Part shown: piece by piece, positions 1 through 43,052 of the stretch
How the letters are laid out: every line of letters starts with the position of its first letter
Numbering within the stretch: the stretch's first letter is position 1
Assembly: GCF_031178505.1 (NCBI RefSeq)
Contig: NZ_JAPSIW010000006.1
Location: forward strand, 1 to 43,052
Length of the DNA: 43,052 bases
Origin: Streptomyces sp.
GTDB taxonomy: Bacteria; Actinomycetota; Actinomycetes; Streptomycetales; Streptomycetaceae
Reading direction: 5' to 3'
Made by a program: the position numbers and the translations under genes
The notes under the pieces: model-generated
What the model saw: only the letters and a program-made list of their open reading frames with translations
What the model was told of the DNA's origin: nothing
Database searches by the model: none

Positions 1-37
1 CCTCCGGGGTGACGACCGGTGCTGTGATCAGGGGCAT
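1..37 (-). CDS. Distal tail protein, 5' fragment (terminal-repeat copy)
   Basis: These are the first twelve codons of the distal tail gene, cut by the window edge. The complete copy is at 41988-42941. The ATG at 37-35 follows the tape measure stop (TAG, 40-38) with no spacer, which places the distal tail gene right after the tape measure gene on the circular map. Confidence 0.85.
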   Translation of the reverse strand, partial: MPLITAPVVTPE

Positions 38-126
38 CTATCCGGGCCTCCCCACGCGCTGCCGCGCCTCTTCCTGCCGCTGGATCAGCCGCAGGTCCTC
101 CGCGCTGATCACTGACTGGCGGGGGT
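1..126. repeat. Terminal direct repeat, left copy
   Basis: These 126 bases recur without mismatch at 42905-43030. The repeat lies inside coding sequence: the end of the tape measure gene and the first codons of the distal tail gene. It is therefore better explained as overlap of a circular or circularly permuted molecule than as a functional phage terminal repeat. Matching stops at base 127. Confidence 0.95.
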
Positions 127-2992
127 AGACGTTGTACGTCACCGCCTGCCGCTCGGCCACGGCCGCCGAGGAGGGCGCCGCCTGCGCGGCGGGCAGGCCC
201 GGTGAGGCCGCCTGTCCGGCGACCGCCGTGAGCGCCGACAGCTCCAGCGTCTTGGCGTTCAACGCGTCGAACAGCGGCTGGCCGTAGTAGTCGACGGCAG
301 CCGCCCGGATCATGTACTCCCCGGCCGACCCCCACATCAGGATGCTGTCCGACGTCGGGGTGCCGGGCCCGTCCAGCTGCCCGCCGTCGGCGTACCCGGG
401 GATCGGCCCGCCGGACGCCCGCCGGATCAGGCCGCCCTGCGCGTAGCCGTTCATCTTGGCGTTGTTCCGGCCGGCGGTGCCCTCGATGCCGAGCGTCCGG
501 TAGACAGCCGTGATCGTGACCTGCTTGCTCTGGACCTTGTCGATGGCCGATCTGATGGCCGCGGCCGTCGCGCTGGCCCGGTCCTTCGCGGAGACCGTGA
601 CGGACTTGCCCTTCAGCGACTTGATGGCGGCCCGGACGTCAGCGACGGCGCCGAGGGCCTGCCCGTTCTTGGTGGTCACCTCGGTCCGGCCGTCCGGGAG
701 CTGCCGCGTCTTCAGCCCGACGGCCTCCAGCGCAGCGATCGCCGCGGCGTTCAGCGTCGACACCTTGACCGACTTGGCACCGGGCGTCCGCTCGATCTCG
801 GACTGCACCTCTTGCAGGCCCGCGATCGCCTGCTCGCGCTCCAGCTTGACCGCGGTCTTGATCTCGCCCGGCGTGCCCAGCAGTGTGTTCACGTACTCGC
901 GGGCCTCGGCATCGCTCATGCCGGTGGCCTGCGCCAGGCTCAGCATCTTCTCCCTGAGCTGGTCGGACTTCTTGGTCATCGACCCGAGCGACTCACCGGC
1001 CGCCATCCCGCTCGCGATCATCTCGTCGTGCGCCTTCGCGGCGGAGGACATGGCCGATGCGTTCTCGCGGCCGGCCTCCGTGTTCAGGTCGAGCGTCGCC
1101 CCGTTCTCCTTGAAGCTCTCGGTCAGCGCGTCGATGCCCGCCTCGAACTGAATCTGGCTGTCGTAGGCGGAGCGGTTCGCATCGTTCAACGCGAGGATGC
1201 TCTGCCGCAGGCCCTCGGCGCTCTGCTTCTGTGCGTCGAGCTTGGCCTGCACTTCCAGGGCCTGGTCACCGAAGATGCCCATGGACTGGGCTGCCAGCTC
1301 CTGTTCCAGGGCCTGCCCGGCGAGCGCGTCCCGGTAGTCGTCGAGCTGGCCCCGGATCTCCTCGGACGTGAAGCCCTGCTGTTTCATCTTGGCGATGATG
1401 TTGTCCAGGGCCGCCGCCGCGAGGTCGGCCTGCCCGTTCGACACCATGCCGGCCAGGGCTTTGTCGAGGGCGTCGATGTCGTCCTTGGCGTTCTTCACCG
1501 GCGTGGAGTCCATGCCGAAGAACGAGGTGATGGACTGCTGGACCTGGTCGATGCCCTCCGGATCGACCACCTTCTGCAGGCTGTCAGCGAGGCCGGCCAG
1601 ATCCTTGCCGTAGGCGCGGACCGCCTCGCCGGACGCCTTCCCCGAGTGGCCCAGCTCGGTCAGCGAGGTGGTCAGCTTGTCGACGTCCGGCTTCGGTTGC
1701 TGGCTCGCCGACGACAGCTCGCCGAGGGTGATCAGCAGCAGGCCGATTCCGGTCCCCGCCACGGCCAGCTTCGCGGTGCGGGACAGGGTACCGATTGCGG
1801 CCGTCGTCCCAGCGAGCGCACTGGGCGCCCCGGCCGCCGCCGTGCGCATCGCCGCGATCTGCAGTCCGAGCGCTGCGACACCGGCCTGTGCCGCGGCCAT
1901 TCCGGCTGCGGCCAGCTTCACGGCCTTGATGGCGATGGCCAGCTGAAGGAGCGTGGAGATCGCCTCCGGCGGCACGGCGGACACGATGTTGGACAAGACG
2001 TTGACGACGTCGAGCATGCCGACCCCGACCTCTGAGCCTGCCTCCAGCACGTGCAGCAGGGCCTCGGCTACGTTCTCCAGCGTGTCCCACACCACGGGCC
2101 CCTGCTCGGCGGCCCAGTCCATCCACTGCGTGACCCCCGAGGAGTCGTACTCCCCGGAGTCGAGCTTGGCGAGGAAGATCGTCAGCGAGTCGACCGCGTT
2201 CCGCATGGTCCGCTCGCTGAAGTCCGTGAACCGGTCGTTCAGGGCGTCGAAGCCGGGCGTGTTGATGCCGCCGGCCACCATCGTGATCAGCCGGTCGAAC
2301 TGAGTCGACGCGCCCTTGACCAGCCCGGTCGTCTCGGGCAGCAGCTCGTTGGCGACGGCGATGCCCTTGGTGAAGGGCGCCATGACGTCGTCGGCCAGCG
2401 CGTCGGACCACTCCTGGTAGTTGTCCTTCAGCAGGCCGACGGCGACCGCGGCCTCGCGGGTAGCGGGCGGCATCTTGGCCAGCTGCTGCTGGTACGCCTG
2501 CTGCGCCTTGATGGCTTCCTGACTGCCACGTCCGGACTGGGCGACCGCGTCCTCGTACTTCTCCTGCGCGTCGGCGGCCTCACCGATCGCGCCGATCTGC
2601 GGGCCGAGGGCGAGGGCGTAGGCGCCGGCCGCGACGGCGACCGCGCCGAGCTGCCCGGCCAGCACCGTCGCCGAGGACGCCAGGCCCGCCACGGCGGGGA
2701 TCGCCGCCGGGGCGAGGCTGATCAGGGACGCCTTGAGCGCGTCACCGAGTTCGTCCGTCGTGGCGCGCAGCCGGCCGAAGGCGTCCGTCGTCCCGGCGGT
2801 GCGGTCAGCGAGCCGGGTCTGCGCGTCGGTGACCGACAGGTACCGGCCTTCGAGGTCGCGCAGCCGCCCGTCGCTGTCGGCGGTGATCCCCGACAGCCGC
2901 AGCCGCAGCCGGTCCGCGCTGTTGGCCGTGCCGTTCAGGACGCGGGACAGCTCGTCGCGGCCGGTCAGGGTGAAGGTGAGACGCTGCGCCAC
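38..2992 (-). CDS. Tail tape measure protein
   Basis: 984 residues. It sets tail length and spans the tail tube; at about 1.5 Å per residue the tail would be roughly 150 nm. The support is its size (the longest gene here), its position after the frameshifting chaperone genes, alanine-rich helical composition, hydrophobic stretches near residues 90-130 and 340-420, and many A/K/Q/E-rich helical segments. The GTG start at 2992 is preceded by a strong AGGAGGTGA site and begins 6 nt after the end of the chaperone fusion (2999). The carboxy end contains YPRQSVISAEDL. A second copy of that end at the right edge of the window has a different sequence just upstream, so the tail end may vary in the population. 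No lysozyme or peptidase domain was recognised. Confidence 0.9.
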   Translation of the reverse strand: MAQRLTFTLTGRDELSRVLNGTANSADRLRLRLSGITADSDGRLRDLEGRYLSVTDAQTRLADRTAGTTDAFGRLRATTDELGDALKASLISLAPAAIPAVAGLASSATVLAGQLGAVAVAAGAYALALGPQIGAIGEAADAQEKYEDAVAQSGRGSQEAIKAQQAYQQQLAKMPPATREAAVAVGLLKDNYQEWSDALADDVMAPFTKGIAVANELLPETTGLVKGASTQFDRLITMVAGGINTPGFDALNDRFTDFSERTMRNAVDSLTIFLAKLDSGEYDSSGVTQWMDWAAEQGPVVWDTLENVAEALLHVLEAGSEVGVGMLDVVNVLSNIVSAVPPEAISTLLQLAIAIKAVKLAAAGMAAAQAGVAALGLQIAAMRTAAAGAPSALAGTTAAIGTLSRTAKLAVAGTGIGLLLITLGELSSASQQPKPDVDKLTTSLTELGHSGKASGEAVRAYGKDLAGLADSLQKVVDPEGIDQVQQSITSFFGMDSTPVKNAKDDIDALDKALAGMVSNGQADLAAAALDNIIAKMKQQGFTSEEIRGQLDDYRDALAGQALEQELAAQSMGIFGDQALEVQAKLDAQKQSAEGLRQSILALNDANRSAYDSQIQFEAGIDALTESFKENGATLDLNTEAGRENASAMSSAAKAHDEMIASGMAAGESLGSMTKKSDQLREKMLSLAQATGMSDAEAREYVNTLLGTPGEIKTAVKLEREQAIAGLQEVQSEIERTPGAKSVKVSTLNAAAIAALEAVGLKTRQLPDGRTEVTTKNGQALGAVADVRAAIKSLKGKSVTVSAKDRASATAAAIRSAIDKVQSKQVTITAVYRTLGIEGTAGRNNAKMNGYAQGGLIRRASGGPIPGYADGGQLDGPGTPTSDSILMWGSAGEYMIRAAAVDYYGQPLFDALNAKTLELSALTAVAGQAASPGLPAAQAAPSSAAVAERQAVTYNVYPRQSVISAEDLRLIQRQEEARQRVGRPG

Positions 2993-2998
2993 GCTGGT

Positions 2999-3582
2999 TC
3001 ACCTCCTCTTGAGTGCCGCCAGGTGCTGGTCGAGCCAGGCGACCAGCCTCAGGAACCGGCCGACGGACAGCTGGTCGTACTCGCTGGGCTGCATGTGCAG
3101 GTAGTGGTAGAACAGCGCCTCGTACTGCTGCCTCAGGCCGCGGAGTCCTGGCGGCGGCGTACCAGGTGGCCTTTTCCCAGCCCGTCCAGCGCAGCGTCCA
3201 CGTCGGCGGGGTCAGCGGCGAGCTTGCGCAGGTGCGGCGTCAGCAGGTCGATCTGCGTGTCCTCCGCCCGGCTGCTGAGGGCCTGCACCATCAGGTTGTT
3301 CAGGGCGTCCTCGATCTCGCCGCGCGAGATCCGGGCCCGCAGGCGGCGCCGCCAGCCGGGGATGTCGAAGTCGTCGAACGCGAGGTCCTTCTGCTCGCGC
3401 TTGCGGAACGCCCACACCACGGCCCGCAGCGCGGTCGGGTCCTGGAGCTGCAGCAGCGCCTCGACGCGCTGCCACTGCGTATCGCCCAGCGCCTCCTCGA
3501 TGGCGGCGGCCTCCCGCGCGGACAGGTCGTCCGTCGACAGCTGCTCTACGGTGCCGTCGTCCTGCGTGAACGAGATGATCAC
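2999..3582 (-). CDS. Tail assembly chaperone fusion (gpG-T type, by -1 frameshift)
   Basis: The product is predicted from -1 slippage at GGGAAAA (3178-3172). The first 137 residues are shared with the short chaperone; after the shift 57 more residues are read to the TGA at 3001-2999, giving 194 in all. The extension contains RQQYEALFYHYLHMQPSEY and ends LKRR, close to the tape measure start. In lambda-like and many actinophage tails the two products (gpG and gpGT) bind the tape measure protein and recruit tail tube subunits. The -1 frame is open across the whole junction and the slippery codons are read CTG-GGA-AAA, the canonical X XXY YYZ phase. Frameshifting efficiency cannot be judged from sequence. 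Confidence 0.85.
3133..3582 (-). CDS. Tail assembly chaperone, short form (gpG type)
   Basis: 149 residues, acidic and helical, ending at TGA in the zero frame. It lies between the tail tube and tape measure genes, the standard place for tail assembly chaperones in siphoviruses. The start is GTG at 3582, with AAGGA about five bases upstream and the previous gene's TAA at 3594-3592. The last residues include GLGKGHLVRRR, where the GGGAAAA slippery site lies. The protein is not expected in mature virions. Assignment rests on position, size and the frameshift rather than on sequence identity. Confidence 0.85.
   Translation of the reverse strand: MIISFTQDDGTVEQLSTDDLSAREAAAIEEALGDTQWQRVEALLQLQDPTALRAVVWAFRKREQKDLAFDDFDIPGWRRRLRARISRGEIEDALNNLMVQALSSRAEDTQIDLLTPHLRKLAADPADVDAALDGLGKGHLVRRRQDSAA
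3172..3178 (-). promoter_or_regulatory. Programmed -1 ribosomal frameshift site GGGAAAA
   Basis: The heptamer is in canonical phase (G GGA AAA) twelve codons before the zero-frame stop of the short chaperone. The -1 frame continues open for 57 codons and stops at 2999, just before the tape measure gene. Conserved frameshifting at this point is established for lambda-type tail chaperones. A downstream pseudoknot was not modelled. Confidence 0.85.
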
Positions 3583-3591
3583 TGTCTGTCC

Positions 3592-4098
3592 TTACTCCAG
3601 GTCCCGGCGCACGTCGGCCAGGACTCGCTCGATCTCGGCCCGCATGCGCGGGGTGCCGGCGGCGACGGTGGATGTCCACCAGCCGGTCGGCCGCGCCCAC
3701 TGCGTCGCCCAGCGGCGCCGGTTGCCGAACACCGGGTGCCGGACCCGGCCCTGGTCGATGACCCACGGCATGTTGCGCAGGTCGGGCGGCAGGCGGCTCT
3801 TGTCCATCCACACCCGGGCGCCGGGCATCGCGCCGGACCGGACGCTAATCCGTACCCCGCCCGCCAGCGTGGCCCGCAGCGGCCGGGTGGTCGGCGACGG
3901 GCCGCCGCGCGTCGTCCGGCCCGGGCCGGGCAGCTGCACCGTGCGGATGGCCTGCTGGAGGTCGCGGTGCAGCGGCTCGGCCGCCCGGCGCACCCGCCGG
4001 CCGAAGTTCTGCCGGAGCCGGGGGCCGCCGGCCGTCCGCATCCGCCGGGACAGGGTGAGCAGCTGGCCGGTACCCAGGATCTGTACGCTGCCCGCCAT
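3592..4098 (-). CDS. HK97 gp10-like neck / tail completion protein
   Basis: 168 basic residues. The carboxy half has the pattern HPVFGNRRRW followed by an aromatic segment and a helical end, as in HK97 gp10-type head-tail joining proteins. The ATG at 4098 lies 3 nt after the stop of the tail tube gene. In most siphoviruses the gp10-like gene lies before the tail terminator and tube genes. Here it lies after the tube gene and before the chaperones, which is less common. It may instead be a minor tail component; the family match is by eye. Confidence 0.55.
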   Translation of the reverse strand: MAGSVQILGTGQLLTLSRRMRTAGGPRLRQNFGRRVRRAAEPLHRDLQQAIRTVQLPGPGRTTRGGPSPTTRPLRATLAGGVRISVRSGAMPGARVWMDKSRLPPDLRNMPWVIDQGRVRHPVFGNRRRWATQWARPTGWWTSTVAAGTPRMRAEIERVLADVRRDLE

Positions 4099-4101
4099 CG
4101 G

Positions 4102-4593
4102 TCAGGGCGCCGCAGCCGCGGGGATGGCGACGTTCTCGGCGGGCTCCGAGGTGATCGCGAACTGCGCCATGATCTGCGCCGCCTGGTCCAGCTCGCGGAC
4201 CTTCGCCTGCGAGGTGACTTGCACCGGGAAGATGTCCATCGTCTGGGCCGGGACGTCGCCCTCGTCCATCCACACGATGAACCCGCGGGCCTCGCGAATC
4301 AACAGCAGCCTCACGTCGTCGCCGTCCTGGGACGCCCAGAACGTGAGGCTGGAGTCGGCGGCGGTGATCTCACCGCCGACCACCGGCGTGAACCTGCTGC
4401 CCAGCGCCGGGGTGGGCACGGTGCCGGACGTGGTCTGCCACCCGGCCATCGCCCCCGTCTCGCCCTCCAGCGCCGTCCCCGCGTCCAGCTCGGCCCGGGT
4501 CGGGCTGTTCTTGTTCAGGATCGTGGGCACCCACAGCACGCGGGTCACACCGCGCCGGTAGTACCGGACCGACTCGTTGATCGGCGTGGCCAT
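4102..4593 (-). CDS. Major tail protein (tail tube subunit)
   Basis: 163 residues with beta-rich composition (SRFTPVVGGEITAADSSLTF; a DEGDVPAQTMDIFPVQVTSQ segment), as in siphovirus tube proteins. It lies after the tail terminator candidate and before the chaperones and tape measure. The ATG at 4593 overlaps the TGA of the upstream 48-residue gene (TGATG), so the two are translationally coupled. No Ig-like decoration domain is visible at the carboxy end. Structural abundance is expected but not shown here. Confidence 0.75.
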   Translation of the reverse strand: MATPINESVRYYRRGVTRVLWVPTILNKNSPTRAELDAGTALEGETGAMAGWQTTSGTVPTPALGSRFTPVVGGEITAADSSLTFWASQDGDDVRLLLIREARGFIVWMDEGDVPAQTMDIFPVQVTSQAKVRELDQAAQIMAQFAITSEPAENVAIPAAAAP

Positions 4594-4739
4594 CAGCTCT
4601 CTCCCTGCGCCTGACGGCCCCTGGCCGTCTTCTTGTCGGACACGGTCTTCCAGCCGGACCGCTCGTACACCAGCACCGACATCTCCGGCACCTCGATCTC
4701 GTCCTCGATGCCGTCATGCCTCATCCGCACGTTCTCCAC
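4593..4739 (-). CDS. Small conserved-looking structural-operon protein
   Basis: 48 residues, acidic in the first half (DGIEDEIEVPEMSVLVYE) and basic in the second. The GTG at 4739 has AGAGAGGAG seven bases upstream. It starts 16 nt after the tail terminator stop and its TGA overlaps the tube gene's ATG. Its function is unknown; its position suggests a helper or expression-coupling role for the tube protein. It resembles the short proteins that often precede the tube gene in actinophages, but I did not recognise a named family. Confidence 0.7.
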   Translation of the reverse strand: MENVRMRHDGIEDEIEVPEMSVLVYERSGWKTVSDKKTARGRQAQGES

Positions 4740-4754
4740 CGCGCGCTCCTCTCT

Positions 4755-5207
4755 CTACGTGAAGGCGCGGCCGGCCACCGACAACAGCAGCCGTACCTGC
4801 GCCCCTCTGTCCGTCTGGTCCTGCACCAGCCGGGTGCCTGCCACTGCCGCCTCCAGCGAGCGCAGCCCCAGACCGGGACTCGTGCGCAGCCAGGCCTCGA
4901 CGCGCTCGGCGATCTCGTAGGCGCGTGTCCTGGCGGCCGCGATGTCCGTGTCGCCGCTGGTGGCGATCGCCGCGACCGTGAGCTGGAACTCCTCCTCGCG
5001 GCCGCCGCTGAGATCGGACCAGCCGCCCACGGTCTGCGCCGCCTCGAAGTCCCCGGACGCGTCACCGTCGAACCCGATGACCAGCCAGTCCAGGTCTGTG
5101 TCGCCGGTGACTTCCGGACCGTCGCAGATGCGCACGCCCTCCAGCCCGAGATCGGCGCGGGCGAGCGCCACCAGCGTCTCGATCACCTCGGGTACTCGTG
5201 ATCCCAT
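4755..5207 (-). CDS. Tail terminator-like protein
   Basis: 150 residues, with motifs MGSRVPEVIETLVAL and a mixed alpha/beta pattern through FQLTVAAIATSGDTDI. By order (connector, this gene, tube protein) it is the tail terminator/completion protein that caps the tube and joins it to the head. The ATG at 5207 shares one base with the TAA of the connector gene (TAATG). An upstream in-frame extension exists but would run deep into the connector gene. The assignment is by synteny and size. Confidence 0.6.
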   Translation of the reverse strand: MGSRVPEVIETLVALARADLGLEGVRICDGPEVTGDTDLDWLVIGFDGDASGDFEAAQTVGGWSDLSGGREEEFQLTVAAIATSGDTDIAAARTRAYEIAERVEAWLRTSPGLGLRSLEAAVAGTRLVQDQTDRGAQVRLLLSVAGRAFT

Positions 5208-6025
5208 TACTCCACTCCAGGGGGCAGGCGGTCCGGCTCCAGCAACTGCACCGCGCGGTTGGGCACGGCGTAGCCGAGGCCGGGGATGGGCTCGGTGACG
5301 GCGTAGTCCTGGCTGCCGCCGGGCAGGGCGCCGCGGCCCGCGCGCTGCGTCTCCCACAGGTGCTGAAGGATGATCCGCGCGGCGCCGGAGATGTTCTCGC
5401 CGATGACCGTCCGGCCGGCCCGGTAGGTGAACCGCAGCCGCCCGGACAGACGGCCGCCGTCCAGCCGGAACACTGTGCCGGTGTCACCGTCCACACCGAG
5501 GCTGTCGACGGCGTAGGAGGCCGCGCCGGTCAGCACGGACTCGACCGCGGTCACGGCGACGACCGGCGTGCGGCGCAGCACGACCGTCGCCGCGCGGCAT
5601 ACCTCGTGCTCCTCGGTGAACGGCCGGGCCACCACGGGGCCGACGAACGACTCGACGGCCCGCGTGGTCGCGGCGATCCAGAACCGCAGTTCGTCATCAT
5701 CCGCGGTGCTGACGCGGTTCAGGTGCTTGCGGGCGTCGGCCAGCGACAGGATCGCCGGAGGCGCCGCCTCCTGGACGTCGAAGACGTCGGTGTACGCGGC
5801 GGCCGGGCCGGTCCACAGCCAGCGCACCGAGTGCCGGCCGGGCGCCGTCGTGACGTAGTCGGCCTGGTAGTGGCCCGGGGTGCCGGTCTCGGCGGCGGCC
5901 GGGGTGACGGCCGTCCCGTCCGGCAGCGTGACCGTCACGGCGGCCGTCGCCGCGGTGGTGAGGGCGCCGTCCGGGGTCCGGCACTCAGCGGTTAGGCGCA
6001 CCGTCGCGCCGAGGTCGAACGGCAC
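5207..6025 (-). CDS. Head-tail connector (gp6-like) with N-terminal beta domain
   Basis: 272 residues. Residues 1 to about 100 look like an Ig-like or beta-sandwich domain (VTVTLPDGTAVTP, HYQADYVTTAPGRHSVRW). From about 110 onward the pattern LSLADARKHLNRVSTADDDEL matches the phage QLRG/gp6-like DNA-packaging connector family, which forms the ring below the portal. The GTG start at 6025 has AGGAGG six bases upstream. The added amino-terminal beta domain makes it much longer than the usual connector of about 100 residues, and the domain could be exposed on the virion. Confidence 0.7.
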   Translation of the reverse strand: MPFDLGATVRLTAECRTPDGALTTAATAAVTVTLPDGTAVTPAAAETGTPGHYQADYVTTAPGRHSVRWLWTGPAAAYTDVFDVQEAAPPAILSLADARKHLNRVSTADDDELRFWIAATTRAVESFVGPVVARPFTEEHEVCRAATVVLRRTPVVAVTAVESVLTGAASYAVDSLGVDGDTGTVFRLDGGRLSGRLRFTYRAGRTVIGENISGAARIILQHLWETQRAGRGALPGGSQDYAVTEPIPGLGYAVPNRAVQLLEPDRLPPGVE

Positions 6026-6034
6026 GAACGCCTC

Positions 6035-6400
6035 CTAGCTGGCCTTGTCGAGCTTGTCGACGATGCCCTTGCGGTTCTTCCCGGCGGCCTCGGCCGCCAG
6101 GACCCGCGCGCGCTCGTCCTCGTCGGCGTCCTGGAGGTACGCCAGGACCTCGTCGGCCTTGTGCGCTGCCGGGTCGAACGCGGCAGTCTCGGCGGACGGG
6201 GCCACGGTGCGCACCTCGCCCGGGCCGGCCGTCGCCTGCTCGGTGCGCGGGCGCCGCGCCAGATGCGCGTCGACGGACTCGAAGGCGTCCTCACGGCCCT
6301 TGACCACCGGGTCGTCGTCGGCGACCAGCTGACCGGCCTTCACCACGCGCGGCCCGCCCGGACCGTAGGCAGCGAACGACCTCTTGCTCCGCAGTGCCAT
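6035..6400 (-). CDS. Small head protein with Rho-N-like C-terminal helix pair
   Basis: 121 residues. The first 40 form a basic strand-rich segment (SFAAYGPGGPRVVKAGQLV), followed by a charged linker. The carboxy end has HKADEVLAYLQDADEDE then RKGIVDKL, resembling the small helical domain found on some phage head proteins. It lies directly downstream of the capsid gene, separated by a strong hairpin (6427-6461). The ATG at 6400 has GAGGAGA upstream. Head fibre, decoration or minor head protein are all possible; no firm family was recognised. Confidence 0.6.
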   Translation of the reverse strand: MALRSKRSFAAYGPGGPRVVKAGQLVADDDPVVKGREDAFESVDAHLARRPRTEQATAGPGEVRTVAPSAETAAFDPAAHKADEVLAYLQDADEDERARVLAAEAAGKNRKGIVDKLDKAS

Positions 6401-6426
6401 GGAATGTCTCCTCTCTGGGCACGGGT

Positions 6427-6461
6427 GCGGGCCCCGCCTCGGAGTCGAGGGCGGGGCCCGC
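6427..6461 (-). terminator. Intrinsic terminator / attenuator after the capsid gene
   Basis: A perfect 12-bp stem, GCGGGCCCCGCC at 6427-6438 paired with 6450-6461, with an 11-base loop, placed between the capsid stop (6477) and the next start (6400). There is no clear U tract, as is common in streptomycetes. It would lower expression of genes downstream of the abundant capsid protein. Confidence 0.7.
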
Positions 6462-6476
6462 AGGAGGCGCCTACGG

Positions 6477-7967
6477 TCAGACGGCGGTCGCGACGTTGAG
6501 CATCCGGAACGCGGCGTCGTTCACGGAGTCGGCACCGACCCGGTACCAGGCGTACCAGCCGCGCTGGCCGGTCGGCCTCCGGTTCGCGCCGACCAGGTGC
6601 GGGATGAACTCCACCGTCATGCCGATACGGTCGGCGATCACGTAGTGCTCGAAGTCGCCGAGGATCAGGACGCGGTTGTCGCCCGCCACGGCCGGGTCCC
6701 ACGAGGCGTCCATGGCCTCGGCCTCCAGCGCCGGGCGGCCGACCAGCTGCGCCGGGACGTCCGCGCCGATCCGCTCCCACAGCTCCGCGCCGCCGTTGGT
6801 GTCGAACTGCCTCACGAGGTTGTAGATGCCGCGGTTCGCCAGCCACGAGGCGTTCGCCCGCCACCGCGCGGGCAGCGCAGCGTCCATGGCGTAGATGTCG
6901 GCCGCTGCGAACGTCTCGGCCGTCACCGGGGCCATCTCGCTCGCGGTGCCCGCCAGGGCGGTCACGATGCCCGTCGGCTGGCCGCTGCCGGTGCCGCTGA
7001 TGAACGCCGCGGCCTCCAGGTCGTCCTTCCCGAAGGCGAGGAGGCGCCCGACTTCCATGGTGACGTTCTCGGCGTCGTCCATCGCCTCGATGGAGATCGG
7101 CACGAACCCGTCCGCCTTGTGGACCGGCACCTGGGGCTGTCCGAACGTCGGCGCGTTGTCCCCGGCCTCCACGCCCTCGGCGGCCCAGCGCCACTGGACG
7201 GCGCCGGCGGAGACGCCGTGCCACACGTCGCCGGTGGCGACGACCTGCCGGGCGGCCTGCCGGATCTGGTTCCGGCTGCCGTTGCTGGTGATGATCACCG
7301 TCGGGTCGAGCTGGAACGGCACCAGGTACCCGCCCTGGCTGTCCGTGAGGGACATGGCCCGTTCCAGGGCGCGCTGCTCGTCCGGGGACATCATGTGCCC
7401 GCGGCCGCCGGCCAGCTTGGACCAGGCCCGCAGGTACTCCGGGCTGGACGTCGCCAGGCACATGCGGGCGATCGTGCCGCGCTTGTCGTCGAACCGCTCG
7501 ATGATGCTGGTCGCCGCCGACCGGATCGGGTCGTTCGCCGCGGACATCTTCTCGATCGCGGCCAGGGCCCGGGAGCGCAGCTCGACACCGACCTGCTCCG
7601 GGGAGCGGTCGAAGGTGCGCATCTCGCCGAGGTCCCACGGGTTGCGGAACCGGCGGTCCTCCACCGAGTCCGGGTTGAGGATCGGGTCCTCGTTGTACGA
7701 GCGGCCGGTGGCCGCGCTGCCCGGCATGACCGCGACCGCGGCCGGCGGGCGGCCGGTCGTCTGGGTCGCGGACCGCACGCGCTCCAGGGCGCTGCGGCGC
7801 TCCAGCTGGCGGCGGTGGTCGTCGACCTCAGCGAACTCGGTCGTCAGCTCGTCGAACTGGCGCTCGTCCTCCTCGGTCAGGGCGTCGCGCTGCTCCAGCT
7901 CTTCCAGCCGGGCGCGGATCTCACGCAGGCGGATGACGGCCTGCTGGTGCGAAAGCTGAAGTGACAT
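6477..7967 (-). CDS. Major capsid protein, HK97 fold
   Basis: 496 residues from the ATG at 7967, which overlaps the protease TGA (TGATG). The first 60 residues form a charged coiled coil (LREIRARLEELEQRD, LTEEDERQFDEL), the typical delta/scaffold domain removed by the prohead protease. The remainder has features of HK97-type capsids: SLTDSQGGYLVPFQ, then PISIEAMDDAENV and a carboxy end FRMLNVATAV. The gene follows portal and protease in the standard order. A longer upstream reading is rejected because it would overlap the protease gene throughout. Confidence 0.9.
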   Translation of the reverse strand: MSLQLSHQQAVIRLREIRARLEELEQRDALTEEDERQFDELTTEFAEVDDHRRQLERRSALERVRSATQTTGRPPAAVAVMPGSAATGRSYNEDPILNPDSVEDRRFRNPWDLGEMRTFDRSPEQVGVELRSRALAAIEKMSAANDPIRSAATSIIERFDDKRGTIARMCLATSSPEYLRAWSKLAGGRGHMMSPDEQRALERAMSLTDSQGGYLVPFQLDPTVIITSNGSRNQIRQAARQVVATGDVWHGVSAGAVQWRWAAEGVEAGDNAPTFGQPQVPVHKADGFVPISIEAMDDAENVTMEVGRLLAFGKDDLEAAAFISGTGSGQPTGIVTALAGTASEMAPVTAETFAAADIYAMDAALPARWRANASWLANRGIYNLVRQFDTNGGAELWERIGADVPAQLVGRPALEAEAMDASWDPAVAGDNRVLILGDFEHYVIADRIGMTVEFIPHLVGANRRPTGQRGWYAWYRVGADSVNDAAFRMLNVATAV

Positions 7968-9013
7968 CAGCTCGTCTCCTTCGTGTCGATGGACGCCAGT
8001 ACGCCGTCCATCAGCTCGCCGATCTCGGCCAGCTGAGAGCGCATGCGGACTGTGCGGGGGGAGGGCGACGGGTGCCCATCGGCGGGCGGCGCGTCTGTGG
8101 TGCTGGGTGCCGTCGGGTGCCCGGGTGCGGGCGGCGCGGCGGCGGATCGTGCGGCCGGGTGCTCCTCGATGAGCGGCGCGGCAGTCTGCTGGCGGATCGC
8201 CTGGCGCACGACGGCGCTGAGCTGCTCCGGGTCGTCGATGCCCGCCACGTCGACGACGAGACGGGCTGGCACGGTGTCCTGCTGCCGGTACAGCAGAGCG
8301 GTGGCGACCTCGCGCCGCAGCTCGGGGTCCTCGGGGACCTGCGGCGCCACAGTGGCGGCGTCGCGGGCGAGGGAGGCCCTCAGGCGGGCGCGGGCGTCGC
8401 TGTCGTCGGCCAGGCCGTGCGCGACGTCCCGGGCCCGCACCGACACGGACGTGCCCACGTAGGCCGGGAAAACCACGGGGCCCAGTTCGCGGCACTTCAG
8501 CTCGATCAGCTCGCGCTGGAGCGGACCGCGGTCGCCGGGCATCCACAGCAGGTCCAGGACCTCGTCGGGCTTGACGAGCTTGCCGTTGACGTCCCGCCAC
8601 TCCTCGCGGACCACCTCGAAGCGGAACGACATGCCGTTCACGGTCTGCTCGGCGATCGCGTCGCGGATCGGCTGCATCAGCCAGTTGTCGGTGATCCGCG
8701 CCTCGACGAACAGGCCCTGGTCGTCCTCCCGTAGCTCAGCGATCGCCCCGATGGGGATGCTGCCGATCAGCGGATGCCGGCCGTGGTCGAACTGAAGGAC
8801 CGGCGTCTGCTCGCGGATCGTCTTGCGGAAGGCGCCCTTGCGGATGGTCTCGGTGAAGTGCCCTTCCCAGGAGTTGATCTCGGTGGGCTGGCTGAAGACG
8901 GCGGCGTAGCCGGACAGGGCCCGGCCGTCACCGTCCTCGTCGCCATCGGCGCGCTGGAGCTGGAACGGCGCCGACCGCATCAGGTCACGGGCGACGGACT
9001 GCATGGCGGGCAT
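7967..9013 (-). CDS. Prohead maturation protease (HK97/U35-type)
   Basis: 348 residues from the ATG at 9013, with GAGGGAGGGG seven bases upstream. Catalytic candidates are H77 in QFDHGRH and S129 in NGMSFRFEV, matching the His and Ser motifs of the HK97 prohead protease family (MEROPS S78). It cleaves the capsid delta domain during head maturation. The last 100 residues (Pro/Ala-rich, then RSQLAEIGELMDGVLASI) lie outside the protease fold and may be an extra scaffold-like helix. The start is 1 nt after the portal stop and the stop overlaps the capsid start, so portal, protease and capsid are coupled. Confidence 0.88.
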   Translation of the reverse strand: MPAMQSVARDLMRSAPFQLQRADGDEDGDGRALSGYAAVFSQPTEINSWEGHFTETIRKGAFRKTIREQTPVLQFDHGRHPLIGSIPIGAIAELREDDQGLFVEARITDNWLMQPIRDAIAEQTVNGMSFRFEVVREEWRDVNGKLVKPDEVLDLLWMPGDRGPLQRELIELKCRELGPVVFPAYVGTSVSVRARDVAHGLADDSDARARLRASLARDAATVAPQVPEDPELRREVATALLYRQQDTVPARLVVDVAGIDDPEQLSAVVRQAIRQQTAAPLIEEHPAARSAAAPPAPGHPTAPSTTDAPPADGHPSPSPRTVRMRSQLAEIGELMDGVLASIDTKETS

Positions 9014-9014
9014 C

Positions 9015-10403
9015 TCAGGCCCCTCCCTCGATCGGTCGGATGGCGTCCCGGAGAGCAGCGGCCAGGACCCGCGTGCGGGCGTCGGACGGCGGCGCCGAGG
9101 TGCCGGGTGCCTGGAGCTGGACGGAGAACAGGCCGGTGTGATGCAGCAGGCTCCAGTCGCTGGCGGTGACGGCAGCCATGACGGACTCCGGGGTGTATCC
9201 GGCGTCGACCAGGGTGCGGATCGTGCGGGACTGCGTGCCCTGGATGTCGGCGGCGTCCCGGGCGTCCTCCCGTAGGAACGGCACGTCCCGGGCGTCGTAC
9301 CAGAGCCGGACCGCGCCGGACGTGCTGCCGCCGGGCGGCCGCACCAGGCGGGAGAAGCTGCCCGCCGCGTTCTGCCACAGCGGGTGGATCGTGCCGTCCG
9401 CGAACCGCCGGCGGGCCTGCCCGTAGTTGCTGTACGTCGCGGCCTGGAGGCCCTCGGACAGGCCGACGATGATCGGCGGCACCCCGGCCGCCGCGGCGAT
9501 CCGGGTCTCCCCGGCGCCCTGCACCTTCGCGAAGTCCAGCTGCTGGAAGTCGCTGCCGACAACCGTGACGTCCGCACCGCCGCCCAGGTACAGCGTCTTG
9601 TACGCGTTCTCCACGCCCCGGTGGTTGGCCTCCATCTTGGCCTTGAACTTGGCGAACGCCTCCGGGCTGACCTCGCGGGCCAGGCGGACGACCATGTTCG
9701 GGGTCGCCGCGTTCTCCAGGAACTTCCGCTTGTGCCGGGCCATCAGCCCGTCGTTCTGCACCTCGCGGATCACCGGCGTCAGCCAGGACATGCCCCGGTA
9801 CGTCGCCAGCGGATCGGGCACCGGCGCGAAGTGCGCCACCTCGTCCGCCAGCAGCGCGACGGGCTCCTCGCCGGGCTCCTGGTAGATGTAGCCGAGCTTG
9901 CGCCACCCGAGGTGACCGCCGCGGTGCTCGCGGCGCTCCAGCACGATGGACACCCAGTCCGGCCGCATCCGGACCATCTCGTTGTCGAGGCGCGTCCAGT
10001 ACGCGTTGCCCGCCAGGTCGGCGTCCTGGATATCGCGGGACAGCAGGTCCTGCGTCGTCCCGCCCGGCCACGGCTCCTCCAGAAGCCGCAGATCCGACGA
10101 GCCGAACATGGCCGACGGAGTGCCGTTGTTCAGCCGCTGCCACGTGAACCGCGGCGCGGAGAACACCATCTGCCGGGCAACCATGCACGCCCAGATCACC
10201 GGGTTCGTCGCGAACAGCTGCGCGTACCCCGGCAAGTCCGTGGGCGCCTTCTCCGCGGCCTGCCCGGGCTGGGTCTGGGTGATGCCGAGCGCCGAGTAGC
10301 CGCCGTAGCCCAGGGAGTCCTGAAGCGCCTGCGCGTAGTCGTCGATCGAGCCGATCGCCCGGGACACGCCACGGGAACGGGAGGCCCGCCACAGGTTCAC
10401 CAC
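9015..10403 (-). CDS. Portal protein (HK97/SPP1-like)
   Basis: 462 residues. Typical portal features are ATNPVIWACMVARQM near the amino end, LAGNAYWTRLDNEMVRMRPD, DEVAHFAPVPDP, and AAAAGVPPIIVGLSEGLQAATYSNYGQARRRF, the conserved HK97-portal segment. It forms the dodecameric DNA channel at one vertex. The start is GTG at 10403, with GAGGTGAT upstream, lying 7 nt inside the end of the small membrane protein gene. Confidence 0.9.
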   Translation of the reverse strand: MVNLWRASRSRGVSRAIGSIDDYAQALQDSLGYGGYSALGITQTQPGQAAEKAPTDLPGYAQLFATNPVIWACMVARQMVFSAPRFTWQRLNNGTPSAMFGSSDLRLLEEPWPGGTTQDLLSRDIQDADLAGNAYWTRLDNEMVRMRPDWVSIVLERREHRGGHLGWRKLGYIYQEPGEEPVALLADEVAHFAPVPDPLATYRGMSWLTPVIREVQNDGLMARHKRKFLENAATPNMVVRLAREVSPEAFAKFKAKMEANHRGVENAYKTLYLGGGADVTVVGSDFQQLDFAKVQGAGETRIAAAAGVPPIIVGLSEGLQAATYSNYGQARRRFADGTIHPLWQNAAGSFSRLVRPPGGSTSGAVRLWYDARDVPFLREDARDAADIQGTQSRTIRTLVDAGYTPESVMAAVTASDWSLLHHTGLFSVQLQAPGTSAPPSDARTRVLAAALRDAIRPIEGGA

Positions 10404-10582
10404 GGGCCATCACCTCGACTCTCCTTCGGCGGGGCCACGTCCATCAACAACAGGCAGTAGGCGCCCAGACCGAGACCGGCCGTCATCAGCGCGGCCGCCA
10501 GGCCGATGGCGAGCCCGACCCCGGCGGTGAACAGCCCGCCGCCCGTCACGACGCCCGCCCGGGCGAGCGCGGTCCGCGTCAT
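10397..10582 (-). CDS. Small two-helix membrane protein between terminase and portal
   Basis: 61 residues with two hydrophobic segments (about 9-34 and 36-50, Gly/Ala/Leu-rich) and a short charged tail. The ATG at 10582 overlaps the terminase TGA (ATGA) and the gene overlaps the portal start by 7 nt, so it is embedded in the packaging operon. Its function is unknown. Membrane location is predicted from composition. The overlaps on both sides favour a real gene over a chance frame. Confidence 0.6.
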   Translation of the reverse strand: MTRTALARAGVVTGGGLFTAGVGLAIGLAAALMTAGLGLGAYCLLLMDVAPPKESRGDGPW

Positions 10583-12162
10583 CCGAATTCGGCCCACGGC
10601 TCCACCTCCTCCTCCGGCTCCTCGACATCCGCCGAAAGGCCCCACCGAGCGTTCGTCGCCGCAACCAGCGGCGTGATGTCCACCCCGACGCCGCGCCGGG
10701 CCCACGCCCACGCGTCCCCCAGGTCACGTTTCCTCGCACCGGCCAGCGCGGTGGACAGCGGCGCCTGGTCCAGGTGCACGATCCGGCTCGCGGCGACCGC
10801 GTCGTAGAACTGGCCCACGGCCTGCACGACGTCCCTCGTCTTCATCTCCACGACCGGGGCCAGGAGCTGCGGCTCCTCGTCCCCGTCCGCGTCGTCCTCG
10901 GGGTCGACCTGCAGACGCTTCTTGATGTCGCGGATCAGCGACCCCGCCGGACTGCCTGTGTCGACCACGAAGCACCGCGGGCGCCACTTCTCCGCCAGCG
11001 CCCGGACCCTGTCGACCACCCAGTCCGTGCCGGGCCGGTTGTCGACCACCTCGACATGCACGGCGTTGCCGCTCTGCCCGGCCACGCAGATGCTCGCGTG
11101 GCTGCGCTCCGGCGTGACGTCGATCGCGAACGCCACCGGGTCGGCAGGCGCACTGTCGACGCCCGCCAGAGCCTCCCAGGCGTCCTTGCCGATGACCGCC
11201 CAGGCGTCACCCTCCTCGGCCGGGTACTCGCCCTGGCCGAGGCGCTCACGGGCGTACCCGGCGGGGCTCAGCGTGGCCCGCTCCTTGGCGACCTTCTCCA
11301 GCGTCAGCCGGTAGCCGACCGCCGGATTCGCCTTCAGCACGGCTTCGTCGGAGGCCGGATCGTCGTGCGCGGTGCAGTCGCGCGGGCACTCCTTGACGTG
11401 CAGGTCCGCCGACCACTCCATGTAGGCCAGGGACGGGTCCGGCACGCCGGCCTCGATCGCCGCCAGAGCCCGGCGTCGCAGCCGCGCCAGCTGCACCGAC
11501 AACGTGCCGATGCCCGCCGAGCCCAGGTACCAGATCTGCGGGTTCGCGACGGCCGCCATCGTGGGCAGCAGCGCGTCCATCGCGTCGTCGCCCAGGATCA
11601 TGTCCTCGTCGAGGATGTTGCAGTCGCCGGTGAAGCCGCGCCCGCTGCCCTTGCTGCGGGCGATGAACCGCAGGACCTGCCCGGAGTGCAGCTCGATCGA
11701 CTCCTCACCGACCGTGTACCGGTACGCCTTCACGCGTTTGTGCAGGTCAGGGCACCCGCGTATCAGGCGCTCGATGCGTTTGAAGGCGGCCTTGGCGGTC
11801 TTGAACTCGTGCGCGGAGTGCAGGATGAGCTGCTCACCGCCGATGAACAGGCCCCACAGCTCCCTGGCTTCGATGATCCCGCCCTTGCCGTTCTGGCGAG
11901 GGACGTTCACGGCGACCTCGAACGACGCCCAGGACCCGTCGGGCTTCTCGCCCATGCCGACGCGCAGCACGTGCTGCTGCCATGGGTCCAGCTTCAGCCC
12001 GGCCTTGGCCGCGAGGTCGACGGCCTCCTGCCCGGCGCTGGATGCGGACGGTGGTGCCGTCTGGATCGGCGGCTCCTGCCAGCCGAGCAGCGGGCCGCCG
12101 TCAGCCGTCGGCTGCCCGGCGGGCGGCTGCTCGGCGCTTCGCTCGCTGCTCAGCAATGTCAT
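10579..12162 (-). CDS. Terminase large subunit
   Basis: 527 residues. ATPase: P-loop-like PRQNGKG at 88-94 and Walker B NILDED at 182-187. Nuclease: acidic residues D348 (FAIDVT), D401 (FVVDTGSP) and D483 (LGDAWAW) match the RNase H-like terminase nuclease. It drives DNA into the prohead and cuts the concatemer. The segment CPRDCTAHDD near residues 259-268 may bind metal. The ATG at 12162 lies 62 nt inside the small terminase gene and no good later start is visible. Its TGA overlaps the next gene's start (ATGA). Confidence 0.92.
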   Translation of the reverse strand: MTLLSSERSAEQPPAGQPTADGGPLLGWQEPPIQTAPPSASSAGQEAVDLAAKAGLKLDPWQQHVLRVGMGEKPDGSWASFEVAVNVPRQNGKGGIIEARELWGLFIGGEQLILHSAHEFKTAKAAFKRIERLIRGCPDLHKRVKAYRYTVGEESIELHSGQVLRFIARSKGSGRGFTGDCNILDEDMILGDDAMDALLPTMAAVANPQIWYLGSAGIGTLSVQLARLRRRALAAIEAGVPDPSLAYMEWSADLHVKECPRDCTAHDDPASDEAVLKANPAVGYRLTLEKVAKERATLSPAGYARERLGQGEYPAEEGDAWAVIGKDAWEALAGVDSAPADPVAFAIDVTPERSHASICVAGQSGNAVHVEVVDNRPGTDWVVDRVRALAEKWRPRCFVVDTGSPAGSLIRDIKKRLQVDPEDDADGDEEPQLLAPVVEMKTRDVVQAVGQFYDAVAASRIVHLDQAPLSTALAGARKRDLGDAWAWARRGVGVDITPLVAATNARWGLSADVEEPEEEVEPWAEFG

Positions 12163-12373
12163 CGACCGCGTCCCCCTTCGACTCGACGGGCGCGAGCTTG
12201 CGCAGGTCGTTCATGATCGAGCGGAGCTTGTCGGCGCCGGTCGCCTTCTCCGGCAGGGACTCCGTGGCGTCGATCGCCTCGGCGAGCGCGAGCGCGACGG
12301 CTGCCATTCCGGGCGACGTCTCTTCGGCGTGAAGTTCGTCAAGCTCGGCGGCGATGCTGGAAGCGACGCTCAT
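12101..12373 (-). CDS. Probable terminase small subunit
   Basis: 90 residues, helical, with a conserved-looking SIMNDLRKLAP segment and a basic end (RAKRRAAARRAADG). The ATG at 12373 has GAAGGGG about six bases upstream. The family is assigned by position immediately before the large terminase and by resemblance to short actinophage small terminases. No separate helix-turn-helix was recognised. It would bind the packaging site, which is likely in the gap just upstream. A start 33 nt earlier is possible but lacks a good ribosome site. Confidence 0.6.
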   Translation of the reverse strand: MSVASSIAAELDELHAEETSPGMAAVALALAEAIDATESLPEKATGADKLRSIMNDLRKLAPVESKGDAVDDIAEQRAKRRAAARRAADG

Positions 12374-12734
12374 GATCACCCCTTCCCGGTCATCACACAG
12401 CGTCACGTCACTTTGAGTGACGCGTTGCTATTTCACTCGACCCGAGTTCGCGGTGATTAGGGCCAGGATTTGGCCGCGCAAAAAATCGGGCGACAAGGGC
12501 TTTTGGGTCGCCCGCTTCCCGATTTTCACGATGGTCAAAGGCCCCCCTCCCCTCCGCCGGATCGGGCGCGATCGCGCTGTTCATCGCAGCGAATCGTGAT
12601 GTTGATCGCGACGCGTGAGCGGCTCGCCTTGGGGTGGACCGGCAGAGGGGCGGTGCGTCCCCGGTGGGGTGCCGCCTGCCCTGCCCGCCGGTGCCGCCCA
12701 GGCCGGGCGCCGTCGGTGACTGGGGCACGGTGGG
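12374..12734. other. Non-coding gap between kinase and small terminase: candidate cos/pac region
   Basis: No convincing gene is seen. The gap holds GTCACTTTGAGTGAC (a 6-bp dyad, 12407-12421). It also holds a nested inverted repeat, with outer arms AAAATCGGG (12482-12490) and CCCGATTTT (12518-12526) and inner arms GGGCGAC/GTCGCCC (12488-12494, 12507-12513), and several GATCGCG/CGCGATCGCG words at 12560-12615. The stretch 12420-12540 is richer in A/T than its surroundings. In HK97-like genomes with an HNH gene before the terminase, the cohesive end site lies here. The nested repeat could instead be a terminator for the kinase operon. Confidence 0.5.
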
Positions 12735-13178
12735 CTACCAGGCTCGGGATGCCTGCCGTCCGGCCGGCCGCCCGACCTGGCGCCTGGCGTGCTGCCGGTA
12801 CCAGCGGGTGGCGACGCCGGTCATGGCCGGGTCCCGCATGTCCCGCACGCGCTGCATGACGATGTCCTTGCCCGGGTCGACGGTGACGACCTCGGCGTCC
12901 CAGCGCTTGTACCGAGCGAGGGCCTTCGGGCTGGGCATGGTGTGGATCAGGTAGACGTCGACCTGGTCCCGGTGCTTGACCGCCTCGTCGATGGCGGCGA
13001 ACCGTGCGCGGTGCGCGACCTTCAGCAGCGTGGGGTCGTGCTGCCAACTGGGGGCGCCGGGCCCGGCGAGGGCGAGGGCCAGGCGGTCGAGGTCGATGAC
13101 GATGTCCGTCGGCCGGGCGCGGGCGGTGATCCAGCTGGACTTGCCTGCGGCTGGCGGGCCGGTTACGACGTACAGCAT
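12735..13178 (-). CDS. P-loop kinase-like protein (polynucleotide kinase-type AAA)
   Basis: 147 residues starting MLYVVTGPPAAGKSSW, a clear Walker A (G7 to S14) followed by a small kinase-like fold (IVIDLDRLALAL; QVDVYLIHTMPS; DAEVVTVDPG). It resembles zeta-toxin or polynucleotide-kinase-like ATPases that often sit next to HNH genes beside phage terminases. The substrate is not identifiable. The ATG at 13178 has GGCGAGG upstream. The gene lies 76 nt after the HNH gene and precedes the candidate packaging site. Confidence 0.7.
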   Translation of the reverse strand: MLYVVTGPPAAGKSSWITARARPTDIVIDLDRLALALAGPGAPSWQHDPTLLKVAHRARFAAIDEAVKHRDQVDVYLIHTMPSPKALARYKRWDAEVVTVDPGKDIVMQRVRDMRDPAMTGVATRWYRQHARRQVGRPAGRQASRAW

Positions 13179-13254
13179 GGGCGCCTCGCCGCCGGCGGTG
13201 GTGGGTTCGCAGGGGCGCGGGCGGCTCCCTGTCCCGCTGGCTGCTGCGGCATGG

Positions 13255-13545
13255 TCACCACCTTCGTGATGCGCGGACCGGCTGTCGTGCGGCGTCGGTG
13301 CGGTTGCCGCGGGCGCTGTTGCAGCGGCGGTGCGCTGACCGGGCGTTGGCGGGGTCGAGGAGGTCGCCGCCGCGAGAGAGCGGAACGGCGTGGTCGAGGG
13401 TGAACGAGGCGGGGTGGCGGCCTGCTTCGGGGCCGGTGATCCAGTAGGCGATCTCGCCGCCGCACCACCAGCAGGGCAGGCCAAGGGCGCGCTGCTGGGC
13501 GGTGAGGCGGCGGTAGGGACGCCCGTTGCGGGGGTTGCCGGCCAC
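13255..13545 (-). CDS. HNH endonuclease
   Basis: 96 residues. Zinc-binding CWWCGG (C25, C28), catalytic LDHAVPLSRGG (D51-H52), ANARSAHRRCN (N67, H72, C75-N76): a full HNH motif set. In HK97-like phages an HNH protein next to the terminase is needed for packaging-site cleavage together with the terminase. Its position before kinase, candidate cos region and terminase fits that role. The GTG at 13545 has GAGGGAGGC upstream. It is not inside another gene, so it does not look like a homing enzyme. Confidence 0.85.
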   Translation of the reverse strand: MAGNPRNGRPYRRLTAQQRALGLPCWWCGGEIAYWITGPEAGRHPASFTLDHAVPLSRGGDLLDPANARSAHRRCNSARGNRTDAARQPVRASRRW

Positions 13546-13560
13546 GGGCGCCTCCCTCGC

Positions 13561-14136
13561 TCAGGTCTTGGGGATCTCCCACTCGGTGACGCCGGCCGTG
13601 GCGGTTTCGTAGACGAGCCGCTCGGGAGTCTTGTCGCTGGGTACGGGGAAGGCGATGAGGCCGGCGGCGCAGCGTCCGGACTTCAGCGTCTTGCCCATCG
13701 GGAACTCTGGCTTCGGCATGTCACCGCCGGAGGAGCCGGTGACTTCGATGCTGGTCCCGTCTTCGTAGGCGAGGGACCAGGGCATCTGGCTGACGTTGAC
13801 GTCAGCGCCGGCGATGTTGCACACCTTGACGTTGGCGGTGGCCCACGTGTCGCCGCCCCGGAAGTCTGCAGGGGCTTCCGGCTGGGGGCCCTCGTAGGGC
13901 TGCTGATACTCGACGGCCTGGACGGTGAGGTGCAGGTCGTTCTCTGCGTCGACGATGTCGTGCTCGGCGCCCATCTTCAGGACGCTGTCGTCTGCGCTCT
14001 CGGCTTGAGTGTCGGCTTCGGGTGTGGCGGTGACGGTCTTGGTGACCGTGATGGTCTCAGGCTCTCCGCTGCTGCTGCAGGCGGTCAGGGCTGCGGTGAG
14101 CAGTATGGCTGCGGCGGCGGCTCTGCGGGTGTGCAT
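13561..14136 (-). CDS. Secreted lipoprotein, candidate superinfection-exclusion or conversion factor
   Basis: 191 residues. The signal sequence MHTRRAAAAAILLTAALTAC has a lipobox with C20, so it should be anchored outside the cell membrane. The Thr-rich linker is followed by a beta-rich domain resembling the DUF4352 Ig-like lipoprotein family (WATANVKVCNIAGADVN; a hydrophobic carboxy region with two Cys). Phage lipoproteins of this kind can block DNA entry of related phages (the Ltp case in TP-J34 is established); that role here is inference. The ATG at 14136 has TTGGGGGAA upstream. The gene lies downstream of a strong terminator and may have its own promoter in the gap. Confidence 0.7.
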   Translation of the reverse strand: MHTRRAAAAAILLTAALTACSSSGEPETITVTKTVTATPEADTQAESADDSVLKMGAEHDIVDAENDLHLTVQAVEYQQPYEGPQPEAPADFRGGDTWATANVKVCNIAGADVNVSQMPWSLAYEDGTSIEVTGSSGGDMPKPEFPMGKTLKSGRCAAGLIAFPVPSDKTPERLVYETATAGVTEWEIPKT

Positions 14137-14221
14137 GGTTCCCCCAAGGACGTTCTGATGCTCAGGGCATCTTCTGTCGCGCAGGGGCACTGTGGGGCCG
14201 CTGTGGCCGTGTTGTGACCGG

Positions 14222-14267
14222 GCAGAGCGACGCCCCCGGCGGTGAAGGGCCGGGGGCGTCGCTCTGC
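14222..14267. terminator. Very strong bidirectional hairpin
   Basis: A perfect 19-bp stem, GCAGAGCGACGCCCCCGGC at 14222-14240 paired with 14249-14267, with an 8-base loop. It separates the excisionase side from the lipoprotein gene and probably ends the early minus-strand transcript. Confidence 0.85.
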
Positions 14268-14446
14268 GTCTGATGAGTCCCGGCCGCACCGCGGCGAGCG
14301 TTGGATGCCGGGACTTAGTCGTGTTCCGACGTCGGCCGCGTCTTTGGCGTCGGACTCTTCTGCGCCTCGGCGCACTGGCCGGGCTGTCTGTGGGTGCCAG
14401 AGGGCACAGTTGTACACCGGGATCGTGACAGGTCTCTGACCTGCGG
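14268..14446 (-). ncRNA. Gene-free structured stretch, candidate small RNA or leader
   Basis: With the terminator at 14222-14267 this belongs to a 310-base gap (14137-14446) with no convincing protein gene. Read on the minus strand it offers CAGGTC/GACCTG (14443-14429), a TCCGAC/GTCGGA stem near 14330-14360, and AGTCCCGGC paired with GCCGGGACT (14276-14284, 14307-14315), then the terminator. The order of stems followed by a terminator would suit a small RNA or an untranslated tail of the excisionase mRNA. No known RNA family was recognised. Confidence 0.3.
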
Positions 14447-14647
14447 TCAAGCGGCAGCGCGTCGCACGCGTTTGGCGGCGAGGGCTGCGACGTCGGCGGC
14501 GGCGTACCAGGGCTGACGGTCGGTGCCGCCGGAGCGGGCGAGCTGGCCGCGGCGGACGAGCTGGCGGACGGCCGGCAGGCCGATGCCGAGGAGGCGGGCG
14601 GTCTGGTGGGCGGTGAGGTGGCCGGGCCGGATGATCTGCGACTCCAT
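14447..14647 (-). CDS. Excisionase-like helix-turn-helix protein
   Basis: 66 residues. LTAHQTARLLGIGLPAVRQL followed by VRRGQLARSG and WYAAADVAALAAKRVRR is the MerR/AlpA-type winged-helix DNA-binding pattern of small excisionases. The ATG at 14647 is preceded by GGGGGC. It is 17 kb from the integrase but next to the FtsK-like gene, whereas AICE-type elements usually carry xis beside int. It could instead regulate the transfer-like genes. A longer in-frame upstream reading (to 14866) is low-complexity and overlaps the FtsK end, so it is rejected. Confidence 0.6.
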   Translation of the reverse strand: MESQIIRPGHLTAHQTARLLGIGLPAVRQLVRRGQLARSGGTDRQPWYAAADVAALAAKRVRRAAA

Positions 14648-14816
14648 GCCCCCATGATGCGGCAGCGAGGGAGGCCGCGCGGGGGACACGGAGGGCCTCT
14701 TTCCCGTCTCCCGAGGGCTCATGCCGGATGCCTCCCTTGCCTCCCCCGAAGCCTGTTTGTGCAGGTGGGGCCGGGGGAGGCGTGTCGGGGAGGCGGGCGG
14801 GGAGAACTCCCCCGAT
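14648..14816. other. Short gap with repeated GGGGAGGCG-type words next to the FtsK gene
   Basis: GGGGAGGCG occurs at 14774-14782 and 14787-14795, with further GGGGAG words near 14800 and inverted GCCTCCC words at 14728-14745. Streptomyces TraB-type translocases bind short repeats in a cis locus (clt) near their gene, so this is a possible recognition region. The words are simple and G-rich, so chance is a serious alternative. Confidence 0.25.
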
Positions 14817-16934
14817 TCAGGCGGCTCCCCGCTCCTCGTCGAGGTCGGCCTCCGTGTCGGCGGCACGGTCGGCGAGGGCCTCCAGGACGCGGTCGCGGGC
14901 CACGACGGACTTACCGGCGCTCTTGTACTGCTCGGCGTTGTACGGCTCCAGGGCGCGCTTGAGGTCGGCCGGCCCCCACTCGCGGTAGGCGTCCGGCCGT
15001 CGCTCGGCGAGCCGGTGGAGGACTTCCTGGGTGAGCATGCGCGGCTCGGTGCCGAGGACGGCGGCGACGTCGGCGAGCGGGTCGGCGGGCTCGAACATGG
15101 GCTCGCCGTCGGCGGCCGGGGTCCCGTCGAGCAGATGCAGGGCGCGGTCGACGACGGGGGTGACCTCGTCGATGCCCTTCTCCGGCTCCCGGGCGACGTA
15201 GTGGGAGCGGATCACCTCGAACGGCTTGTTGGTGAACCCCACGGTCACGGCGGTGCCGATGTCCTCGCCGGGGATGAGGGTGGTGGCGGTGATGCCGGCC
15301 TTGTGGCGGCCGGAGCCGAGGAGGCCGTCGTTGGCGACGTGGTCACCGACGGCGAACGCCACACGGTGGCTGGTGTTGCGGGTGACGTCGCGCGGAAGGC
15401 TGTCGGCGGTCGGGGAGACGGTGACCCAGATCAGGGTGATGGCGACCTTGCGGGCCTTCTTCATCACCTTGATGGCCAGCTCGGCGGCCTCCTTGCCGTA
15501 CTCCTTGTGCATGAACAGCTCGTGGCACTCGTCGAACACAACGACCTTGGGCCGCATCCGCGGGTCCTGCAGCGCCATCTCGCGGGTGACCTTGGTGGCG
15601 TCGCCGCCGAGGAGCTCCAGCAGCTTGCCGCGGGCGGTGACCTCGTCGCGGAGGTTCCGCAGTGCCTGCAGCGCGGCTTCGATGTCCTCGTCGTCGTCGC
15701 CCTTGACCAGCGTCTTCAGGCGGGGCTTGAGCGGGTCGAAGTCGACGTTGTAGGCCATGCAGTAGACCTCGGCGACCACGAGCGGGTCGAGGATCGCGCC
15801 GAGGAGCAGGGCGACGACGATGCTGGTCTTGCCGGAGCCCATGATGCCGCCGACCATCCAGTTGGAGGCCATCAGCCTGCCGACGATGGGCTCTCCGCGC
15901 TGGGACACGGCGACGGGCACGCCCTTGAAGTAGTCGGTGGTGCCCTCGGTGAGCAACGGCCACGGCGGTACGGCGCCGGACAGGGAGCCCTGGTCGGCGA
16001 CCCACAGGTCGAGGGTGCCGGGCTGCTTGGGGGGCTCGGTGGGCCACACCTCGACGGGCTTGCGCAGCAGGTTGTGCGCCAGGACGTTCTTCTTCAGGTT
16101 GATCATCTCGACGGTGACGCCCATGGGGAGCTGGAGCTGGGTGTGCCAGCCGTTGCCGGACCGGGTGGTCGGGGACACCCAGCGGGCCTGCCAGCCGTCC
16201 TTGATGGCGCGGTTGAGCGGGGCGATGCCGAGGTTGCCCAACGCCTTAAGGATGGCGCCCTCGTCGGGGACGACGTCGCGGTCCTCGGCGTCGGCGGGCA
16301 GCGCCCAGGCGGGCGCGGTGTGCTGGCGGCGGCCGACCGACCAGGCGGCGGCGAGGCCGAGGACGGGCAGGGAGTACAACAGCGGTTCCCAGACGACGGA
16401 AGCCAGGAACGCGACCCAGCCGACCAGTTCGATGGTCGCGGCGAGCGGGGTGAGTACGTCGCTGATGTCGTGGTTGGCCCAGGCCAGCATGACGCCGAGC
16501 AGGAGCAGGACACCGGCCGCGGCGCCGGTGCCGGTGGCGATGGCCTTGGGGGCGTTCATGACCATCTGGAGCAGCTCGACGCGGCGGCGGTGCCGGGCGA
16601 ACCGGTAGGCGTAGGCGCGCTGCTCCCACTGCCGGACGAGTTCCTCGTTCCCGGCGGCCTCGGCGGCGCGCATCATCCGCTCGTGGCGGGCGGTGGTGCG
16701 GGAGTCCCAGGCGCGGCGGGTGAGGACGCGGGCGCCGCCGAGGGTGTAGGCGGCGTGGCGGACCAGGGCCCGGTAGCCGTCGTCGGCGCGGACCTCGACG
16801 ACGATGCGGCGCAGGTGGTCGATGCGGACGCGGCGGCGGGGACGCTCGGGGGACGCCGGGGACGCGGAGGCGGGCGCGGCGTCCTGGGCGTCCTGGGGGG
16901 TGTCCTTGTGGAGCTGTACGACGGTGTCGGTCAT
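14817..16934 (-). CDS. Membrane-anchored FtsK/SpoIIIE-like DNA translocase (TraB/TraA-like)
   Basis: 705 residues. A charged amino end precedes membrane segments at about 130-152 and 165-200. The FtsK-type ATPase has Walker A GGIMGSGKT (362-370) and Walker B VVVFDECHELF (464-474). A helical carboxy region (RMLTQEVLHRLAERRPDAYREW onward) may be the DNA-recognition winged helix. In Streptomyces plasmids and AICEs such proteins move double-stranded DNA between mycelial cells. Together with the DUF2637-like and small membrane proteins upstream it forms a transfer-like module. The ATG at 16934 has GGAGA upstream. Host-like chromosome or phage DNA partitioning is an alternative role. No phage packaging role is suggested, since a terminase is present. 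Confidence 0.85.
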   Translation of the reverse strand: MTDTVVQLHKDTPQDAQDAAPASASPASPERPRRRVRIDHLRRIVVEVRADDGYRALVRHAAYTLGGARVLTRRAWDSRTTARHERMMRAAEAAGNEELVRQWEQRAYAYRFARHRRRVELLQMVMNAPKAIATGTGAAAGVLLLLGVMLAWANHDISDVLTPLAATIELVGWVAFLASVVWEPLLYSLPVLGLAAAWSVGRRQHTAPAWALPADAEDRDVVPDEGAILKALGNLGIAPLNRAIKDGWQARWVSPTTRSGNGWHTQLQLPMGVTVEMINLKKNVLAHNLLRKPVEVWPTEPPKQPGTLDLWVADQGSLSGAVPPWPLLTEGTTDYFKGVPVAVSQRGEPIVGRLMASNWMVGGIMGSGKTSIVVALLLGAILDPLVVAEVYCMAYNVDFDPLKPRLKTLVKGDDDEDIEAALQALRNLRDEVTARGKLLELLGGDATKVTREMALQDPRMRPKVVVFDECHELFMHKEYGKEAAELAIKVMKKARKVAITLIWVTVSPTADSLPRDVTRNTSHRVAFAVGDHVANDGLLGSGRHKAGITATTLIPGEDIGTAVTVGFTNKPFEVIRSHYVAREPEKGIDEVTPVVDRALHLLDGTPAADGEPMFEPADPLADVAAVLGTEPRMLTQEVLHRLAERRPDAYREWGPADLKRALEPYNAEQYKSAGKSVVARDRVLEALADRAADTEADLDEERGAA

Positions 16935-16970
16935 GCTGGGTCTCCGGTCGTTCTGTTGGGCGGTCCGGGG

Positions 16971-17014
16971 CCCGGGGACGGCGGCTGCTTGCAGGCTGGA
17001 CGCCGCCCCCGGGG
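16971..17014. terminator. Imperfect GC-rich hairpin upstream of the FtsK gene
   Basis: CCCGGGGACGGCGGC (16971-16985) can pair imperfectly with the GCCGCCCCCGGGG region at 17002-17014. It lies between the 63-residue gene and the FtsK-like gene and could reduce readthrough. Confidence 0.45.
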
Positions 17015-17019
17015 CGTAG

Positions 17020-17211
17020 CTACTTGCGCTTCTTGGCGTCCTGGGCGATGCGGCGGGCGGCCTTGTCGTAGACGGCGGCCACGCGGCGGTCGATGTCCGG
17101 CTGCTGGTCCATGCCGGCCACCACCGCGCGGCGCACGCCCGTGGTCTCGGCGCGGATGACGGCGAACTTCTCGCCGCGGGTCAGGTCGCTCCAGGCGGGG
17201 CGGTCAGGCAT
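17020..17211 (-). CDS. Small charged protein of the transfer-like module
   Basis: 63 residues with a helical pattern (SDLTRGEKFAVIRAE, DIDRRVAAVYDKAARRI) and a basic end KKRK. It lies 6 nt after the NUDIX gene and before the FtsK-like gene. Its function is unknown; the basic helices would allow nucleic-acid binding. The ATG at 17211 has GGTGA upstream. No family was recognised. Confidence 0.65.
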   Translation of the reverse strand: MPDRPAWSDLTRGEKFAVIRAETTGVRRAVVAGMDQQPDIDRRVAAVYDKAARRIAQDAKKRK

Positions 17212-17217
17212 GGGTGG

Positions 17218-17874
17218 TCACCGCTCCGTGTGGGTGCCGGTGATGCTGGCGATGATGTCGGCGTGGTCGAACGCCAGGGCGGGGAGATCGGCGAGCGGCC
17301 ACCAGCGGGCGGCGCGCGCGTCGGTCCCGGCGACGGCCTCGGTGCCGGCGGGGACGAGGGCGAGGTAGGCGGCGGTGACGTACCGGCCGCGAGGGTCACG
17401 GCCGGGGGCGTCCCAGACGCCGAGCGGGCGCAGGTCGTCGGCGGTGACGTGGACGCCGGTCTCCTCGGCCAGCTCGCGGGCGGCGGCGGCGCGGCTGGTC
17501 TCGCCGGGGTCGACGTGCCCGCCGGGCAGCGCCCAGTGCCCCTGGTAGGGGGCCCAGCCGCGCTCGATCAGCAGGACGCGGCTGTCGGTGTCGACGAGGA
17601 CGACGTCCGCGGTGTAGCGGATGGTCTCGACGGGCTCGGCCAGCAGGGCGGCGGGCTGGTTGGGCTGGAGGTCGAAGCACAGGACGATGGCGTCGGCGAA
17701 CGGCGGGTTGGCTTGGCCGATGCCGGCGCGCAGCGACCGGTAGACGTCGAGGCGGGTGGCGCCCGCGGGCGGGGTGAGCGTGCCGGTCCAGGTGCCGGTG
17801 GTGCCGCCCGCGCTCGGGGAAGCCTGGAGGGTGACCAGGTAGTGGTGGGTGTCGTGCTGCGGGGAGTGGCTCAT
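17218..17874 (-). CDS. NUDIX hydrolase with extra N-terminal domain
   Basis: 218 residues. An exact NUDIX box starts at G119 (GGHVDPGETS, then REL, EE and G140, matching GX5EX7REUXEEXGU). Such enzymes hydrolyse nucleoside diphosphates linked to another group; the substrate is not predictable. Residues 1-85 form a separate small domain (HHYLVTLQASPS, RLDVYRSLRAGIGQ) that I did not recognise. The ATG at 17874 was chosen over a longer Arg/Pro-rich extension. Finding it inside a transfer-like module is unusual; it may act as a metabolic helper or nucleotide-signal hydrolase. Confidence 0.85.
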   Translation of the reverse strand: MSHSPQHDTHHYLVTLQASPSAGGTTGTWTGTLTPPAGATRLDVYRSLRAGIGQANPPFADAIVLCFDLQPNQPAALLAEPVETIRYTADVVLVDTDSRVLLIERGWAPYQGHWALPGGHVDPGETSRAAAARELAEETGVHVTADDLRPLGVWDAPGRDPRGRYVTAAYLALVPAGTEAVAGTDARAARWWPLADLPALAFDHADIIASITGTHTER

Positions 17875-17917
17875 GGTTGCCTCTCGGGTCGTGGGCCGGG
17901 CTGTCCGGCCCCACCGC

Positions 17918-17947
17918 TCCGGCCGGTCCACGCGGGGACCGGCCGGA
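17918..17947. terminator. Perfect hairpin between the Spd-like genes and NUDIX
   Basis: TCCGGCCGGTCC (17918-17929) and GGACCGGCCGGA (17936-17947) form a 12-bp perfect stem with a 6-base loop, just after the 65-residue gene that ends at 17960. It probably ends or attenuates the upstream transcript. Confidence 0.75.
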
Positions 17948-17959
17948 CGGAAGGGCGGG

Positions 17960-18157
17960 TCAGCGGCGGGGGTAGCCGTGGCCGGGCGGCGGGTACGGGC
18001 TGCCGTCGACCTCGGCGCCGGTCGCCGAGATGATCACGTCCTCGAAGTCGGTGATCTCGCCGGTGTGGCCGTCGTAGGCGGCGTCGAGGCCGTCGAGGAG
18101 GCGGCCGGTGCGGGCCCGGTCGTCGTCGGCGGTCTCGCGCCGGTTGAAGAGGCCCAT
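17960..18157 (-). CDS. Small acidic protein of the Spd-like cluster
   Basis: 65 residues starting MGLFNRRETADDDRARTG, then an acidic helix and a Pro/Gly-rich tail. The ATG at 18157 lies 2 nt after the upstream gene's TGA. No domain was recognised. Small proteins of unknown function are typical of Streptomyces spd operons, where each gene is coupled to the next. Confidence 0.65.
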   Translation of the reverse strand: MGLFNRRETADDDRARTGRLLDGLDAAYDGHTGEITDFEDVIISATGAEVDGSPYPPPGHGYPRR

Positions 18158-18159
18158 GG

Positions 18160-18471
18160 TCACCGCCCCCGCTTCTGCACGTCGCGCCAGATGGAGCGCA
18201 GGACCAGGGCGAGGATGGCGACGGAGATCCCGCCGATGGCGATGGCGATCGACGCGAACGCGATGCCGGTGCCGCCGATGCAGATGGCGCAGCTGATGCC
18301 GAGCCACTCGCCGGCGCTGCGGCCGCGGGGGTGCTGGTGCTGGCAGGCGGGGGCGGTGGTCTGCTGCTGGGCGGTCTGGGTGGCGAGGACGGCGGCCACG
18401 ATCCGGGCCACGTCCGCGCTGTCCTGGGCGTCCCGGACGGCGTCCTCAGCCTTGCGCAGGGCGTCGCTCAC
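18160..18471 (-). CDS. Spd-like small membrane protein
   Basis: 103 residues from the GTG at 18471, whose GTGA overlaps the upstream stop. The amino half is helical and charged (SDALRKAEDAVRDAQDSADV). A long hydrophobic region follows at about 54-93 (ISCAICIGGTGIAFASIAIA, then GISVAILALVLRSIW), one or two membrane helices, with a basic end. The segment CQHQH may bind metal. It resembles small membrane proteins that support intramycelial plasmid spread (Spd), though the match is by character and context only. Confidence 0.65.
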   Translation of the reverse strand: MSDALRKAEDAVRDAQDSADVARIVAAVLATQTAQQQTTAPACQHQHPRGRSAGEWLGISCAICIGGTGIAFASIAIAIGGISVAILALVLRSIWRDVQKRGR

Positions 18472-18644
18472 GACCTCCACCCCCTGACGGTGCGGGCCAG
18501 GCCGGGACCGGCCAGGACGCCGAGGGCGAAGGCGGTGGCGGTGGGCTGTCCGGCGAGGGCGGCGGCGGTGTCGGCGGTGCGCGACAGCGCGGCCGGCCAG
18601 ATGAGCAGGATGCCGAGGACGATGCCGAGGAGGATGGCCTTCAT
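18468..18644 (-). CDS. Tiny two-helix membrane protein, Spd-like
   Basis: 58 residues with hydrophobic segments at about 3-18 (ILLGIVLGILLIWPAAL) and 36-50, and a basic end. The ATG at 18644 overlaps the upstream TGA (ATGA) and its own TGA overlaps the next GTG (GTGA). This double coupling supports a real gene despite its size. Its function is unknown; its location in a run of membrane proteins before the FtsK-like gene suggests a transfer accessory role. Confidence 0.65.
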   Translation of the reverse strand: MKAILLGIVLGILLIWPAALSRTADTAAALAGQPTATAFALGVLAGPGLARTVRGWRS

Positions 18645-19810
18645 ACCGTCGCCTCCGCGTACTCGGGCAGGTCGTCCCGGTGGAACAGGTTGCGTCCTCG
18701 GGCGTCCTTGGAGTGGACGGTGAGGCGTCCCGCGGAGACCCAGGAGCGGACGGTGGACTGCTCGATGCCGTAGTGCCGAGCGACGTCGGCGGACAGCATC
18801 AGCGGCGGGTCGGGCAACGGCTCACCTTCGGCGTCCTCGGCGTCCTGCTCGGGTTCCGGCGTCGGCGCCGGGCGGCCGACGATCGGCAGCAGCCGGACAC
18901 CGGGCGGGACCGCCAGCGGGACGGGCCGGACGCTCGGGACGGGCCGGGTGTCCTCGGCGTCCTGAGTGTCCTCGGGCGCGTCCTCGGCGTCCTGCCACGG
19001 CGACGGCAGGGTGATCGTGGCGAGGGCTGCGGAGTGCCGGCGGGCGGCGAGCAACTCCAGCAGCTTCGCCCGCTGCTGCTCGTCGGCACCGGCCTGGGCC
19101 TTGCCGACGGCCACGGACAGGCGCCGCTCGATCCGTGCCCGGCCGCGCGCGGCCGGCTTCATGGTGGCGAGCTTGGCGGCCAGGGCGACGGCCTTGACGG
19201 TCGCCCGGTCGCGGGTGATCTGCTCCGCGGTACGGTCCCGGACGGCGAGGCCGAGGCGGGACAGCAGCCGCTCGCGGGCCTCGCGGACGATCAGGGCGGG
19301 CAGCGACGCCGAGGCGGCGTCCGGGCGGGCGTGCCGCAGTTCGATGCCCATGGCGAGGTGCCACAGCAGCGCGGCGAGGACGGGGCCGACGACGGCGCGG
19401 ACGGTGCCGCCCACCACGCCGGATTCGCTGTAGGCGGGGATGACCTGGACGCCGGTGATGAACCACACCAGCGTGCCGGGGACGCCGGGGACGCCGTGGT
19501 CGCGAAGGTTCTGGCGGGCCATGAGGGCACAGGCGAACAGGGCCAGCTCGGCGGCGAGGAACAGGGCCGCCCGCTCCTCGATCGCCGTCATGTCCAGGCT
19601 GTGCTCGGCGAACCGCCAGGACGTGTCGCCGGAGTAGGCGGTGCAGGCGATCGCGCCGAGCGCGGCGACGACGACGGCGGCCGGGGTGCGCTCGGCGGCG
19701 CGCGGCCGGCGGGCGTGCAGCAGGGGCAGGGCGAGCGCGGCGAGGAGCAGAAACGCGGCGCCGCTGGTGATGATCGGGTGGTCCTGAACCCAGGTGGTGA
19801 CGGTGCTCAC
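18641..19810 (-). CDS. DUF2637/SpdB-like membrane protein with C-terminal helix-turn-helix
   Basis: 389 residues. About five membrane helices occupy residues 10-155 (IITSGAAFLLLAALALPLLH, AVVVAALGAIACTAY, ALFLAAELALFACALMA and others). A basic helical region at about 170-260 follows, then an acidic linker. The carboxy MerR-type DNA-binding motif is ADVARHYGIEQSTVRSWVS then GRLTVH. DUF2637-type proteins accompany FtsK/TraB-like genes on Streptomyces plasmids and AICEs. A membrane protein that binds DNA could bring the element to the transfer site. The GTG at 19810 shares a base with the previous TAG. Confidence 0.7.
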   Translation of the reverse strand: MSTVTTWVQDHPIITSGAAFLLLAALALPLLHARRPRAAERTPAAVVVAALGAIACTAYSGDTSWRFAEHSLDMTAIEERAALFLAAELALFACALMARQNLRDHGVPGVPGTLVWFITGVQVIPAYSESGVVGGTVRAVVGPVLAALLWHLAMGIELRHARPDAASASLPALIVREARERLLSRLGLAVRDRTAEQITRDRATVKAVALAAKLATMKPAARGRARIERRLSVAVGKAQAGADEQQRAKLLELLAARRHSAALATITLPSPWQDAEDAPEDTQDAEDTRPVPSVRPVPLAVPPGVRLLPIVGRPAPTPEPEQDAEDAEGEPLPDPPLMLSADVARHYGIEQSTVRSWVSAGRLTVHSKDARGRNLFHRDDLPEYAEATV

Positions 19811-20025
19811 TAACTCTCACCCCGTTCGGCGTCCAGCGCGGTGACGAGCTGGCGCAGCGCGTAGTCGAGGTCCACGGCCGCGGCGAGCATCTGCCCAGCC
19901 GAGTGGACGTTCCGCGGGGCGCAGCGGTCGAGGGCCTCGCGGGCCATGCTCAGCGCCAGGTCGACGGTGTGGACGTCCGGGGCCCGGTCCTCGCCGGGGG
20001 TGTAGAGCGGGTCGTAGGCGGTCAT
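19810..20025 (-). CDS. Small acidic helical protein
   Basis: 71 residues starting MTAYDPLYTPGEDRAPDVHT, then helices (DLALSMAREALDRCAPRN, AVDLDYALRQLVTALDAE). The ATG at 20025 overlaps the upstream TGA (ATGA). It is the second gene of the operon below the composite operator. Function is unknown. The longer in-frame upstream reading is Arg/Pro-rich and crosses the operator, so it is not used. Confidence 0.65.
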   Translation of the reverse strand: MTAYDPLYTPGEDRAPDVHTVDLALSMAREALDRCAPRNVHSAGQMLAAAVDLDYALRQLVTALDAERGES

Positions 20026-20210
20026 CGGCGGCCACCGCCTTCGGCGGCGTGCGCGCGGCCGAGGGCGAGCTGGTCGCGGGCGGCGCCGGCGGCGGCCGCG
20101 CGGGTGGCGGCGGCCTGCTCGTAGTCGCTGCGGCACTGCGCGTGCAGCTCGGCGAGGCTGTCGTGCGGGGAACTTGCGGACGCGCTGGGGCGCGCGGAAT
20201 GATCGGTCAT
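20022..20210 (-). CDS. Small helical protein, first gene of the transfer-like operon
   Basis: 62 residues, Ala-rich, with a charged helix (SLAELHAQCRSDYEQAAATR). The ATG at 20210 has CCAGGAG upstream. It is the first gene after the composite operator at 20316-20364 and therefore likely starts an mRNA running toward the FtsK-like gene. No family was recognised. Confidence 0.65.
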   Translation of the reverse strand: MTDHSARPSASASSPHDSLAELHAQCRSDYEQAAATRAAAAGAARDQLALGRAHAAEGGGRR

Positions 20211-20315
20211 GCCGACTCCTGGTTAGGTCAGGTGTTCGGTGGACGGGTCGAGCGGTGCGCGCGCCGGGGGTTGCCGCCCCCGAGCTGCTGCTCGGCCCGT
20301 CGTGGTTCCGACGGT

Positions 20316-20364
20316 CATCCACATCCGTGGACGTGGATAGCAAAGCACATCGCTCGTGCGATGT
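20316..20364. promoter_or_regulatory. Composite operator upstream of the transfer-like operon
   Basis: It combines a 24-bp element (20316-20339, beginning CATCCACATCCGTGGA and ending GTGGATA) with a second dyad ACATCGC-TCGT-GCGATGT (20347-20364). The same pair with the same 31-bp offset is at 30799-30847 in the control region, so one regulator set probably governs both promoters. The element lies in the 161-nt gap between the 204-residue gene and the gene starting at 20210. Confidence 0.75.
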
Positions 20365-20371
20365 CCATACG

Positions 20372-20986
20372 TCAGCCGGTGGGCTGGTAGTGCGCAAGCA
20401 GCAGCAGATCGGTCTCCGTGCTGTACGCGGTGCCGCACCACCGGCAGCGCACCGGGCCGCCGGGCAGCCGGGACAGCACCGCGCCGCACACGCTGCCCTG
20501 GTCGTCCGTCACGGCGACGCACAGGCCGAGGCGCTGCGGCCGCGGCACCGGGTCGCCGACGATCGAGCGGGCCTGACGCTCCAGGTCGCTGATCTCGCGG
20601 GCGAGGTCACCGGCCGCCGGGTAGGCAGTGGCGATCCAGTCGAGTTCCATCGTCAGCCAGCGGCAGTCGGCGGCGAGGCCGGCCGGAGGCGGGGCGCTGT
20701 GGTGCGGCCAGCGGACCCGCTGGACATCGACCCGCCAGGAGCGGACCAGCTCGGCGGCGCGGCCAGTGTTGACGGTGTCGAGGACGTCCTCGTCGAGCGG
20801 CGAGCGCGGCCCGGCCGCGCCCCGGGTGGCGACGATCTCACCGAAGCCGGAGCGGCGCGGCACCAGGCACTCGGCGACTTCGGCATACAGGGTGGGCAGG
20901 TCGCCGAGGCGCTCGGCCAGCTGCTGCCGGTGCCGGGTGCACAGGTAGCCGTCGGCCGTGTCGCCGCACAGTTCACAGGTGTTCAC
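20372..20986 (-). CDS. Zinc-finger-containing protein
   Basis: 204 residues. The amino end MNTCELCGDTADGYLCTRHR has a CxxC...CxxH zinc site, and a second CxxC (CRWCG) is near the carboxy end. The centre is helical (WLTMELDWIATAY, LAREISDLERQARSI). It is the last of ten genes joined by 4-nt overlaps; its GTG at 20986 overlaps the upstream TGA. It resembles proteins common on Streptomyces phages and elements. A DNA- or RNA-binding role is likely but not shown. Confidence 0.75.
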   Translation of the reverse strand: MNTCELCGDTADGYLCTRHRQQLAERLGDLPTLYAEVAECLVPRRSGFGEIVATRGAAGPRSPLDEDVLDTVNTGRAAELVRSWRVDVQRVRWPHHSAPPPAGLAADCRWLTMELDWIATAYPAAGDLAREISDLERQARSIVGDPVPRPQRLGLCVAVTDDQGSVCGAVLSRLPGGPVRCRWCGTAYSTETDLLLLAHYQPTG

Positions 20987-21492
20987 CGGGTGTTGCTCTC
21001 CTCGGAGTCAGCCAGGGCGGCGTGGATGAGCGCGGTGTCGATGCCGACGGGGTTCTCCTCGGCGAGGGCTTCCACGCGCTTCACGACGGCTTCCAGTTCG
21101 AGGGCACGCTGCTCGGCCTGCTGCCGTGCCTGATGCGGGGTGAGCTTGCCGACGCGCTGCAGGATGAACGCGAACCGTTCGGGGCTCTCCCCGACCTTGA
21201 CCTCCATCTCGACGGGCGTCTCGCTGTAGTTGGGGGCGTCGCCGAGCATGGCCCGTGCGGCACCGACCCAGCAGGCGACCATCTCGCGGGCGGGCTCCAA
21301 CTCCATCGCCATCCCGTTGCGGAAGTCCGTCGCCTTCAGCCCGGTCTCGTCGAGCTGCTTCTGCACCCAGCGCTCGCGGGCCTCCTCGTCCCGGCCGCCC
21401 AGTTCGGCGAGGAGCGCGTCGCGCTCGGCGTACAGCTTCTCCAGCGCGTCATCGGTGATGCTGCTGGCGGTGTGGCGGGGCTCGGTGCTCAT
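20983..21492 (-). CDS. Helical protein of the coupled early cluster
   Basis: 169 residues, strongly charged and helical (DDALEKLYAERDALLAEL, LTPHQARQQAEQRALELEAV), probably coiled coil. The ATG at 21492 overlaps the upstream TGA (ATGA) and its stop overlaps the next GTG (GTGA). The first 25 codons of the longest in-frame reading are rejected because they lack a ribosome site and overlap the previous gene. Function is unknown. Confidence 0.7.
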   Translation of the reverse strand: MSTEPRHTASSITDDALEKLYAERDALLAELGGRDEEARERWVQKQLDETGLKATDFRNGMAMELEPAREMVACWVGAARAMLGDAPNYSETPVEMEVKVGESPERFAFILQRVGKLTPHQARQQAEQRALELEAVVKRVEALAEENPVGIDTALIHAALADSEESNTR

Positions 21493-21707
21493 GCTCGGTG
21501 GCCTTCCCGGGTGCAGCGGACGGTGTCGTGTTCGGTGCCGGCGGACGTCCACCAGCGCTCGCAGCACGCCTCGGCGAGGTCGAGGGCGACTGCGTCGTCG
21601 GCGGCGGTCGCACCGATCGGGACGTGGCGGACGCGGGCGGTGGAGTGGCCCCAGAGCCAGCCGGTGGAGAGGGCGAGGAGCACGGCGAGGGCGAGTGTGA
21701 TGGTCAC
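21489..21707 (-). CDS. Small single-pass membrane protein
   Basis: 72 residues with one amino-terminal helix (ITLALAVLLALSTGWLWG) and a soluble tail containing CCERWW and another Cys. The GTG at 21707 overlaps the upstream stop (GTGA), with GGGAG eight bases upstream. The amino helix could be a signal anchor with the Cys-containing tail on either side. Function is unknown. Confidence 0.65.
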   Translation of the reverse strand: MTITLALAVLLALSTGWLWGHSTARVRHVPIGATAADDAVALDLAEACCERWWTSAGTEHDTVRCTREGHRA

Positions 21708-21871
21708 AGGTAGCTCCCGGTGAGGGTCACGGTGCGGATGCTGTGCAGTTGGCGGAGGGTGAGGCCCTGGCCGTACAGGTCGGCGGTGCTGCAGGTCGCG
21801 CGCGGGCGGGTGCATCGGCAGTCGCCGGTGGCGGGGAGGAAGTGGCCGCGCGGGCACCGCGGGCGGGTCAC
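21704..21871 (-). CDS. Tiny Cys/His-rich protein
   Basis: 55 residues starting with GTG (21871): RPRCPRGHFLPATGDCRC, then C and a helical end. C-x3-H and C-x-C could form a zinc site. It is coupled on both sides by GTGA overlaps. The family resembles short Streptomyces element proteins with CPRGH motifs; no function is known to me. Confidence 0.65.
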   Translation of the reverse strand: MTRPRCPRGHFLPATGDCRCTRPRATCSTADLYGQGLTLRQLHSIRTVTLTGSYL

Positions 21872-22065
21872 GCCCTCACCCGCTCGTTCGGCCGGGAGGC
21901 GGCGCTCCAGGCGGCTCGGAGCGCCCGCCACGCCGCGCGGCAGGCGAGCACCGTGAGGACCCCGGCCGCGTAGACGGCGGCGGTGGCGGCCAGGGCGAGG
22001 GCGAGCAGCCACGCGCCGCCCGCGAGGATCAGCGTCCACAGGGTGTCCAGAGCCTCGGCGATCAC
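21868..22065 (-). CDS. Small membrane protein
   Basis: 65 residues, with a hydrophobic span from about 10 to 42 (LILAGGAWLLALALAATAAV and on), one long or two short helices, then a basic Trp-containing tail. The GTG at 22065 overlaps the upstream stop (GTGA). Function is unknown. Confidence 0.65.
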   Translation of the reverse strand: MIAEALDTLWTLILAGGAWLLALALAATAAVYAAGVLTVLACRAAWRALRAAWSAASRPNERVRA

Positions 22066-22988
22066 AGGTCGTCCTCGTCGGTGTCGCCCGGCGTGACGAT
22101 GTGCCGGTTCGCGGGCTCGTGTCCGGCGAGGAGGACGCAGCCGGACCCCTGGGCGTCCGTCACGCCGAAGTCGCAGAAGGTCTCCTCGGCGGGCGGCGTG
22201 TCCTTCGCGGGCGTGGTGGGCTGCTCGGCGGTCGGGATGAGGTCGTAGCCGGGCCCGCTGTGCGTGACCGCGTCCAGAAGCCGGGCCCCGAACGACCGGC
22301 GCGTGTCCTTCGCGGGCGCGGTGCCGGGGCAGTGGACCGGGGTCATGCCGGGCTGGGGCTCCCAGTCGTGCGCCGGGTGCGGGCCTCGCAGGGTGGCGGC
22401 GGCACACGGGACGGTGGGCGTGTCCTGCGCGGGCGCGGCAGCAGACCCGGCGGGCTGCTCCAGGCACTCGCAGTCCCCGACGACCTTGCCCTCGCAGACG
22501 TGCTCGCCGAGCGGCGTGCGGGTGTCGGCGTGCAGCCGGTACCGGTCGAGGACGGAGTCCAGGGTGTGCCAGTCGGGCCACGCGGTGCTGGCGTCGCGCT
22601 GGGCTTTCAGCCACGCCTCGACTTGATCGCCGCGTCGGGGCGTCTCGGTGTCCGGTGTGGCGGGCTGCGCCCCGGCGGCGGCCGTGCGGCGCAGTTCGCT
22701 GGTGGCCCACGTGATCCCGTTCTGCACGGCGATCGGAAAGTCCGCGCGGGTGGCGTCGATGCGGTCAGCCTCCTCACGGAGGACGGCGGCCCGGTCGGCG
22801 GGCGCGGGCAGCACGGCCATCACCGCACCGGCGCGGTCCTGGTAGCTCCGGTAGGTGGAGCTGCGCTTGCGGTCGCGGTCATCGACCCAGCGCCAGCCGT
22901 CAGCGGCGGCGAGGATGTCGGCGATGCGGTCCCGGAGCGCGGCCCGGTCGGTGGGTGCGGTCGGCTCGGGGGGCGGGGTGGTGTTCAC
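22062..22988 (-). CDS. Multi-domain unknown protein with repeated linkers and Cys/His clusters
   Basis: 308 residues. A helical amino domain (ALRDRIADILAAADGWRWV; AVLREEADRIDATRADFPIA) is followed by Pro/Ala/Thr linkers that repeat PAKDT-like words three times and by small Cys/His segments (GDCECL; HPAHDW...HCPG; CDFGV...CVLLAGHEP). The arrangement suggests several small zinc-stabilised modules on a flexible chain. Similar proteins occur on Streptomyces phages and elements; their role is unknown to me. It is coupled on both sides (GTGA). Confidence 0.65.
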   Translation of the reverse strand: MNTTPPPEPTAPTDRAALRDRIADILAAADGWRWVDDRDRKRSSTYRSYQDRAGAVMAVLPAPADRAAVLREEADRIDATRADFPIAVQNGITWATSELRRTAAAGAQPATPDTETPRRGDQVEAWLKAQRDASTAWPDWHTLDSVLDRYRLHADTRTPLGEHVCEGKVVGDCECLEQPAGSAAAPAQDTPTVPCAAATLRGPHPAHDWEPQPGMTPVHCPGTAPAKDTRRSFGARLLDAVTHSGPGYDLIPTAEQPTTPAKDTPPAEETFCDFGVTDAQGSGCVLLAGHEPANRHIVTPGDTDEDDL

Positions 22989-23176
22989 GTCTGCTCCTGG
23001 GTGGTGGGTTGCGGATGCGGGATGTGCGGCTTGGCGGTGATGTGCCAGCCGAGGTCGCGCAGTTCGGCGACGACCAGGCGGGCGAGCAGCTCGGGGCCGG
23101 CCGCGGGGTGTTCGGCGATGACGGCGGCGAGCACCGGGGTGAGCGCGTCGGGCACGGCCTGCCGGGCGGGCGTCAC
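22985..23176 (-). CDS. Small helical protein
   Basis: 63 residues: LTPVLAAVIAEHPAAGPEL, then LVVAELRDLGWHITAKPH and a polar tail. The GTG at 23176 overlaps the upstream stop and its stop overlaps the next GTG. It looks like a soluble helical domain. No family was recognised. Confidence 0.65.
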   Translation of the reverse strand: MTPARQAVPDALTPVLAAVIAEHPAAGPELLARLVVAELRDLGWHITAKPHIPHPQPTTQEQT

Positions 23177-23379
23177 GCGGCTGCCCTCCCCGCCGCGCGG
23201 TGCGGGCAGTGCCCGGCGATGACGGAGGCGGTGAGCGCGGTGACGGCGGCTCCGCCGGTGGCGCGCTCGTGGCGGCCGCAGGCGCACAGCCAGTCGGCGA
23301 CCGGGGTCTGGTCGCGATCGAGGCCGCGGACGGTGAGGCCGGCGGGTATGCCCTCGACGCGGGCGGGCTGCTCGATCAC
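23173..23379 (-). CDS. Small Cys/His protein
   Basis: 68 residues. DWLCACGRHERATGG and later GHCPH give C-x-C, H, C and H that could hold zinc. The GTG at 23379 overlaps the nuclease gene's stop (GTGA). Function is unknown. Confidence 0.65.
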   Translation of the reverse strand: MIEQPARVEGIPAGLTVRGLDRDQTPVADWLCACGRHERATGGAAVTALTASVIAGHCPHRAAGRAAA

Positions 23380-23762
23380 GCCGCCTCACCGCCGTTCGCG
23401 GCGTCGACCTCGGCGGCCGGGGCGGGCAGGCCCTGCTGCTCGCGCAGCAGCGCGGCGAACTGGGCGCCAGACATCGTCACGAACCAGCGGCCGGGGTCGG
23501 TGGTGCCGCGTCGCTTGTGCCAGACGACGCCAAGGTTCGCGTGGTCGTTGTCGCGCTCCAGCTCGGCCTCCGCCACCCAGGCGGGCAGCTGGTCACGGGC
23601 GCAGTTCTTCACCTCGATGACGACCCCGGGGATGCCGGCGATGTCGCCGCGGTCCTGGGCGCCGCCGAGGGTGCGACGCTCGGCCTGGGCGAACCCGGCC
23701 GCCCGGAGGAAGCGGACGACCGCGGTCTCGGCGGCGGTGCCCTTGGCTTTCGATCGGCTCAC
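23376..23762 (-). CDS. PD-(D/E)XK nuclease, Holliday-junction-resolvase-like
   Basis: 128 residues. KAKGTAAETAVVRFLRAAGF (E12) precedes GDIAGIPGVVIEVKN (D40, E50-V-K52), the PD-(D/E)XK signature with the layout of Hjc-like or VRR-type resolvases. It would cut branched DNA made during phage replication or recombination. The GTG at 23762 overlaps the upstream TGA. A general structure-specific nuclease is the alternative. It belongs to the same transcript as the origin-proximal genes, fitting a replication role. Confidence 0.75.
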   Translation of the reverse strand: MSRSKAKGTAAETAVVRFLRAAGFAQAERRTLGGAQDRGDIAGIPGVVIEVKNCARDQLPAWVAEAELERDNDHANLGVVWHKRRGTTDPGRWFVTMSGAQFAALLREQQGLPAPAAEVDAANGGEAA

Positions 23763-24085
23763 AGCAGGACTCCCTGTACGGGTCGGGGCGGGCAGACGTG
23801 GGTGATCAGGACGGTGTGGGTGCAGGACCGGGCGTGCCATCGGTCGCGCCAGCGGAGCCGGGCCGGGAGGTGGTCGTGGTCGACGAGGCACCAGGCGAGT
23901 CGGTCGGCGGGGATCGCCGCCGGGTCGACGGGTGTGGGGTCGGCGCGGACGTCGACGGCGGCGACCCGGTCCGGGGTGCGGGCGGTAACGGTGTCGGCGC
24001 CGCAGCGCGGGCAGGGCGCGTACCGGACGGTTTCGGCGGCGCGGGCGGCCCGCTCGGCGATCAGATGCGCCGGGAGGCGGGTCAC
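23759..24085 (-). CDS. Zinc-ribbon-like protein, first gene after the iteron array
   Basis: 108 residues. CPRCGADTV is followed by a domain with CLVDHDH and further Cys/His (SCTHTVLITHVC). It resembles small metal-binding proteins of actinophages. The GTG at 24085 starts only 10 nt from the leftmost iteron, and its stop overlaps the next start. HNH-like chemistry is possible from DHDH, but the motif is incomplete. Confidence 0.65.
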   Translation of the reverse strand: MTRLPAHLIAERAARAAETVRYAPCPRCGADTVTARTPDRVAAVDVRADPTPVDPAAIPADRLAWCLVDHDHLPARLRWRDRWHARSCTHTVLITHVCPPRPVQGVLL

Positions 24086-24338
24086 CGAACGGCCTCGAAG
24101 GGGTGCGAAGGGGTTGCGAAGGGGTTCGCGAAGGGGTGTGCGTAGGGGTTGACCTGCAATGCGAAGGGATCGAAGGGGTTTCGCGGTCCTCCTGTTGCGT
24201 AAGGGGGGTACTGGTTTTCCCTTCCCTTATGCGCGGGAGCGTAGGAAAACCCCTTCGACCCCTTCGACTCGCAGGTCAAAGGCTTCGCAGACCCCTTCGC
24301 AAACCCCTTCGCAACCCCTTCGCACCCCTTCGCACGGC
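24086..24338. repeat. Mirror-image iteron array, candidate replication origin
   Basis: Seven units per arm of CGAAGGGG or near variants. Left arm, plus strand: 24096, 24106, 24117, 24129, 24141 (CGTAGGGG), 24162 (CGAAGGGA) and 24171. Right arm, as the inverse: 24250, 24259, 24280 (variant), 24292, 24304, 24315 and 24325. Spacings are 10, 11, 12, 12, 21, 9 on the left and the exact mirror on the right. Each arm also carries TTGACCTGC in its 21-bp gap. The centre (24179-24249) holds a smaller dyad, GCGTAAGGG against CCCTTATGC. The array fills the gap between the prim-pol/helicase gene and the coupled cluster. Spacing near one helical turn is typical of initiator-binding iterons. An RNA hairpin role is possible, as the region is transcribed. 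Confidence 0.85.
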
Positions 24339-26807
24339 TCACCGCGCACCCCCGAGGGAAGCGAGCGCGAGGCCAACGGTGACCGAGCGACGGGTGCGGC
24401 TGTCCTTCTGCTGCTCGTAGCCCTGCTCCTGCAGCCGGATCGTGAACGCCTTCATCGACATGGGGTGCCGGACTCCGGCGCGCTCGGCCCACTGCTTGTA
24501 GTTGTCGTAGAGCTGGCCGTTCTCGGTGACGGCACCGAGGACGTCGTCGGTCTGTTCTTCGAGCCAGGTGGCGAGCGGGTTGGACGTGGCGATGTGCTCG
24601 CGGGTCTTCGCGGTGACGGAGGCGGGCACGGCCAGGCCCTGCTGCTGCCAGTCGAGACAGCCGCGGATCGCCCAGTTGAGGACGCCGGACGCTTCCCGGG
24701 CGATGATCTGTTCGGCGAGGCCGCGGATGCGCTTGGCCGGGGGAACGATGACGTCCCAGCCGATGTCCTGGAGGCGGCGGGCCATGCTGTGGCTGCCGGA
24801 CACGTCGGGCAGGTGGTTCGTCGCCAGGTGGATTTTGCCGACGGGCTTGAACTCGAAGAACTCGGCGTTGAGGAACCGCGCGGAGACGGGGTCCTCGCCG
24901 GTGAGGCGCTTGACGAGTTCCTCGTCGAGGGGCTTGCCGCGGCCTTCGCTGGTGCGGCCCGTCTCGCTGGTGGACAGCAGCCGCTTGCCGACCATGCGGG
25001 CGATGTCGTTGGGGATGCCGCCGTCGCCGTGCTTGGCCATGAGGGTGGAGGCGGGCACGGCCTGGGCGTAGTCGCCGAGGAGGGCCATGACGACGCGCAT
25101 GAACACGCCCTTGCCGTTCTGGCCATCGCCGTGGTGGATGAACATGACCTGTTCGCCGGTGCTGGCGGTGAGGCTGTAGCCGACGACGCGGGCGAGGTAG
25201 GCGCGGCGGTCGGAGTCGGGCATGACGCCGTCGAGGAACTTCTCCCACATGGGGCATGTGGCGTCGGGCTGGTACCGGATGGGGGACTGCTGCATCAGGT
25301 ACAGGGACCGGTCGTGGGGAAGGAGCCGGCCGGTGGTGAGGTCGACGATGCCGTTGCCGACGTTAAGGAGCATCTCCGGCTGGTCGAAGGCGTCCATGGT
25401 GGTGTGCACGGCGGGGTACGCCTGGAGGACTTCCCGGGCCGCTGCGATCTTGGGGCGCATGCGCTGCTTGCGGGCCCACGCCTCGAACTTCTCCCGTGGG
25501 CTGGCGGGCGGCTCTTTCGCCTTGCTGTCCGGGGCCGGGGCGGGGGCCTCGTCGCTGTAGTTCGGGGCCTCGTCGTGGAGTCGGTTGATGGTGTCGACGG
25601 CGCGGGTCCATACGCCGGTGTTGGCGCCCTTCAGAGTCCAGCGGCCCTGGTCGTAGTACGCCCAGCGTTCGATGTCGGTGAGCCAGCGGATCTCGCTGCC
25701 GTACCGGTCGATGATCCGTTCGGCGTTGCCGAGGTCGTCCCACTCGCGGGCGGGCATCGGCGAGGGGAGGGCGACCGGGGCTTCTGCGGGCGCGGCCCAA
25801 CGGGCGGTGCCGGGCGCCGTGGTGCTGGGCGTGGCCGCGGGTGCGGGGGCGATGAGTCCGGCGAAGGGGTTGCGGTCGCGGGCGGCGGGCGGCCAGGGGG
25901 TGCGGGGATGAGCGATGCCTGCGGTGAGGCCGCTGTTGATGGTGGGGATGGCGCGGCCGTCGGGGTGGCCTCCGGCGCGGGCGGCGGCGAGGAGAGCCTG
26001 GCGGGCCTCGGTTTCGGTGAGGGCTCCGGCGCCGACGAGGGTGCCGATGCGGAACGCGGACTCGTTGATCTGGTTGTTCTGCTCGCCGTCGGCGGCGCGA
26101 GCGACGTTGTCGCACTCGGCCTGCACGGCGCGGCGCGTGTAGGCGTCGAGGCGCTCGGGGGCGAGCGGCATCGGCGCGGCCGGGCCCGCGGGCGCCGGGG
26201 CGGGGATGGGCTTGGTGGTGAGGGCAGCGAGCAGCCACGACGGGGCGCCGACGGGCGGCTGGCCCGGGTTGTCGAGTTCGTAGATGACGCCGGTGGCGTG
26301 GACGCTGCCGGGGCCGATGACGTAGGCGTTGCCCGCGCGGACGTCGCCGTCGAAGCGGCCTTTCAGCAGGCCGAGGCTGTTGCCGAGTTTCAGGCCGGCC
26401 GGGGCCCAGTAGTAGTCGTGGTGACCCTGCGCGGTGTGCACGCGCATCGTCGGGGTGTGCTGCTCGCCGAAGGCGGTGGCGGTGTCCTCGATGGCGCCGG
26501 GCCGGTCGGAGTCGACGACGAGCAGCTGCTCGCCGCTGGGGCCGCGGGTGGCGCCGACGAAGACGCCGACGTTGCGGAGCTGCCCGGCAAAGAGGGCGTG
26601 CGCCTGTTGTTGGTCGCGGGTGTGGGTCTTGGTGAAGGCGACGGCGGGGTGCTTGCCGCGCTGTTCGCAAGTGGCGGGTTCGTGCCCCTGGCCGATGCCG
26701 ACGCACCGCTCCAGCCCGGGGTGGTCCACGGGGAAGACGGCGAAGCCGTGACCGACCAGCCACAGGGCGCCGTCGAGTGGCGTGTCGCGGACCGGTGCGG
26801 TGCTCAA
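24339..26807 (-). CDS. Bifunctional primase-polymerase / SF3 helicase (P4 alpha-like)
   Basis: 822 residues. The amino prim-pol domain (about 10-200) has LLVVDSDRPG (D99, D101) and RVHTAQGHHDYYW. The middle is a Pro/Ala linker and primase C-like helices. The carboxy SF3 helicase has Walker A GDGQNGKG (560-567), Walker B-like KRLLSTSET (608-616) and motif C IHLATNHLP (659-667). Such proteins prime and unwind DNA at iteron origins in satellite P4 and in AICEs. The start is TTG at 26807 with GAGGAG eight bases upstream. The stop abuts the iteron array, so initiator and origin are adjacent. An operator copy lies 40 nt upstream of the start. Confidence 0.9.
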   Translation of the reverse strand: MSTAPVRDTPLDGALWLVGHGFAVFPVDHPGLERCVGIGQGHEPATCEQRGKHPAVAFTKTHTRDQQQAHALFAGQLRNVGVFVGATRGPSGEQLLVVDSDRPGAIEDTATAFGEQHTPTMRVHTAQGHHDYYWAPAGLKLGNSLGLLKGRFDGDVRAGNAYVIGPGSVHATGVIYELDNPGQPPVGAPSWLLAALTTKPIPAPAPAGPAAPMPLAPERLDAYTRRAVQAECDNVARAADGEQNNQINESAFRIGTLVGAGALTETEARQALLAAARAGGHPDGRAIPTINSGLTAGIAHPRTPWPPAARDRNPFAGLIAPAPAATPSTTAPGTARWAAPAEAPVALPSPMPAREWDDLGNAERIIDRYGSEIRWLTDIERWAYYDQGRWTLKGANTGVWTRAVDTINRLHDEAPNYSDEAPAPAPDSKAKEPPASPREKFEAWARKQRMRPKIAAAREVLQAYPAVHTTMDAFDQPEMLLNVGNGIVDLTTGRLLPHDRSLYLMQQSPIRYQPDATCPMWEKFLDGVMPDSDRRAYLARVVGYSLTASTGEQVMFIHHGDGQNGKGVFMRVVMALLGDYAQAVPASTLMAKHGDGGIPNDIARMVGKRLLSTSETGRTSEGRGKPLDEELVKRLTGEDPVSARFLNAEFFEFKPVGKIHLATNHLPDVSGSHSMARRLQDIGWDVIVPPAKRIRGLAEQIIAREASGVLNWAIRGCLDWQQQGLAVPASVTAKTREHIATSNPLATWLEEQTDDVLGAVTENGQLYDNYKQWAERAGVRHPMSMKAFTIRLQEQGYEQQKDSRTRRSVTVGLALASLGGAR

Positions 26808-26846
26808 GGTCGTGCGCTCCTCAGGGTTGTGCGGGGCTGCCCGCGT

Positions 26847-26870
26847 CGTCCGTGTCCGTGGACGTGGATG
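26847..26870. promoter_or_regulatory. Operator-like element upstream of the primase gene
   Basis: This is a diverged copy of the 24-bp element (about 19 of 24 positions), with core GTCCGTGGACGTGGAT. It lies in the 93-nt gap between the 83-residue gene and the primase-helicase start at 26807 and could block transcription of the replication gene in a lysogen. Confidence 0.6.
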
Positions 26871-26900
26871 CGGCGGGCAGGCGTAATGGAACAGGGAAGG

Positions 26901-27152
26901 TCAGCGGGTGGCGACGCCGGCGATGCGCTGGAGGCGGGCGATGCCGTTCGGGTCGTTGGCGGCGAGGTTCATCGCGGCGACCAGCTCGGGGTAGACGGTG
27001 CTGAGCCGGGCGGTGTGGATGACGTCGGCGGCGTCGATGGTCTGCATGAGCTTCTGGGTGAAGCTGCCGGGCCGGAAGCCGTTGGGGTTGCTGTAGTGCC
27101 ACAGGACGTGCCGGGCGGTGTCGCTGCTGATGCTGGGCTGGTGGTTCAGCAT
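26901..27152 (-). CDS. Small conserved-looking protein upstream of the primase
   Basis: 83 residues starting MLNHQPSISSDTARHVLWHY, with helices through AADVIHTARLSTVYPELVAA. The ATG at 27152 was used; no strong ribosome site is seen. It lies between a hairpin (27181-27221) and the operator. Similar proteins accompany the prim-pol gene on Streptomyces elements; I do not know a function. Confidence 0.65.
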   Translation of the reverse strand: MLNHQPSISSDTARHVLWHYSNPNGFRPGSFTQKLMQTIDAADVIHTARLSTVYPELVAAMNLAANDPNGIARLQRIAGVATR

Positions 27153-27180
27153 GTCGGCTGCTCTCTGCTGTCGGGTTGGG

Positions 27181-27221
27181 CCGCCCGCCGCCGCGGCGCG
27201 GGGTCGGGCGGCGGCGGGCGG
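27181..27221. terminator. Perfect 13-bp hairpin
   Basis: CCGCCCGCCGCCG (27181-27193) pairs with CGGCGGCGGGCGG (27209-27221) around a 15-base loop, just after the putative ssDNA-binding gene. It is a likely terminator or attenuator before the replication genes. Confidence 0.75.
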
Positions 27222-27236
27222 TGTTGGCGGGGTGGA

Positions 27237-27806
27237 TCAGAAGGGAGGGGGTTCGTTGCCGGTGATCTCGCCGGTGACGGTGTTCACCCCGGCCGGGGTG
27301 GCGGCGGTGGCCCACGGGTCGCCGGCCGGGGCCGCGGTGGGCGCGGACGGTGCGGCGGCCGCCGCGGCCCCGGCGGGCGCGGCGAGTTCGGCTTGGGCGG
27401 CCGGGACGTACTTCGCCGCGTACTGCTTCGGAGGGGAGAACCCGCGGTTCTTCTGCTCGCCGTCGTGGGTGTAGCGGACGTGCAGGGTGCCGCCGACCTC
27501 CAGGCCGCGCGCGCCCGCCTGCCGGACGGCGTCGGAGACGGCGTTCTTCATCTGGCCCTTGACGAAGATGCGGCGGCGGCCGTCGTCGTCCTCGATGGCC
27601 GGGTCCCGCTGGTCGGTCTGGACGGTGACGACGAGCTGCATCATCGGGTCGCCGTTGCCCCAGAACTTCTGCTCGCCGGACTGGATGTCCCGCTGCTGCT
27701 CGACCTTCGGGGGTTCGGTGATGCGGCCGCCGACGACGGTGCCGGGGGTGGGGAACTTGGCGGTGGGGGCGCCGCCGCCTCCCATGAGGAAGCTGTTCGC
27801 GTCCAT
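27237..27806 (-). CDS. Putative single-stranded-DNA-binding / replication accessory protein
   Basis: 189 residues starting MDANSFLMGGGGAPTAKF. A beta-rich core (MMQLVVTVQTDQRDPAIEDD, RRRIFVKGQMKNAVSDAV, GGTLHVRYTHDGE) suggests an OB-like fold. An Ala/Pro-rich linker and a short tail ending in EPPPF follow; an acidic tail with a final Phe is common in SSB proteins. It lies 16 nt after the Cas4-like nuclease. The family is frequent on Streptomyces AICEs and phages; the ssDNA role is inference. The ATG at 27806 was chosen over a longer Arg-rich extension. Confidence 0.7.
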   Translation of the reverse strand: MDANSFLMGGGGAPTAKFPTPGTVVGGRITEPPKVEQQRDIQSGEQKFWGNGDPMMQLVVTVQTDQRDPAIEDDDGRRRIFVKGQMKNAVSDAVRQAGARGLEVGGTLHVRYTHDGEQKNRGFSPPKQYAAKYVPAAQAELAAPAGAAAAAAPSAPTAAPAGDPWATAATPAGVNTVTGEITGNEPPPF

Positions 27807-27822
27807 GCGGATGCGTCTCCTT

Positions 27823-28647
27823 CTATGCGATGAGGGATTCGAAGCCGTGCCGCGGTGCGGCGGACGGCTGTTGGACACCCGGGCAGCCGACGGACAGGTC
27901 GGTGGAGCCGGGCTTGAACCACTCGCAGAACCGGCACTTGGCCAGTTCGCTCGTGGGGATCTGGGACCACCAGGTGTGGTCGTAGCCGGAGGCCGCGGCC
28001 TCGGGACTGGTGAGGCGGGCGCGGATGCGGGCCAGGCGGGCGAGCGCGTCGAGGGCGACCTGCCGGTCGTAGCGTTCGGTCCAGACGTGGACGCGGAGTT
28101 CGTGGTAGCGGCCGACGAAGCAAATGGCGACGCGCTCCGGCGTCTCGCCGGCGTTCTCCTGGCCGAGGCCGTAGAGGTGGGCCTGCGTGCGGTACTGGGG
28201 GCCGGGGCCGCCGCGCCGGTACTTGTCGAGGGTGGTGTGGCCGACGAGCTTCCAGTCCCACACGGTGCGCGTCAGCCGGTCGTACAGGTCGGTGGACCCG
28301 GCGACGGTGGCGGCCTCGATGGGGGACTGCTGGACGGTGACCCGCTCTTCGATCTTGTAGCGGGGCCGGCCGTCGGGGAGCGTCGTCTGCCGCCGGGTGA
28401 ACGCTTCCTCCATCCAGGAGTGGAAGCCGGTGCCGATGATGCTGGCGGCCGGGTCGCTTTCGGCGGCCGAGCGGGGCCAGTCGAGTTCCTTGTAGGAGAG
28501 GCGGCGTTCGCAGGGGTCGCCGACCTCGGAGGGGCCGAGGCGCTTCTGCAGGGATCGGGGCGCGTTGTGGGCGGTGTCCGTGATGAGTGCGGCGATGCGC
28601 TCGGCGAGCATCTCGCCGGTGCTGTCGCTGCCGCTGGTTGTCGCCAC
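27823..28647 (-). CDS. RecB/Cas4-like nuclease with Fe-S cysteines
   Basis: 274 residues. The nuclease motifs are H76 (FHSWMEEAF), D120 (GSTDLYDR), D131-W-K133 and QYRTQAHLYG (Q and Y motif). Cysteines C46, C238, C241 and C255 (one early, three late) match the Fe-S arrangement of Cas4/AddB nucleases. It would resect DNA ends in phage recombination with the adjacent ssDNA-binding candidate, as an exonuclease/annealing pair. The GTG at 28647 follows a hairpin. No CRISPR genes are near, so a CRISPR adaptation role is not indicated. Confidence 0.85.
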   Translation of the reverse strand: MATTSGSDSTGEMLAERIAALITDTAHNAPRSLQKRLGPSEVGDPCERRLSYKELDWPRSAAESDPAASIIGTGFHSWMEEAFTRRQTTLPDGRPRYKIEERVTVQQSPIEAATVAGSTDLYDRLTRTVWDWKLVGHTTLDKYRRGGPGPQYRTQAHLYGLGQENAGETPERVAICFVGRYHELRVHVWTERYDRQVALDALARLARIRARLTSPEAAASGYDHTWWSQIPTSELAKCRFCEWFKPGSTDLSVGCPGVQQPSAAPRHGFESLIA

Positions 28648-28690
28648 GTCGTGCCTTCCTGCTGGAGCTGGTGCGGTGGTGGTGCTGGGT

Positions 28691-28727
28691 GCCGGGCCCG
28701 CCCCGGGGGGAAGTGGGCGGGCCCGGC
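28691..28727. terminator. Perfect 12-bp hairpin
   Basis: GCCGGGCCCGCC (28691-28702) pairs with GGCGGGCCCGGC (28716-28727). It lies just after the 57-residue gene and ahead of the nuclease gene; a likely terminator or attenuator. Confidence 0.7.
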
Positions 28728-28729
28728 GG

Positions 28730-28903
28730 TCAGGTGCTGCGCGGCGGCTCGTTCAGGCCGAGGGCGTCGAGGAGGAGCCGGAGGTCGTCGTGGTTGCGGG
28801 CCTTGCGGAGTACGAGCCGGGAGGCGGCAACGCGTTCCGCGGCGGTGGTCTGCCGTGCGGCGGTGGTGAGGGCGTCGCTGCCGCGGGCCCGGCCGGCGCT
28901 CAC
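28730..28903 (-). CDS. Small helical protein coupled to the WhiB gene
   Basis: 57 residues, basic and helical (DALTTAARQTTAAERVAASR, then LVLRKARNHDDLRLLLDALG). The GTG at 28903 overlaps the WhiB stop (GTGA). Function is unknown; the coupling supports it as a real gene despite its small size. Confidence 0.65.
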   Translation of the reverse strand: MSAGRARGSDALTTAARQTTAAERVAASRLVLRKARNHDDLRLLLDALGLNEPPRST

Positions 28904-29196
28904 CGCGCCGCCGCCTGCCTGGCGCGGCGGCGGTTCTGGGTGACGCGCCTGTAGCTGGCGTACCGCTCGTAGCCGGTGAGGCCGCCGCGGATGCCGTGCC
29001 GGTACTCGGGCCGGGAGCCGCCCTCCGTGCGGAGGGCGTCGGTGAGGCAGTCCCGCCAGACGGGGCAGTCCGCGCAGACGGCGACGGCCTTCGCGGTGCT
29101 GCGCTGGTCGTTGGGCTGGGGGAAGAAGTCGACGCCCCGGTAGGGGGGCTGGGCGCAGAGGGCGCGTGCGGTCCAGGCGGCGGTGCGCTGGCTCAT
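28900..29196 (-). CDS. WhiB-family iron-sulfur regulator
   Basis: 98 residues. C14, C41-x2-C44 and C50 are the four cluster ligands, followed by a turn motif GIRGGLTGYER (68-78) and a basic tail. WhiB-like proteins are confined to actinobacteria and their phages and bind sigma factor region 4 and DNA. A phage copy (WhiB of mycobacteriophage TM4) can inhibit a host WhiB and affect cell division; a similar host takeover is possible here. The ATG at 29196 overlaps the upstream TGA (TGATG). Confidence 0.9.
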   Translation of the reverse strand: MSQRTAAWTARALCAQPPYRGVDFFPQPNDQRSTAKAVAVCADCPVWRDCLTDALRTEGGSRPEYRHGIRGGLTGYERYASYRRVTQNRRRARQAAAR

Positions 29197-29471
29197 CACG
29201 CCTCCCCGGTGGTGCGGGCGGGGGCGGTGGTGAGGCATTCGCCGCAGGTCCAGCCGTCGGCGTGGACGATGCCCGCGGTGGCCCTGCCGCAGGGCTCGCA
29301 GTCGTTCCAGCACTGGACGGCGGCGGCGTCGTGCGGGCGGGACGGGGCGGGCCAGATGTCGAGCAGGCCGTCCAGGGAGACCTGGATGCGGTCGGGGGTC
29401 CCGGTGGCGCGCGGTCGGCGGTGGCGGCCGGTGGGGGCGGCGATCCGGCGGAGGGTGCGCAGCGGGCTCAT
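29196..29471 (-). CDS. Small Cys-rich (zinc-ribbon-like) protein
   Basis: 91 residues. A basic amino end (TGRHRRPRATG) precedes QCWNDCEPCGRATAGIVH and WTCGECL, giving C54, C58, C61, H70 and a CxxC pair. It likely holds one or two zinc ions. The ATG at 29471 overlaps the upstream TGA (ATGA). DNA or RNA binding is plausible; no family was recognised. Confidence 0.7.
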   Translation of the reverse strand: MSPLRTLRRIAAPTGRHRRPRATGTPDRIQVSLDGLLDIWPAPSRPHDAAAVQCWNDCEPCGRATAGIVHADGWTCGECLTTAPARTTGEA

Positions 29472-30094
29472 TCGTCGGCCTCCTCGTCGTACTCGGAGGC
29501 GACCTCCAGCGGCGTGACGACGTAGCCGGTGCAGGTCTGGACGGGCACGTCGTCGCCGTCGCAGTACTCGACGTCGAAGAACGTCAGTTCCTCGGGGCTG
29601 AGCGCGTCGCCGTCGTCGGGGACCCATGACACGAGGCCGGTGGCGCCCTCTCGGCGGGCCAGCGTCTCGCAGTGCTGGTGCGCGGCGTCGATGCTGCGGT
29701 AGTGGCCGAGGGTGATCCCGGAGTCCGGGTGCTCGGCGCGGTAGACGGTGGTCGGCGCGGCCTCCAACTCGGCGACCCGCTCGCGGGACCGGCCCCAGCC
29801 CTTCACGGCCGCTTCGGCGTCCTGCGCCTTCGCCGCGAGGTCGGCCTCCAGCTCGCCAACTCGGGTCTCGGCGTCCAGGAGGCGGCGCAGCACCGGCGCC
29901 ATCCGCTCGCCCATCCAAGAGACGAGGTTGAGGCAGAACAGGTCCTCCCACGTCGGGTGCTCGTGCTCCCGCCGGTCCCGGACCGACGCGGCGAGCCGCT
30001 TCAGCAGGTCCCCGGTCGCGGGCTTCGCATCGCCGATCAGCCCGGCGATCGCGGCGCGCTGCTCGGCGGACAGTTCGGTAGTGTTCGTGGTCAC
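29468..30094 (-). CDS. Helical early protein with coiled coil
   Basis: 208 residues. An amino helical region (LSAEQRAAIAGLIGDAKP, LLKRLAASVRDRREHEH) is followed by a coiled coil at about 70-115 (LLDAETRVGELEADLAAKA, AVKGWGRSRERVAELEA), then an acidic carboxy domain ending EYDEEADE. The GTG at 30094 starts an operon of four coupled genes ending at 28730. Function is unknown; similar proteins with a divergent carboxy half occur on Streptomyces phages. Confidence 0.7.
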   Translation of the reverse strand: MTTNTTELSAEQRAAIAGLIGDAKPATGDLLKRLAASVRDRREHEHPTWEDLFCLNLVSWMGERMAPVLRRLLDAETRVGELEADLAAKAQDAEAAVKGWGRSRERVAELEAAPTTVYRAEHPDSGITLGHYRSIDAAHQHCETLARREGATGLVSWVPDDGDALSPEELTFFDVEYCDGDDVPVQTCTGYVVTPLEVASEYDEEADE

Positions 30095-30188
30095 GGTGAC
30101 CTCTGCTTTCTCTGCTGTGTAGGGGCGCCGGTCGGGGGTCGCTCGGGCCGGGAAGTCAGAGCGGCCCTTCGGCGCGTTCAGGGGTGGT

Positions 30189-30515
30189 TCAGGCGGTGGC
30201 GGGCTCGGTGCCGGCCGACTCCAGGAGCTGGACGGTGCGGCGCTGCTTGTCGGCCTCGACCTGCTCCTTGCGGATGCGGCGGGCCTGCGCCGAGCGCAGC
30301 GCCAGCTCGCGGTAGTGCGCCTTCTTCAGCGCCTCAGCCGCCGCCTCGATCTGCGCCTCGGTGCCGTCCGGGTGCAGCTCGCGGGCCTTCTCGACGAACC
30401 GGCCGTGGTGCGACTGGCGGCGTGCCGCCAGGGTGCGCGCGGGCCGGTCCTTCGTCTTCGCCCAGCTGAGGTGCGCGGCGACGCGGAGCTGCATCGACCG
30501 TTCGCTGGTGTTCAC
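30189..30515 (-). CDS. Basic helical early protein
   Basis: 108 residues with repeated basic helices (LSWAKTKDRPARTLAARRQS, LKKAHYRELALRSAQARRI). The GTG at 30515 has AGGGAGGA about five bases upstream; an alternative ATG at 30536 would overlap an ATGA. The family with a conserved SxRxxQLRVAAHLSW-like start occurs on Streptomyces elements. Nucleic-acid binding is likely. Its first 182 nt overlap the annotated end of the XRE gene in another frame. Confidence 0.75.
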   Translation of the reverse strand: MNTSERSMQLRVAAHLSWAKTKDRPARTLAARRQSHHGRFVEKARELHPDGTEAQIEAAAEALKKAHYRELALRSAQARRIRKEQVEADKQRRTVQLLESAGTEPATA

Positions 30516-30786
30516 TTCGTCCTCCCTGTCGTTCATCCGCATCCACGGACGTGGATGCGTCGGGCGTGAAAAGAGCAGCGCGGTGGACGCCGACGGCCTC
30601 CGCTATGCGGGTCGCCACGTCCGGTGTGGTCGTGGGGTACCGGCCGTTGAGGAGGTCGTCCATGCGCGTCTTGGAGATGCCGGCGATCCGGGCCAGGGGG
30701 CGAACAGTCAGCGGGCCGGAGGGTGCGCGCTGCATGAGCTTGCGCAGAAGGTCACTGTCTGTAATGCGTAGGCGTTCGTTTCGCAC
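30334..30786 (-). CDS. XRE-type regulator (Cro-like candidate), 3' end uncertain
   Basis: 150 residues as read. The helix-turn-helix is LTVRPLARIAGISKTRMDDL (about 29-48), followed by NGRYPTTTPDVATRIAEAVG. After residue 75 the sequence becomes Arg/Pro-rich and overlaps the next gene by 182 nt, while every other early gene here ends with a 4-nt overlap. A one-base shift near 30540 would give a stop at 30535-30533 overlapping an ATG, so a frameshift or a sequence error near the end is likely. The GTG at 30786 has GGAG upstream. It lies opposite the plus-strand regulator, with operators on both sides, as in a lysis-lysogeny switch. Confidence 0.7.
   Translation of the reverse strand: MRNERLRITDSDLLRKLMQRAPSGPLTVRPLARIAGISKTRMDDLLNGRYPTTTPDVATRIAEAVGVHRAALFTPDASTSVDADERQGGRSEHQRTVDAAPRRRAPQLGEDEGPARAHPGGTPPVAPRPVRREGPRAAPGRHRGADRGGG
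30534..30557. promoter_or_regulatory. Operator-like element overlapping the XRE gene end
   Basis: A minus-strand copy of the 24-bp element (about 22 of 24 positions), core ATCCACGTCCGTGGAT. It lies inside the XRE reading frame and just upstream of the next gene's start, a typical site for a stoperator-like or secondary operator. Confidence 0.65.
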
Positions 30787-30798
30787 GTCATCTCCGTC

Positions 30799-30847
30799 CA
30801 TCCACGTCCGTGGATGTGGATACTCAAGCACACCGCTTAAGCGGTGT
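30799..30847. promoter_or_regulatory. Composite operator in the divergent control region
   Basis: The 24-bp element (30799-30822) is followed, with its start 31 bp further on, by the perfect 18-bp palindrome ACACCGCTTAAGCGGTGT (30830-30847). It lies 12 nt upstream of the XRE start and would allow autorepression. The matching composite at 20316-20364 has the same offset. Confidence 0.8.
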
Positions 30848-30896
30848 CCATCCCTTCCGTGTTCAATGATTCGGCCAACACAGGCCGGGGGCGTAC

Positions 30897-30920
30897 CATC
30901 CACGTCCGTAGTCGTGGACA
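30897..30920. promoter_or_regulatory. Third operator copy facing the plus-strand regulator
   Basis: A diverged copy (about 20 of 24 positions) starting CATCCACGTCCGTAG and ending GTGGACA, about 100 nt upstream of the repressor candidate start (31019). With the composite operator it makes a two-site control region for divergent promoters. Confidence 0.65.
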
Positions 30921-31018
30921 ATGAATCCCGCCGGTCAGAAGGTTGTACGCCCTGACCTGCATTTTTGCGACTCACATGCGCGGGTGTTCTGGGACACTCA
31001 GAGACAAAGGGGCGGCCG

Positions 31019-31411
31019 ATGATGCAGCGGCGCGACGGACTGACCGAGCTCGTGCAGCAGCACGTCGGCAAGCACACGGACCCCGAGAAGATGAGCGTCA
31101 AGGAGTTCTGCGAGAGGGCGATCGACCCGGACACGGGCTATCAGCCCAGCAACGGACTCATCGGCAAGATCGTGAGCGGCGGCTCCTTCGGGGTGACAGC
31201 CCAGATCCCTCAGCTCGTCGGCGCCATCGCCGCCGGCCTGGGCCTACCCCGCGAGATCGTGGCCGCAGCCGCGCACCTTCAGCTCATCGGCTACGAGGAG
31301 TCGGAGCTGGAGGGTGGGGCGCCGGCCGCGCTACTACGTCGCCTGGACGCCGAGCCTGGGGAGCCGGAGCGCCGGGTGGCGGAAAAGTGGGCCACCGAAA
31401 CTGATCAGTAA
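31019..31411 (+). CDS. Probable immunity repressor (XRE-like)
   Basis: 130 residues starting MMQRRDGLTELVQQHVGKH, with KMSVKEFCERAIDPDTGYQP and SNGLIGKIVSGGSFGVTA forming a helix-turn-helix-like region, then LVGAIAAGLGLPREIVAAAA and an acidic end. It is transcribed away from the minus-strand early genes and separated from the XRE gene by three operator dyads, so it is the natural candidate for the lysogeny repressor. ATG at 31019 or 31022; AAAGGGG lies upstream. DNA binding to these sites is inference. Confidence 0.7.
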   Translation: MMQRRDGLTELVQQHVGKHTDPEKMSVKEFCERAIDPDTGYQPSNGLIGKIVSGGSFGVTAQIPQLVGAIAAGLGLPREIVAAAAHLQLIGYEESELEGGAPAALLRRLDAEPGEPERRVAEKWATETDQ

Positions 31412-31574
31412 CTCGATCAGAATCGCCACATACCGCTCACGTTCCACATCTGTTCTCTGCCACTTACTGCATGAACGTGGTTACTCGGCGTAGAGTGACG
31501 TGACCTCGCGCAGAACGAACACGTGTGCGAGCCCGTGCTGTCATGGGTTCGTATGCGGGGGAACAGGGGGTCAT

Positions 31575-31763
31575 GTGACCGTGCATCTCGAACGCGCCAC
31601 TCTCACCGATGGCGTCCGTGTCGTGCACACCGTGCAAGGGGACCGGGTCAGGGCCGCATACGACCCTCGGCAGATAGAAGAATCCGCCGCGCTGGCATGG
31701 CTGTGCATCCGCGTGCCCGGCCTCGTGCGCAACGGGTTCACCGTGCAGCACGTGGCTGCCTGA
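31575..31763 (+). CDS. Small protein next to the integrase
   Basis: 62 residues starting with GTG, VHLERATLTDGVRVVHTV, then DRVRAAYDPRQIEESAALAW. AGGGGGT lies upstream. It ends at a shared terminator facing the integrase gene. It resembles short conserved Streptomyces proteins of unknown function; the upstream gap (31412-31574) may hold its promoter. Confidence 0.6.
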   Translation: MTVHLERATLTDGVRVVHTVQGDRVRAAYDPRQIEESAALAWLCIRVPGLVRNGFTVQHVAA

Positions 31764-31782
31764 TCAGGCAGGCAGCCGACCA

Positions 31783-31814
31783 GGGAGGGCCCCGACGCCG
31801 ACCGGGACCCTCCC
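31783..31814. terminator. Bidirectional terminator between the small gene and integrase
   Basis: GGGAGGGCCCC (31783-31793) pairs with GGGACCCTCCC (31804-31814), 10 of 11 positions, between convergent genes ending at 31763 (+) and 31818 (-). Confidence 0.75.
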
Positions 31815-31817
31815 TCC

Positions 31818-32765
31818 CTACAGCCGGTCCCCTGGAGACAGGGTTCGGTGTGCCGTGCGCGCCCGCTCTGCTCCCGCCGACCGCGCGTAGCGGTCCACCA
31901 TCGACCGGGACTTCCAGCCCGTGATCCGCATCAGGTCGGTTTCGTTGCCGCCTGCCGCGAGCCACATGTGAGAGAACGTGTGCCGGAACTGGTGCGGGTG
32001 GATGCGGTTCAGGCCGGCCTCCTCCGAGCGTCGGGCCAGGAGAGTGCCAGCCCCTGACGTGGTCAGCGGCCGCTTGGTCTTCAGGCCTACCCACAGGGCA
32101 TCGAGCCCCTTCGCCCCAGGGTGCCTGGCGCGGGTGCGCAGATATCGGTCGATCGCCTGTGCCGTCTTCGCCCCGAAGGGCACGGCACGCCCGCGGCTGC
32201 CCTTGCCCATGACGTGGAGGACCTGCAGCTCCAGGTCGACGTCGTCCACAGTGCGGTTCACGGCCTCGGACAGGCGCACGCCGGAGTCGAGCCACAGCAT
32301 GATGAGCGCGCGGTCCCGGACCTCGGGAAACTCGCGGCCGCTGACGGTTTTCAGCAGCGCTTTCAGCTGGTCCGGGGTGAGGATGGGGACCTCGGGCTCC
32401 TCGATCTGGGGTGACGACAGACCGGCGGCCGGAGAAGAGGGGAGTTCTTCCTCTTCGACGAGCCACTTGAGCCATGCCTGGACGCCGAGGAAGCGGGAGC
32501 GGGCGCTACTCGCAGATGTCCGGGCGACTTCGTGAGCGGTGAAGGCGCGGACGTGGTTGCGGCTGATGTCGAGAACGTCGTCAACGGGGGCGACGGGATC
32601 GAACCCGGAGTCCTTCGCGGGCGGTGGCGGTTGAGTGAGATAGTCGGCGAAGAGGTTCGCGGAACGCAGATAGGAGCGGATGGTTTCGGGGCTCTTGTTC
32701 GCGGAACGCAGGGCGAGCTCCCATGAGCGGATCAGCCGAGTGAAGGGGCCTGAGTGCGCTGCCAT
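31818..32765 (-). CDS. int: Tyrosine recombinase (integrase)
   Basis: 315 residues. Catalytic set: R164 (SGVRLSE), K188 (GKGSRG), H258-x2-R261 (HQFRHTFSH), W284 in the place of the second His (GWKS) and Y293 (MVDRYARS). The amino domain ([20 protein letters not shown] onward) is a SAM-like core-binding domain; no arm-binding extension is obvious, so it is XerC/D-like in size. It could integrate the phage, or resolve dimers of a circular plasmid form. The ATG at 32765 was chosen; a TTG at 32801 would add 12 residues, and neither has a strong ribosome site. Confidence 0.9.
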
Positions 32766-33038
32766 GCACTGAAAGTTATCTGCCGCATAAGCGATGTGCA
32801 ATGGTTCTACGGAAGTCTGTAGGAATGAAACAGCAGGTCAGCGAACGGATTGGGGATTGCTCGTGCGGCCGGTAGGCAGCAATTATCCCACTGTGAGCGA
32901 TGTGCATAGGGCCGTCTGACCTGGTGGGCGTTGAGCGCGTTCAGTGAAGTTACCTGCCCCATCTCTGGGGGGTTTTCCACGCCCTGCCGTGTGGTCCGTC
33001 TCGTCTCATCCTGTTGAGTCCGTGCAGCATGTTCATGG

Positions 33039-33072
33039 CAGCCGCCCCCGGCCGGAGGGGCGGGGGCGGCTG
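33039..33072. terminator. Perfect hairpin upstream of the integrase
   Basis: CAGCCGCCCCCG (33039-33050) pairs with CGGGGGCGGCTG (33061-33072), 12 bp with a 10-base loop. It would insulate the integrase from transcription of the accessory genes. Confidence 0.7.
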
Positions 33073-33204
33073 TGGAGTCGGGCCGTCATCTGGACGGGGT
33101 GGCGTACCTCGCGCGGTTACCGCCTACCCGACCCCGTTCATCGGAGGGGGGCGCTCCGGTCATTCCCCGGGGCCTCCCAAGATCAAACTTGGCCCAACGT
33201 GGGT

Positions 33205-33240
33205 GACGGCCGCCCCCGACGGGGTGCGGGGGCGGCCGTC
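33205..33240. terminator. Perfect hairpin after the two small coupled genes
   Basis: GACGGCCGCCCCCG (33205-33218) pairs with CGGGGGCGGCCGTC (33227-33240), 14 bp with an 8-base loop, 44 nt downstream of the stop at 33284. It is a likely terminator for that minus-strand pair. Confidence 0.75.
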
Positions 33241-33283
33241 CGTCCCGCGGGCGCCGCCATCGGCGTAGCAGCGCCGGCGGGGG

Positions 33284-33469
33284 TCAGCGGGGCTGGGCGG
33301 TGTCCTGGCGGTGCCGCGGGCACTGGCACGGCGGCCACGCGGACGTGATCTCGTAGGGGTCCAGTCTGCTGTTGGACGTGATCTCGACTTCGGGCCGCTC
33401 CTCGATGACGCGGCCGTCACGGACGACGGTCACGCGCATCGTCATCAGCCGCATCGGCTCCGCGGTCAC
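33284..33469 (-). CDS. Small beta-rich protein with Cys motif
   Basis: 61 residues: RVTVVRDGRVIEERPEVEIT, then PYEITSAWPPCQCPRH. The GTG at 33469 overlaps the upstream TGA (GTGA). The C-x-C...H end may bind metal. The pair with the gene upstream is common on Streptomyces elements next to GntR-type regulators; function is unknown. Confidence 0.7.
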   Translation of the reverse strand: MTAEPMRLMTMRVTVVRDGRVIEERPEVEITSNSRLDPYEITSAWPPCQCPRHRQDTAQPR

Positions 33470-33639
33470 CGAGTGCCCCCGTGGGCACTGCGCTGGTGCC
33501 GGGCGAGGAGGACCCGCTCGTCGGTCGCACGGGAGTAGTCCCGCTCCTCCGCGGCCTGCGCGAGGGCTGCTTCGTGACGTTCGCAAGTGGCGCACCGAGG
33601 GGCTGCCGGGGTGGGGGCGGGTGTTCTACGCTCTCGCAC
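33466..33639 (-). CDS. Small Cys-containing helical protein
   Basis: 57 residues from the GTG at 33639 (GGAG five bases upstream). A Pro-rich start is followed by CATCERHEAALAQAAEERD and a basic helix (ERVLLARHQRSAH). C-x2-C plus His suggests a small zinc or metal site. Its TGA overlaps the next GTG. It is divergent from the GntR-like gene, a layout seen on Streptomyces mobile elements. Confidence 0.65.
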   Translation of the reverse strand: MRERRTPAPTPAAPRCATCERHEAALAQAAEERDYSRATDERVLLARHQRSAHGGTR

Positions 33640-33782
33640 GTCGACTCCATCCAGTCGGCCATGCCCCCGGCCGGTAGCACGGCGCGGGGGTTCTTGAACT
33701 TCGGACCTTACCGCGCCATACCGAGGTTACCCGCGCGTTCCTGCGGTCGCGCGGCATGGTGCGGGTACTTACGGTCACCGGT

Positions 33783-34028
33783 ATGGGTGAGGATCTTGAC
33801 CGGACGCGCGCGGTGTGGCGTCAGGTCGCGCAGGTGGTGATCTGCCGGATCAAGGACGGCACGTATCCGCCCGGGTCTCGGGTCCCGTCCACGCTGGAGC
33901 TGGCCACTGAGCTGGGCGTGGCGTCATCGACCAGCCAGAAGGCGCTGGCGCATCTGCGCCGCGAGGGCTGGGTGCGTGGCGAGACAGGCATCGGGACGTT
34001 CGTGGCGGACGACCTGCCGAGCGACTGA
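33783..34028 (+). CDS. GntR-family regulator (KorSA-like, winged helix only)
   Basis: 81 residues: WRQVAQVVICRIKDGTYPPG, then SRVPSTLELATELGVASSTS and ALAHLRREGWVRGETGIGTF, a clear GntR winged helix with no ligand domain. GntR proteins of this small type (KorSA in pSAM2) control transfer and replication of Streptomyces AICEs. The ATG at 33783 is used; an ATG at 33756 would add nine residues and might be correct. The divergent gap to 33639 probably holds its operator. Confidence 0.75.
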   Translation: MGEDLDRTRAVWRQVAQVVICRIKDGTYPPGSRVPSTLELATELGVASSTSQKALAHLRREGWVRGETGIGTFVADDLPSD

Positions 34029-34073
34029 TCCGATGCGGGCCCGCGCGGCTGGGGAGGCCGCTACCCTCCCGGC

Positions 34074-34397
34074 ATGGACGACGCCGCCCAGCAGCCGTAC
34101 ATCGATCCCGACTCCGACCACGAGGATCGGCCGGTGTGCGGGATCTGCCCGTCGCTGCGCTTCCCGCGCGACCAGTTCGTGATCTACGACCGGCCGTCGT
34201 GGGAGGCGCCGTTCGATCCGGTCGACGGGCGGCGGTACACGCTGGACGGCCGCATCCCGGCCTGCGTCCACCCGGACAAGATCGGCCTTCCGGCAGACAG
34301 GCAGGCCCCGCCTCCCCGACCGCTGGAGACGGAGCCCGCCGGCCAGTCGGCTACGCCGCGGCGTAGTCGATGGTGGAGGCCATCCCGCGCTCGGTGA
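34074..34397 (+). CDS. Small protein with CxxC, convergent with the next gene
   Basis: 107 residues starting MDDAAQQPYIDPDSDHEDRP, with CGICPSLRFPRDQFVIYDRP and later CVHPDKIG, a possible zinc site, then a Pro/Arg-rich tail. The tail overlaps the 3' end of the minus-strand 195-residue gene by 47 nt, so the true end may be uncertain. No strong ribosome site is seen (possibly leaderless). Function is unknown. Confidence 0.5.
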   Translation: MDDAAQQPYIDPDSDHEDRPVCGICPSLRFPRDQFVIYDRPSWEAPFDPVDGRRYTLDGRIPACVHPDKIGLPADRQAPPPRPLETEPAGQSATPRRSRWWRPSRAR

Positions 34398-34938
34398 TCC
34401 CGATGGACGCGTACTTCTCGTCGAGGATCCGGCGGCGCCGCTCGGCCTCCGGCTCGTCGATCCAGTACCGCTCGTCGACCGGGCCGAACGCCTGCCGGTA
34501 CGCCTGGTGGGTGTAGTCGCCCAGCCGCCACGCCCGGCCGGCCTCGTGCTCGCGGACGGTGCTGTGCACGAACAGGCGGCCCGTGCGCTGCTGCACCCGC
34601 GAGAGGGCGGTGAACTGAGCGGTGAGCGCGTGCACGGCGGTGTCGATCGGCACCGGCACGGGCAGCTCGGCCGCCAGCTCGTCGCCGTCGGTCATCTCGT
34701 ACACCGCGCTCTTGAGCGCCATGACGCGCAGGGCGTCGTCGATGAGCGGCGGCGCGTCGCGCTCGACGCTGTACTCGGGGATGAGGACCTGCCCGTACTC
34801 GTCGGTCCAGTCGCTGCTGTACCGCTTGCAGCCGTCGAGGACGGCCGGCATCTCCGGGTCCGCCATCCACACGGCGTGGATCTCGCGGGCCCGCTCGGCG
34901 ACCGTCTCCGGAGCGGGGCGGGAAAGGGTGTTGGCCAC
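34351..34938 (-). CDS. Unknown soluble protein of the accessory cluster
   Basis: 195 residues with a mixed alpha/beta pattern (PPLIDDALRVMALKSAVYEM, HALTAQFTALSRVQQRTGRL) and a charged carboxy end. The GTG at 34938 has GGAGG upstream. It is transcribed away from the XRE-PLD-like gene. No catalytic motif was recognised. It could be a lysogeny-expressed (moron) function. Confidence 0.65.
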   Translation of the reverse strand: MANTLSRPAPETVAERAREIHAVWMADPEMPAVLDGCKRYSSDWTDEYGQVLIPEYSVERDAPPLIDDALRVMALKSAVYEMTDGDELAAELPVPVPIDTAVHALTAQFTALSRVQQRTGRLFVHSTVREHEAGRAWRLGDYTHQAYRQAFGPVDERYWIDEPEAERRRRILDEKYASIGITERGMASTIDYAAA

Positions 34939-35072
34939 TGCTACCTCCGTTGGGGGTTGCTGGTGACCGTCATCGTGGACGCCCCAGAAGGACGGTTGTA
35001 CTGACAGACGGGGTCCATTCGGGACGCTACGCGCTACCGTCCTAAATGGCCTAAGTATCCTGGGGGGACGAC

Positions 35073-35813
35073 TTGAATTCGGAGCTTCAACGCGCTATTG
35101 ACGCCGCCGGACTCAGCCGGTCGCGCCTCGCCCGTAGAGTCGGGGTGAGCAGCAAGACGGTGGACCGTTGGATCACAGACTCCAACCGTGTCCCCCACCC
35201 GCAGACGCGGGAGGACGTGGCTGGGGCGTTAGGAGTTGACGCAGACGTGCTGTGGCCGAAGATCCGGGGCGCGGTGACGCGCGGCCCCGACCGGGAGATC
35301 GTGGCGACGTACCCGTCCCGCAACGCGTGCCCGACCAGTGTGTGGGAGCGCCTCCTCGACGACGCGACGCGGGAGGTCACCTACGCGGGCTACACCAACT
35401 ACTTCATCTGGCAGGAGCAGCCGCGCGTCGGCGATCGGCTCGCGGCCAAGGCGGCAGCGGGCTGTGCGGTGCGGTTCCTCGTCGGCGATCCGGAGTCCGA
35501 GGTGACGCGCTGGCGTGAGGACATCGAGGCGGTGCCGCTCACCGTGTCCACCCGCATCCAGATCACGCTGGACGCGCTGAGCCGGATCGAGGGGGACGGG
35601 CTGGAGGCCCGTCTGTCTGACAGGCACATCGCCTTGTCTGTGTTCCGCTTCGACGACGAGATGCTGGTGACTCCGCATCTGGCCGACCTGCTCGGGCACG
35701 ACTCGCCGCTGTTTCACCTGCGGCGCCGTGGCAATGGCGGCCTGTTCGACCCGTTCGCGGAGCATGTCGAGGTGCTGTGGGCGCAGGCCCGGCCGGTGCC
35801 CGCGGCCAGCTGA
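35073..35813 (+). CDS. XRE helix-turn-helix protein with PLD-like C-terminal domain
   Basis: 246 residues. The amino domain (LQRAIDAAGLSRSRLARRVG onward) is an XRE helix-turn-helix, and the carboxy half (YAGYTNYFIWQEQP; CAVRFLVGDPESEVTRWRED; LSDRHIALSVFRFDDEMLVT; LFHLRRRGNGGLFDPFAEHV) looks like a non-catalytic phospholipase-D-like or ligand-binding fold common in streptomycete regulators. No HKD motif is present, so it is not a PLD enzyme. The start is TTG at 35073 with GGGGGGA upstream. It ends at a perfect terminator facing the lysis genes and is isolated from the phage operons, as expected for a lysogenic accessory gene. Confidence 0.75.
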   Translation: MNSELQRAIDAAGLSRSRLARRVGVSSKTVDRWITDSNRVPHPQTREDVAGALGVDADVLWPKIRGAVTRGPDREIVATYPSRNACPTSVWERLLDDATREVTYAGYTNYFIWQEQPRVGDRLAAKAAAGCAVRFLVGDPESEVTRWREDIEAVPLTVSTRIQITLDALSRIEGDGLEARLSDRHIALSVFRFDDEMLVTPHLADLLGHDSPLFHLRRRGNGGLFDPFAEHVEVLWAQARPVPAAS

Positions 35814-35830
35814 CCTCTGGACGCACGAAA

Positions 35831-35864
35831 GCGGCCCCGCTCTCCCGGAGGAGAGCGGGGCCGC
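35831..35864. terminator. Perfect bidirectional terminator
   Basis: GCGGCCCCGCTCTC (35831-35844) pairs with GAGAGCGGGGCCGC (35851-35864) around a 6-base loop, between convergent genes ending at 35813 (+) and 35867 (-). It probably ends the late transcript. Confidence 0.9.
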
Positions 35865-35866
35865 GG

Positions 35867-36235
35867 TCATGAGCTGATGTCGTGCAGGTACGGGCGGACT
35901 TCGTCCGGGACGGGTTGAGGCGGGGGTGGGGGCTCCAGCTGCTGGGCACGCATGTAGGTGACCAGCGACCGGGCCCAGCTGGCGATGTACCGCAGCGCGA
36001 AGTCCTGCGCCGTGATCCGGGCCCTGTCCCTCTCGGTCTCGGCCTCCAGCTCGTCGATCCGCTCGCCCTGCCGGGTGATCTCCCGGTCCATGCGGTCGGT
36101 GACCGCGGCGAAGTCGTCGCGGCGCTGCTGGCCGCGTGGCTGCCGTCGGCCGACGACGGCGGTGGCGATGCCGCCCACGGCCGTGACGCCCGCGACGGCG
36201 AGGGCGGACAGGGCGGTCAGCATCTCAGGTCTCAC
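35867..36235 (-). CDS. Membrane-anchored coiled-coil protein of the lysis cassette
   Basis: 122 residues. An amino membrane helix (ALSALAVAGVTAVGGIATAV) is followed by a coiled coil (DRMDREITRQGERIDELEAE, then TERDRARITAQDFALRYIAS) and a Pro-rich end. By place and shape it resembles holin-like or spanin-like accessory proteins of actinophages. The GTG at 36235 has GGAG upstream; an ATG at 36223 is an alternative. Last gene of the late operon. Confidence 0.6.
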   Translation of the reverse strand: MRPEMLTALSALAVAGVTAVGGIATAVVGRRQPRGQQRRDDFAAVTDRMDREITRQGERIDELEAETERDRARITAQDFALRYIASWARSLVTYMRAQQLEPPPPPQPVPDEVRPYLHDISS

Positions 36236-36653
36236 GCGGTGGCTCCGATCGTGCCGGTGGCTCGTCCCAGCCGATGGTGACGAGGCACACCGACCCGAAC
36301 GCGCCGAAAATCAGGGCGAGCACCCAGCCGCGGGGCGACTCGTGCAGTGGCCACCAGGACAGCAGGTAGGCCATGGCCCACGGGGTGGCGATGAGCCAAA
36401 CGGCCAGGAACCCCGGCCAGTCGGCCCTGGGCGGCAGCCAGGCGCAGACCAGCGCGATCGCGCCCGCCGTAATCCACGCCCACCCCCACGTCTCCAGGGG
36501 CGCGGCCTTCAGTAGAAGGGTGAGTCCGTGCCGGTCGCCGGTCGGCTCGACGACCTGCCCGGAGCCGTACCCGGCGGTGACGATGCCCTTGCAGGTGAGG
36601 AGTGCGCCGCGGCGGCCCAGCCGCCGCTTCAGATGCCGGGCCGCCGCGCGCAT
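36225..36653 (-). CDS. Multi-pass membrane protein of the lysis cassette
   Basis: 142 residues with about three membrane helices (WGWAWITAGAIALVCAWL, FLAVWLIATPWAMAYLLSWW, WVLALIFGAFGSVCLVTIGW). The ATG at 36653 overlaps the holin TGA (TGATG). It may be a second holin or antiholin; no family was recognised. Confidence 0.65.
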   Translation of the reverse strand: MRAAARHLKRRLGRRGALLTCKGIVTAGYGSGQVVEPTGDRHGLTLLLKAAPLETWGWAWITAGAIALVCAWLPPRADWPGFLAVWLIATPWAMAYLLSWWPLHESPRGWVLALIFGAFGSVCLVTIGWDEPPARSEPPRET

Positions 36654-36910
36654 CAGACGCCCTTGGCCAGCGACGCCGAGTTGGTGACGTCCCGGACGCG
36701 GGCGATCAGGCCCTTGACGAGGGCGAGGGCGGCGCCGACGCCGCCGGCGAGCGCGGCGTACCACATGGAGCCGTCGAGGGGCGTGGTGACGACGATGCCG
36801 CCGATGAACGCCTGCAGGAACGTGGCGAGGACGCGCTCCAGGAGGTCGCGGCCGTAGGTCGCCGCGGTTTTCACCACGGTCTCGGCGTCGGGAAGATGAA
36901 TCTGGGACAT
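36653..36910 (-). CDS. Holin (r1t-like)
   Basis: 85 residues: TYGRDLLERVLATFLQAFIG, then SMWYAALAGGVGAALALVKG, two membrane helices joined by a short loop and a charged end, as in the r1t holin family. It is directly after the amidase and would form the pores that release it. The ATG at 36910 is 2 nt after the amidase stop. Confidence 0.8.
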   Translation of the reverse strand: MSQIHLPDAETVVKTAATYGRDLLERVLATFLQAFIGGIVVTTPLDGSMWYAALAGGVGAALALVKGLIARVRDVTNSASLAKGV

Positions 36911-36912
36911 GG

Positions 36913-37986
36913 TCAGGATTCCTTCCAGGACAGGACGGTGAGGACGGCGCTGGAGACGGTGACCGGCTGGTCGCTGTAGTTCCTGAGACGGACGCGCATG
37001 CCGCGCCCGGAGGCGATCCGCTTGGTCAGCGGGATCACGGCGAAGGTGCCGCCGGCTGTGCCGATGACCTCGTGGATCGGGTGGTCCTGCACGAAGCGGT
37101 CGCCCTCGTACTCGGACATGCGGGCCTGGACGACCTCCCCGACGGGCAGCTCCTCGATGTGCAGGCTGACCGTGCCGGTGAAGCGGGCCGGGCCGCGTGC
37201 CCACACCGAGCCGTTGGTGGCGTGGTCGCCGGCGGTGTCCGACCACTCGCGGGTGAACTCGATCGAGTCCCAGCCGCCGGGCCGCAGCTCGTAGGGCTCG
37301 GCCACGCCGAGGTTGACGTAGTCGGGCATGTCGTCGTCTCCCGTCTTGGTGGCAGCGCTGTCACCGCTGCTGGTGTTGGTGCCGGGGCTCCATCCGGCGT
37401 CGTGGGCGAGGCGTGCGGCGACCGCGTCGCGGAAGGCGTCCATGTCGAACGACGGGTCGATCTTGCGGCGGGTGCCTTCCTTGTGGCCGATCACGCTGTG
37501 AGCGGTCCAGCCGTGCGCGCGGCACAGGGCGGCCGCCCACCGCACCGCCTGGTCGTACTGCGCCGCCGGGTACGGATCGGAGCCGTTGCCGAGGTTCTCG
37601 ATCTCGATGCCGTAGGTCCGGGCGTTCGCGTCGACCGGCTCGGCGGCGTCCGGCCGGGGGTGCGTCGAGGACTCGTTGAGCATCGAGTTGAACGCGTTCG
37701 CGGCGAAGGTGCCGGCGTGGTTGGCGCGGCCAGCGCTGAGCATCGTCGCGACGCCGGTCTTCGCCAGGTGGGTGTGGCACAGCGGGCCCGGCAGATCGGC
37801 CGTTCCGGACCAGCACAGGTTGAGGCTGTTCGTGCCGGCGGTGTGGTGGATGACGATGCCGTTGACGGGGCCCCAGGCGCCCTTGCTGTTGCGGTTGTGG
37901 GTGCGCCAGCCGGACCGCTCGGCGACCTTCACGCCCTCGGCTCTCAGCGCGGCGAGGAAGCGGTCGGCGGACAGGGGTGTGGCCAT
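36913..37986 (-). CDS. Endolysin, N-acetylmuramoyl-L-alanine amidase
   Basis: 357 residues. Amidase_2 catalytic domain at about 1-200: zinc ligands H47 (VIHHTAG), H168 (VIGHKEGTRRKIDPS) and D177, with E128 (GIEIENLGNG). A Ser/Thr linker at about 205-215 is followed by a beta-rich carboxy domain (residues 220-357) that may bind the cell wall. It cuts peptidoglycan at the end of infection. The ATG at 37986 was used. The gene follows the receptor-binding genes and precedes the holin. Confidence 0.92.
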   Translation of the reverse strand: MATPLSADRFLAALRAEGVKVAERSGWRTHNRNSKGAWGPVNGIVIHHTAGTNSLNLCWSGTADLPGPLCHTHLAKTGVATMLSAGRANHAGTFAANAFNSMLNESSTHPRPDAAEPVDANARTYGIEIENLGNGSDPYPAAQYDQAVRWAAALCRAHGWTAHSVIGHKEGTRRKIDPSFDMDAFRDAVAARLAHDAGWSPGTNTSSGDSAATKTGDDDMPDYVNLGVAEPYELRPGGWDSIEFTREWSDTAGDHATNGSVWARGPARFTGTVSLHIEELPVGEVVQARMSEYEGDRFVQDHPIHEVIGTAGGTFAVIPLTKRIASGRGMRVRLRNYSDQPVTVSSAVLTVLSWKES

Positions 37987-38053
37987 ACGGGCTCCAGACG
38001 TGACGAAGCCCCGGGCCGGGCTGGCGGCGCGGGGCGTGGCGGGAAGGAGGTGC

Positions 38054-39859
38054 TTACGCGGGTTCGAGCAGGAGCCAGGCGACGGTCGACGTGTCGGTGG
38101 CGCTGTTGGACGTGATGGTGAAGCCGACGCCGGCGTTGACGGTGGCGGACAGGTGGCCGAGGGTGCCGCCCGCGGCCTGCCGGAAGACGGCCACGCGGGT
38201 CGTTGCCGTGACGGAGGTGTTGGCCACGGTCACTGTCCCGGCTGCCAGCGTGGCGACGCCCATGCGGGCGTTGGCGCCCTCGGCGATCGCGATGCCGCCG
38301 CCAGCGCCGCCCAGGTTCAAGGCCTTGGCCGTAGGCGACCAGATGTTCCATTGGCCGTCGGACTGCCCGGACGTGGTGGCGAAGTATCCGCCGACGGTGA
38401 AGTTTCCTGCTGCCGCCCATGCCTGGGCGAACGCGTCGACCGGGGCGGCGGTGGTGCCGGTGCGCTCGCCGATGTTCGGGCCGCGGCGCAGGACGGCGTT
38501 GCCGCCGCCGTCGGACCAGCCGGCGGTGTCAGCGTGCAGAAACCCGGAGCTGACCGACACGTAGGTGCAGCCGGTGAACCGCACGCCGTACTGGGGGGAG
38601 TTGGCGCCGGTGCCGTCGTCGTCGACGCCCGGGTAACAGGTGACGTTGCCGACCAGCACGGGCACGGTGGCCCCGGTGCAGGCGAGGCCGGCGTAGCCGC
38701 CACCGCCGAGGTTGTTGTTGCGGCCATCGCGGCGGGTGTGGAGGTTCTCGATCTGGATCGGCGGGTTGCCGGTCGCGTCGACGAGAACACCGTGCTGCCC
38801 GTTGCGGTCGGTGGAGCAGTCGCCGAGGAGCATGCCGCCGGAGCCGGTGCCGGTCGCCCAGTTGCCGGTCAGGTGGAAGCCGTTGCCGGTGTTCCACTCG
38901 GCGCGGCAGCCGATCGCGTGCGAGTTCGCGGCGTTGGCGATCTCGAAGCCGTTGGCGCCGTTGCCGATGGCCTGGCAGTCGATGAGGCTGATGTCGGTCA
39001 TCACCTCCAGGGCGAAGCCGTGCCAGCCGCAGTTGTCGACCATCACCCGGTGCAGCCGCCAGGAGTACGGGAACGAGCCCGCGTTGGCTTCGGTGTGGAC
39101 GCCGGCGCCGGTGACCCGGCGGACGGTGACGTCGCGCATCGAGACGTTCTGGATGTTGCCGGCGGCGCGGATGCCGTCGACGCCGGGCCCGGTGAGGTCC
39201 TGCCCGTCGATCATGACGGACAGGATGCGGTGCTCGGCGGAGATGGTGGAGTAGCCGCCGTCGATCTGGTCGAGGAACTCGATCACCGCGTCGCCCGTGA
39301 AGCTCGGCAAGGGCTTGATGTAGCAGGGCGGATCGGTGAGTCCCGTCACGGCCATCAGGTTGGAGTGGGTGCCCATGAGGGTGACGGCGGGCGGGATCGT
39401 CAGGGGCGCGGACGTGCGGTAGGCGCCGGCCGGGAGGTAGACGATGCCGCCCATCGGGCAGGCGGCGAGCGCGGCCTGGATCGCCGCGGTGTCGTCGGTG
39501 ACGTTGTCGCCCTGGGCGCCGTAGTCGTCCACGTTGAGCCAGTCCCGCACCGACCCGGCCGTGGTGCCGCCGGCGTCGCCCGCGTTGCGCGCGGACATCC
39601 ACGCCCGGGACGCGCCGCCCGCGTCCGCCCACATGCCGGCCACGCCGTCGGGCCCGCGGAAGGCGGGCACGAACCCCTGCTCGTCAGCCACGATCTGGGT
39701 GGCCGGGGCGTCCGTGGCGTCGAGGAGGTCGGTGTACTGGGTGCCGCCGTCGGCCGCCGACCAGAAGGTCAGCACCGCGCCGGGGGCGATGGCCCACAGG
39801 CCGTCGGACGGCTGCACCACGTAGTCCGCGATGCCCGCCCCGAAGTCGTACCGTGCCAC
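38054..39859 (-). CDS. Tail fibre/receptor-binding protein with pectate-lyase-like beta helix
   Basis: 601 residues. The amino part is a phage attachment domain. From about 105 VDDYGAQGDNVTDDTAAIQA starts a right-handed beta helix of the pectate-lyase_3 type with many repeated turns (SLIDCQAIGNGANGFEIANA and similar). The carboxy end is a beta-rich tip. It probably binds or digests surface polysaccharide. Gly/Asn-rich turns repeat through the middle. GTG start at 39859. No catalytic triad can be assigned by eye. Confidence 0.8.
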   Translation of the reverse strand: MARYDFGAGIADYVVQPSDGLWAIAPGAVLTFWSAADGGTQYTDLLDATDAPATQIVADEQGFVPAFRGPDGVAGMWADAGGASRAWMSARNAGDAGGTTAGSVRDWLNVDDYGAQGDNVTDDTAAIQAALAACPMGGIVYLPAGAYRTSAPLTIPPAVTLMGTHSNLMAVTGLTDPPCYIKPLPSFTGDAVIEFLDQIDGGYSTISAEHRILSVMIDGQDLTGPGVDGIRAAGNIQNVSMRDVTVRRVTGAGVHTEANAGSFPYSWRLHRVMVDNCGWHGFALEVMTDISLIDCQAIGNGANGFEIANAANSHAIGCRAEWNTGNGFHLTGNWATGTGSGGMLLGDCSTDRNGQHGVLVDATGNPPIQIENLHTRRDGRNNNLGGGGYAGLACTGATVPVLVGNVTCYPGVDDDGTGANSPQYGVRFTGCTYVSVSSGFLHADTAGWSDGGGNAVLRRGPNIGERTGTTAAPVDAFAQAWAAAGNFTVGGYFATTSGQSDGQWNIWSPTAKALNLGGAGGGIAIAEGANARMGVATLAAGTVTVANTSVTATTRVAVFRQAAGGTLGHLSATVNAGVGFTITSNSATDTSTVAWLLLEPA

Positions 39860-39862
39860 GCG

Positions 39863-40792
39863 TCACACCACCCAACTGGAGCCGGAGTTCAGCAAGGCGT
39901 CGCCTGTGGCCATGGTCGGGTGCTGCGTCAGCCACACCTGGCCGGGCCGGTCGCTTGCCGCGGAGAAGATCGTGAGGCGGCCGATGCGGGCGCCAGTGAT
40001 GTAGCAGATGGTGTAGTGGTCCCGGTTGGGGTGCCGGTAGGCAGCCGGAATCAGGATGGGCAGGCGGGATTCGGTGGGCCCGGAGAGGCTGCCGGCCGCC
40101 CGCGTGAAGCTGCCGAGCCGCAGGTGGACGTTCCCGTTGCGCTCCTCCAGGATCGACCCGGTCGTGATCTCCCACGCTGACAGCGGGCTGGAGATGTCGA
40201 CGACGCCGGAGTTCGAGTAGACGACGCCCCAGGAGCTGCCGTTCCACACCCGGACCCGGCCGGTGTCCGTCTCCACGCAGCCGTCGCCCACCCGCGGCGC
40301 GGGATCGCGGGTCGTGGACGTGCAGGGACGGAAGCGACCGCCGACGTACAGCTCGCCGCGGGTGACCGTGACCGATGACGCCCCGGACAGGACGGTGACC
40401 TCGGCGAGGGGGATCTCGTAGACGCCGGTGTCGCCGGTGTCCTGCGTCGGTGACGGCAGCCACGGGCCGCCGGTCTTCACCGCGGCCCGCACAGTCCAGT
40501 CGGAGCGGTCCAGGCGCAGCACGACCAGGTCCCGGCGGGTGGCGCCGGAGCTGTTGGCGTCGACCGGCAGCGTCACCGTCGACGTGCCGGACATCCAGCC
40601 GTGCCCGCGCAGCGACCCGGTGACGCCCGCACGGACGTTGACCGACAGGCCCGTGCCCGCGGACACCACGGCCGTGTCGGACGGGTCACCGTAGATCCCG
40701 TCGTCGGAGAACCGCGCGGCCAGCAGCTCGTATTCGACGTCGGTCACGTTGCGGCTGTTGTGTCCCGGGCTGGGCCAGGATTCCTGTGCCAC
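39863..40792 (-). CDS. Minor tail protein / baseplate upper protein-like
   Basis: 309 residues, beta-rich: YELLAARFSDDGIYGDPSDT, DLVVLRLDRSDWTVRAAVKT, VYEIPLAEVTVLSGASSVTV, and a carboxy jelly-roll-like part (VHLRLGSFTRAAGSLSGPTE). This pattern is frequent in actinophage minor tail proteins lying between the Gp37-like protein and the fibre. The GTG at 40792 has AAGGGGGTGA upstream. Confidence 0.7.
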   Translation of the reverse strand: MAQESWPSPGHNSRNVTDVEYELLAARFSDDGIYGDPSDTAVVSAGTGLSVNVRAGVTGSLRGHGWMSGTSTVTLPVDANSSGATRRDLVVLRLDRSDWTVRAAVKTGGPWLPSPTQDTGDTGVYEIPLAEVTVLSGASSVTVTRGELYVGGRFRPCTSTTRDPAPRVGDGCVETDTGRVRVWNGSSWGVVYSNSGVVDISSPLSAWEITTGSILEERNGNVHLRLGSFTRAAGSLSGPTESRLPILIPAAYRHPNRDHYTICYITGARIGRLTIFSAASDRPGQVWLTQHPTMATGDALLNSGSSWVV

Positions 40793-40798
40793 GGCGGG

Positions 40799-41974
40799 TC
40801 ACCCCCTTGCTTCGAGTCGTCCCAGGCGGCGAGCCAGGTCGCGCACGGTGCGCACGGTCGCCGTCGTGGTGGTCTTGTCGCTGTCGCCGACGACCGTGGT
40901 CACCAGCTCGCCCTCGTCGGGCGTTGCCTCCAGGCGGATCGTCTGCACCAGGTCCGTGACCTCCAGGCCGGTGGGCAGCACGACGGTGACGCGGTCGCCC
41001 AGCCCGTAGTCCCGGCCGGCCTTCAGGTCCTCGGTGTCCACCGTCACCGTGGCGAGGGACGCCTGCGGATTGTCGGTGCCCAGGGCGAGCGTCCCGGCCT
41101 GCGTCAGCTCCCCCGCCGAGTTGTCCTTGCCGGACTCCTCGATCAGCTTCTCCACGCGGTACCAGTCGGCGGCCGCGCCGGAGACGACCTCGACGTAGAC
41201 CCGCTGGTTGGGCGGGTCGCCCTCGGGCGCCTCGTCGGCCGGGTCGTTGCCGCCCATCACCAGCTCGCTGGTGGCCAGCGGCGCGGCCATCGTGAAGGAG
41301 ACGGAGCGCAAGTTGCCGAGGTCGGCGGAGAACCTCGCTGTGCTGGTCAGGTCGACCGGGGCGTAGACCCCGAACCGGATCTGGTCACCGACCTGCCGGG
41401 TGCGGAACCCGAGCCCGTCGGTGACGGCCGCCGTGCGGCAGGCGTCCAGCAGCGCCTCGAACCGCGTGGACAGCGTGATGCTGCTACCGATCCCGGCCAC
41501 GTCGTCGAGGACGAGCTGCTCGATGCGGCGGCCCGCCAGGGCGCCGGGCCCGCAGTTCTCCGACACCAGCGTCCGGACCACCGTCTCGGCGTTCACCGCG
41601 CTGAACGTCCGGGACACGTCGCTGCTCGTGGTCTGCGAGGCGAACGTCTTCGCGGGCTCGGGGTAGGTGAGGTATCCGGCGATGCGGGACAGGTCGTCGG
41701 AGAAGGCGACGGTGACCGTGCCGACGCCGTCCTGCGCCCACGTGTAGTTCTGCGGTTCCTCCATCGGCCCCGCGCACCAGACCTCCCCGTCCCGCAGGAC
41801 GACGAGCCGGTTGCCGGGCTGGAGCAGCTGCATGACCGCCGGGTAGGCGGGCAGCGTGACGCTGCCGCTGGCGGGCTGGTTGAAGTTGAGGTCGACCGAC
41901 AGCGTCGTCCAGCCGGTGATCGGGTCGCCGAGGAAGTTCAAGTTGCGGTCGGTGACGAGGAGCTGGACGGCCAC
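40799..41974 (-). CDS. ReqiPepy6 Gp37-like tail protein (tail-associated, Tal type)
   Basis: 391 residues from the GTG at 41974, with GAGGAGG eight bases upstream. Two GTG codons further upstream are within the ribosome-site spacing and are less likely. LLVTDRNLNFLGDPITGWTT, CRTAAVTDGLGFRTRQVGDQ, GRDYGLGDRVTVVLPTGLEV and the final RDLARRLGRLEARG match the Siphovirus Gp37-like family, which forms part of the tail tip. It lies after the distal tail gene, as expected. Confidence 0.85.
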   Translation of the reverse strand: MAVQLLVTDRNLNFLGDPITGWTTLSVDLNFNQPASGSVTLPAYPAVMQLLQPGNRLVVLRDGEVWCAGPMEEPQNYTWAQDGVGTVTVAFSDDLSRIAGYLTYPEPAKTFASQTTSSDVSRTFSAVNAETVVRTLVSENCGPGALAGRRIEQLVLDDVAGIGSSITLSTRFEALLDACRTAAVTDGLGFRTRQVGDQIRFGVYAPVDLTSTARFSADLGNLRSVSFTMAAPLATSELVMGGNDPADEAPEGDPPNQRVYVEVVSGAAADWYRVEKLIEESGKDNSAGELTQAGTLALGTDNPQASLATVTVDTEDLKAGRDYGLGDRVTVVLPTGLEVTDLVQTIRLEATPDEGELVTTVVGDSDKTTTTATVRTVRDLARRLGRLEARG

Positions 41975-41987
41975 GGCCACCACCTCC

Positions 41988-42941
41988 TCACGCGGTCTCG
42001 TACCTGGGGTAGAAGGTGAGGTCGACGGCGCTGCCCGCCTCGGCGCCGTCGAGCTGGAAAGTCACCGGCGTCTCGCCCGGTGGCAGGCTCCAGAGCACGG
42101 CGCCGGGCCAGTCGAGTCCGGCGACGAGGTTCTCCCCCGTCCCGGACCGGACCCGGGGCGGGTCGGTGGACACGGTGACCGTCTCCCCGGCAAGGAGCGG
42201 CCCGTGCGGAGTGTCCGCCATCGTGAGCGTGAAGCTCTCGCCGGTGTCACCGCGGGTGAACGTGATCACGCTCGCGGGGCCGGTGATCCGCCACTCCGGC
42301 CATACGTCGACGTCGCCCGGGTTGGTGACCGTGGTGGCGCCCAGGACCTGGCTGGAGCTGACCGACGGGTACGGCACCAGATAGTCGACCTGGGTACCGG
42401 TCTCACGGTGCACGACCTGCGGGGCCAGGTCCAGCCAGTACGGGTCTTCGCACCACAGGGTGACGACGGCCGAGTCCCACGTGATGCCGGTCGCGGTCTG
42501 CCCGCGGCCGTCCCAGCCGGTGCTGTAGTAGACGGCGATCCGGCGGCCGGTGCCGTCCGGGCGGACCACCTCCAGCCAGCCCGGCCCCTCCCGAAGCGTC
42601 CGCGTGAACGCGCGAGCGAGCGCCCGCCAGTTCGCCGTGAACACGAGATGGTCGGCGCCCTTGACCAGCACCGGCCAGACGATCGAACGTGGCTGCGGCT
42701 GGACATGCCGCAGCCGGGCCCCGCCGCGCGGGTGCGGATCGGACGTCAGCACGTAGGGCGCGGCCCCCAGCCCGGACACGCCGTCGGCGAGCGTGTACCA
42801 GTCCGCTGCCAGGTCGGTCATCGGCCAGCGGGTCCCCGCCGGGTCGACGTAGGTGACCGTCGCGTAGCCGATCTCCGGGATCTCCACCGGCGGAGTGGTC
42901 GGCTCCTCCGGGGTGACGACCGGTGCTGTGATCAGGGGCAT
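41988..42941 (-). CDS. Distal tail protein (Dit-like, siphovirus tail family)
   Basis: 317 residues. WPMTDLAADWYTLADGVSGL, then VWPVLVKGADHLVFTANWRA and TLREGPGWLEVVRPDGTGRR show the Dit/siphovirus tail component fold; the carboxy part is a beta-sandwich (SFTLTMADTPHGPLLAGETV). It joins the tube to the baseplate. The ATG at 42941 follows directly after the tape measure TAG (42944-42942). Confidence 0.85.
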   Translation of the reverse strand: MPLITAPVVTPEEPTTPPVEIPEIGYATVTYVDPAGTRWPMTDLAADWYTLADGVSGLGAAPYVLTSDPHPRGGARLRHVQPQPRSIVWPVLVKGADHLVFTANWRALARAFTRTLREGPGWLEVVRPDGTGRRIAVYYSTGWDGRGQTATGITWDSAVVTLWCEDPYWLDLAPQVVHRETGTQVDYLVPYPSVSSSQVLGATTVTNPGDVDVWPEWRITGPASVITFTRGDTGESFTLTMADTPHGPLLAGETVTVSTDPPRVRSGTGENLVAGLDWPGAVLWSLPPGETPVTFQLDGAEAGSAVDLTFYPRYETA

Positions 42942-43030
42942 CTATCCGGGCCTCCCCACGCGCTGCCGCGCCTCTTCCTGCCGCTGGATCAGCCGCAGGT
43001 CCTCCGCGCTGATCACTGACTGGCGGGGGT
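42905..43030. repeat. Terminal direct repeat, right copy
   Basis: Identical over 126 bases to positions 1-126. After 43030 the sequence leaves the left copy, although GACGT at 43032-43036 still matches. This supports a circular map of about 42.9 kb with a variant or chimeric tip. Confidence 0.95.
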
Positions 43031-43052
43031 CGACGTGCACCACACCGTCGAG
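42942..43052 (-). CDS. Tape measure protein, 3' fragment (variant end)
   Basis: The last 36 codons and the stop of the tape measure gene, open to the window edge. The final 29 residues, from RQSVISAEDL back through PRQ, equal the left copy. The seven or so before them differ (LDGVVHVD against residues ending TYNVY), still in frame. This looks like a homologous but different tape measure end rather than random noise. Confidence 0.8.
   Translation of the reverse strand, partial: LDGVVHVDPRQSVISAEDLRLIQRQEEARQRVGRPG

Follow-up and report, generated by a model that had tools for sequence, protein, structure and literature searches.

The window analysed here is a 43,052-nucleotide stretch of Streptomyces DNA which, judged from its sequence, is a prophage or phage genome occupying the whole of contig C353 of the assembly. 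It contains 14 CGAAGGGG-type units in two facing, mirror-spaced arms, directly behind the gene of a primase-helicase. We conclude that this array is very probably the replication origin of the prophage, where the adjacent primase-helicase would bind the units and two assemblies would load head to head for bidirectional replication. The origin reading, which a preliminary description of the window had put forward, draws its support from the position of the array, from an architecture that phages Sfi21 and A2 also have at their annotated origins, and from the fold of the C-terminal domain of the primase-helicase, which is that of the P4 origin-binding domain. The array, the gene order, the conserved geometry, and the C-terminal fold rest on computation.

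Results

A mirrored array behind a primase-helicase gene

The array occupies the gap 24086-24338. The primase-helicase gene has its stop at 24339, on one side of this gap, and the next gene starts at 24085, on the other; both genes are on the minus strand (Table 1). Direct reading of the letters gave 14 units, seven per arm, with the arms facing each other. Eleven units are exact copies of CGAAGGGG, two have one mismatch, and one is degenerate; the variants are CGTAGGGG at 24141 (+), CGAAGGGA at 24162 (+), and the degenerate CGAAGCCT at 24280-87 (-), with three mismatches to CGAAGGGG. Start-to-start steps, taken from the outermost unit inward and with the degenerate unit counted, are 10, 11, 12, 12, 21, and 9 bp in both arms, and a TTGACCTGC element lies inside the 21-bp gap of each. 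Unit number, orientation, spacings, and the TTGACCTGC element in the matching gap are thus all as the preliminary description had reported them; the small dyad that it saw in the centre does exist but is weak (TGCGTAAGGG versus CGCATAAGGG, 8 of 10 positions matching).

Table 1. Coordinates of the array, its parts, and the adjoining genes in the window.
Feature	Position	Strand	Details
Primase-distal arm, seven units	24096..24181	+	Unit starts 24096, 24106, 24117, 24129, 24141, 24162, 24171
Primase-proximal arm, seven units	24247..24332	-	Units 24325-32, 24315-22, 24304-11, 24292-99, 24280-87 (degenerate), 24259-66, 24250-57
Distal-arm TTGACCTGC element	24149..24157	+	ACCTGC begins 19 bp from the start of the inner unit
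Proximal-arm TTGACCTGC element	24271..24279	-	ACCTGC at the same 19-bp offset as in the distal-arm copy
Centre between the 86-nt arms	24182..24246		62% GC versus 72% in the window; presumed melting region
Prim-Pol/D5_N/SF3-type primase-helicase, 822 aa, presumed initiator	24339..26807	-	Pfam, PHROGs
C-terminal winged-helix domain, residues 741-822, presumed unit-binding	24342..24587	-	Pfam Pox_D5 (741-796), structure model
Gene beyond the array, 108 aa, phrog_16156, function not known	23759..24085	-	PHROGs

The two arms (24096-24181 and 24247-24332), each 86 nt long, agree at 76 positions, while the best of 60 local shuffles reached 50, and an exact mirror has a probability of 0.006 when units are placed at random within the arms. 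Across the whole window, CGAAGGGG with at most one mismatch occurs 66 times against 67.6 expected, and only three isolated exact copies lie outside the array. The unit is therefore no commoner in the full window than expected, and the signal is in the clustering, orientation, and order of the copies. With seven units pointing each way, the array is unlike a directly repeated iteron plasmid origin, where all units have one direction. The 71 bp between the inner units are 56% GC, compared to 65% in the arms and 72% in the window. A search of the entire window against Rfam gave no match at the gathering threshold.

Pfam matches in the 822-aa protein are Prim-Pol PF09250 (residues 14-191), D5_N (362-528), DUF5906 (559-678), and Pox_D5 (741-796), and PHROGs places it with phage primase families. 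A profile built from 11 relatives matched, in the PDB, the primase C962R (AsfvPrimPol) and chain 7ola, which is titled "DNA primase" and which we take to be a SaPI5 protein. The structure model of the full-length protein was poor (mean pLDDT 47.9), and only the C-terminal domain, modelled alone (79.2), was used. It is a winged helix, which VIA-align matched to RFX5 (Z 10.1), the RFX DNA-binding domain 1dp7 (Z 9.8), ASFV PrimPol (Z 9.8), and the P4 origin-binding domain 1ka8 (Z 8.9, 2.5 A, 78 residues, 22% identity); in a Foldseek search with the same model, 1ka8 was not among the 50 matches listed. Since the P4, RFX, and ASFV PrimPol scores lie within about one Z unit, the comparison makes the fold clear but gives neither the closest relative nor the DNA target.

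A portal gene (9015-10403), an integrase gene, and an amidase gene were also found in the window with Pfam. Once detrended, the cumulative GC skew is lowest near 12.5 kb and highest near 29 kb; it has no extremum at 24.2 kb, where the preliminary description had suggested looking for a change, and the skew lends the origin reading no support. Positions 1-126 and 42905-43030 of the contig are identical, and its final 22 bases diverge; this 126-base repeat could be due to a circular or terminally redundant molecule, to an assembler overlap, or to a direct repeat.

Conservation of the mirror among Streptomyces relatives

A search with the prim-pol protein yielded three loci in named genomes, belonging to three Streptomyces species, and 11 in viral contigs. 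L003 and L006 are one contig, and the distinct loci with primase identity of at least 57% are L001-L005 and L007-L010. The array is located directly behind the primase gene in all nine of them. Further away, no array was present in the 450 bases read behind the gene in L011-L013, whose primases are 43-44% identical, and AGTGACCC units follow the gene in L014, whose primase is 30% identical. The preliminary description had considered the case of a relative that retains the gene and lacks the repeats; there is none among the nine loci at 57% identity or above, but such relatives do occur at greater distance.

When viral contigs were searched with a half-arm pattern, nine stretches matched, seven of which were arrays already in the set; the remaining two, in L038 and L042, were read as chance matches and not as arrays. 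The same pattern matched five of 295 genomes of the genus. In G000, G135, and G192 both arms were matched, and in G269 a single arm, which belongs to a genuine array; the match in G091 reads as a chance one. The arms of G192 are the same as those of L001, and G192 was left out of the counts.

The exact seven-unit mirror was observed in eight of 12 distinct arrays (the window, L001, L003, L004, L005, L007, L008, and L009); in L001 and L003 the proximal arm alone has one extra unit at its outer end. Conserved mirrored spacing, which the preliminary description had suggested looking for in related phages, is thus seen in the Streptomyces group. As for the other four, L002 has an exact mirror with six units per arm, some steps in G135 deviate from the mirror by 1 bp, and a near-regular arm (10-12-11-12-21-9) is kept in L010 and G269 on the primase-proximal side only. 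The inner units are separated by 86 bp in seven relatives as in the window, by 97 bp in L009, and by 100 bp in G135. In L009 the units are changed to CGAAGGAC, with one outer unit being CGAAGGGC, and every spacing is unchanged. The C-terminus of the L009 primase-helicase is 58% identical to that of the window, and the C-terminus of L002, where the unit is unchanged, is 53% identical. Between A2 and R9.2, two phages with differing units, the identity is 63% in the C-terminus and 68% elsewhere. These identities do not establish that the C-terminus changes along with the unit.

Facing units in other phages

A detector of mirrored repeat pairs that is blind to the sequence of the unit was applied to 35 sequences, with one to three shuffles of each. 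A cluster was detected behind the primase in 15. Arrays were known beforehand in six of these (the window, L002, L009, L010, G135, and G269); the other nine are L014, Patt, JF1, HedwigODU, Ekdilam, GMA4, P9 (weak), BPP-1, where one annotated gene separates the primase from the repeat, and Sfi21, where the sole match in 40,739 bp falls inside the annotated origin of replication. A weak cluster behind the Pthi1 primase was not counted. Nine clusters were found at other places, while the shuffles gave two in all, so the background in real sequences is above that of shuffles. The P4 genome had no detector cluster anywhere.

Listing of units revealed facing units in four phages missed by the detector, A2, R9.2, PSA, and TMW 1.591 P1; those of A2 accompany an annotated rep_origin directly behind the primase, and those of PSA are in a mixed but mirrored order. 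Neither a cluster behind the primase nor listed facing units were found in 14 of the 35 sequences (Shady, BaileyBlu, AvGardian, SuMoo, JCL1032, Wrath, DrManhattan, WhoseManz, BayC, Mae-JY04, whose record stops there, PeteyPab, VroomVroom, L030, and L011). Of seven further contigs, L092, L093, L094, and L096 have facing units, L087 has a few GTGCAAT copies only, and no facing units were found in L097 and L098. The units of L093 are AGTGTCG, and its outer steps are again 10-11-12.

The geometry of the window recurs in part in distant phages. In the mycobacteriophage Patt, identity to the window primase is 31% outside the C-terminus and 25% within it; the primase of a second mycobacteriophage, JF1, scores 29.8%. 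The proximal arms of Patt and JF1, built of AGGGACAT/GGGGACAT units, have offsets of -75, -65, -54, -42, -10, and 0, compared to -75, -65, -54, -42, (-30), -9, and 0 in the window. ACCTGC is at offset 19 in both, as in the window, and their distal arms have only three units. Tested against random placement, in 12 entries including the window, the exact mirror gave P values of 0.0015 for PSA, 0.03 for A2, and 0.050 for Hedwig, and of 0.07-0.87 for the other eight. As the mirror is mostly not significant outside the Streptomyces group, we claim it as exact for that group only.

In 23 of 25 origins the centre is poorer in GC than the arms; in G269 the two are equal, and in P9 the centre is richer. 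A universal central motif was sought and rejected, as the best 7-mers between the inner units, GCGCATA and TATGCAA, occurred in 4 of 16 representatives, a number that shuffled sequences reach as well.

In six phages, L051, L053, L057, L064, L070, and L076, a DNA polymerase gene is annotated close behind the primase-helicase gene. None of them has a detector cluster there, and they may initiate replication differently.

The ACCTGC(G) element

ACCTGCG is present in 9 of 17 representative origins (mean of 0.37 and at most 3 in 500 shuffles), and it is also the most frequent 7-mer of a second set (8 of 15 representatives, against a maximum of 6 for any 7-mer in 100 shuffles); its density in the arrays is 10 times that in the flanks. 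Since the motif was spotted before it was tested and the representatives include related ones (the Streptomyces and mycobacteriophage groups), this enrichment is only suggestive. Apart from 19, ACCTGC is found at offsets of 28-29 and 37, which add roughly one and two turns of the helix; its offset is 17 in L094, whereas Sfi21 has it at 67. The direction of the motif is reversed in HedwigODU, Ekdilam, L093, L094, and Sfi21, and it is missing from 7 of the 17 origins (L096, GMA4, BPP-1, A2, R9.2, PSA, and P9). The scatter of offsets, the reversals, and the absences count against a fixed register of ACCTGC.

Elsewhere, CTGACCTGCGGTTT is present just upstream of the primase in the array-less Streptomyces phage Shady (L051:2110-2235), and GACCTGCGGTTT in L045, a stretch of a genome of the genus Streptomyces. 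Judging by these two occurrences, the second element may also exist independently of the origins considered here.

Discussion

The arrangement described above is of a known kind, found in satellite islands, Sfi21, and A2. PICI origins, according to PMC6092414, directly follow the initiator gene on its 3' side, and their AT-rich region is always flanked by two sets of iterons. The window array likewise lies immediately 3' of the presumed initiator gene and consists of two facing sets, while its centre is AT-rich in relative terms only (56% GC versus 65% in the arms and 72% in the window). It is set apart from PICI and SaPI origins, as these are described, by seven units per arm, exact mirror spacing, and GACCTGC, and unlike those satellites the window is a phage with a portal and other phage genes. 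The origin of the Streptococcus phage Sfi21, reported in a 1998 paper and treated in PMC6356513, is a 302-bp non-coding region directly behind a putative primase gene, with facing pairs of units and a very AT-rich centre. It differs from the window array in its unit, TAGTTACT, in having fewer units without a significant outer mirror, and in being associated with two annotated primase genes rather than with one fused protein. In the Lactobacillus phage A2, four units per arm face inward around an AT-rich centre, directly behind the primase, but the unit is ACGGGAG, the units are sparser, and the mirror is one of three pairs (P 0.03). The window-type, Sfi21, and A2 arrays indicate that whole phages share the PICI-like kind of origin.

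Replication of P4 requires both ori1 and crr. P4 resembles the window in having short iterons, some of them inverted, in the location of crr just behind the alpha gene, and in the winged-helix origin-binding domain of alpha, whose fold, but no more than the fold, is that of the window C-terminus, other winged helices scoring alike. P4 differs in that its units (GGTGAAC) are in mixed orientation. It has an annotated origin and a separate crr; in the window one array was found, and the only other detector cluster (18613-18711) is of an unrelated CCGAGGA repeat. The preliminary description had spoken of a P4-like prim-pol; this holds for the helicase and the winged helix, but the primase is of the archaeo-eukaryotic Prim-Pol type (PF09250) and not a Toprim domain, which PMC4234260 assigns to the P4 primase. 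The crenarchaeal plasmid pRN1 is similar in that a region required for its replication lies behind a gene encoding an archaeo-eukaryotic primase, an SF3 helicase, and a winged helix (PMC4234260); it is described as a stem-loop without iterons, in contrast to the window, where there are 14 iterons and these are the most conserved part. Within P4 crr (L068:4291-4590), each repeat is made of an iteron pair 9 bp apart that faces a pair 18 bp apart.

We infer that copies of the primase-helicase would bind the units through the C-terminal winged helix. The assemblies on the two arms, being oppositely oriented, would then position two hexameric helicase rings head to head, one on each side of the centre with its lower GC content. 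The rings may melt the centre, the Prim-Pol domain would prime, and two forks would depart in opposite directions; bidirectional initiation would fit the symmetry of the array. GACCTGC, at its fixed offset from the inner unit pair, may be a second site, perhaps the start of the primer or a contact of another domain.

An inverted repeat of this size might instead act in folded form, as a DNA cruciform, an RNA hairpin, or an RNA terminator or processing signal; action as a folded structure has been proposed for the stem-loop origin behind the pRN1 replication gene and for BIP-1. RNA of the array is predicted to fold back into a single long hairpin (-184.7 kcal/mol; with 200 shuffles z is -15.9, with 40 it is -21.3), 16 of 17 origins fold better than their shuffles with z of -2.5 or more extreme, and PMC4234260 reports that pRN1 replication requires an intact stem-loop and proposes the same for phage proteins of this type. 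Yet the strength of folding across the 17 origins is uneven (z from -21.3 to -1.5). In an alignment of ten arrays (L010 and G269, with a distal arm that cannot be aligned, and the duplicate G192 were omitted), left and right arms match at 506 of 560 unit positions (90%), 68 of 70 GACCTGC positions (97%), and 140 of 210 spacer positions (67%). In spacers, 425 sequence pairs have a change, which is compensated in 41 and affects one side only in 316; in units, 507 pairs have a change, which is compensated in 170 and affects one side only in 243. In 7 of 10 arrays the arms differ in the same way at the end of the fifth unit, and in L009 the units changed together, which pairing alone would not require. 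A terminator search found no terminator-like site on the transcribed (-) strand and one on the plus strand (24186-24209). Because complementarity peaks in the units and GACCTGC, facing protein sites explain the array better than a hairpin does, and we regard action through folding as unlikely; foldback is possible, yet pairing is not the best-conserved feature of the arrays. The long cruciform that the preliminary description had offered as an option becomes less likely by the same figures.

Protein sites could also make the array an operator or silencer, at which a repressor or another helix-turn-helix (HTH) protein of the phage controls the operon. The array does lie between two genes of the same direction, and proteins with HTH domains are encoded at 18641-19810 and 35073-35813, but a search of 23600-24800 for promoters of the sigma-70-like type gave none, isolated exact CGAAGGGG copies elsewhere in the 43-kb window are limited to the three noted above, and the position behind the primase recurs across phages of several hosts. 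We consider this role very unlikely. Least probable of all, to the point that we give it hardly any credence, is that the array serves an extrachromosomal prophage as its site for partition or incompatibility: the 126 identical bases at the contig ends make a circular or terminally redundant molecule conceivable, but no ParA/ParB family was found among 20 window proteins scanned with Pfam, the window has an integrase gene, and in Sfi21 and A2 it is origins that are annotated at the corresponding place.

A broader idea can be entertained, which we put forward tentatively and with more doubt than confidence: phages with an archaeo-eukaryotic (AEP) primase and a D5 helicase may encode their origins in geometry, with swappable units and preserved phasing and facing. 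Unit sequence would then be exchanged wholesale while inner pairs 8-10 bp apart persist, and the positional code would load two self-loading SF3 hexamers head to head. ACCTGC(G) would be a second site in helical register to the inner pairs in many of these phages, possibly the start of the primer, and PICI origins and the "stem-loops" of pRN1 and BPP-1 would be variants of the same design.

The base-pair-exact mirror, its survival of a change of unit, and the ACCTGC(G) element are apparently new in the literature searched, which most subscription journals lie outside. To our knowledge, little is known about the placement of phage and satellite SF3 helicases as two opposed rings. An exact-mirror origin, together with a natural relative in which the unit has changed, provides a ready series for determining which distances matter and how specificity changes.

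A gene for a WhiB-type regulator is located upstream of the primase-helicase gene, at 28900-29313, and an annotated whiB gene is also present near the primase in Gordonia phage WhoseManz and Corynebacterium phage PeteyPab.
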